Assembly: GCA_018712565.1 (NCBI GenBank)
Contig: DVGU01000006.1
Location: forward strand, 1 to 41,493
DNA length: 41,493 nt
Direction: 5' to 3'
Source: Candidatus Faecimonas gallistercoris
GTDB taxonomy: Bacteria; Bacillota_I; Bacilli_A; RF39; UBA660
The notes beneath the pieces are model-generated. The model was not told where the DNA came from. It ran no database searches and was given only the letters and a program-made list of their open reading frames with translations. How positions within the stretch are numbered: position 1 is the first letter of the stretch; every line of letters begins with the position of its first letter. Both the position numbers and the translations under genes were made by a program. Of the stretch, positions 1 to 41,493 are shown piece by piece.

Positions 1-141
1 AGAATCTTTTTTCTCTTCATAAAGCGATTGTTGCTTTTCTAAATAATGATTATATACTACTCTAGTACAACCAAATGTTTTGTGAATTAACTCTACTTGA
101 TTAGTTGTAGGATACAAACGAAACCGATAAGCTCTATACAT
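1..141 (-). CDS. tnpB: IS200/IS605-family TnpB (OrfB), N-terminal fragment truncated by window edge
   Basis: Hand translation from ATG at 141: MYRAYRFRLYPTTNQVELIHKTFGCTRVVYNHYLEKQQSLYEEKKDS, the typical TnpB N-terminus (Y+A+RFRLYPT..Q...I...FGC.R.VYN..L). Not in the ORF track because it is partial. Confidence 0.88.
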   Translation of the reverse strand, partial: MYRAYRFRLYPTTNQVELIHKTFGCTRVVYNHYLEKQQSLYEEKKDS

Positions 142-212
142 AAGATTCCTCCTGATGAGAACACTATATAATGCATTTGTTCGTATGTCAACTGTTTTTT
201 ATCAAGTTTTCA

Positions 213-236
213 AATTTGCATTTTGAGAAGCAAATT
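213..236. repeat. 7-bp perfect inverted repeat AATTTGC-N10-GCAAATT, candidate left-end hairpin of the IS605-type element
   Basis: Lies 72-95 bp upstream of the tnpB start; IS200/IS605 ends carry subterminal hairpins. Confidence 0.4.
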
Positions 237-240
237 CCTA

Positions 241-262
241 ATATATAAAAAGAAGCTTGTTT
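241..262 (-). terminator. Probable intrinsic terminator after rpmF
   Basis: Minus strand AGAGGCTT-AAAC-AAGCTTCT (one G-U) followed by TTTTTATAT; boundaries approximate. Confidence 0.5.
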
Positions 263-467
263 AAGCCTCTTTTACTTCTACAACATTTTTTCCTTTGTAG
301 TTTCCACATTTTGGACAAACTCTATGAGGTTTAATCATTTCTTTGCAATTAGGACATTTTACCATACCTGGAATTTCCATTGCATTATGACTTCTTCTCA
401 TTCTTTTTCTTGTCTTTGAAACTTTACGAAAAGGAACAGCAAACATTTGAATGTCTAATTTCATCAT
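261..467 (-). CDS. rpmF: 50S ribosomal protein L32
   Basis: [23 protein letters not shown]... [25 protein letters not shown]; zinc-ribbon L32. True start probably downstream of the first Met. Confidence 0.96.
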
Positions 468-471
468 ATTA

Positions 472-957
472 TCACTCCTCTTTCATTTTATCTAATAACT
501 CACTAAATGGATTGTTATTGGTTGTTGGTTCGTTTTCACTCACTAATTTCCAACCATCCCCTTGAAATTTAGAAAAGTCTGTTACTTTTGTAAATTGCAG
601 AGGGACCTCTAGTACAATATTTTCCCATAAAATCATAAATATATCAAGAGTATTTTCGTTTTTTTTGCAATTTTCTTCTATAATGTCATCATATTCTATG
701 GAAAATGGATATTCAATCGGTTCTAGAGAAATCGAATCTTCTAATAACATTTTCCCTTTTATTTTACAATTTATACAATCTTGTTCTTCCGTCATATCTT
801 CATTTGCTGGGGATAAATAAACATATCCTTCCACTTTAATATTATCTAATTTTTTTATTCCAGTTGTTCCAAAATATTCACTTGGAATAGAATATTCATT
901 TGTAATATCAATTTTCTCTACAATATGACTATGTAAGGGTGTTAAATCAATATCCAT
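472..957 (-). CDS. YceD/DUF177 family 23S rRNA accumulation protein
   Basis: Immediately upstream of rpmF (conserved yceD-rpmF pair); CxxC and acidic N-terminal pattern fit DUF177. Confidence 0.8.
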
Positions 958-961
958 ATGA

Positions 962-1549
962 TCACCTCTGTTTTGGATTTAGTATTGCTACTTCTTTATT
1001 ATCTTCTACAATTTGAATTCTTCCATGATAATGTCTGATACTACCACTTTGCAAAGCACTTTGAATAGTCCAAATACGAACTGTATAATTTTTTTCTTCT
1101 AAAGCATCTACTTTTGTCTCTTTTAATGTTCCGCTTTGTAACTCGCTTAATGTATAGATTTCTGTCTTTTTATTATCTTCTCTAATTCCAATTCTAATTA
1201 TATCTTTAGGCATTTGATATTCACTACAATTTTCTTCAAATACAGTCTGTATATCATCTACTAACTTTATTGTATAATTTACAGGCATTGTCATGTTATT
1301 TTTGATTGTAAATGTATATGCTGTTGATGATAGACCTACGGCATCTGTTACAGGAGTAACCTTGGTTAAGTTTACTCTATCCCCTGTTTCTTCATGAAAA
1401 GTAATATCAAGGGACTCTGAACTATAGTCAATATTTCTTTCATTTTGAAATTTATAATATATATGATGCGTTGCGAATACTGCTAAGAATAAAATCAAGC
1501 AAATAATAATCGCACTTTTAATTCTTTCTTTTCTATAATTGTAATACAT
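962..1549 (-). CDS. Membrane-anchored hypothetical protein
   Basis: Single N-terminal TM helix (SAIIICLILFLAVFATHHIYY) then an extracellular beta-rich domain. Confidence 0.6.
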   Translation of the reverse strand: MYYNYRKERIKSAIIICLILFLAVFATHHIYYKFQNERNIDYSSESLDITFHEETGDRVNLTKVTPVTDAVGLSSTAYTFTIKNNMTMPVNYTIKLVDDIQTVFEENCSEYQMPKDIIRIGIREDNKKTEIYTLSELQSGTLKETKVDALEEKNYTVRIWTIQSALQSGSIRHYHGRIQIVEDNKEVAILNPKQR

Positions 1550-1601
1550 AATACACCTCTTTTTATATGATAATATTTATCTTGTATTTCGTCAACTGAT
1601 T

Positions 1602-3170
1602 TTAAGAAGTTAAATTTGTTACACTTAGAAAATCTGTTGCGACTTTTTCAGGAGATTTTCCTAATTCATCTACTTGATAATTTAGATCTTGCATTACTTC
1701 ATCTGTTAAATAAGTTCCTAGGTTGTTTAATACTTCTTTTATTTCTGGGTATTTTTCTAGGGTTTCTTCCCTAATTAGGGGAATTGCATTATATGGAGGA
1801 AAGAAATTTTTATCATCTTCTAATACTACTAAATCAAATTTCTTTAATAGACCATCTGTTGTAAAAGCATCTATTACCTGGGCATCCCCGTTTATAAGGG
1901 CTGTATACCTTGGACTGCCATCAATACCAATGGTATCCTTAAATACCAATCCATATTCTTTTTCTAATCCAGGAAGTCCATCTTCTCTATTGATAAATTC
2001 AAGTGTTGGCGCAATTGTTAAATTTCTAGATACTTTTTTTAAGTCACTTATGGTTTTTAAATTATATTTTTTTGCTGTTTCTTTTGTTACTGCTAAGGCA
2101 TACGTATTGTTAAAGGCCATTTGATCTAATACTTCTACATTATATTTTTCTTTCATTTCTTTTTTTATTGTTTGATATACTTTTTCAGTATCTGATATTG
2201 GTTGATGTTTTAGAATATCTGTATAGTCAGTTCCAGCGTAGTCAATATATAAATCAATATTATCATTTGTTAAGGCTGAAAATACAACTTGTGCTCCTCC
2301 TAAATTACATTCATTTACTACTTCTATATTTGTATTACTTTCGATTGCATGAGCAGTCATATAGCATAATATTTCTTGTTCTGTAAAATCTTTACTTCCA
2401 ACGCGTACTACATTTTCTGTTTTCTTAGAAAAATCTATTTCATGTAAAAATAGTAAGGCTAGAATAATTATGGTAAATAGAATTATTAATTTGTTTCTAC
2501 GGCGTTCTTTTATTATTTTCTCTTTTGACTTTTTTTCTTGTTGGAGACTAATTGGTGTTACCAACTTTTCTATAGCTCCAAAGAAATAATCTACTAGTAA
2601 GGCTAAAATACAGGCAGGAATTGCTCCGGCTAGAATTTGATAGTTATTTACAGTACGAATTCCTGAAAATATTAAATAACCTAATCCTCCTCCACCGATG
2701 AAGGCAGCCATTGTCATTAAACCTACAGCACTAACAGAAGAAATTCTAACACCGGCCATAATAATTGGTAAAGCTTGTGGTATTTGTATCTTTGTTAGTA
2801 TCTGAGCCTTGGTAAGACCGATTCCCTTGGCTGCTTCTATAGTTGCTGGGGATATATTCGTAAGTCCTGTATAAGTATTTTTTATAATTGGTAGTAATGA
2901 GTATAATACAACTACAACAATGGCTGGTGCGGTACCAATTCCTAAAAAAGGAATCATAAAACCTAGTAAAGCCATACTGGGAATTGCCTGGGTAACACTG
3001 GTAATTCCTAATACTGGTTTGTTTAACTTTTGTTTATAATTTATTAAAATACCAATGGGTACTCCTATAATAATCGCAATCACTAATGCTAGAGAAGTCA
3101 ATTTAATATGTTCAATACATAAAGAGATAATCTGACTTTTATTATCTATAAAATAATCTATTAACTCCAT
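1602..3170 (-). CDS. ABC transporter permease fused to substrate-binding domain (OpuC/ProWX superfamily; possibly EgtU-like)
   Basis: N-terminal permease (LLGFMIPFLGIGTAPAIVVVVLYSLLPIIKNTYTGL) fused to an SBP (VGSKDFTEQEILCYM...DGSPRYTALINGDAQVIDAFTTDGLL). Confidence 0.88.
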   Translation of the reverse strand: MELIDYFIDNKSQIISLCIEHIKLTSLALVIAIIIGVPIGILINYKQKLNKPVLGITSVTQAIPSMALLGFMIPFLGIGTAPAIVVVVLYSLLPIIKNTYTGLTNISPATIEAAKGIGLTKAQILTKIQIPQALPIIMAGVRISSVSAVGLMTMAAFIGGGGLGYLIFSGIRTVNNYQILAGAIPACILALLVDYFFGAIEKLVTPISLQQEKKSKEKIIKERRRNKLIILFTIIILALLFLHEIDFSKKTENVVRVGSKDFTEQEILCYMTAHAIESNTNIEVVNECNLGGAQVVFSALTNDNIDLYIDYAGTDYTDILKHQPISDTEKVYQTIKKEMKEKYNVEVLDQMAFNNTYALAVTKETAKKYNLKTISDLKKVSRNLTIAPTLEFINREDGLPGLEKEYGLVFKDTIGIDGSPRYTALINGDAQVIDAFTTDGLLKKFDLVVLEDDKNFFPPYNAIPLIREETLEKYPEIKEVLNNLGTYLTDEVMQDLNYQVDELGKSPEKVATDFLSVTNLTS

Positions 3171-4288
3171 TATTCATCCTCCTCTACAAATTGCTGACTT
3201 AAGGCTGTAATTAAACTACTTCTGGTAATTAATCCTGTTAGATGATTTTTTCTATCTACTACAGGAATTGTTGCTGACTTGGTATTTTTAATTAATTTAG
3301 CTAAGTCTACTATAGAGTCCTTTTCTTGAACAGATACAAAGTCTCTTTCTATTACATCTTTTATCTTTTTACCTTTATGATTTTTTAAACTTAGACTCTC
3401 GGCATAAAGAATACCAATTAATTTTTTCTCATCATCAACAACCATTAGGCTATCTACTTTGGTCATACGCATTTTATTAATGCAGTAGAATTTTGAGTCC
3501 TCTTCTTTACATGTAATTGGACGAGTTATCATAATATCTTTTACTTTAATAAATTCTGGAGAATTCCAAATTCTTTTATTTCCAACAAATTCTTTTACGA
3601 AATCATTGGCAGGATATTTTAAGATTTTTTCTGGAGTGTCATATTGTACTAATTCTCCTTGTTCCATAATGGCTATTTTATCAGCTAGTTTGATTGCTTC
3701 ATCCATATCATGAGTAACAAAGACAATCGTTTTATGAAATTTTCTTTGTAATTTTAAAAGTTCATCTTGTAGACTGGTTCTACTCATAGGATCTAGGGCA
3801 CTGAATGGTTCATCCATTAAGATAATTTTAGGATCTGTCATAAACGCTCTAGCAATTCCAATTCTTTGTAATTGTCCTCCTGATAATTCATTAGGATAAC
3901 GTTCTAATAGTTTTTCATCTAGGTCAACCATCTTCATCATTTCTTTGACGCGACTTGCTCGTTTTTCGGCTGGCATTTTTTCAATCTTGGCAATAATTTC
4001 AATGTTCTCTCTAATTGTCATATGTGAAAATAAGCCGGTTTGTTGGATCACGTAACCCATTTTTCTTCTTAATTTAATATCATTTATATTTTTTATATTT
4101 TGTTTATTAATTGTAATTTCACCGGTTGTGGGAGATATTAATTTATTAATCATTTTTAATGTTGTTGTTTTTCCACAGCCGGATTCTCCTATTAGACATA
4201 CTAAATTTCCATCTTCTATAGTAAAGGAGATATCTTTTAATACTGTAGTGTTTTTATAACTTTTACTCACATTCTTAAATACAATCAA
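3170..4288 (-). CDS. ABC transporter ATP-binding protein with C-terminal CBS domains (OpuCA/EgtV type)
   Basis: Walker A GESGCGKTT, LSGGQLQRIGIARAF, Walker B IILMDEP; C-terminal tandem CBS-like region; abuts the permease-SBP gene. Confidence 0.92.
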   Translation of the reverse strand: MIVFKNVSKSYKNTTVLKDISFTIEDGNLVCLIGESGCGKTTTLKMINKLISPTTGEITINKQNIKNINDIKLRRKMGYVIQQTGLFSHMTIRENIEIIAKIEKMPAEKRASRVKEMMKMVDLDEKLLERYPNELSGGQLQRIGIARAFMTDPKIILMDEPFSALDPMSRTSLQDELLKLQRKFHKTIVFVTHDMDEAIKLADKIAIMEQGELVQYDTPEKILKYPANDFVKEFVGNKRIWNSPEFIKVKDIMITRPITCKEEDSKFYCINKMRMTKVDSLMVVDDEKKLIGILYAESLSLKNHKGKKIKDVIERDFVSVQEKDSIVDLAKLIKNTKSATIPVVDRKNHLTGLITRSSLITALSQQFVEEDE

Positions 4289-4484
4289 GTTTACTCCTCC
4301 TATTCTTTTACTTTTTCATTATAACATGTTTTACTAAAAGAGTTTACTTTTTTCATAAATAAAAAGGCTATTTACAAAATTTACTTTGTATCTTGCCCTT
4401 TTATTGACTATGTTAGTTTCTTTTATACTTTTCAATATTTCTTATTCTTCTAGATTCATTAGTATATCTAGTGTTATTTTTCTA

Positions 4485-5789
4485 TTATATATCTTTACTT
4501 TTGATAGCTTTCGCAAATCTTGTCCAAATCTTTTCATTCGAATAATTTAGTATTCCTATTTTGTATATTTTTAGACCATATCTTGTCATTAAAAAGATGG
4601 TTAATATTAAAATTAGAATAGAGATAACTACATCTATCATAGTAATTTGACCAAGAATATATAGAGATGGTGCAATTAAACATGATAAAAATGGTATGTA
4701 GGATAATACTCTAATAAATGTAGAACCATTAAACATTCCAGCCATAATAGCTAAGTAATAACCTGCAAGTAATACTAACATGATTGGGGTTTGTATTTGA
4801 CTGAAATCTTCCATATTGGTGGTCATAGATGCTAGGATTCCGGCAATTAGTGAATAAGCAATAAATGATAAAACCATTAAAATAATTACTGCTGGTAGAA
4901 GTGTTAATACTTTATTTATAAAACCTGATTGTAAGGTTGCAGTTAACAAAGTATCGACATTGGGATCTATTTGTAATTGTCCTTTAGTACTGATTAATAT
5001 ACCAAGAACTGAATATATTACTAATAATATTGCTTGTATTAAAATAAAGATGTTGCTTGCTAGTACTTTGGAGAATAGATGAACTTTGGGACTTACATTA
5101 GAAATTATTATTTCCATACTCTTAGTTGTCTTTTCTTCACATATTTCTCCACCTATCATTTGAACTAGGAAAATAATTAACATAAAAAATGGTAATATCA
5201 ATGTTGGAAATACTGTTCCCATGACCATTTCCATATTTTCATCGACACTTTTTTCATTACTTAGTACTACTCTTTCTATTTCCATTGGGGAAGATATTTT
5301 AGCAAGTAGTGTGGGATCTGTATTGGTCTTTGTTAGGGCTACATTTGTTTTGGTGTTATTTAACCCCTGGGTAATATATTGATAGGTTGTATTGTCTATT
5401 TTTTCATTACTGATAATCTTTGATGATACAAAATTTTCTTCGTCATTATTAAAGATGATAGCTATTTGATTATCTTTTAATTTTTTCTTTAATTTTTCTT
5501 CGTTTTGTGTTGACTCTTTTACTGTTATTTTTCCAGTATCTTCTTCTTTCGTTAGAGTATTCATTGATTCTTTAAATACTTGATAAGATACTTCTGTATT
5601 ATCTATTACTAATATCTTTACTTCTTTATTAAAATCTCCTCCAAAGAATGAAATAATCGAGTTTATATTTATTAAAGCAATAACTACTATTGCTAGCATG
5701 ATATTAATTCCTAAAAACCATTTTGATTTTATCTTTTTATTTAAGCTTTGTTTTGTTAAAAACGAGAACTTCCTACTCATGAAGTCCAC
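4485..5789 (-). CDS. ABC-2 type transporter permease (NatB-like)
   Basis: N-terminal TM, extracytoplasmic loop, cluster of C-terminal TM helices; pairs with the downstream-numbered ATPase. Confidence 0.85.
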   Translation of the reverse strand: MDFMSRKFSFLTKQSLNKKIKSKWFLGINIMLAIVVIALININSIISFFGGDFNKEVKILVIDNTEVSYQVFKESMNTLTKEEDTGKITVKESTQNEEKLKKKLKDNQIAIIFNNDEENFVSSKIISNEKIDNTTYQYITQGLNNTKTNVALTKTNTDPTLLAKISSPMEIERVVLSNEKSVDENMEMVMGTVFPTLILPFFMLIIFLVQMIGGEICEEKTTKSMEIIISNVSPKVHLFSKVLASNIFILIQAILLVIYSVLGILISTKGQLQIDPNVDTLLTATLQSGFINKVLTLLPAVIILMVLSFIAYSLIAGILASMTTNMEDFSQIQTPIMLVLLAGYYLAIMAGMFNGSTFIRVLSYIPFLSCLIAPSLYILGQITMIDVVISILILILTIFLMTRYGLKIYKIGILNYSNEKIWTRFAKAIKSKDI

Positions 5790-6669
5790 CTACTTTCGCA
5801 ATAAATATTTCGTTTAGTGTTGGTTCTGCTACATCATATTTCGTAATATCTTTATCTTTGATTTTAGCAAATACTTCTTTCGCAACACTTTCTTGTTCTA
5901 TTTTTACCATATACTCTTCTTTTTGCTTGGTAACAGAAATTACACCTTTTATTTTTTCTATTTCTTTTAATGGCAGATTTTTTCCCCGGATTATTATATT
6001 TTTCTTTTTATATTCTTTTTTTATATCTTTTACATATCCATCAACTATTGGCTTTCCTTTGACTAAGATAATTAATTTTTCACAGAAGGCATCGATATGC
6101 TCCATTTGATGAGAGGAAAATATAATAGAGCAACCTTCTTTTTGTAATTTATAAATTGCTTTTTTCATTAGTTCTACATTGATAGGGTCTAGTCCTGTAA
6201 ATGGTTCATCTAATATTAGTAGTTTGGGATGATGTAGGACGGCTGAAATAAATTGTATTTTTTGTTGATTACCTTTTGATAATTCTTTTATTTTTCTATT
6301 TTCATAATTTTCTATTTGAAATTCTTTTAACCATTTTTTAATTTCTTTTTCTATTTGTTTTTCACTCATTCCTTTTAATACACCATAAAATATTAGTTGT
6401 TCTTTTACAGTCATTTTAGTAAGAAGACTTCTTTCTTCTGTTACAAAACCAATTTTATCTGTAATAGAATAATCAATATACTTTCCATCTAATAAGACTT
6501 TTCCTTCAGTTGCTTCTAATAATCCCATGATGATTCGAAATGTAGTTGTTTTTCCAGCTCCATTTTCTCCAAGTAGACCAAATATTTCTCCATCTTTTAC
6601 TTCAAAAGATAAGTTGTCTACTGCCTTATTTTTTCCATAATACTTTACTATATTTTTTACTTGTAGCAT
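5773..6669 (-). CDS. ABC transporter ATP-binding protein (NatA-like)
   Basis: GENGAGKTT, LSKGNQQKIQF, LLILDEPFTGLDP. Confidence 0.92.
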   Translation of the reverse strand: MLQVKNIVKYYGKNKAVDNLSFEVKDGEIFGLLGENGAGKTTTFRIIMGLLEATEGKVLLDGKYIDYSITDKIGFVTEERSLLTKMTVKEQLIFYGVLKGMSEKQIEKEIKKWLKEFQIENYENRKIKELSKGNQQKIQFISAVLHHPKLLILDEPFTGLDPINVELMKKAIYKLQKEGCSIIFSSHQMEHIDAFCEKLIILVKGKPIVDGYVKDIKKEYKKKNIIIRGKNLPLKEIEKIKGVISVTKQKEEYMVKIEQESVAKEVFAKIKDKDITKYDVAEPTLNEIFIAKVGGLHE

Positions 6670-6743
6670 AATTTACTCCTCCCTACTTATATTCTACCAT
6701 TTTTCTTTAGGGTTTCCTATGATTCTTATAAGAAAATATGAAA

Positions 6744-6775
6744 AAAGTGACTGTTTTATTTGTTTCAGTCACTTT
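6744..6775 (-). terminator. Intrinsic terminator of M18 aminopeptidase gene
   Basis: AAAGTGACTG/CAGTCACTTT perfect 10-bp stem followed by a T run on the minus strand. Confidence 0.85.
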
Positions 6776-6803
6776 ACTTTAGTTTTTCTCTAGTAGTTTT
6801 ATA

Positions 6804-8192
6804 TTAGGCATTTTTTAAGAAAGCAATATATCCTCGATAAGCTTCGTAGATATCAGCTTTGCTAGTTACTTCCCATGGTGCATGCATACTTAGTACTCCG
6901 ACTCCACAGTCGATTACTTCTACATTATAATTGGCTAGGATATAAGCAATGGTTCCTCCTCCACCGATATCTACTTTACCAAGTTCTGATACTTGGAAAG
7001 ATACATTGGCATTATCCATGATGTTTCTTAGTTCAGCAATATATTCGGCATTGGCATCATTACTACCACTTTTACCACGAGATCCAGTGAATTTACAGAA
7101 TACAACACCTTGTCCGAATTCAGAGGCATTTCTTTTATCCATGGCAGATTTATATAGAGGATCATAGGCAGCATTAACATCACTAGATAACATTTTAGAA
7201 TGATTTAGAACTCTTCTTACTGCTAATGGTGAATCATTTCCCATTAAAGCACAAATTTCAGCAATCGCATTATCATAGAAATGAGAGCACATTCCTGTTG
7301 CGCCAACGCTTCCGATTTCTTCTTTATCTACTAAAATACAACTTAGCGTTTTTTGGGTATCCTCTACTTCTAAAAATGCTTCTAAAGAAGTATAAGCACA
7401 AACTCTATCATCTTGACCATAAGCCATCACCATACTTTTATCTAATCCGAAATCTCTAGCCTGTCCCGCTGGTACTGCTTCTATTTCAGCAGATAGAAAA
7501 TCATCTTCTTCTATATCATATTTTTCTTTTAATAAGTTTAAGATATTTTGTTTTACTGCTTCTTTTTCATCTTTGGTATCTGTTTTAAGTGGCTTATTTC
7601 CGATGATAATATCTAGGTCTTCTCCTTCAATTAATTTAGAACCTTCTTTTTTCATTTGTTCTTGTGCTAAGTGAGGTAATAAATCGGTAATTCCTACTAC
7701 AGGTTCTTCCTCATTTTCTCCTAATGATATTTCGATTTTACTACCATCTTTCTTTACTACAACACCATGTAAAGATAAAGGTAGGGTTACCCATTGATAT
7801 TTTTTGATTCCCCCATAATAGTGAGTATCAAAGTAAGCAAAGCCATCACTTTCATATAAGGCATTGGCTTTTAGGTCTATTCTTGGAGAATCTATGTGAG
7901 CTCCTAAAATATTCATGCCTTCTGTAATAGGTCTTGTTCCAATATTAAATAAAGCTACTGCTTTTCCTTTGTTGTTGACATAAATTTTATCTCCCGGTAG
8001 AATACGATTATTATTTTTGATATACTCTTCTAAGTCTTTATATCCTTTTTGCTCTGCACGCTTAATAATTTCTTTTGTTGCTTCTCTTTCTGTTTTAGAT
8101 ATGGTTAAAAAGCTTTTATAATCTTCACAGATTTCATTTAATTTAACTAAATCTTCTTCTGTATACTTCAACCATGCATTTTTCTTTTTCAC
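6804..8192 (-). CDS. M18 family aminopeptidase
   Basis: NILGAHIDSPRIDLK, QDDRVCAYTSLEAF, DKEEIGSVGATG, DIGGGGTIA, GVGVLSMHAPWEV. Confidence 0.95.
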   Translation of the reverse strand: MKKKNAWLKYTEEDLVKLNEICEDYKSFLTISKTEREATKEIIKRAEQKGYKDLEEYIKNNNRILPGDKIYVNNKGKAVALFNIGTRPITEGMNILGAHIDSPRIDLKANALYESDGFAYFDTHYYGGIKKYQWVTLPLSLHGVVVKKDGSKIEISLGENEEEPVVGITDLLPHLAQEQMKKEGSKLIEGEDLDIIIGNKPLKTDTKDEKEAVKQNILNLLKEKYDIEEDDFLSAEIEAVPAGQARDFGLDKSMVMAYGQDDRVCAYTSLEAFLEVEDTQKTLSCILVDKEEIGSVGATGMCSHFYDNAIAEICALMGNDSPLAVRRVLNHSKMLSSDVNAAYDPLYKSAMDKRNASEFGQGVVFCKFTGSRGKSGSNDANAEYIAELRNIMDNANVSFQVSELGKVDIGGGGTIAYILANYNVEVIDCGVGVLSMHAPWEVTSKADIYEAYRGYIAFLKNA

Positions 8193-8376
8193 TTTATCAC
8201 GCTCCCTATTATTTAGTATATCACTTTTTTATTATCATATAAATTCTATTTTCTTTTTTTATTTAAAAATATCGTCTGAATTACATAACGAACATCTTAG
8301 AATACTTCTTTTCAAAAGAGATACTCTATATAAATTTTTTATTTATAAAACTAAATTCCTAATATATAAAAATATG

Positions 8377-8472
8377 CGGAATATTTAACATTTAGAAGGT
8401 TGATACTATATACCTGTAATGTGACAGAACATTTCAAAATATGAGTTTATTAGAAGCTTGTTAAATATTCCG
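8377..8472. repeat. 96-nt structured element closed by a 14-bp perfect inverted repeat
   Basis: CGGAATATTTAACA (8377-8390) / TGTTAAATATTCCG (8459-8472); flanks AATAT/GTATT can extend the stem past one mismatch. Confidence 0.7.
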
Positions 8473-8642
8473 AGTATTATTTTAGCCATTTATTTTCTAT
8501 CGTCAAATGAGCAATTTTAAAAGTTGAAGTTATATAGGAAATACTTTATCTGTTTTAATCTTTTATTTTTTTATTTTTGGGGACTATTTAACTTTCATTT
8601 TTTCTTTTTTTAATATATGATATAGAAAAGGATGTAATTATT

Positions 8643-9212
8643 ATGAAGAATAAACATTATCATAAAACAATTGATGACTATATTACAGAAGCAAAAACAG
8701 ATATTTTTATTTATTTTGTTGTTTATTTACTTATTTTTTTAGGAGGTCTATATTTGTCTTATAGATGGGGTGAATATATTTTTATTATTATTTTAGGAGT
8801 ATGGTTTGTTTTTTCTATCATTGGTAGAGTTGAGGTTTTATATAATGTTTCGAAAATGAAAAAATACTTAGTTTGTAATCATTTAATTGATAAGATAGGT
8901 AATATTGTATTCTGGGATAATGATAGTTATTTTTTGACTGATTATTATTTTTTAATTGTATATAGATTTAAAGTTTTTGTTTTTTGTTATAATGATATTT
9001 TGTCTATACAAAAAGAAGTTTGTTATCGTAAACATAATAGTGTTGATTATTTACACATTACTTTAAAAAATCAGGATAAGTTTGATGTTTTAATTCATTC
9101 TTATCATATGACTGTTAGTGATAATAAAGATATTAGTAAGTTTTTACTTAGTAAGAATCCTGATATTGTAGTAGATGAAGTTGTTGTTGATTGGTACGGA
9201 GTTAAACTATAG
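8643..9212 (+). CDS. Hypothetical membrane protein
   Basis: ORF with TM helices (IFIYFVVYLLIFLGGLYLSY; YIFIIILGVWFVFSIIG). Confidence 0.65.
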   Translation: MKNKHYHKTIDDYITEAKTDIFIYFVVYLLIFLGGLYLSYRWGEYIFIIILGVWFVFSIIGRVEVLYNVSKMKKYLVCNHLIDKIGNIVFWDNDSYFLTDYYFLIVYRFKVFVFCYNDILSIQKEVCYRKHNSVDYLHITLKNQDKFDVLIHSYHMTVSDNKDISKFLLSKNPDIVVDEVVVDWYGVKL

Positions 9213-9214
9213 AA

Positions 9215-9241
9215 AAAGGAAGAGTTTTATTTTCTTCCTTT
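9215..9241. terminator. Bidirectional terminator between convergent genes
   Basis: AAAGGAAG-N11-CTTCCTTT with flanking A and T runs between convergent ORFs ending at 9212 and 9243. Confidence 0.7.
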
Positions 9242-9242
9242 A

Positions 9243-10160
9243 TTATTTTAAGAAACCATTGATAATTACTTCTTCTGCTTTTTTTTCAGATAGGCCTAGG
9301 GACATTAATTTCATTAATTGTTCTCCAGCAATTTTACCTATAGCTGCCTCATGTACTAGATTGGCATCAATATTTTTAGCATATATTTCTGGTACTGCTT
9401 TTACTTTTCCATTTTCTTTAATAATAGCGTCACACTCTACATGAGCATAACACTTGGTATTTCCTGTGATGTTAGAGATAAATTCTTGGTAGGAATCATC
9501 GGTTGCGACAGAACGGGAAGTTACGTGAGTAGATGCTTCTTTTCCGTTTAAATTTACTTCAAAGTTTGTTTTAGCAACTTGTTTATCACTAGTTAATATT
9601 TTTTCAGTAATAACTAAAGTTGTATTTTCTTCAAGATCTGCTTTTGTAGTACGAATTGTATCGTCTACTCCTTTTATCTGAGTCGTATCCATTACCATGT
9701 AAGAGTTTTTCTTCATATAAATTTCGGTTACTGGATTTAGAACTTTCTTCCCTTCTCCTACTCCTAGTCCACAATGACGTTCTACATATTTTACTTTTGC
9801 TCCTTCTTCTAAATAGAATCTATGTATTCCATCGTGTCTAGCATCCCAGTGTCCATCATTAGAAATACCACAACCAGCAACTATAATAATATTGGCATTT
9901 TTTCCAATATGAAAGTCATTATAGACTACATCGGTTAGACCACTTTCTGTAATAATAACTGGTATATTTACGGTTCCAAATAAAGTGTCATCTTTTACAT
10001 AGACATCTATTCCACTATTGTCTTCTTTTGAAACAATATCAATATTAGGATTTACCTTTCTATCAAATGACTTTCCATTTTTTCTGATGTTGTAGCTATC
10101 AGCCTTGGTAGGGTCCTCTCCTACTACTTCTTGTAATAATTCTTTTTCTTTATCGTTCAC
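9243..10160 (-). CDS. SufB/SufD-family Fe-S assembly scaffold (short form)
   Basis: SUF core beta-helix features (VVYNDFHIGKNANIIIVAGCGISNDG, ...RTTKADLEENTTLVITEKIL, LVHEAAIGKIAGEQLMKLMSLGLSEKKAEEVIINGFL); partner of sufC. Confidence 0.88.
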   Translation of the reverse strand: MNDKEKELLQEVVGEDPTKADSYNIRKNGKSFDRKVNPNIDIVSKEDNSGIDVYVKDDTLFGTVNIPVIITESGLTDVVYNDFHIGKNANIIIVAGCGISNDGHWDARHDGIHRFYLEEGAKVKYVERHCGLGVGEGKKVLNPVTEIYMKKNSYMVMDTTQIKGVDDTIRTTKADLEENTTLVITEKILTSDKQVAKTNFEVNLNGKEASTHVTSRSVATDDSYQEFISNITGNTKCYAHVECDAIIKENGKVKAVPEIYAKNIDANLVHEAAIGKIAGEQLMKLMSLGLSEKKAEEVIINGFLK

Positions 10161-10866
10161 AGGCTACCACCTCCTCACAACACTTTTTAGATTTAAAAAT
10201 ATGGTCAAATACTTCTTCCTTGGCACCTATTTTTTGAATTGTCCCTTGGTTCATTAAAATTATTTCATCAGCAATATTAAGTATTCGTTCTTGATGAGAA
10301 ATTACTAATGTTGTTTTATCTGATGATTTTTGTATATCCTTAAATACTTCTGTTAAATTTTGAAAACTCCATAAATCGATTCCTGCTTCAGGTTCATCAA
10401 AAATAGCTAAATAGGGATTTCTAGCTAAAACAGTTGCGATTTCTATCCGTTTTAGTTCTCCTCCGGATAATGACTTATTAACTTCACGATCTACATATTC
10501 CATCGCACAAAGTCCAACTTTTGATAAAATATTACATGCTTCCTTCTTACTTAATTCTTTATTAGTAGAAAGTTTTAATAAATCATAGACAGTAATTCCT
10601 TTAAAGGTTACTGGTTGTTGGAATGCAAACCCCATTCCTAATTTTGCTCTTTCATCTACTTTCTTATTTGTAATATCTTCACCATTAAAAATTATTTTTC
10701 CTGAATCTGGTTTTTCAATTCCCATAATAATTTTAGCTAATGTTGATTTACCACTACCATTTGGTCCTGTAATAACATAGAATTTTTTAGTATCTAGTTT
10801 TAGGTTGATATGATTCAGTATTTTTTTATCATTTCTTTCAAAACATATATCTTGTAATTCTAACAT
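10150..10866 (-). CDS. sufC: SufC Fe-S assembly ATPase
   Basis: GPNGSGKSTLAKIIMG, LSGGELKRIEIATVLARNPYLAIFDEPEAGID. Confidence 0.92.
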   Translation of the reverse strand: MLELQDICFERNDKKILNHINLKLDTKKFYVITGPNGSGKSTLAKIIMGIEKPDSGKIIFNGEDITNKKVDERAKLGMGFAFQQPVTFKGITVYDLLKLSTNKELSKKEACNILSKVGLCAMEYVDREVNKSLSGGELKRIEIATVLARNPYLAIFDEPEAGIDLWSFQNLTEVFKDIQKSSDKTTLVISHQERILNIADEIILMNQGTIQKIGAKEEVFDHIFKSKKCCEEVVACER

Positions 10867-11052
10867 TTCATCTTCGCCTCCTTTTAATACATATTAAAAT
10901 TTATTATATATAGATTAGAATAAATATTATTCTGTTCTACAATATATCCTATTAAAACACATTATATACAAATTAATAGTATAAAATATGTTTCCTTTTT
11001 ATTATATCTGTAAATTTCTTTTATAGCAACCAAGCATAGAAATTAAATGAAA

Positions 11053-11082
11053 AAATATGTAGTTATTATTTACTACATATTT
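11053..11082 (-). terminator. Intrinsic terminator downstream of GT2 gene
   Basis: AAATATGTAGT/ACTACATATTT stem plus T run on the minus strand. Confidence 0.75.
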
Positions 11083-11087
11083 ATGTC

Positions 11088-12089
11088 TTAGTTAAAGTTT
11101 ACTAAATTATGAGCAAAGCGATATCCAAGGCGCATCATTTGTCTTCCTAATTTGCCAGGAATGGAAACCCAGGTTGCCATACTAAAGTATCTTATACTGT
11201 GATATAATTTAGGATTTTTTTCTTTCACGGTTTTCCATAGTTTTTTATATTGTTTTTCTCCTTCTTTATTAAAAGCAAGTCTTGAGAAAACAACACCTAT
11301 AGTCATTAAAAGAATACATTCTCTTCTCATTAGTTTACGCAATTTTTTATTTTCTATTTTAGTTAAATCATAGGCTGTACAAACTTTTTCAGATACTAAT
11401 ACTTGATGATGACTTCGTTTTATCATTTGACTCTCTTGAATGGATTGGTCGCTTCTACCAATATAATAGCGATACAAGTCTAAATCCAGATAATAAATAG
11501 TCTTGGTATTTACTAGTGGTAGATAGATAAACAAATTATCTTCATAGAAAACATGCTTTGGTAAGTCTATATTGCTTTTATCTAGAACACTTTTTTTATA
11601 CATCACAGAATGAAGAGATGGATACTGAGTTAGTTTAAAGCGATGAATATCATCCCAGGTTAATAGTTTTTTCTCATCATATACATTTGCAAAGGATATT
11701 GTTTGATCTTTTCTTCCATCTGTATAAGTATATACATAATTACATACTATTAAATCTGCATCTATTTCCTTTACTTCTTTTAATAATTTTTTATATGCTT
11801 TTGCATCTAACCAGTCATCACTATCTACTACTTTAAAATATTTACCTGTTGCATGTTTTAATCCTGTATTTATTCCAGCTCCATGTCCACCATTTTCTTG
11901 ATGAATTGCTTTTACGATTTTAGGATATTTCTTTTGATATCTATCTGCAATTTTTCCAGTATTATCACTGCTACCATCATCAATAATAATTATTTCTACA
12001 TCGTCTTTTCCTATTAATAAAGACTCAATACATTTTTCCATATACTCCTCAGAGTTGTAACATGGTACAACAAAAGATATATATTTCAT
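11088..12089 (-). CDS. Glycosyltransferase family 2
   Basis: ISFVVPCYNSEEYMEKCIESLL...IIIIDDGSSDNTGKIAD...GAGINTGLKHATGKYFKVVDSDDWLD. Confidence 0.95.
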   Translation of the reverse strand: MKYISFVVPCYNSEEYMEKCIESLLIGKDDVEIIIIDDGSSDNTGKIADRYQKKYPKIVKAIHQENGGHGAGINTGLKHATGKYFKVVDSDDWLDAKAYKKLLKEVKEIDADLIVCNYVYTYTDGRKDQTISFANVYDEKKLLTWDDIHRFKLTQYPSLHSVMYKKSVLDKSNIDLPKHVFYEDNLFIYLPLVNTKTIYYLDLDLYRYYIGRSDQSIQESQMIKRSHHQVLVSEKVCTAYDLTKIENKKLRKLMRRECILLMTIGVVFSRLAFNKEGEKQYKKLWKTVKEKNPKLYHSIRYFSMATWVSIPGKLGRQMMRLGYRFAHNLVNFN

Positions 12090-12230
12090 ATTTCACCTAC
12101 TTACTAGTCTATTTCATTATAGCACTTTTTTTGAAATTGTACTAGTCCTTAAAATTTTCGGTGAGGTTATAACTTTTTTGTTGTATATTTTATCATTTGT
12201 TTTACTTCTAGTAAAACTGTGTTGATTTTT

Positions 12231-13325
12231 TTATTTATTATTTATACTTCTTGATACATTTAGAAGTATTCCCATACTTATCATACTAATTAAGAGTGAT
12301 GATCCTCCGTACGATAAAAATGGAAGTGTTACTCCTGTTACTGGTATCATTCCAATTACAACCATTAAATTCATAATTGCTTGAAATATAATTTGGAATG
12401 TCATACCGATACATAAGTATTTGGCGAATTGATCTTTGCTATTTAGGGCTATTTTGATTCCTCTCCAAAGAATGACGGCAAATAGTCCTACTACAATAAA
12501 AGCTCCTACTACTCCAAATTCTTCAGCAATAATAGAAAAAATAAAGTCTGTCTGTGGTTCTGGTAGGTAAAAATGTTTTTGAATGGAGTTTAAAAATCCT
12601 GTTCCTAATAATCCTCCTGGGCCTATTGCATAGAGGCTTTGAATAATTTGAAAGCCTGTACCTAAGGCATCACTCCAAGGATCAACAAATGATGTGATTC
12701 TATCCATTCTATAAGGAGCAATTATAATTAATATTACTACACCAATTATTCCTATTACTCCCATACCAAAGAAAAACTTCATATTTACTCCAGCAATAAA
12801 TAATAATACAATAATTGATACTACAAGAATGGCACCTGTTCCCATATCTGGTTGCAACATAATTAGACCAAAGAGAAAAAATAAAATACCTAAAATAGGA
12901 AATACTCCTTCTTTATAACTTTTTAAAAATTTATTACTATTCGTTAAATATTTACTAGTAAAAATAATCATACCAAGTTTTGCAAATTCACTTGGTTGAA
13001 TGCCTAGAGAACCTATTCCGAACCATGATCTACTTCCATTTCTTACACTTCCTATTCCTGGTATTAATACTAATATTAATAAAATAGTACAAAGTAATAA
13101 AATAGTATTGGCTTTTTCATAATAAATTTTATAATCTATTTTTGATATCAATAACATAATAAAAATTCCGATTATAAAAAAAACACTTTGATATTTTAAA
13201 TAATGAAAACTATCATTAAATTTATATTCTGACCAAATACTAGAGGCCGAATAAATCATAATAATACCGAATAATGATAAGAGGATGATTGCTGTTGAAA
13301 GAATATAATCCATTTTATGTTTCAT
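12231..13325 (-). CDS. ftsW: FtsW/RodA/SpoVE family glycosyltransferase
   Basis: GSRSWFGIGSLGIQPSEFAKLGMIIF, LLQPDMGTG, PEPQTDFIFSIIAEEFGVVGA, GVTLPFLSYGGSSLL. Confidence 0.92.
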   Translation of the reverse strand: MKHKMDYILSTAIILLSLFGIIMIYSASSIWSEYKFNDSFHYLKYQSVFFIIGIFIMLLISKIDYKIYYEKANTILLLCTILLILVLIPGIGSVRNGSRSWFGIGSLGIQPSEFAKLGMIIFTSKYLTNSNKFLKSYKEGVFPILGILFFLFGLIMLQPDMGTGAILVVSIIVLLFIAGVNMKFFFGMGVIGIIGVVILIIIAPYRMDRITSFVDPWSDALGTGFQIIQSLYAIGPGGLLGTGFLNSIQKHFYLPEPQTDFIFSIIAEEFGVVGAFIVVGLFAVILWRGIKIALNSKDQFAKYLCIGMTFQIIFQAIMNLMVVIGMIPVTGVTLPFLSYGGSSLLISMISMGILLNVSRSINNK

Positions 13326-13358
13326 GGTATCACCTCATTTTATTATATTTTTAGATAT

Positions 13359-13386
13359 TAAAAAAAAGAACTATTCCCAGTTCTTT
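13359..13386 (-). terminator. Intrinsic terminator downstream of mraY
   Basis: AAAGAACT-GGGAAT-AGTTCTTT followed by a T run on the minus strand. Confidence 0.8.
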
Positions 13387-13418
13387 TCAAGGTTTCATTT
13401 ATTTAAGTGATACTTATT

Positions 13419-14408
13419 TTACAACCATACTCCAAAAATAATTCCAGCCATGGCTAGAAGTAGTCCTCCTACCCAGAATAATTTTACTATATCAGTCTCT
13501 TCCCATCCTAACTTTTCAAAATGGTGATGGATTGGGGTCATTAAAAATAGTTTTTTGTGAAATACTTGAACCCAGAAAGTTTGTATGATAACACTTAGAG
13601 TTTCAATGACGAAGATACCTGCTACTACTAGTAAAGTTAGTTCCCTATGTGTTAAAATTGCCATTGCTCCCATGGTGGCTCCTAAAGCAAGCGAACCAGT
13701 ATCTCCCATGATAACTTTTGCTGGATGGGTATTATAAATTAAATATCCTAATAGACTTCCAACTAAAATTAAACTAAATATCCCAATATCTTCAAATCCT
13801 ACTACCAAGGATATCAAACTGAAAGCAATAAAAGCAATGGCTGATAATCCTCCAGCTAAACCATCTAAGCCATCTGTTAAATTAACTGCATTAGAGGCTC
13901 CTACTAATACAAATAAAATAAATAAACCATATAGCCATCCCATTTCTAAATCTATATGTAAAGTACCAACTACCCAGGATGTTTGGCCACCATTTCTCAT
14001 GTAAATATAGAAAAATCCTATCGCAATCATTACTTGCATAATCAGTTTTTGATATGTTGTTAAGCCTTCATTTTTTCCTCTTCTAATTGATAAAAAGTCA
14101 TCTAGAAATCCAATACAGGCATATCCTAAAAATACTAATAATACAATTCCTAAATTTGCCGTATATGGTATCTTTCCAGTGAGAGTTAATGCAATTGTTG
14201 CGATAAATGTAGGAATAATGAAAATTAAACCTCCTATTGTCGGAGTACCTTCTTTTTTACGATGTGCTTCTCCTACAAATACACTAACTTTTTGTCCTAA
14301 GTTTAATTTCTTTAATATTGGGATTAAAATTAAACCTAATACTGCGGAAGATAAAAAACCTATCATTATTGCAAAAACTGCCTTGGTTAATAATAACATT
14401 TCGTTCAC
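13419..14408 (-). CDS. mraY: Phospho-N-acetylmuramoyl-pentapeptide transferase
   Basis: GTPTIGGLIF, FLDDFLSIRRGKNEGLT, NLTDGLDGLAGG, HPAKVIMGDTGSLALG, MTPIHHHFEKLGW. Confidence 0.97.
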   Translation of the reverse strand: MNEMLLLTKAVFAIMIGFLSSAVLGLILIPILKKLNLGQKVSVFVGEAHRKKEGTPTIGGLIFIIPTFIATIALTLTGKIPYTANLGIVLLVFLGYACIGFLDDFLSIRRGKNEGLTTYQKLIMQVMIAIGFFYIYMRNGGQTSWVVGTLHIDLEMGWLYGLFILFVLVGASNAVNLTDGLDGLAGGLSAIAFIAFSLISLVVGFEDIGIFSLILVGSLLGYLIYNTHPAKVIMGDTGSLALGATMGAMAILTHRELTLLVVAGIFVIETLSVIIQTFWVQVFHKKLFLMTPIHHHFEKLGWEETDIVKLFWVGGLLLAMAGIIFGVWL

Positions 14409-14479
14409 TCCGTTTCTCTTGCAATATTATATCATAGTTCTTCTATTATTATGCATTTTTTAATGCTTTAGACAAAATT

Positions 14480-16159
14480 TTACACCTCTTCTGTTCTTGT
14501 TAAGGTTCTTACTTTATTATTATTTCTTTCTAATAATTCTTGTTGCTGTTGTTTTGTCTTTTCTAATTCTTCTTCTTTTACTTTTAAATCTGCTAATAAT
14601 TCATTTAAATTATTTAATAACTCCTTATATTCTGGAACATTATCAATATAATCTTTGTAGTTTTTTTCTATATTTTTAATCACTGTTTCTAGTTTACTTG
14701 ATGTTTTATGGATTAAGTTAGTGGCATCTTCTATTTTAGATATACCACGTTCTACTTCTTTACTATAATCAGTTACTTCAATAATTCTATATCGTTTCTT
14801 TTCTAGTCTAGGATTTAATAAGTTTCTCATAAATAGTAAGTAAGCAGCGGTTGCTGTTGCCATAGCTTTAGCACTTCTATTTCCAGGTATCATCATTGGT
14901 ATAGCAAGTAAGTTTAATAATCGCTTACTTTGTTTATTCATCATTTTAAAATTATAAGTTACTCTTTCTGTTTCTGTGACTGAATTACTTATTTTTTCTT
15001 CTAAATCTTTTAATATTGCATCTTGTTCATATTGTAGTGCTATTAATTGATTATTAAAGTTTTCGTAATCATAGAATGATTCTTTTAAGGAAGTAAATTT
15101 TTCTTCATCTATTTCTAAATCATCTTTTTTCTTGTCTACTTTGTTATTTAATTTATTGGTTTCAGTTTCTACTTGTTCTAGTTTCTCTGAAATTAAAATA
15201 TATAGATCAGAATCTTTTATTTCTTCTACCACATTTTTATTTTTAAATTCTTCTATATAACTATCTACTAAATATTGTACATAAGCTTCATTTTCTAAAG
15301 ACTTTATTTCTGTTTTTAACTTATCTTTTAACTGTTCCATTTTTTTAATCATTATACTTAACTGATATAAAATATTTTCTGCTATTTTTGATTCGTAGAT
15401 ATCGTTTGTTTGTTGGTTTAAGACATTATATTCATAGATTAATTGTTTTAAGTCTTGACGAATATCTTTTAGTTTTGATTCATATTTTTTTATTATTTCT
15501 TGTTCTTGAAAACGTTCAAGTTGTTTATTTATTCCTACTTTTTTCGTAGTTATATCGATACTAGGTAGTGGTATTTTGGTTTGAGATTTCTTTTTTACTT
15601 CTACTTTATTTTCTTGGTTTGGTACTTTGTTTTCTTTTTTTTCTGCGATAGACTTTTTTTTCGTTATCGTTTCTTTTATTTCTACTTTTTTGTCTGGAAA
15701 TATCTTTTCTATTGGTTTTTCTGTTTTAATGAAGTTTGGAGCTTCCGTTATTTCGATTTCTTGTGGTATTTTTATTTCTTTTCCATCAATTGTCTTTGGA
15801 AGTTGTTTTTTCGTATCATATACTTGATTATTTTCTATTAATACAGAAGTTTCGTTTAGTTCTAGTTTTCCTTGATTGTGAAGAGTTTCTGTTTGTAGTT
15901 CTTTTGATGCTTGATAATCTGTTTTCTTTTCATCTCTAATATTTAATAAAGTCTCCATAGTAGTGCCAGCGATTGCTATTGGCATAGCAATGAAAAAAGA
16001 AGCTAGCTCGATCGTTCTTACTTCTTTTTCTAACTTTTTTAGTCTCATTTGTTTTTTCTTTTTATAAAATTCCTTAAGTTTCTTTTTATTTTCAGAAGTG
16101 ATGATGATTGTTCTTTTTCTATCTCTTCTACCACCTTTTGCACCGATTGCTTCATTCAT
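14480..16159 (-). CDS. Coiled-coil, membrane-associated hypothetical protein in the dcw block
   Basis: Long heptad/charged regions; hydrophobic segments IELASFFIAMPIAIAGTTM and LLNLLAIPMMIPGNRSAKAMATATAAYLLFM. Confidence 0.65.
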   Translation of the reverse strand: MNEAIGAKGGRRDRKRTIIITSENKKKLKEFYKKKKQMRLKKLEKEVRTIELASFFIAMPIAIAGTTMETLLNIRDEKKTDYQASKELQTETLHNQGKLELNETSVLIENNQVYDTKKQLPKTIDGKEIKIPQEIEITEAPNFIKTEKPIEKIFPDKKVEIKETITKKKSIAEKKENKVPNQENKVEVKKKSQTKIPLPSIDITTKKVGINKQLERFQEQEIIKKYESKLKDIRQDLKQLIYEYNVLNQQTNDIYESKIAENILYQLSIMIKKMEQLKDKLKTEIKSLENEAYVQYLVDSYIEEFKNKNVVEEIKDSDLYILISEKLEQVETETNKLNNKVDKKKDDLEIDEEKFTSLKESFYDYENFNNQLIALQYEQDAILKDLEEKISNSVTETERVTYNFKMMNKQSKRLLNLLAIPMMIPGNRSAKAMATATAAYLLFMRNLLNPRLEKKRYRIIEVTDYSKEVERGISKIEDATNLIHKTSSKLETVIKNIEKNYKDYIDNVPEYKELLNNLNELLADLKVKEEELEKTKQQQQELLERNNNKVRTLTRTEEV

Positions 16160-16292
16160 ATTTTTTCACCATTTTCAGTTTACCATATTTTTTTGGTTTT
16201 TTATATATATTTTCGTTGTTTGTATTTTCTTTTGTGTAAACTTATTTTACTCTGTATTATATCCCTTTTATCTTTAATATTATATTTCATGA

Positions 16293-17048
16293 TTATACTC
16301 TATCATAGCCCCACCAGTCTGGAAGTAACTCTTCTAATTTAATTATCTCTTTCGTTTTATCATCTTTTAGTATTTCAATATTCTTACTATTTTTATCTAG
16401 CTGCATCAAATATTCTCGACATGCTCCACAAGGTGATCCTACTTTTCCTTTTGAATCAACACATACAAGTTTTGAAATTTCATTTTCTCCGTTAGTAATC
16501 ATATTTGCTATTGCATTTCTTTCACCACACATACCTAATGTGGAAGCTGTGTCTATACATACTCCAGTATAAATATTATGATTCTTTGTTAGAATCGCTG
16601 CTCCGACTTGTCCTCCACTAATCATTCCAGATATATTTCTTGGCTTTCTAATACTCTTGGCCATTTCATATAATTCATCCCATACTGTATTTTGGCTATA
16701 TAAATATTGTATGTGAATTGCATATACTCCATTCTTATTAATAGCCTCTTCGTATCCATCTAATTTACATACATTTTTGATTGCTTCTTTTTTATCGTTA
16801 GTTGATGATGTTGTATACCTTGTTCCCTCCATAGTAAATAACTCTTCTAGTGAAGTATAATGGGTTACTTCTTTAACTTTGGCATAGAATTTTCCTAAAT
16901 TATTACTTGTAAATTCTATTACATCATTTTCTTTTAGCGTACTATAATTGTGTTTACCATTTTCTTTATTTGCTCTAATTTCTACTCTTTTCGTATTGTT
17001 TTTGATAGCTAGAGCTGCCCTATCATTTATATTTAATTTCATTATCAT
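16293..17048 (-). CDS. ASCH-like domain fused to cytidine deaminase (CDA superfamily)
   Basis: N-term NNTKRVEIR...LKENDVIEFTS...VTHYTSLEELFTMEG (ASCH-like); C-term MCGERNAI and SPCGACREYL zinc motifs of CDA. Confidence 0.85.
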   Translation of the reverse strand: MIMKLNINDRAALAIKNNTKRVEIRANKENGKHNYSTLKENDVIEFTSNNLGKFYAKVKEVTHYTSLEELFTMEGTRYTTSSTNDKKEAIKNVCKLDGYEEAINKNGVYAIHIQYLYSQNTVWDELYEMAKSIRKPRNISGMISGGQVGAAILTKNHNIYTGVCIDTASTLGMCGERNAIANMITNGENEISKLVCVDSKGKVGSPCGACREYLMQLDKNSKNIEILKDDKTKEIIKLEELLPDWWGYDRV

Positions 17049-17083
17049 AGTTAGTCTCCTTATTCTTTATATAAAATATAAAA

Positions 17084-17104
17084 AATTCTGCGTAACGCAG
17101 AATT
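17084..17104 (-). terminator. Leader terminator upstream of ASCH-deaminase gene
   Basis: AATTCTGCG-TTA-CGCAGAATT then TTTTATATTTT on the minus strand. Confidence 0.88.
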
Positions 17105-17123
17105 AACCATTATAACTTTTTTT

Positions 17124-17189
17124 CTATAAAGTATATCCCCTGGGTATTGTGATTAATTCTGCATTGTTTTTCAATTGTAAATTTTTCAT
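17124..17189 (-). CDS. Putative 21-aa leader peptide MKNLQLKNNAELITIPRGYTL
   Basis: ATG preceded by AAGGAAGGGTGGTGATTAATT; ends in TAG 20 nt upstream of the terminator stem. Confidence 0.65.
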   Translation of the reverse strand: MKNLQLKNNAELITIPRGYTL

Positions 17190-17227
17190 AATTAATCACC
17201 ACCCTTCCTTAAATAAATTATACTAAT

Positions 17228-17256
17228 AATATATTATGAATACTTTCATTTGTCAA
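17228..17256 (-). promoter_or_regulatory. Sigma70/SigA-type promoter for leader/ASCH-deaminase unit
   Basis: TTGACA (17251-17256), 17-nt spacer, TATATT (17228-17233) on the minus strand. Confidence 0.8.
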
Positions 17257-17264
17257 TTTGTATC

Positions 17265-18137
17265 TTATTCTAGCAAAAGTCTGATTGTTCCTTGTTCTTC
17301 TAACTTTTCTCCTGCTTCTGGGGACTGGGCTACTACTTTTTTACCGTTTCCTGAATATTCAATGGTAAATTTGTCTAATTTTTCTTTTGCTTCTTCTACT
17401 GATTTTCCTACTACATTTGGTACTTTGTAGGTAGGAATGTCACTCCACTCTAAATCTTTAGCCATTTCTTTATCTTGCTTTTCTATCTCTAGAGCATCAA
17501 TAATATCTAATAGAATTCTTCTGGCAATTGGAGTTGTTGTATAACTGGATAGTAAGGCTGTATTTTTAGGATTGTCAATCGCTAGATATAGTACAGCTTG
17601 AGGATCATTTGATGGAACTACTGCCATAAAGGACATGATATAGTTACCTACTAAGTAGACTCCATTTTGAACTTTTTGAGCTGTTCCTGTTTTTCCTCCA
17701 ATTCTATATCCTTCAATATACGCACTTTTTCCTCCACCTTTTGCTACTACACTTTCTAGGGCATGTCTCATAATTCTAGATGTTTTTTTACTTATTACTT
17801 TTCTTATTTTTTTCTTTTTCATTTTTTGGATAATACTATTGGTTTCTTTCTCAGAAATACTTTTTACAATATATGGTTCGTATAATGTTCCTCCATTCAC
17901 TACTGCTGATACTGCCGCTACCTGTTGAATAGGAGTAACACTTACTCCTTGACCAAAGGCTGTTGTTGCTAGTTCTACATTTCCTACTTGATTTAGATTA
18001 AATATAATTCCTTTTCCTTCTCCATTTAAATCTATTCCTGTTTGTTGTCCAAAACCAAACTTATCAATATAACTAAATAAGGTTTGTTTTCCTAAAAGTT
18101 GTCCCATTTTTACAAAGCCAGGGTTGCTTTGTGTCAA
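17265..18137 (-). pseudogene. C-terminal fragment of class B penicillin-binding protein (PBP2B/FtsI/SpoVD type) with PASTA domain, interrupted by the mobile element
   Basis: TQSNPGFVKMGQLLGKQTLFSYIDKFGFGQQTGIDLNGEGKG, KTGTAQK motif, C-terminal PASTA (YKVPNVVGKSVEEAKEKL...). No N-terminal domain or SxxK motif; no RBS before the GTG at 18140. Confidence 0.88.
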
Positions 18138-19818
18138 CACAGCAACACTTTAGAGCCGAAGTTTGCCTTGCACAAGCAAGGTTTTTGGCTGTCAAACTTT
18201 TAATTTGGTTATTTTCATTCATATCTAAATCTATATCAATATCTGGGGTATTAAAATCGTAATATATTTTTAACTTAATATGTTTACGATCACCATTAAC
18301 TTTTTCAACTTCTACTTTTTCAACTAATAAATTTACTAGGTATGCTAAATTTTCCTTTATATCTAATTTTGAATTTAGACTAGTTTCAATAAGTTCTAAT
18401 TTCTTCTTTAACCGTTCTTCCTCAAGATTATTCTTTGATGTTTCACTCAATTGTTTTTGTAGGTTAAATAACTCAACATTTAATTTGTCATTTCTAGTTT
18501 TAAATTCATAGTCATCAATAATACCTTTAATGCTTAAATCTAATAATTTATCTTTTTGCTTTTCAATAACAAGTATTTGTTTATTTATTTCTTCAACATC
18601 TAAATCTGATGTATGATTTTCTATAATATTTTTATATTCTTTCAAAACTAATGAAACATATTGCTTTTTGTTTTTTATAAAGTCAGAAAATAAATCTATA
18701 AATATTTTATCTAAATAAGATTCTTTTATATTAGGTGATGCACATTTTGAAACACCAGAAACTTTATAAGTTCTACAAGCCCATACTGGATTATTTGCTC
18801 TGTTAGAGCCACCATTTCTAATAAAAACTGCACCACAGTCCTTGCAATATAATTTACAAGAATATTTATATTTTTTAATATGTTCTTCTGTATTTAATAT
18901 ATGCCTAGATGGTAATTTTTTTCTTTTTTCGTGTAACAGATTTGCTTTATCCCATAATTCTTCTGATACTATTGCTGGAATACGATCATCTTTATAAATA
19001 ATTTGCTTTTCTTTAGGTACTTTTCTTTTTTTATGAGTTTTGTAATCTTCAACTTCGGTAAGTTTAGCAGTATAATAACCTTTATATCTAGGGTTAGTTA
19101 AAAATTTTGCTAAAGTTGTTTGTGAATATGGTTCGCCTTTAGAGTTTAAATATCCCATTTTGGCTAATTCTAATCCAATTTTTTTAAGCCCCATATTACC
19201 ACTAGCATAAGTAGTAAATAAATATTCTATAATTGGGGCTTCTTTTGGATTTATTTCGTATCTACCATTTTTCTTGAAATAACCAGTTAGATTACCACCA
19301 ATTAGTTTACCATCCTTGATCATTCTGTTTATACCGAATTTAACTCTTTCAGATAGTTTTCGCACCTCATCTTGGGCAAGGCTTGACATAATAGTAAGTC
19401 TAAATTCTGAATCTTCTTGAATAGTATTTAAGTTATCTGATAGGAAATAAACAATTACACCATTTTTTAATAGGTATTCAGTATATTTAATGCTATCAAC
19501 GGTATTTCTTGAAAATCTGGATATTTCTTTTGTCAGTATTAAATCAACTTTTCCAATAGTAGCATCTTCTATCATTTTTAAAAAGGAATCACGATTTTTT
19601 ACTGCAGTACCAGAAATACCCTCATCGATATATCCACGAGTTAATGTCCAGTTTTTGTTTTCCATAATCATTTCTTCAAAATACTTTTGCTGATTTTCTA
19701 ATGAATTTAACTGATCATCTTTATCAGTAGATACACGAGCATAATATCCAACTCTTAAATTCATATCATAAATTGTTTTTCCTTTTCGCAAATCTTCTCT
19801 TGCTTTTTTAATATCCAT
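18073..19818 (-). CDS. Large serine recombinase (site-specific integrase); ORF reads across the junction
   Basis: YARVSTDKDDQLNSLENQ...GYIDEGISGTAVKNRDSF...ILTKEISRFSRN resolvase domain, Recombinase domain, zinc ribbon (CKDCGAVF...CRTY), coiled coil. Confidence 0.95.
   Translation of the reverse strand: MDIKKAREDLRKGKTIYDMNLRVGYYARVSTDKDDQLNSLENQQKYFEEMIMENKNWTLTRGYIDEGISGTAVKNRDSFLKMIEDATIGKVDLILTKEISRFSRNTVDSIKYTEYLLKNGVIVYFLSDNLNTIQEDSEFRLTIMSSLAQDEVRKLSERVKFGINRMIKDGKLIGGNLTGYFKKNGRYEINPKEAPIIEYLFTTYASGNMGLKKIGLELAKMGYLNSKGEPYSQTTLAKFLTNPRYKGYYTAKLTEVEDYKTHKKRKVPKEKQIIYKDDRIPAIVSEELWDKANLLHEKRKKLPSRHILNTEEHIKKYKYSCKLYCKDCGAVFIRNGGSNRANNPVWACRTYKVSGVSKCASPNIKESYLDKIFIDLFSDFIKNKKQYVSLVLKEYKNIIENHTSDLDVEEINKQILVIEKQKDKLLDLSIKGIIDDYEFKTRNDKLNVELFNLQKQLSETSKNNLEEERLKKKLELIETSLNSKLDIKENLAYLVNLLVEKVEVEKVNGDRKHIKLKIYYDFNTPDIDIDLDMNENNQIKSLTAKNLACARQTSALKCCCVDTKQPWLCKNGTTFRKTNLI
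18130..18141. other. Candidate attachment-site core (element/chromosome junction)
   Basis: TGTGT-CA-ACACA: 5-bp arms around a non-palindromic 2-bp centre, where PBP homology starts; within a wider GTTGC...GCAAC pair (18123-18146). Confidence 0.6.
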
Positions 19819-19860
19819 AAAATATCACTCCTTAACTGTGTTCCTAAAACTCAAGACTAG

Positions 19861-20112
19861 TTAGGTTGCTTGAATAGTACCTCCATTATTAGAGTTTGTC
19901 AAATCATCTTGGTATTCTTTTTTTATCTTTGTAAGTCTTGCTATAAGAGATTGTTCCATAGTTTTAAATGTTTTTAAATCTATTACATTATCATCATATA
20001 ATTCTTTATTTACAATTAATCTAAACTCTAATAACTTATACTCAAATGGCAAGTGTTTTGTACTGAATTTAACTTCTATATCGTTATTTTCATACATTAT
20101 GGATTCCTCCAA
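19861..20112 (-). CDS. Small SHOCT-like protein adjacent to recombinase
   Basis: ORF with LKTFKTMEQSLIARLTKIKKEY; small proteins of this type commonly flank ICE recombinases. True start probably MYENN (GGAGG upstream). Confidence 0.55.
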   Translation of the reverse strand: MEESIMYENNDIEVKFSTKHLPFEYKLLEFRLIVNKELYDDNVIDLKTFKTMEQSLIARLTKIKKEYQDDLTNSNNGGTIQAT

Positions 20113-20162
20113 GTTCTTTAAATTTTATGAAACTCAAATTAAAAAAGAACTTATGACTAAAT

Positions 20163-22193
20163 TTAGACATTATCTTTATGTCCTTTCTCTAAAGTTAAGT
20201 CTTGTTCCAAAGGATTCTTCAAATGTATTTCAATAGTAGACTTGCCATTATTACCAGTATCTATTTCTACATGATATACTTCTTTATTAACTTTTCCTTT
20301 TATAAAAGTTGTTTCTTTTGTGGAAAGTGGCTCACTAACTTCAAAACTAGCATAGGTACGGTTATTATTTTCTTTGTATTCAAATATATTTATTTTTTCT
20401 TTTAATAAATCTTGTACTACTTGAACAATGTTTTCTAGTTTTTTTATTTCTTCTTCCCTAAATTTATCATAAGAGGATAATTCTTCTTTATATAAGTCTT
20501 TATTACTTTTATTTCGTAAAAGTCTATCATATTTAGTTTGAATATTCTCAACTGTATAATAAGTATAACTCAAGTCTTTTAACGGTGTTACATTTCGTTT
20601 TAATTCGCCACTAGAGTAACAAGATAACTTTTTATATATAACAGTATCTCTAAATATCGGATAACCAATATTAGGAAATATGATAGTTTTATAATGTAGA
20701 TTTTTTACTTCATCTGGTGTAAGTAGATCACGAGCAATTAGAGAAGTAGATTTATTACCGTTGTAATTCATTAAACTAATTGACTGACTTATTGAATTAG
20801 ATTCTATTGTTTTTTTACCTAATCTTTTGCTAATCGCTTCAGCAGTATCCATTGTATTTGTTTTTAAATAAGCGAGTCCAGAGTTATCAAGAATAATTTG
20901 GGCAACTTCTTTACCATAAACATTGTCTAATTGACTTAAACTTTGAATAAATAAGTGATACCTTAATCCACGAGATCTAGCAACGGATATTATTGATTCA
21001 ATACTGGGTTCAATTAATGGTGGGCAGTTAGAAAATTCATCACATATCCAGTCAATTTCAATGGGTACTTTTTTGTTTTCATTAGAGTTAGCCAATTTTA
21101 CAAGTTCTTTATATAATAATCCTAAAATTATAGTAACAAGCGAATAATATATTTTATCTTCATCTGGAACTATAACATATAGTGCTGATTTAACTTTTCC
21201 TAAAATATTAAAATCAAAATCTGATTTACTAATTACATTAGCAACATTAACGTCATCAAAGATTGCCATTTTCTCTGAAAACACACTAGTAATAGATTTA
21301 TAAGTGTTTTCGCTTGATGATAAAATAGGAATTAAACTGTCTTTAGATTTAGCACCATAAGGCTTTTGCTCAATATAATATTTAAACTTTTTAGAGTTTT
21401 TTTCTTCCATAGTAGAGTTTTGAAATTTACGAATAGAGGTCATAGTTATTTGTTCTCGCTTTACTTTACCATCTTTATATTCTTCCAAAAAAAAGCCAAT
21501 TAGTCCCTCAAGAAGATTCTTGGCACTATTATTCCAAAAAGGATCTTTACCTTGTGATTTATCATAAGTGATCATTGATGCTATGGAAGTAATTAATCTA
21601 TTTGTTTCAGCATAACTAGAAATTGACTTATTTAAATAATCTAATTTTTCTTCTTCATTATCTGTATTATCGGCTTTATTCTCAAATTCAATATACTTTT
21701 CATACTCACAAATAATCGGCTCTAGTATATTGATATGATTAGACAATTCTGGATGTCTAAAATCTATTGTTAAAATTTTATAGCCTCTATCATATAACAT
21801 TTTAGAAGTAACATGATATATTTCGCCTTTAGGATCAGTTACAAAAACACTTCTTGGCTTTTTAGCATTAGCAATAAAACTAATCATTGGAATAACACAA
21901 GTAACACTTTTACCAGATCCACTTGATCCTAAATAAACATAATGGGGAGTTTCTTTATCAAACCATACATGAGTAACACTTTTATCATAATAAACTGGAA
22001 AACCAACTTCATTTATATTAGAAATTTTTTCTTTAGTAAAATTTTTATTAATTTCTGCTTCGGTTGCAAATCTTGCAGATCCATATTCATTATTACTTTT
22101 GATTTTATGTTTTGAAATAATTGGTTCAATATATATAAAACCAACAATAAATAAAATCAATATTAACAATAAAAAAATGAGAGATAAACTCAT
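20163..22193 (-). CDS. Type IV coupling protein (VirD4/TraG)
   Basis: GSSGSGKSVTCVIPMI, VTDPKGEIYHVTSKML, WICDEFSNCP, ARSRGLRYHLFIQSLSQL. Confidence 0.95.
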   Translation of the reverse strand: MSLSLIFLLLILILFIVGFIYIEPIISKHKIKSNNEYGSARFATEAEINKNFTKEKISNINEVGFPVYYDKSVTHVWFDKETPHYVYLGSSGSGKSVTCVIPMISFIANAKKPRSVFVTDPKGEIYHVTSKMLYDRGYKILTIDFRHPELSNHINILEPIICEYEKYIEFENKADNTDNEEEKLDYLNKSISSYAETNRLITSIASMITYDKSQGKDPFWNNSAKNLLEGLIGFFLEEYKDGKVKREQITMTSIRKFQNSTMEEKNSKKFKYYIEQKPYGAKSKDSLIPILSSSENTYKSITSVFSEKMAIFDDVNVANVISKSDFDFNILGKVKSALYVIVPDEDKIYYSLVTIILGLLYKELVKLANSNENKKVPIEIDWICDEFSNCPPLIEPSIESIISVARSRGLRYHLFIQSLSQLDNVYGKEVAQIILDNSGLAYLKTNTMDTAEAISKRLGKKTIESNSISQSISLMNYNGNKSTSLIARDLLTPDEVKNLHYKTIIFPNIGYPIFRDTVIYKKLSCYSSGELKRNVTPLKDLSYTYYTVENIQTKYDRLLRNKSNKDLYKEELSSYDKFREEEIKKLENIVQVVQDLLKEKINIFEYKENNNRTYASFEVSEPLSTKETTFIKGKVNKEVYHVEIDTGNNGKSTIEIHLKNPLEQDLTLEKGHKDNV

Positions 22194-22217
22194 AGTCTAT
22201 CCCTCACTAATTTATTG

Positions 22218-22559
22218 TTATAACTCATAATCCTCCTTGGTCTTATTTAATTCTTTTACCATGTTATCAATAATAGAATTAATATCTTTACGAGTTATAT
22301 TTCTAAAATTTTCATAACCATCTTTAAAATAATAGTTTTCATTTGTATTATGAATATCATCTAACATATATTTAACTCGTTCCCAGCCAGATCTTTCTAA
22401 AGTATTTCTAACCAGTTCTTCTAAATCGTTATTATCGTAAATATCATCTGTATATTCATATAAATTATTTTGATATACAAAGTCCATAAAGTTATCTATA
22501 TCTAAATACATAACATCATCGTTTTCAACACTTTTAAAATTTAATAATTCTTTTATCAT
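22218..22559 (-). CDS. Hypothetical acidic ICE protein
   Basis: Complete ORF in a collinear operon. Confidence 0.55.
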   Translation of the reverse strand: MIKELLNFKSVENDDVMYLDIDNFMDFVYQNNLYEYTDDIYDNNDLEELVRNTLERSGWERVKYMLDDIHNTNENYYFKDGYENFRNITRKDINSIIDNMVKELNKTKEDYEL

Positions 22560-22572
22560 ATAACCACCAGCC

Positions 22573-23025
22573 TTAATCTATTTCATAATCATCATAATTC
22601 TTATCTATGATTTCATTTATTGCTAAATCTAATCCTTTTTTAAGAGTAGGATTATTTCTAATATCTTCATAAGTGAGTTCTAAAGCATCTAGTGTACTAG
22701 ATATATCACGAGTATAACTATATTCGTGATTTTCAAGTTCACTAATAAACATATCTTTGATATAACCAGCACCAGTTTTATCTTTTTCTATTAACTCATT
22801 ATGTTCTTTTCTTATATCTTCCCACAGTTTATTATAAGTATCTAGATCAGTTTTTCTTATATAGCCACCACCACCGATGGAATATATTTTATCAGTATCA
22901 CTTGGCTCTAATCCCCAATTTTTCATACCGTTATCGAATTGCTCTTGATTAAAAGCAAACATTAATGGAAATTCATTAACTCTTTTTTGATGTATTTCTC
23001 TTAATTCATCATACTTATTTTTCAT
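22573..23025 (-). CDS. Hypothetical ICE protein
   Basis: Complete ORF (YDELREIHQKRVNEFPLMFAFNQEQFDNGMKNWGL...), RBS upstream, start overlaps the stop of the preceding small ORF. Confidence 0.6.
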   Translation of the reverse strand: MKNKYDELREIHQKRVNEFPLMFAFNQEQFDNGMKNWGLEPSDTDKIYSIGGGGYIRKTDLDTYNKLWEDIRKEHNELIEKDKTGAGYIKDMFISELENHEYSYTRDISSTLDALELTYEDIRNNPTLKKGLDLAINEIIDKNYDDYEID

Positions 23026-23174
23026 TTATTACCACCATCCTTTAAAATATATATTTTTTTATGATAAATAAGTAAATTTTCAATAGTCTTACCATCTTTA
23101 ATAACTCTATATCTATTTCCCCAAAAACATTTATGTTTCCACCATAAACTATTTAGTATTTGTTTTATTTTCAT
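23022..23174 (-). CDS. Small hypothetical protein (50 aa) downstream of methyltransferase
   Basis: Hand translation MKIKQILNSLWWKHKCFWGNRYRVIKDGKTIENLLIYHKKIYILKDGGNK; start inside the MTase 3' end, stop overlaps the next ATG (ATGA). Confidence 0.55.
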   Translation of the reverse strand: MKIKQILNSLWWKHKCFWGNRYRVIKDGKTIENLLIYHKKIYILKDGGNK

Positions 23175-23904
23175 TAAGCATCAACTCCTTTGTAGTTTCA
23201 TTAATTCTTTTATTAGCAATATCAAAATACTTTTTATTTATTTCAAATCCGATATAATTTCTATTTTCTAAAATACAAGCGACTGCAGTAGTGCCACTAC
23301 CTAAAAAACAGTCCAAAACTAAATCATTTTCTTTTGAACTGTTCCTTATTAATTTTCTAATTAGGGGAAGTGGCTTTATTGTAGGATGCCCATATATTTG
23401 TTTATCTTTAACATTTATAGTAGATAAATATATTGTTTTAGCATCTTCATAATTGCTCGGTTGACAATAACCATTTTTTCTAAAATACAAACAATATTCT
23501 TTGTCGCCTAAATACTTGTTATTGTGTAGGGGCATAGGATTAGTTTTTCCCCATATAATAATTTCTAATTTACAATTAAGTTTATCCATAAAATATTTAA
23601 TGTAGGTAGGTATTTGTCTACCATTACACCAAATATAAATATTAATATTTTTCATAACTCTAATTAATTCATCTAACACCGATAAATCAAATCCATTAAT
23701 TAAATTACTTGCTTTTAATTCATTTTCTAACTTAATTAGTTCTTTGCATAATTTACCAGTTCCTTTTTTACCACCTTTAGTAGAAATATCATAAGGTGGA
23801 TCTATGACAACTAAATCAATAGAATTATCTGGTATTTTTTTAAGACCAATTAGACAGTCCTCATTGTATATTTTATTTACCAGCAAAAGTAGAATTCCTT
23901 TCAT
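23149..23904 (-). CDS. DNA (adenine/cytosine-N4) methyltransferase, orphan
   Basis: DLVVIDPPYDIS and VLDCFLGSGTTAVACILENRNYIGFEI; no restriction gene nearby. True start probably the internal TTG (MLVNKIYNEDC). Confidence 0.9.
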   Translation of the reverse strand: MKGILLLLVNKIYNEDCLIGLKKIPDNSIDLVVIDPPYDISTKGGKKGTGKLCKELIKLENELKASNLINGFDLSVLDELIRVMKNINIYIWCNGRQIPTYIKYFMDKLNCKLEIIIWGKTNPMPLHNNKYLGDKEYCLYFRKNGYCQPSNYEDAKTIYLSTINVKDKQIYGHPTIKPLPLIRKLIRNSSKENDLVLDCFLGSGTTAVACILENRNYIGFEINKKYFDIANKRINETTKELMLNENKTNTK

Positions 23905-24136
23905 AAAAAAAAGTAGGAAGTATATCCCACCTTTGTCTAATTAAATAGCCATAATCTATTTTTAATATATTACTTAATCTATATAAATAAACACTACTAA
24001 CATTTTTTATCTTATCATTTTCAACTTTACTTAAAGTAGAGATTGATATATTAGAAATATTTGATAGTGCTTTCAAAGTTAAATTATTTTTTAATCTTTC
24101 TTGTTTTAATATTTTCCCAATTTTATTTATAAACAT
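23873..24136 (-). CDS. XRE-family HTH regulator
   Basis: IGKILKQERLKNNLTLKALSNISNISISTLSKVEND. Confidence 0.85.
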   Translation of the reverse strand: MFINKIGKILKQERLKNNLTLKALSNISNISISTLSKVENDKIKNVSSVYLYRLSNILKIDYGYLIRQRWDILPTFFYERNSTFAGK

Positions 24137-24163
24137 TCCTCCTTTATTTAAAATTTATTGTAT

Positions 24164-24192
24164 AAAAAAACAGACCATAGTATTATGATCTG
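24164..24192 (-). terminator. Intrinsic terminator
   Basis: Minus strand CAGATCAT-AATACT-ATGGTCTG then TTTTTTT. Confidence 0.75.
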
Positions 24193-24208
24193 CACTATTA
24201 ATTGTAAT

Positions 24209-24385
24209 TTATATAAAACTTTTTTTCAAACCTTTTTTAAATACTAAAATTGCTTTTGCTGTTCCTGTAATTGACATAGTAACTAGCTCATAACCATCTT
24301 GTAACATTTCATTTGCTTTTTCTTCTACTTTTTGTGCCATATCATCTGCCTTTGGTGAATACTCTATAACAACTGTTTTATACAT
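24209..24385 (-). CDS. Small DUF4177-like protein (58 aa)
   Basis: Hand translation MYKTVVIEYSPKADDMAQKVEEKANEMLQDGYELVTMSITGTAKAILVFKKGLKKSFI with upstream GGAGGTGG RBS; below the ORF-track cutoff. Confidence 0.65.
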   Translation of the reverse strand: MYKTVVIEYSPKADDMAQKVEEKANEMLQDGYELVTMSITGTAKAILVFKKGLKKSFI

Positions 24386-24442
24386 TTTTCCACCTCCTAA
24401 TCTATCACAAATTGTAATTTATTACACTAATTATATCAATAT

Positions 24443-25942
24443 TTATTTTTTTGTTAAACCATTTCGTGTTAGTTCATATAAATTGTCTATTACTTCATTA
24501 ATGTATTTTCGATCATGAGATACACTTATAATTGTTCCATTATATTCACTTAATACTTTTCTAATAATTGGATTAGATAAGGGACTAACATTTCTTGTAG
24601 GTTCATCAAGTATTAAAACGTTGCATTTTTCTAATACTAACTTAACAAGAAATAACTTTGCTTTTGTTCCGTTACTTAAATCTTTTATTTTACTAACCAT
24701 TTCTTCTTTCGTAAATTTCATATTACCTAAAAGGATTCTTGCTTTTGTAATTTCCTCTTTATTCCCATATGGTGAAAGAAAATCTAATACATATTCATAA
24801 CTATTTAGAATATCATCATATGTTTGGGGCATATATCCTACTTTAATATCAGTCCTATTTTCTAATTCATTATAAATTATTTTTATTAATGTCGATTTTC
24901 CTACACCATTTTTTCCAATAATACATAGATGTACATTTCCTATTACTTCCAATTTTATATTTTTAGATAAAGTTTTATCATGTACTTTTAACTCATCTAT
25001 ATTTAGAGTAATTATTTTTTTGGTTTTTGGGACCTCAATATTTTCAAAGAAAAAATTAATGCTTTCTTCCACATCAGGAAATTTAGTCAATTCAGTATTA
25101 TCCATTTTTCTTTCTTGCGACTTTAAAGAATGCATTTTCTTTTTTAAAAGTTTAGCACCATGTGGGTCACTTCTTGAAATTGTATTTTGCTGATATTCAA
25201 CTTTTTGCATTATTCTTTGCAGTTTTTCATGTTGCTTGGTAAATTCTCTTTTTTCAGTTCTTGCGACTTGTGTTTGCTTTTCTATTTTTCTAATTCTTTG
25301 CTCAACATATGTATCGTAATCAATTTTTAATAATGTGTGTCTACATTCAGTTTTCTTTTTTATTTGCTCTAAATGAAGAATCATATTAGCTGTATTAGAT
25401 AATAGTGTTTCATCATGAGAAACATACATAATTGGTTTACTTGTACTATTAATAAATTTTTCTAACCACTCTAATGTTTCGATATCTAAATCGTTAGTAG
25501 GTTCATCTAAAAATAAAATATCATATTCATTTAATAATAATTTTAAGATACTAATTTTTACTTTTTCACCACCAGATAATGTATTTATTGTTTGCTCTAA
25601 TATTTCATCACTTAAATTAATTGAATCTAAATTTTTATAAAAATTATTAATTTTATTATAATAGTCTCTTTCATCTATAAATAAAAAATTATAAACTTTT
25701 TTATTTAAATCTTCTTCATTTATAGATTGCTCTAAATAACCTATCCTACTGCCTTTAAAATTAATATTTCCACTTAATTCTACATATTTACATATTCCTA
25801 GAATAGATTTTAATAAAGTTGATTTTCCATTTCCTTCTTCACCTATAATTGCCAATTTATCATTATTATTTAATACTAAGTTTAAATTTTTAATTAAATA
25901 TCTACCATTAATAGATATACTTAAATCTTTTATTTCTAACAT
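24443..25942 (-). CDS. ABC-F family ATPase, ribosomal-protection (antibiotic resistance) type candidate
   Basis: Two ABC domains (GEEGNGKST/LSGGEKVKI/LFLDEPTNDLD; GKNGVGKST/LSNGTKAKLFLVK/LILDEPTRNVSPLS), long charged interdomain linker, no TM helices. Confidence 0.88.
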   Translation of the reverse strand: MLEIKDLSISINGRYLIKNLNLVLNNNDKLAIIGEEGNGKSTLLKSILGICKYVELSGNINFKGSRIGYLEQSINEEDLNKKVYNFLFIDERDYYNKINNFYKNLDSINLSDEILEQTINTLSGGEKVKISILKLLLNEYDILFLDEPTNDLDIETLEWLEKFINSTSKPIMYVSHDETLLSNTANMILHLEQIKKKTECRHTLLKIDYDTYVEQRIRKIEKQTQVARTEKREFTKQHEKLQRIMQKVEYQQNTISRSDPHGAKLLKKKMHSLKSQERKMDNTELTKFPDVEESINFFFENIEVPKTKKIITLNIDELKVHDKTLSKNIKLEVIGNVHLCIIGKNGVGKSTLIKIIYNELENRTDIKVGYMPQTYDDILNSYEYVLDFLSPYGNKEEITKARILLGNMKFTKEEMVSKIKDLSNGTKAKLFLVKLVLEKCNVLILDEPTRNVSPLSNPIIRKVLSEYNGTIISVSHDRKYINEVIDNLYELTRNGLTKK

Positions 25943-25983
25943 ATTATGCCTCCTTTTTGTTCGGCATAATCAAAGTTTATGCC
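25943..25983 (-). promoter_or_regulatory. Three-segment RNA switch overlapping ABC-F RBS
   Basis: Minus strand GGCATAA (25977-25983), TTATGCC (25963-25969), GGCATAAT (25943-25950) overlapping AAGGAGGCATAATATG. Confidence 0.7.
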
Positions 25984-25987
25984 TGAC

Positions 25988-26008
25988 TCATATCATTAAT
26001 ATTCTCAT
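25988..26008 (-). CDS. Putative leader peptide MRILMI upstream of ABC-F gene
   Basis: GAGAGGTGATAAC then ATG AGA ATA TTA ATG ATA TGA; immediately upstream of the switch segments. Confidence 0.6.
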   Translation of the reverse strand: MRILMI

Positions 26009-26056
26009 GTTATCACCTCTCTAAAAATTACTATTTTTTGCTTTGCTTACATTTAT

Positions 26057-26062
26057 ATTATA
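26057..26062 (-). promoter_or_regulatory. Probable -10 box (TATAAT) of ABC-F leader transcript
   Basis: GTGTTATAATATAAATG on the minus strand; -35 weak. Confidence 0.45.
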
Positions 26063-26093
26063 ACACTTTTTTTATTTTTTTGCAGCCTTATCA

Positions 26094-27074
26094 TTAACAA
26101 ATATATTTATGATGTGATACTTTTACATTGGACTGTTTTACCATAGCATAGTGCATTGTACTATCTATTTTAGTGTGCCCCAAAAGTTTTTGTACTTGTT
26201 CAATAGGCATACCTTTATCTATGGCTTTTGTTGCCAATGTTCTTCTAAATTTATGAGGATGAACTTTTGGAATATTAAGTCTTTTTCCTAAATTTCTAAG
26301 TCGTATTTCAACACCAGAAATATTAAGTCTGTTGAAAGGTTTAATTAATGATACAAATAATGCAGAATTATTATCATTTCTACTTTCAAGATACTTTAAT
26401 AAATGAAGTTTTGATCTAGCATCAAAATAAACCTCTCTTTCTTTGTTTCCTTTACCTAGTACAATACAAGATTGATTTACAAAGTCAATATCTTTAATAT
26501 CTAAATTAACTAATTCACCAACTCTGATACCAGTAGATGATAAAAAATCAATCATTGCTAAATCTCTTATACAATAACACCCATCTCTTAATTTCTCTAA
26601 ATTTTCATCACTATATGTTTCTTTAATTGTTACTTGAGTTTTTATTTTATGAATTCTCCTTATAGGACTTTTTATAATGTAATTTTCATTTTCTAACCAA
26701 GAAAAAAAACTAGATAATATTCTTCTTATATTATCTATTGTTACATTACTACAATTATGATTATTTTGATAGTTAGATAAATATTGTCTTATATCATTAG
26801 TATCAATTAGTTTTATATTTTTGTCTATTTGCAATACCATATCATCAACTGTTTTTTTATAATACTCAACTGTTCTATTAGAACAACCCTCAAGTTTTTT
26901 AGAAGATAAAAATAAATTGCTATAATCTATTTTTTCTTCTTTTATATCTTCTATTTCTGTAATACTTACATTATAAAAATAATGTTCTAGCACTTGTCTT
27001 AAATTTTCTAATTGATAATTATTAATAAATTTTCCCATGTCAGAAATTACATTACTGATAATTATATCTTTCAT
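26094..27074 (-). CDS. Tyrosine recombinase/XerC-D-like integrase
   Basis: TGIRVGELVNLDIKDID, HPHKFRRTLATKAIDKGMPIEQVQKLLGHTKIDSTMHYA (R..HxxR..H..Y). Confidence 0.93.
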   Translation of the reverse strand: MKDIIISNVISDMGKFINNYQLENLRQVLEHYFYNVSITEIEDIKEEKIDYSNLFLSSKKLEGCSNRTVEYYKKTVDDMVLQIDKNIKLIDTNDIRQYLSNYQNNHNCSNVTIDNIRRILSSFFSWLENENYIIKSPIRRIHKIKTQVTIKETYSDENLEKLRDGCYCIRDLAMIDFLSSTGIRVGELVNLDIKDIDFVNQSCIVLGKGNKEREVYFDARSKLHLLKYLESRNDNNSALFVSLIKPFNRLNISGVEIRLRNLGKRLNIPKVHPHKFRRTLATKAIDKGMPIEQVQKLLGHTKIDSTMHYAMVKQSNVKVSHHKYIC

Positions 27075-28381
27075 AATGTATCACTCTTATCATTACTGAT
27101 AAATAATCTACTAAATTCTCTTTGTGCCTCTTCCATTTCATCATTAATATTTTTGATTGCTTGTTCGATAGCATTTTTATTTTTAAATTGTGTTTTAGTA
27201 TTAGTGTTGGATAGATAATTATATAATATATCTTTTCTTGTCTGTTTTTTGTTTTTTAAGTAGTGTTTTAATATTATTTCTTGAATAATATCATTTTCTT
27301 TAATACTTTTTACACTTTTTAATTCTTTCTTATAATTATAATTTGCATGATTAACAATAGCATTATAAATATAATTATCTATATATTTGTTTTTAGAATC
27401 GATTAAAGTAGTATCAATATCAATATTCTTAATCTGATTTTCTTCATATATGTTATGAAAATAAGAGTTTATCTCATTTAAAGCATCTTTAAAATTAGCA
27501 TATTCCAATTTAAAATTAGAATTTTTTTTAGAAAAAAGATAACTCTTAATTTCTTTGGTAAGTTCTATAATTTCTTTGTTTTTTATAGAACCATATTTTA
27601 TTTTTTCTTCTTTATCTTTTCGTTCCCTATAAAGTAATTGACCTAATCTTAAAATTTTTTCTTCTAATATTAAATCCTTTTTGTTTCGCAAAAGATAATT
27701 CTTTTCATTAGGACTAAAGAACTTTTTTAACTCGGTAATTTCCTTATTAGTTTCAATTAATAAAGGTGTATAGATTTTTTCTTTTTCTATAGTATGAACT
27801 ACTTGGGCTTTTAGAAAATCAATTTCACTTTGGGTAAGTTGTCCAGATCTTCTATAACCAACTTTATTTTTAGAATAAATATAGTTAGGTTGTTTTTCCA
27901 TAAAAGAAAAGTGAAAATGAAGATTATCAGTGTCTGTATGTAGCGATAATTGATAAAACATTTTTTTAGAATCTTTAAAACCACACTTTTTAAAAAAATT
28001 AGGTAATATATTAGAAGCAAGTTCTTGTTCTAATTTATGTATATCAATATTTTCATTTATATAATCATTATTAAATGATAAGACACCTTGCCATAGGTTA
28101 GAATTTTCTAAATACTTTACTGCTTGTTTCTTTCTTTTTTCGACTTCCAATTCCGATGCAAACTTGCCATTTTCTAAAACAAGATTCATAGTATTTTCTT
28201 TATTAATTTTACCAGTATAATAGTCATACATAGACATGGCTCTTTTTTCTTCATTAGCATAATAATCATACATATCACGAACTCGTTTTTTAGACTTTTC
28301 ATTGTTTTTATATTTACTATCTGGATTATTAATAGCAAGTGTAAAGATAGAATTAAATATAACTTTAGGACTTTTAGTCAT
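27071..28381 (-). CDS. MobL/MobP-type relaxase
   Basis: Histidine motif HTDTDNLHFHFSFMEKQPNY, KYLENSNLWQGVLSF upstream, then a long helical C-terminus. Confidence 0.82.
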   Translation of the reverse strand: MTKSPKVIFNSIFTLAINNPDSKYKNNEKSKKRVRDMYDYYANEEKRAMSMYDYYTGKINKENTMNLVLENGKFASELEVEKRKKQAVKYLENSNLWQGVLSFNNDYINENIDIHKLEQELASNILPNFFKKCGFKDSKKMFYQLSLHTDTDNLHFHFSFMEKQPNYIYSKNKVGYRRSGQLTQSEIDFLKAQVVHTIEKEKIYTPLLIETNKEITELKKFFSPNEKNYLLRNKKDLILEEKILRLGQLLYRERKDKEEKIKYGSIKNKEIIELTKEIKSYLFSKKNSNFKLEYANFKDALNEINSYFHNIYEENQIKNIDIDTTLIDSKNKYIDNYIYNAIVNHANYNYKKELKSVKSIKENDIIQEIILKHYLKNKKQTRKDILYNYLSNTNTKTQFKNKNAIEQAIKNINDEMEEAQREFSRLFISNDKSDTL

Positions 28382-28691
28382 TTATATAATTATTCCTTAT
28401 CTTTTTATTAAATTCATTTAAGGGCTTACTTTGTTTAGGATCAGTTATATTATCAAAATCCATATCTGAATATATTTGCTCTTCTAAAGATAGCATTATT
28501 TTTTGTTTCTTGATTATATATTCAATATTTCTTTCAATAGTAGATAATCTATCTAAAACATCAGTACCATTTAAAGCATTAATACATAATTCACATACCG
28601 CTCTTGAAAAAGACATATTATTCTTATCAGCATAAGATTTTATCTTTAAATATTCTTCATTCGTAAAATAAATGTGTTTATCTATTGTCAT
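28374..28691 (-). CDS. Relaxosome accessory/MobC-like small protein
   Basis: IYFTNEEYLKIKSYADKNNMSFSRAVCELCINAL; overlaps relaxase start. Confidence 0.6.
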   Translation of the reverse strand: MTIDKHIYFTNEEYLKIKSYADKNNMSFSRAVCELCINALNGTDVLDRLSTIERNIEYIIKKQKIMLSLEEQIYSDMDFDNITDPKQSKPLNEFNKKIRNNYIND

Positions 28692-29079
28692 TGATATTTA
28701 ATTCCTTTAGTTTAGATAGAACAAAATCCATTAACTGCATTTTCATGGTATCATAAACTATCTTTTTATCTTTAACACAAGTAATACTTTGATAATATTC
28801 ATCTTCTGGAAGAAAATATCTTATACCAAACTTTTTATAATTATCAACCCAGTCCTTGATTCTTCTTTGTGGTAATTTAGGATGAAGTATATTAACATCA
28901 AATCCAGCACGAGAAAATATCTCACGAGCAGAGAGTTCTGGAAACTTGAATCTCATCATAATAACCCATAATTTAAAAAGTGGATCGTATTCAATTTCTC
29001 GTTTGTATTTTACTTTTCTAACAAAAATATTTTGTTCAAGTATTTTTATTTCATTGTCTGTATATAGGCGAACTTTCAT
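28678..29079 (-). CDS. Hypothetical ICE protein, HTH-like
   Basis: FPELSAREIFSRAGFDVNILHPKLPQRRIKDWVDNYKKFG; operonic position. Confidence 0.5.
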   Translation of the reverse strand: MKVRLYTDNEIKILEQNIFVRKVKYKREIEYDPLFKLWVIMMRFKFPELSAREIFSRAGFDVNILHPKLPQRRIKDWVDNYKKFGIRYFLPEDEYYQSITCVKDKKIVYDTMKMQLMDFVLSKLKELNINDNR

Positions 29080-29540
29080 TAATCTATATCCCTACCATTA
29101 TCATAGTTTTTAATCTCATATTCTAAATCATCATTAAAAGTATCGCTTCTTAAAATATTATCTGCAATTTCTCTAATATCTTCAAACTCTAAATTCACTT
29201 TTAATGATTTAGCATTTTCACAAACAATTCTTTCAACTTGAGTAAGTAAATTTCCCCAGTAAAATACCATATCAAAATCCTTATCGCCATCACTTTGTTC
29301 ACTAATAAATAAGTCAGCCACATTTTCATTGTCTTTTATGCACTCAATAATATCATCTAAATTATCTAATATATACTTTTGTGATTCTCCATCAAAATCA
29401 TTTAAATATCCATTTAATGAAACAGAATAATTAAATTCACTTGTTTGATCCATACCATAATTAATAATATCATTTGCAATTAATTTATTTATTGATAATT
29501 TCATTTTCATAACCTCCTTGTAACATATCAATATAACCAA
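29079..29540 (-). CDS. Hypothetical ICE protein (likely starts at internal MKMKLSINKL, ~29510)
   Basis: AAGGAGGTTATG RBS precedes MKMKLSINKL. Confidence 0.55.
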   Translation of the reverse strand: MVILICYKEVMKMKLSINKLIANDIINYGMDQTSEFNYSVSLNGYLNDFDGESQKYILDNLDDIIECIKDNENVADLFISEQSDGDKDFDMVFYWGNLLTQVERIVCENAKSLKVNLEFEDIREIADNILRSDTFNDDLEYEIKNYDNGRDID

Positions 29541-29649
29541 TTTCTAATAACTGTATTATCATTTTAGTAACAGATACATTATAGAAATTAGCCATTAATT
29601 TTATACGATCATATAATTCTATCGGTAATTTTAAATTAAATCTTCTCAT
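29485..29649 (-). CDS. RHH/CopG-like small DNA-binding protein (54 aa)
   Basis: Hand translation MRRFNLKLPIELYDRIKLMANFYNVSVTKMIIQLLEIGYIDMLQGGYENEIINK; below the ORF-track cutoff; RBS AAAGGAGG. Confidence 0.7.
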   Translation of the reverse strand: MRRFNLKLPIELYDRIKLMANFYNVSVTKMIIQLLEIGYIDMLQGGYENEIINK

Positions 29650-29667
29650 ATATTCCTCCTTTGTAAT

Positions 29668-29881
29668 AGGATGAAAAGCCCCTTAATATTGGCATAATAT
29701 AAAAAGCAGGATAAGATAAATGCACACTCACATAAACTTATTCCTTATTTCATAAGGGTTTATGTAGGTGCATTTCTTATTTTGCACTTGCAAAATTCAT
29801 CCTACTTTATAGGTTGATTAAAAGGATAAAATCTCTTAATCATATATATTAAGGGGCTTTTATAGTAGGGCTTTTCATCCT
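29668..29881. repeat. ~214-bp multi-hairpin region (candidate oriT or structured RNA)
   Basis: Outer 14-bp and 16-bp inverted repeats plus nested hairpins; see findings. Confidence 0.7.
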
Positions 29882-29917
29882 AAATATTTATTTTTCCAAG
29901 TTTTTATAGGATGGTAA

Positions 29918-30820
29918 TTAATATGTCGGTCTTAACGGTAAATCTGGTTGATCAAAACTAGGGGTAGAATCTATTTCATAAGTAAAATCAATTAAACTCA
30001 TACCATCAACAACTTCATTATTTAATGAAACTTGATAATGTAAATGATCCCCAGTCGAGTAACCAGTAGTTCCAACACTTGCAATTACTTGTCCTTTTGT
30101 TACAGTATCACCAACAGCAACTTGAGAACTGTTAGGATATAAATGTCCATACAAGACTGTGTAAGTCAATTCATTTACTTCACAATTTATTTTAATTATA
30201 TTTCCACCTTGAGTATCGCTCGTATCTATGGTATTAGTTGAATATGGAAAATCAACTGTTTCAACAGTACCATCACATACGGAATAAACTGGTGTCCGAG
30301 CCGAATTTGCTAAATCCCATGCCGAATGAACATCAGATTCACCATACACAATTCTTTCTTCTTTGAAAAAACTAGTTATAGTAGAACTAGCAAAATCAAT
30401 GGGTGGAGCAAATGGCTTGGCTTGTTCTTCATCTATTTGTCCACTATCAACGATATTATCTTCTTTACATACTTCTAAAACTTTATATTTTTGAATTTCA
30501 CATACTTGGCTAATTGGTAGTTGTCTTTTTAGTTCACTATCTAAATTATCCGTATATATTTCACTAAAAGTCAAAGAGTTATCGGCTAAATAAAAGTATA
30601 ATATTCTTTCTAAAGATACATAACCATTTTTGGATTTTATGTTTTCGTTTAAGACTTTTTTATATTCTTCTGCATAACCACTATTATTTTCTATATAGCC
30701 ATCTGTTATATTTGCACCGAAGAAGTCTAATATCATTAAGACTGGTATTAAAATAATAAAACCAATAAGAAACAAACCACCAGTTGATCCTAAAAGTATG
30801 GATATTATTTTTTTCTTCAT
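29918..30820 (-). CDS. Membrane-anchored M23 metallopeptidase (transfer-associated)
   Basis: N-terminal TM; HSAWDLANSARTPVYSVCDGTV ... NIIKINCEVNELTYTVLYGHL ... GDHLHYQV. Confidence 0.88.
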   Translation of the reverse strand: MKKKIISILLGSTGGLFLIGFIILIPVLMILDFFGANITDGYIENNSGYAEEYKKVLNENIKSKNGYVSLERILYFYLADNSLTFSEIYTDNLDSELKRQLPISQVCEIQKYKVLEVCKEDNIVDSGQIDEEQAKPFAPPIDFASSTITSFFKEERIVYGESDVHSAWDLANSARTPVYSVCDGTVETVDFPYSTNTIDTSDTQGGNIIKINCEVNELTYTVLYGHLYPNSSQVAVGDTVTKGQVIASVGTTGYSTGDHLHYQVSLNNEVVDGMSLIDFTYEIDSTPSFDQPDLPLRPTY

Positions 30821-31575
30821 TAAATATCCATTTCTTTATCTTTTTCTAAAGTCTTTGAATATTGATTAAGTTCTACTAATAAGTTAGTGGCTTCCTTATA
30901 CAAATCATTTATATCATGATTACTTAAATCACTTTCACTAGTAAAATAATGAATATCATTGCAAAGAGCATCAATTATATCATAAGCACCAGATACAGTT
31001 TGTAAATGCTTTTTGGTATCTTCAAAAGCAATTTCTTCATTGTCATAAGAATCTTGAAACTCATACGGATCAAAATCTTTAGCATACTGAACTATTCTTG
31101 TTACTAATTTATCTAAATAAATATCATTATTATTTTGTGGTATATCAATAATATTTTTTTCAAGCAAAGCATCTTCTAACTCGATGAACTCTACATTTGT
31201 TTTATCTAAATCAATAACACCATATTTCCATTTACCATCTTCAAATAAGTACAAATAATCCATAGAGTTTTTTACCAGTTCTTCTTTTGTGCGATTTATT
31301 TCATAATGTAGTTCTTCACCACGATCACGATGATATGCAACAGTTACATCATCTTGTCTATTATCAAAATTATGTTCTTTAGTAGTGTCTGGAAAAACAT
31401 ACTTTCCTAAAACAGATATATCCCCTAAAGACATTAATAATTTTACTTTAGTTGGATCTTGATAATCATTATATAGAATATAACCATTGTATTCCAAATT
31501 TCCATTAGCATGACAATAAATAGATTTATATGTATTATCTTTTTGCTTCATAGCAATAGTTGACCTTATACTCAA
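30820..31575 (-). CDS. Hypothetical ICE protein
   Basis: ORF coupled to M23 gene; SIYCHANGNLEYNGYILYNDYQDPTKVKLLMSLGDIS. Confidence 0.6.
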   Translation of the reverse strand: MSIRSTIAMKQKDNTYKSIYCHANGNLEYNGYILYNDYQDPTKVKLLMSLGDISVLGKYVFPDTTKEHNFDNRQDDVTVAYHRDRGEELHYEINRTKEELVKNSMDYLYLFEDGKWKYGVIDLDKTNVEFIELEDALLEKNIIDIPQNNNDIYLDKLVTRIVQYAKDFDPYEFQDSYDNEEIAFEDTKKHLQTVSGAYDIIDALCNDIHYFTSESDLSNHDINDLYKEATNLLVELNQYSKTLEKDKEMDI

Positions 31576-31586
31576 ATTAACACCTC

Positions 31587-34031
31587 CTAATTTTCACCCA
31601 TCATTGTTCGTTCTAACTCGGTAGCACGAATCCATACTCGAAGTCTATTTTTATTATCTATATTTAGTAAAAATTCGCCTCGTTTAGCCGATAATAAAAA
31701 AGCCTTTTGAGTATCAGTCAAAGGGTTATTTTTAAATAATTCTAAATAAGCAATTAAGTCATCTTCTTTAAGCATACCTATCATAGTGTACTGACAATTA
31801 TTAAAAATTGCAGTGGCATGCCTTAATACATTAGCATTACCTACAAAGTCTTTTACACTTTGAGTGCTAACAATTAAATTAGTTGAATACTTCCTAACTC
31901 TACGAGCAAGTTGCCCAAAGTTTTTTAATACCTCGCTATTTTTCTCATCGATAAATAAATGAAACTCATCTACAATAATACTTATATGTTTTTTTCTAGT
32001 ATTTGATTTTTCATTTTGAATTTTATTAGCAACAATACTATTATTTAAATAAGTTAGTAGATTTAAAACTTGGGTATTAATTAATCTTTGATTACCACTA
32101 TATAGAAGTTCTTGTAAGTTAAAAGCGATTAAATCATTAGATAAATCAATATTTGTATGCCCATCAAAAAGGAAAGAATCTGTACCAGTTAAAAATCTGG
32201 AAACTAGTATCTCTAATTGATCGATGATTTTCTTTTTTTCATTACTTTCCAAATCTTTTTTATAAATAGGTAAATACTCATATAACTCACTAAATATTGG
32301 ATAATCACTAGGCTTTAAACTTTGTAAAGTATTAATAGAAGTATTTTTAAATATACCTTTTTTGTTATATAAAGATTCTACTACTGCAAGTAACATAACT
32401 AGTTCTTTTTCCGTAATATCTTCAAAAGCAGTTTTAAAGAAAGCCTCTAAAAAGCCTAAATGTTTGGCTAAAGGACAATCTGTTTCTTTTGTTTCTTTAT
32501 CTTCATCATCGCTAGGTATATACCTTATTTGTAGGGGATTAATAATACCACCCTTTTTAGAGTAGAGATCTATATATTCGCCCCCATTAGATAACACCAA
32601 ATTTTTATATTCATTTTCAGCATCCCAGATAAATATTTTAGTACCACGAGCATACTCATTAATAATTATCTTTTTCATAGTAAAACTCTTACCACCACCA
32701 GTAGAAGATACAATGGCTATATTGTGTGATGTCCTATGATTATTTAAAGTAAAAGGATCAAAGAATATCGGTAGCGAAGTATGTAAATCAACTCCTAGCA
32801 TATATCCTTTAGAATCATTAAAATAAGTTTTTGTAAAAGGAAAACCCGCACTTAAAGTAAGTGTAGGCAAATAAATTGAATAATCATTTAAAGAAGTAGA
32901 AGTAATATCAAAATTTTGCCAGCACTCCATTTGTCTTAATTTTGGAATATCTAATTTTATTTGGTATCTATCTACTAATCTTTTTAAATCTCTAAATGTA
33001 TTTTCTCGTTCTTTTCTAGTACCAGTTATTACTAGAGTAAGTGATACTTCTTTTATTTTCTCATCACCATTTTTAATTTCTAACATTAATTGTTGGAAGT
33101 TTTCCTTTTGAGTATCTAGTTCAGTAGCATCACTTAATTTTCTAGTAGTATTTCTATCTGATAATAAAAATTGATATTGTGAATTAACCCAACGGATTAA
33201 CTCATCTTGACTAATAGCATCTTTAATACTAATACAAGACCTAACATTTGGAACATTAAAAATTTCTTCAAAAAACAATTCATCAACAAATGGGGGAATA
33301 TTTTTAATAGTTACCATTTGTATATCATTATCATCAAACTTTAACATATTAGTTTTTTCTTGCAAATTTAATGGGGATATTAAAGATGGTAGATCACTCC
33401 ACACGAGATCATCTAGTGCTTTTGGATTCATATATAAATTAGTTAAGAATTTATATATTTCTAATCTGTTATCAATTACTTCCATATTTAGTTTAGGAGT
33501 AATATTAGAAATAATATCTTCAATTTCATCTAGTTGCTTTTCTAATATGTTTAAGTCTTTAGCAATAACCACTAAATAATAGACACTCGAAACTGTATAA
33601 TAGTTTTCTTCAAGTTCTTCAATTAGTCTTTTGCTTTCATCTAAAAGTTTATGCTTTTGAGCATCTTCTTTAAAATATTCGATTAACTCATCTAAATTAA
33701 TCTTATTATTATTTAAATTAATTTTCTGATCTAGTTTATAGCATTTTAAGGTAAGCCCTTTTATTTGATATAAACTCTTTAGAGAATAGAAGAAATTTTG
33801 TTTTTCATTTCTGCTGGCTAGAGATAAGTCTATTGCTTTAACTTCAATTAAAGATGCTACTTCACCAGTTTTTAATTCAATTAAACCATCATCAGCAACT
33901 GCTTTAACATTAGAAAAAACTTGCGAATTTTTAACTCGCTTTTTAAGTCGTTTTTTAAGTATAAACTTTGGCTTTTGTTTTTCTAGTTTATGTTTTTCTT
34001 TTTCTATAACTTTTTCTTTATTCGTTTTAAT
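31587..34031 (-). CDS. VirB4/TraE-type conjugation ATPase (ORF track starts at 33572; frame open to 34031 and beyond)
   Basis: STGGGKSFTMKKIIINEYARGTKIFIWDAENEY, IIVDEFHLFIDEKNSEVLKNFGQLARRVRKYSTNLIVSTQS. In-frame extension translates as ...EKQKPKFILKKRLKKRVKNSQVFSNVKAVADDGLIELKTGEVASLIEVKAIDLS...; no ATG/GTG/TTG before the in-frame TAA at 34065-34067. Confidence 0.88.
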   Translation of the reverse strand: MKTNKEKVIEKEKHKLEKQKPKFILKKRLKKRVKNSQVFSNVKAVADDGLIELKTGEVASLIEVKAIDLSLASRNEKQNFFYSLKSLYQIKGLTLKCYKLDQKINLNNNKINLDELIEYFKEDAQKHKLLDESKRLIEELEENYYTVSSVYYLVVIAKDLNILEKQLDEIEDIISNITPKLNMEVIDNRLEIYKFLTNLYMNPKALDDLVWSDLPSLISPLNLQEKTNMLKFDDNDIQMVTIKNIPPFVDELFFEEIFNVPNVRSCISIKDAISQDELIRWVNSQYQFLLSDRNTTRKLSDATELDTQKENFQQLMLEIKNGDEKIKEVSLTLVITGTRKERENTFRDLKRLVDRYQIKLDIPKLRQMECWQNFDITSTSLNDYSIYLPTLTLSAGFPFTKTYFNDSKGYMLGVDLHTSLPIFFDPFTLNNHRTSHNIAIVSSTGGGKSFTMKKIIINEYARGTKIFIWDAENEYKNLVLSNGGEYIDLYSKKGGIINPLQIRYIPSDDEDKETKETDCPLAKHLGFLEAFFKTAFEDITEKELVMLLAVVESLYNKKGIFKNTSINTLQSLKPSDYPIFSELYEYLPIYKKDLESNEKKKIIDQLEILVSRFLTGTDSFLFDGHTNIDLSNDLIAFNLQELLYSGNQRLINTQVLNLLTYLNNSIVANKIQNEKSNTRKKHISIIVDEFHLFIDEKNSEVLKNFGQLARRVRKYSTNLIVSTQSVKDFVGNANVLRHATAIFNNCQYTMIGMLKEDDLIAYLELFKNNPLTDTQKAFLLSAKRGEFLLNIDNKNRLRVWIRATELERTMMGEN

Positions 34032-34048
34032 ACTATCACCATCACTTT

Positions 34049-34363
34049 CTATTGTTTTATATATTTACTTATTGTTTTGATTTTACTTTCTTTTATTTCT
34101 TCGTTAAAAAAGTAATATTCTTTTGTTTTAAATAAGTATTCTATAAGAAGAATCATAATTTTATACATACGATTCTTTTTTGATAAATTTATAGGTATTA
34201 ATAGAAATGCACAAATGGATAAGAATATTAATGCTTGTATTTTTAAATTCGTAAATGCAAACATTATTAAGAAAATTACTAGCATAGGAAGTCCTATATA
34301 TAAATCAGTCATTTCTATATATTTACCTAATGTTTTTTTAATACTTTTAATTGTTATATACAT
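34049..34363 (-). CDS. PrgI-family inner membrane protein
   Basis: Two adjacent TM helices, immediately upstream of VirB4 as in Gram-positive ICEs. Confidence 0.7.
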   Translation of the reverse strand: MYITIKSIKKTLGKYIEMTDLYIGLPMLVIFLIMFAFTNLKIQALIFLSICAFLLIPINLSKKNRMYKIMILLIEYLFKTKEYYFFNEEIKESKIKTISKYIKQ

Positions 34364-34369
34364 AACTTA

Positions 34370-35731
34370 TCACTCCCTTGACCTATATCTTCGGCGATAC
34401 ATACTTCTTTGTGGCATAATAGAACTTACTGCTTCACCCATATTTTCTCGACCATGAGAACGAAGATTTTTACCTATATTAGATGGAGTTGCATTTTTAA
34501 CTTTACCACCAAATTTTTCAATGGTACTTCCAATACCACTCTTGATAGGGTTAGATGAAGTTCCACCACCACTGACTTTATTACCAAATTTCTGAATAGC
34601 ATTACCAACTTTATTGACTAATTGATTTCCACCAACTTTACCAACTGCTGATGATGCCACACCTAAACCAAATGCACCAGCACCAGTTATAGCATTACTA
34701 CCAATATGAGTAGCAGTTGACATAGCATGACCATAACTCATTAAACTCATTAATTGTTCACGACCACTATTTGCAGAAACATTACCACCAATAAATCTAT
34801 TGATTACTTGTGATCCAGTAAGTAAGAAAGTACCACAACCAATAAACATTAATGATTTTAAAGCCATATCTTTAGCAGGCGAATCTGAAAAGAAAGTTGT
34901 ACTATTAATTGACTGCATTACTATTACGGTAATACCTATAATCATCATTACAACTGCACCTTGTAAAATAAGTGATACTAACTGTTCGACTACTGCTGAT
35001 CGCCTTTGTTTGTTTCCAACAGAAGTAGCAAATACAATCGGACTTATTATGAATAAAAACAAAAATTCTATTTGTCTACGAGCAAGCATCATACCACTAA
35101 AAAATAGTGCATATAGAAAAAAGCCTCCAACAAGGATAGCCATAATCCAATTTATACTATACTTATAATCCTTTTCATCTGGCAATATCCACCTTGAAGA
35201 AGTAACATATTTATCATTATACATTCGTTTATCGGTGAAGTTATCATTTTCCAAATTCTTGGTAATATCTTCATTTTCAAATTCATCACTATTTTTATAA
35301 CCATCAGAATGACTTATATACATACCGAGCATACTATCAGATATAGTAGTACCATTGTTGCTAAAAATAGAAGAAGTATAACCACTTAATTTCATAGAAA
35401 AAGAGTTTGCTTGAGTAAATAAAAATACACTCATTAAAATAAGAACCCCACATTTTACTATTTCAATTACTATTTGATGAGTAGATAGCCCATCGTCTGG
35501 CTCTAATATTTTCATAACAAATCGCCACATAATGAAAAGGGCAAGTAGTGTTATAGCAATAGCAATGATTCCCGTATGGAAATTAGAAAATATTGTATTT
35601 TCTGATACACTATCAACAATATCATATAAATTTAATTCTTTTATGATATTAAATAAGGTATCAATTAAATTGTAGATAAAATCTATTACTGCCCAACCAA
35701 GTCGCCTAAGTAAATCTAATGCACTTAACAT
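34370..35731 (-). CDS. VirB6/TrbL-like polytopic conjugation membrane protein
   Basis: Multiple TM helices and Gly/Ser-rich C-terminal cytoplasmic tail; between VirB2-like and PrgI genes. Confidence 0.8.
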   Translation of the reverse strand: MLSALDLLRRLGWAVIDFIYNLIDTLFNIIKELNLYDIVDSVSENTIFSNFHTGIIAIAITLLALFIMWRFVMKILEPDDGLSTHQIVIEIVKCGVLILMSVFLFTQANSFSMKLSGYTSSIFSNNGTTISDSMLGMYISHSDGYKNSDEFENEDITKNLENDNFTDKRMYNDKYVTSSRWILPDEKDYKYSINWIMAILVGGFFLYALFFSGMMLARRQIEFLFLFIISPIVFATSVGNKQRRSAVVEQLVSLILQGAVVMMIIGITVIVMQSINSTTFFSDSPAKDMALKSLMFIGCGTFLLTGSQVINRFIGGNVSANSGREQLMSLMSYGHAMSTATHIGSNAITGAGAFGLGVASSAVGKVGGNQLVNKVGNAIQKFGNKVSGGGTSSNPIKSGIGSTIEKFGGKVKNATPSNIGKNLRSHGRENMGEAVSSIMPQRSMYRRRYRSRE

Positions 35732-35778
35732 ATATCAATATCCTTTTGTTTTTTAATATATAAATTCATAGACATCAC

Positions 35779-36090
35779 CTAAAATAGACCTATGATTAAG
35801 TTTACAAGTGAAATGGCTAATATAATACCAACGATACCAAACATAGTTTGTATTATTCTTTGCTTTACATGGGCTTTTCTATCGACATCAGCAACTGCAT
35901 ACATAACAAATCCAACAACTAATGATACACCAGCAAGAGCAATACCAATTCGCAAACACCAGTCTGTTACAGTTTTAATGGCTTGCAATATAGAGTCAAC
36001 ATTATAGTTGCCACCCTCTAACTTTTCGATGGCTAATAAATTCATAGAATTCCCTAAACCTTGTAGAGAATTACCTATGAACTTAATCAA
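35779..36090 (-). CDS. VirB2/TrbC-like small membrane protein
   Basis: Two TM helices (LRIGIALAGVSLVVGFVMYAV; MFGIVGIILAISLVNLIIGLF), upstream of VirB6-like gene. Confidence 0.65.
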   Translation of the reverse strand: MIKFIGNSLQGLGNSMNLLAIEKLEGGNYNVDSILQAIKTVTDWCLRIGIALAGVSLVVGFVMYAVADVDRKAHVKQRIIQTMFGIVGIILAISLVNLIIGLF

Positions 36091-36152
36091 TATACATCAC
36101 CCTTAATTTAATAATATTTCTCATAATCAATCCTCCTTTAACTTAATGAAAA

Positions 36153-36226
36153 AAAGCAATGAGTTGTGATATAATTACAACAGAGTTAGATTGCTTCGGG
36201 GCATTTTAACTCTTTTTCATTGCTTT
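36153..36226 (-). terminator. Large terminator-like stem after the SSB gene
   Basis: AAAGCAATGA/TCATTGCTTT 10-bp outer stem plus T run on the minus strand. Confidence 0.55.
36182..36217 (+). ncRNA. Candidate short antisense-strand RNA
   Basis: Extended -10 TGATATAAT (36167-36175) followed by hairpin AGAGTTA...TAACTCT and TTTTT on the plus strand. Confidence 0.4.
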
Positions 36227-36240
36227 AAATTTCAATTTAA

Positions 36241-36597
36241 TTACATATCCATTTCTTTATCTTTTTCTATTTTTTTATCTAAATTTTTAACATAGTCAAC
36301 AACAACTTTATAATCTTTAATTGTTTTTCCATCTTTTTCATAAAGTTTTGTTTCTGTTCTACCTTGAACTGCTAATTGTTCTCCTTTAGACATTTTAGAA
36401 ACATATTCAGCATTATGATCCCATAAGACACAATCAATAAAATCAGCATCATAATTACCGTCTTTATTTTTATAACTTCTAGGAACTGCAACAGTAACAT
36501 TTAATACCTTTTTACCACTATCTGTTTCTTTTAGTTCTGGATCATTTACTAATCTTCCAATAAAATATGTATTATTCAAATTACCACCTCCTTTCAA
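36241..36597 (-). CDS. ssb: Single-stranded DNA-binding protein
   Basis: NNTYFIGRLVNDPELKETDSGKKVLNVTVAVPRSYKNKDG...FIDCVLWDHNAEYVSKMSKGEQLAVQGRTET. Confidence 0.92.
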   Translation of the reverse strand: MKGGGNLNNTYFIGRLVNDPELKETDSGKKVLNVTVAVPRSYKNKDGNYDADFIDCVLWDHNAEYVSKMSKGEQLAVQGRTETKLYEKDGKTIKDYKVVVDYVKNLDKKIEKDKEMDM

Positions 36598-36605
36598 ATA
36601 AGAAA

Positions 36606-37361
36606 CTATAAATCAATTCCCCAAAATAATCTATCAATTTTTTTATTGGTGTTTTCGATAGATTCTTTTCCAAAATATTTAGTATATTTTTCAATTTGTT
36701 CATCCGTTAGAGAACGATCTTCACCTAATTCTGGATCATCACCAACAATTAAAAAATTACCTGCAATAATATCATGTCCTATATCTCGATTAAGTGGTAA
36801 ACCTAAAATTTTACCTTCCTCATTGCAAATAATAGTAATATCATTGCAATTTTCGATATAAGTATATTCAATTAAACCTCCAACTAATTTTTGCTTTTCT
36901 TCTAATGTATTTTTAATTGTTTTTTTTACTGGTAATTTATTTGGTTCTACAAATAAAACATTTAAATTTCTTTGCAAATCTTTATCACTTCCTTTATCTA
37001 AAATATTTTCTTGCATTTCTTTTATATAACTAAACATATCATTAAATATCAGTTCTTTTTGTATAGCATCATAAACTTTTATATTTTTTTCTTGTAACAT
37101 ATCTCTAATTTCTAATAATTCATTTAAATCTCTACCTAGTTTATTTACACTAAAAACTAATAAATTACAGTCTTTATTTTCATTTATTAATTTCTTTAAA
37201 TTAACTTTTAAATCAAGTTTATTAGAAGTAGTTATATCGCTATACACTTTTAAAACATTAATTCCGTGGTTATCACATATTATTTTTATAGTATCGAGAT
37301 CATTTTTAGCCTTATAATCATCTTTAGCATAAATATATATTAATGTATCATTGATATTCAC
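36606..37361 (-). CDS. Degenerate serine-resolvase domain fused to DUF3846
   Basis: N-term LIYIYAKDDYK...LLVFSVNKLGRDLNELLEIRDMLQEKNIKVYDA; C-term LVGGLIEYTY...ITIICNEEGKILGLPLNRDI...DIIAGNFLIVGD. Confidence 0.75.
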   Translation of the reverse strand: MNINDTLIYIYAKDDYKAKNDLDTIKIICDNHGINVLKVYSDITTSNKLDLKVNLKKLINENKDCNLLVFSVNKLGRDLNELLEIRDMLQEKNIKVYDAIQKELIFNDMFSYIKEMQENILDKGSDKDLQRNLNVLFVEPNKLPVKKTIKNTLEEKQKLVGGLIEYTYIENCNDITIICNEEGKILGLPLNRDIGHDIIAGNFLIVGDDPELGEDRSLTDEQIEKYTKYFGKESIENTNKKIDRLFWGIDL

Positions 37362-37770
37362 TTAACAAAGCCTCCATTTCCTTTTGTTCTTCGGGAGTAC
37401 ACATTGTAGACTCACATCTTTTACCATTCCAAACCATAACACCATCTGGATCATAACTAATAGTAGGACTTGATGATTCATCTAAAGTATAATTATTATC
37501 CAATTCTTTTATTTCTAAAGGATAGATATAATAAATTACTTTGCTATCTTTTTTATATGAATTTAAATAGCCACTAACATATATATTTTTCCCTTTAAAC
37601 AAAACACTTTGATATCTTTTAATTAAATTGTTGTATAATCTAATTTTATAAAAAGAAGAATTATAGAGATTATCATCAATGTATTCATTTTGAACTATAT
37701 CAAAAAACATAAACTCATTATTGTTTATGTCTTTTTTAATTTCCGATATGCTGGTTATTTTTCCTATCAA
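37348..37770 (-). CDS. OB-fold/SSB-like protein
   Basis: FFDIVQNEYIDDN...FYKIRLYNNLIKRYQSVLFKGKNIYVSGYLNSYKKDSKVIYYIYPLEIKEL. Confidence 0.55.
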   Translation of the reverse strand: MIGKITSISEIKKDINNNEFMFFDIVQNEYIDDNLYNSSFYKIRLYNNLIKRYQSVLFKGKNIYVSGYLNSYKKDSKVIYYIYPLEIKELDNNYTLDESSSPTISYDPDGVMVWNGKRCESTMCTPEEQKEMEALLSEYQ

Positions 37771-37883
37771 TTCAACTTTATTTCTATTTATATTTCCACC
37801 TCCAATTAATTCATGAATAAATTAATTAAATTAATTTAATTTATAAATTATATATTCACTTATATATTTTTACTTATATATTT

Positions 37884-37948
37884 ATAGGATATTTTTGTCC
37901 TAACTAGATAGGACTTAATTATCCGTACCGATAGGACAATTTTGTCCT
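37884..37948. repeat. Three iteron-like repeats ATAGGA-N7-[AG]TCC[TG], spaced 24 and 23 bp
   Basis: ATAGGATATTTTTGTCCT (37884), ATAGGACTTAATTATCCG (37908), ATAGGACAATTTTGTCCT (37931). Confidence 0.6.
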
Positions 37949-38226
37949 TTGATATCATTTATATAAATCTTTCTTCTTAAATTATTTGGTTGTTTTTTAT
38001 CAATGACAATGTCAATGTAATTAGAAGATTCTAATTGATTTAATAATCTCCTAATAGTTCTTTCATCAACATTATTTATCTCACTCAAATACTTATTAGA
38101 TGCATGACAATAGCCATCATTTTTTGCAAGAGAAGATATTTGAGCAAATAAAATTCTAGCAAGTGGTGGTATTGATCCATCAGTATAAGTATAATCGTGT
38201 AATATTATAAACTTTGGAATTTTAGA
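37915..38226 (-). CDS. Winged-helix replication-initiator-like protein (no canonical start in frame)
   Basis: Hand translation KIPKFIILHDYTYTDGSIPPLARILFAQISSLAKNDGYCHASNKYLSEINNVDERTIRRLLNQLESSNYIDIVIDKKQPNNLRRKIYINDIKGQNCPIGTDN*; absent from the ORF track. Confidence 0.6.
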   Translation of the reverse strand, partial: SKIPKFIILHDYTYTDGSIPPLARILFAQISSLAKNDGYCHASNKYLSEINNVDERTIRRLLNQLESSNYIDIVIDKKQPNNLRRKIYINDIKGQNCPIGTDN

Positions 38227-38250
38227 TACTTACCATCACTCCAGTAATTT

Positions 38251-38886
38251 TTAATAAGTAGTAGTATTAGTTAAATAACCAATATATACTACTTGTGTAT
38301 CTTTGCTATTTTTTTTACAAGTAATCAATGTAATAGTTGTTTTATCATAATCTCTTATAATCTCAACTTTACCATCTTTAGGAGTATCATATATTTCAGT
38401 TAAAGAATACTCATATTTATAACCTTGATAATAAACATAAATTTTATCATTGATATTCATTCTATTTAAATTCTTAAAGAAAGATATATAACTTGCTCCG
38501 TTATGACTAGCAAGAACAAAATTACCATTTGTTACATTGGGCATGGTAGAATTATCTATTATTTGAATATTATAGTTTACATTGTTATAAGGACTACTAG
38601 GATCTACTAAACCTCGTTTTAAATCAATAGATGGTATTTCTAAAACTGCTATATAACTATAATCTTGTTTATCAATTTTTTCTTCCTTAATGGTAGCATT
38701 TTCAATACTAACTTCATTTTTTAGTGATATTTCTTTATTTAAAAATTCTTCAATTTTAATATCTGATTCTTTATCAAATTTTTCTATTTTAGAATAGTGA
38801 TATATAAGAATAAAAATACCGCTTGCTAATACTAGTAGTCCTATAATTTCAATTATTAGTTTACTTTTTCTTTTTACAGAAACCAT
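38251..38886 (-). CDS. Sortase
   Basis: N-terminal TM; IAVLEIPSIDL, FVLASHNG, TLITCKKNSKDTQVVYIGYL. Confidence 0.9.
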   Translation of the reverse strand: MVSVKRKSKLIIEIIGLLVLASGIFILIYHYSKIEKFDKESDIKIEEFLNKEISLKNEVSIENATIKEEKIDKQDYSYIAVLEIPSIDLKRGLVDPSSPYNNVNYNIQIIDNSTMPNVTNGNFVLASHNGASYISFFKNLNRMNINDKIYVYYQGYKYEYSLTEIYDTPKDGKVEIIRDYDKTTITLITCKKNSKDTQVVYIGYLTNTTTY

Positions 38887-41311
38887 AACCTATTAATCCT
38901 AATCCAGATATTACTAAAACAATACTTACTATAATTTCAAAATTTATATTACTTAATCCAGTATTTGGTACTTCAAACACTTCATTTGTCATAGTGCATT
39001 TTATAATTTCGTTATTTTCTTTAATCTCAAAATACATTTTCTCTGTATTAATTTTATAGCCACTTGGTGCTTCTTTTTCTAAAATGAAGTATCTGCCTAA
39101 AGGTAGTCTATCAATTTTAATTTGTCCTGACTCATCAGTTCTACCAGAAAAGACTAATTCTTCTTTATCGTTGTATATCTCTATTAAAGTGTTAGGTAGT
39201 GGTTCACTAGTTGAAAAATCCACTTTACTAAAGATCAGTGATCCAGTTGACACAAGATTTTCTAAATCAATAGTATAAAGAACTTCAGCAGTATATTGGT
39301 CTTTATATTCCAATTTAAAAGTGTAGATATTTGAATCTAAAACATGATTACTAACTGTTTTTAATTCTTTTAGATAGTATTCACCTAAATATAAGTTATC
39401 AATACTAGTATAACCATCCGCATTGGTTACTAATTCAGCAATTAATGTATCTTTTTCATATATTAAATTGCCTAAAGTATCATAAATATCTTCTTTAGCA
39501 TATAAACCAAAAACGACATTTTCTAAATTGATTTTATTAAAGACATAGCCATTTTCAGTTAGATCGATTTCTTCACCAAGTTTATTAATTTCAACTTTTC
39601 CTTTAACAGAAGTATTCTCAAACTCAAGTTCTATGATAGTTCCAAATACATCATCATTTTCAAAATTAGAATCTTCATTTATTGAAAATTCTAGTGCTTC
39701 AGAATTCCATAAATAACCATTAATTACTTGATCTATTTCTTCTAGGCGATAATTTCCAGAATTTAAAGGTAATGGTGTCATTAAAATTCCTTGTTCGTTT
39801 GTTTCAAACACACATTGAACTCTGTCCGTGGTTTGACAAACATATTCATTGTTATTTAAATCAAATATTTTAAATTTAATACCAGATAATGCTATAGTTT
39901 GTCCAGTATCAGCATCTACCTTAACAACTTTTAATTTAGCAGTTATTTCAGCATTAGCAAATACCTTATTAACTGTATCACCGAGTTCTTTTACTTCAAA
40001 TTCGTAATCTTCCAGCATTTCATGATTAGTAGTAGAAGTTAATTGTCTTAAAGTATATTTTCCATAAGGTAAGGTTACATATATTTTACCCTCTGAATCG
40101 GTAGTTACTTTAGTATATAATTGATTATTATGATCATATATACCAAATTCTACATTTGCCTCTGGTGTCATTATTCCAGTTTTATCTGTTGCTATTACTT
40201 TAGTAAATTCAAAATCACGAGTAATAACATCTTCTTTTACAATTAAACTAGCATTTATTTGCTCTAGGCTACTAGAAAAATAATATCTAGTTAAATCAAT
40301 TTGGTAACCCTCACTAGGAGTGATTTCTTGTAAATAGTATTCGCCTAATTTTGGTAGGTTATTGCTAATTGCATAACCATCATCATTAGTAGTAACTGTT
40401 TGAATTAAAGTATCAGTTTCAGCATCATAAATACCATAAATAGCACCACTTAAAGTTGCTAAACCTTGTGGAGTATTGGTATTATTATCCTTATCATATT
40501 TGGTAAATTCAATTTTACCACCTAAAGACTTGATATTTAAATCTGAATAAACTGGATCAACTGCCCCAGGGGAAAGTAGAGTTTGATGTCCCTCACTATA
40601 ATATACTAAATATTGAGTATTTAAATATTGTTTTTTTGCAAATCTAATTGTAATGTTTCCGACTGCAGTTGCTTTAACTGTTAGAGTATTATTATCTTCG
40701 TTTATATCGACATCAGCATTTTCTGATGAATAAACTTCATAATTCGATAATACCTTATTTGTATCATTTAATGTAATTTCTTCGCCAACATTTAAAGTAA
40801 TAGTAGTTCCATTAAATGATGGCTTCTTAGTATGATTATTTACTAAATTCATAATTTCTTGTTTTTCTTTATCTACATTATAAATCGTACCTCGATCATA
40901 TCTTTCAGAAGAAAAACCAACAGTTGATGTTCCCATTAGTTCCCAAAGTAGGGCTTGAGTTGCTGCTCTATATTCTCTTGTTTGATGATTAGGATAGTCA
41001 TAACCGTAATAAGCAATTAAAAGGGCTTTTTCTTTTTGTTCATTAGTATAATTAGTTACACTCCAATCACCCGTGTTATAAGATTCACCCTCTGGTATAG
41101 TAGGTTCGATACAATAAGCAGTTCTACCATTAAAAGAATAATCTTTTAAATACCAACTGCTATACTCACCTTTAAATGTATATGATTTAAACCAGTCTGT
41201 ATTTATTTTAGTAAGATTAACAGTTTGAGCATTAACAGTTTGAGTACCTAAAAGCATTAAAAGAGCAAATAAAGGAAACATCATTAATTTAATCATTTTT
41301 CTCACTTTCAA
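38861..41311 (-). CDS. Sortase-anchored surface adhesin: thioester-like domain + five Cna_B-type repeats + VPNTG anchor
   Basis: Signal peptide MKVRKMIKLMMFPLFALLMLLGTQTVNAQ, YCIEP...ATQALLWEL, repeated ...DGYxxxxNLPxGxYYLxE..., VPNTGLSN-TM-CKKKK. TTG/ATG start at 41311/41296 preferred (GGAGGA upstream) over the track start at 41482. Confidence 0.88.
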   Translation of the reverse strand: MKVRKMIKLMMFPLFALLMLLGTQTVNAQTVNLTKINTDWFKSYTFKGEYSSWYLKDYSFNGRTAYCIEPTIPEGESYNTGDWSVTNYTNEQKEKALLIAYYGYDYPNHQTREYRAATQALLWELMGTSTVGFSSERYDRGTIYNVDKEKQEIMNLVNNHTKKPSFNGTTITLNVGEEITLNDTNKVLSNYEVYSSENADVDINEDNNTLTVKATAVGNITIRFAKKQYLNTQYLVYYSEGHQTLLSPGAVDPVYSDLNIKSLGGKIEFTKYDKDNNTNTPQGLATLSGAIYGIYDAETDTLIQTVTTNDDGYAISNNLPKLGEYYLQEITPSEGYQIDLTRYYFSSSLEQINASLIVKEDVITRDFEFTKVIATDKTGIMTPEANVEFGIYDHNNQLYTKVTTDSEGKIYVTLPYGKYTLRQLTSTTNHEMLEDYEFEVKELGDTVNKVFANAEITAKLKVVKVDADTGQTIALSGIKFKIFDLNNNEYVCQTTDRVQCVFETNEQGILMTPLPLNSGNYRLEEIDQVINGYLWNSEALEFSINEDSNFENDDVFGTIIELEFENTSVKGKVEINKLGEEIDLTENGYVFNKINLENVVFGLYAKEDIYDTLGNLIYEKDTLIAELVTNADGYTSIDNLYLGEYYLKELKTVSNHVLDSNIYTFKLEYKDQYTAEVLYTIDLENLVSTGSLIFSKVDFSTSEPLPNTLIEIYNDKEELVFSGRTDESGQIKIDRLPLGRYFILEKEAPSGYKINTEKMYFEIKENNEIIKCTMTNEVFEVPNTGLSNINFEIIVSIVLVISGLGLIGYGFCKKKK

Positions 41312-41370
41312 TTTCGATCTCCTCCTTTTTTGAAATTCTACTTGATATAACACAAGCAGAGTATAAAAAA

Positions 41371-41410
41371 ATGACAAAATAAATTTTGTCATGCGTCCCT
41401 TTTCAGGGAC
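41371..41410. terminator. Back-to-back hairpins between divergent adhesin operon and next gene
   Basis: ATGACAAAAT-AA-ATTTTGTCAT (T run on minus) and GTCCCT-TTTC-AGGGAC (T run on plus). Confidence 0.6.
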
Positions 41411-41434
41411 TTTTTCTTTTGATATAATTCTATC

Positions 41435-41493
41435 ATGGAACATATGGATATTAATCAATTTAATTGTTGGGCCAAGAATCATATTTTTGATGA
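41435..41493 (+). CDS. N-terminus of a plus-strand gene truncated by window end
   Basis: ATG at 41435: MEHMDINQFNCWAKNHIFD...; divergent from all other element genes. Confidence 0.4.
   Translation, partial: MEHMDINQFNCWAKNHIFD

Follow-up and report, generated by a model that had tools for sequence, protein, structure and literature searches.

A predicted ribosome-mediated attenuator ahead of an ASCH-cytidine deaminase gene in uncultured gut Bacilli

The fusion gene and its leader

The minus strand of the window, by which we mean the whole 41,493-nt stretch of Candidatus Faecimonas gallistercoris DNA analysed here, carries a gene for an ASCH-cytidine deaminase fusion, preceded by a short leader with a promoter, a small ORF and an intrinsic terminator (Table 1). 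A first-pass annotation had read a promoter, an RBS, a 21-codon ORF, a 9-bp terminator and the fusion gene from the letters, and each element was found where it had been placed. The promoter begins 9 nt past the stop codon of an upstream PBP gene and is the top promoter-like site of the 3-kb region (11/12 matches), in which the number of such sites is not above shuffles (13 vs a mean of 13.8). By eye, a TTTACA...TATATT-type sequence also lies 5' of most homologous leaders.

Table 1. Features of the leader and fusion gene, in the order of transcription
Feature	Position	Strand	Sequence or detail	Basis
Promoter	TTGACA 17256-17251; TATATT 17233-17228	minus	17-nt spacer	sequence, promoter scan
RBS of leader ORF	immediately 5' of segment 1	minus	core AAGGAAG	
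Segment 1 (anti-antiterminator arm)	17204-17190	minus	GGGUGGUGAUUAAUU (= GGGTGGTGATTAATT)	MFE pairing
Leader ORF	17189..17124	minus	21 codons, MKNLQLKNNAELITIPRGYTL, stop TAG	sequence
Segment 2 (shared arm)	17165-17142	minus		MFE, alignment
Segment 3 (antiterminator 3' arm)	17108-17094	minus	GGTTAATTCTGCGTT	alignment
Intrinsic terminator	17104-17084	minus	AATTCTGCG-TTA-CGCAGAATT, then T run	sequence, alignment
ASCH-cytidine deaminase fusion gene	16293..17048	minus	251 aa; RBS AAGGAG just 5'	PF00383, AF2, Foldseek

The C-terminal half of the fusion is a zinc cytidine deaminase (PF00383, 3.7e-8). Its zinc ligands (C174, C207 and C210) and catalytic E176 are invariant among 34 sequences (alignment A2), as are the motifs C174-x-E176 and P206-C207-G-A-C210. 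In the AF2 model of the fusion (pLDDT 92.1), the N-terminal domain has an ASCH fold (Foldseek match PH0355, 2z0t, target TM 0.89-0.91 over ~110 residues). The ASCH label of the first pass is therefore clear by structure, but weak by sequence, since the N-terminal 115 residues score below the Pfam gathering cut-off for ASCH (E = 0.0068, 17.5 bits vs 21.2). No paper emerged from a literature search for the ASCH domain together with cytidine deaminase. The window also encodes, between the fusion gene and mraY, a 559-aa coiled-coil-like protein (14480-16159, minus) that matches nothing in Pfam, NCBIfam or PADLOC.

Three segments of the leader RNA can pair in alternative ways. Segment 1, which spans the spacer from the AAGGAAG core to the leader start codon, pairs with AAUUAAUCAC-AA-UACCC (17158-17142) within the leader ORF in a helix that is part of the MFE structure. 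Because its partner lies in these codons, segment 1 competes for them with the antiterminator, in which codons 9-13 (17165-17151) pair with segment 3 over 15 contiguous positions, two of them G-U; segment 2 is thus shared between the two helices. Segment 3 shares bases with the 5' arm of the terminator, a 9-bp stem with a 3-nt loop and a U tract, and by folding and alignment the antiterminator and the terminator upstream of the deaminase gene are mutually exclusive. The 15-position pairing and this exclusion had already been proposed and proved exact; what had been overlooked is the third segment, the leader RBS/start region, which would set the default. The RNA of 17040-17222, for which a folding check had been suggested, has an MFE of -32.3 kcal/mol and is stabler than all 200 shuffles (z = -3.0). 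No Rfam family matched at gathering score anywhere in the window.

Conservation, covariation and a thermodynamic switch

A scan of 85,462 species genomes returned 28 close homologues of the fusion (72-87% identity) in uncultured Bacilli, mostly from MAGs whose names suggest gut or faecal sources. The leader ORF is kept at 24 of these 28 loci, and terminator pairing is retained at 22 of the 24. The leader consensus begins GAAAGGAGTGTGATTAAG-ATG AAA AAT TTA CAA GTT ATT AAT AAT GCA GAA TTA ATC ACT ACT CCT and continues 3' with ... TAG ... TTAATTCTGCATTATGCAGAATTTTTTT. Had homologues failed to conserve either the leader ORF or the alternative pairing, this would have refuted the first-pass proposal; both are kept.

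Both mutually exclusive helices also show two-sided compensatory changes across homologous leaders. Among 23 aligned leaders, 98.6% of cells are paired in the 12-bp core of the antiterminator and three pairs are changed on both sides, a level reached by 1/500 shuffles; these two-sided changes rest on few sequences (3 pairs, 3 cells). In the 8-bp core of the terminator, 97.3% of cells are paired and two pairs are changed on both sides (3/500 shuffles as high). In the anti-antiterminator core, GTGATTAA x TTAATCAC, 99.5% of cells are paired across the 23 leaders; variation in this 1:2 helix is G-U only, with no two-sided changes. These counts exclude the extended alignment A3, in which the leaders of loci L171 and L172 are misaligned. 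Compensatory sets can be read directly in L022 (AGGATT/AATCCT/AGGATT) and in L082 and L114 (ACAG/CTGT/ACAG), segments 2, 3 and 4 changing jointly in L022 and L082; L018 shows compensatory changes too, as does L118 by eye. At L172 the RNA segment is retained and read in another frame (VMRKLIT vs NAELIT), so that it is the RNA rather than the downstream peptide that is conserved there. A weak R1 match in L032 was discarded, as it lies on the opposite strand and away from the gene.

We then placed a ribosome codon by codon on the leader, masking the bases from 14 nt before to 16 nt after the first P-site base. Pairing across the placed ribosome was forbidden in the final simulation, and folding was computed at equilibrium, ignoring co-transcriptional kinetics. 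In silico, the terminator of the window leader had a probability of 0.94 without a ribosome and of 0.00 with a ribosome at codons 1-4, where the antiterminator reached ~1; the terminator returned at codon 5 (0.82) and stayed at or above 0.91 from codon 6 onward. The other ASCH-deaminase leaders simulated (L014 included, L001 and L026 left out) showed the same switch with its edge at codon 2-5, the antiterminator of ASCH-CDA-type leaders having a probability of ~1 at codons 1-3/4 and the terminator one of ~0.7-0.98 elsewhere. The antiterminator of L082 was favoured at codons 1-2 only, and leaders with a longer 5' part (L022, L120, L121) switched over codons 1-8 to 1-10. L001 and L026 have poor terminators or pairings, L173 had no default terminator in silico, and L177 switched only partially. 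Codon-shuffled leaders switched in 5-30/1000 cases (0.5-3%); for the window leader, 6/1000 codon-shuffled and 4/1000 base-shuffled controls did so, as scored by MFE. An apparent second stall window at codons 17-20, seen when pairs across the ribosome were allowed, vanished once these were forbidden. As a ribosome at codons 1-4 flips the fold, the design appears to sense ribosomes that stay at the beginning of the ORF. The earlier idea of ribosome-sensing attenuation is thus supported by conservation and covariation, with a predicted trigger at codons 1-4 and not a stall deep in the peptide.

Variants, sibling leaders and mobile context

The switch is lost at some loci that keep the gene. At L002, the terminator is deleted between two 8-bp direct GCAGAATT repeats (L002:2077-2160) and the leader is fused in frame to the otherwise intact gene, which likely makes this locus a natural constitutive variant; by eye, an IS110-like transposase gene lies close upstream. 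L001 retains the ORF with a degenerate terminator, and the leader is absent from L013, L024 and L027. Loss of the switch with retention of the gene is expected if expression has been made constant. At L114, L171 and L173 the reverse is seen, with the leader kept and the deaminase gene partly lost.

Searching with a covariance model of the leader, we recovered siblings of the same architecture within the host's family. They precede the genes of a GNAT acetyltransferase at L118 and an AAA-type kinase at L120; a third, at L121, stands before that of an APH(2'')-Ia/If/Ih-like kinase, whose 213.8 bits fall short of the curated cut-off of 475. The segments of L120 and L121 have other sequences (GGGTTAATCGCAC; terminator CTCTCTA...TAGAG) and the same exclusions. 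By pattern search, the leader also heads an ABC-F operon (L177), the first 220 aa of whose ABC-F are 84% identical to an ABC-F encoded in the window. Between this SGLIAL-type leader and the ABC-F gene lies a 212-aa gene (L177:768-1403, minus) with only a sub-threshold Pfam match (BrxL_ATPase, 0.0016). The APH(2'')-like and ABC-F genes of these sibling operons suggest that the gene downstream of the leader confers resistance.

The pattern RBS-GTGATTAA-ATG-TTAAT was matched in 12/243 genomes of the family and in none with the reversed control. A looser pattern without the GGAG RBS, run over 395 genomes of the class, gave additional matches that look like chance, as reversed controls scored too, and the leader therefore appears confined to the host's family. 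The full leader pattern was not matched in viral contigs, and plasmids gave matches to the deaminase domain only, none covering 80% of the query. Upstream of 25 deaminase-only homologues in other phyla (Clostridia, Treponema and others), no obvious leader was seen by eye, so the deaminase enzyme would not always be under ribosome control. Two deaminase-only genes of the host's family have short leaders of another kind, MNILITRLYGFDHNCD and MFIITNLNRFNHICG (L086:1470-1545, minus, and L180:1501-1590, plus), with 1:2/2:3 pairing beside the gene RBS and no terminator; folding support is weak, and they are possible translational attenuators.

The next gene in many relatives encodes a GNAT-...-ASCH fusion (ASCH 1.4e-17) whose start overlaps the deaminase stop, followed in varying combination by further GNATs, a kinase or a NUDIX protein. 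Serine recombinase genes or truncated PBP or DacA genes are frequent neighbours of these loci, and a mobile, inducible drug-modification operon is the most likely reading of the arrangement. In the window, the gene of a large serine recombinase (18073-19818) runs on into a PBP gene truncated at its 5' end (17265-18140), and T4SS-like genes occupy 20163-41493; an integrative element appears to be inserted in a SpoVD/PBP-type gene. PBP genes 5' of the leader end at or near FGQGVSVTPIHLTV* at seven loci (L003, L007, L009, L010, L011, L018 and L086) and DacA genes near SANDVVVSIKQ at four (L004, L006, L012 and L025), shared ends that look as if integration had recurred at fixed sites in two cell-wall genes.

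A probable start-proximal attenuator and its possible purpose

We consider it likely that the leader is a three-state, ribosome-mediated transcription attenuator of an inducible, mobile drug-modification operon, acting close to the start codon in the manner of vmlR and vga. By default, with no ribosome on the leader or with ribosomes past codon 4-5, the RBS/start region would pair with leader codons 10-16, or a ribosome would cover those codons; segment 3 would be left free, the terminator would form and transcription would halt before the deaminase gene. Under induction, a ribosome held between the start codon and about codon 4 would cover the RBS/start region and leave codons 9-13 exposed to pair with segment 3, so that no terminator would form and the deaminase gene would be transcribed. 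We infer that the leader is translated and that termination and read-through actually take place. Because switching is confined to the first codons, the predicted trigger is slow initiation or early elongation, a state that several ribosome-targeting antibiotics cause.

The closest counterpart is vmlR of B. subtilis, in which ribosomes arrested during initiation on a uORF (MIN) induce through an anti-antiterminator, antiterminator and terminator, lincosamides and pleuromutilins being reported to act through ribosomes held at the uORF start (PMC9226507). Both systems combine an anti-antiterminator that takes in the uORF, an antiterminator and an intrinsic terminator, and vmlR further has an SD-sequestering SL-4 and a NusG pause (PMC9226507). 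The ORF here has 21 codons in place of three, segment 2 lies inside coding codons, and the RNA sequences differ. Moreover, vmlR controls an antibiotic-resistance gene for an ABC-F, whereas the genes here are mainly for small-molecule-modifying enzymes, though one sibling leader heads an ABC-F operon.

Other systems share parts of this logic. Listeria rli80-hflXr likewise has a short leader ORF with an anti-antiterminator, antiterminator and terminator, and mutation of its start codon abolishes induction; it carries an RLR motif and senses erythromycin/lincomycin, whereas our leader has no RLR and a predicted stall at codons 1-4 (PMC6310831). On the E. coli toiL uORF the trigger is start-codon stalling by tetracycline or retapamulin, akin to the start-proximal stall predicted here, but the outcome is exposure of the topAI Shine-Dalgarno, with effects on translation and Rho, where our leader would control an intrinsic terminator (PMC12121999). 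The staphylococcal vga(A) uORF, which controls an ABC-F, probably responds to drugs that halt ribosomes on its start codon (as cited in PMC12121999); its likeness to our leader is one of logic. Overall, the leader has the structural and comparative features of ribosome-mediated attenuators and, by analogy, induction by drugs is predicted. As it has these features and no Rfam match, we regard the principle as known, and the RNA family and the enzymes it controls seem not to have been described.

What the enzyme does is a separate question. If the operon modifies drugs, the deaminase would most likely deaminate a translation inhibitor of the cytosine-nucleoside type. Blasticidin-S deaminase (BSD/bsr; 2z3g, 1wn5) acts on such an inhibitor with the same zinc cytidine-deaminase fold; it lacks an ASCH domain and, at ~25% identity, matches the fusion more weakly than ordinary CDAs do. 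We infer that the fusion is a resistance enzyme. That the attenuator is real and instead governs an enzyme that works in nucleotide or RNA metabolism or repair and is induced by disturbed translation seems to us rather unlikely, though the fold invites it: the deaminase domain (target TM 0.83 to CDA) ranks ordinary CDAs, 6kw6 and 3r2n, at the top, and blasticidin-S deaminase falls below several CDAs and is the closest deaminase neither by sequence nor by fold. ASCH domains, too, probably either bind nucleic acid or act upon derivatives of cytidine, which would suit such a role. Against it, the ribose-contact motif of the family is VCIDT where B. subtilis CDA has CNIEN, so that the NxE of a housekeeping Cdd is absent. 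The distribution is also accessory, with the fusion in only G000, G002 and G015 of the genus sample, and mobile-element and GNAT/APH/ABC-F genes accompany it. By profile, the fusion scores below the TIGR01354 cut-off (76.7 vs 113.65 bits) and passes NF004064 (80.8 vs 74). Several genomes of the family have a separate ordinary CDA-like gene.

A classic amino-acid attenuator, in which a shortage of charged tRNA at codons 2-5 (Lys, Asn, Leu, Gln) would turn on a metabolic enzyme such as one for cytidine salvage, is quite improbable. Any stall at codons 1-4 would serve the same RNA logic, and codons 2-5 are well conserved among homologues, yet the leader has no run of one codon type, sibling leaders beginning MKKLEL, MIKLNN and MNYIII keep the logic, and the genes downstream (deaminase, GNATs, APH(2'')-like kinase, ABC-F) are not biosynthetic. 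Deaminases are used in defence and mobile elements adjoin the gene, so a nucleotide-depleting deaminase induced when a phage stops host translation might be imagined; we find this very improbable, as PADLOC matched neither the fusion, the GNAT-ASCH partner nor the deaminase alone, and the partners are acetyltransferases and kinases, not defence genes. Finally, a chance coincidence of a small ORF and pairing with a terminator of the PBP gene, whose stop codon lies just ~160 nt 5' of it, is excluded for practical purposes by conservation beside many different upstream genes, by covariation of the leader and by the rarity of the switch in shuffles.

Returning to the drug-modification reading, we put forward only tentatively, and with real doubt, a wider version of it: that the leader is a reusable sensor of start-blocked ribosomes, common to mobile drug-modification genes of unrelated kinds (ASCH-deaminase, GNAT-ASCH, GNATs, APH(2'')-like kinase, AAA kinase, ABC-F) within a single uncultured Bacilli lineage, and that the ASCH-deaminase/GNAT-ASCH pair may inactivate a gut cytosine-nucleoside translation inhibitor. 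Attenuators of this kind have mostly come to light singly, in Firmicutes that are in culture. The present leader family turns up in many genera of an uncultured lineage, preceding genes for several classes of enzyme, and these leaders look like antibiotic sensors of an undescribed family. Since such leaders tend to respond to the drug class of their operon, this one could be turned into a bioassay with which to look for the inhibitor and to learn what the fusion does. It also indicates what to seek 5' of other unexplained accessory enzymes.

The ABC-F gene of the window (24443-25942, minus; ribosomal protection-like) has a short leader ORF of its own, MRILMI (25942-26009, minus), followed by GGCATAA...TTATGCC...GGAGGCATAATATG. 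TTATGCC can pair with either GGCATAA, the second of which contains the gene RBS, and by eye this resembles an ermC-like translational attenuator.
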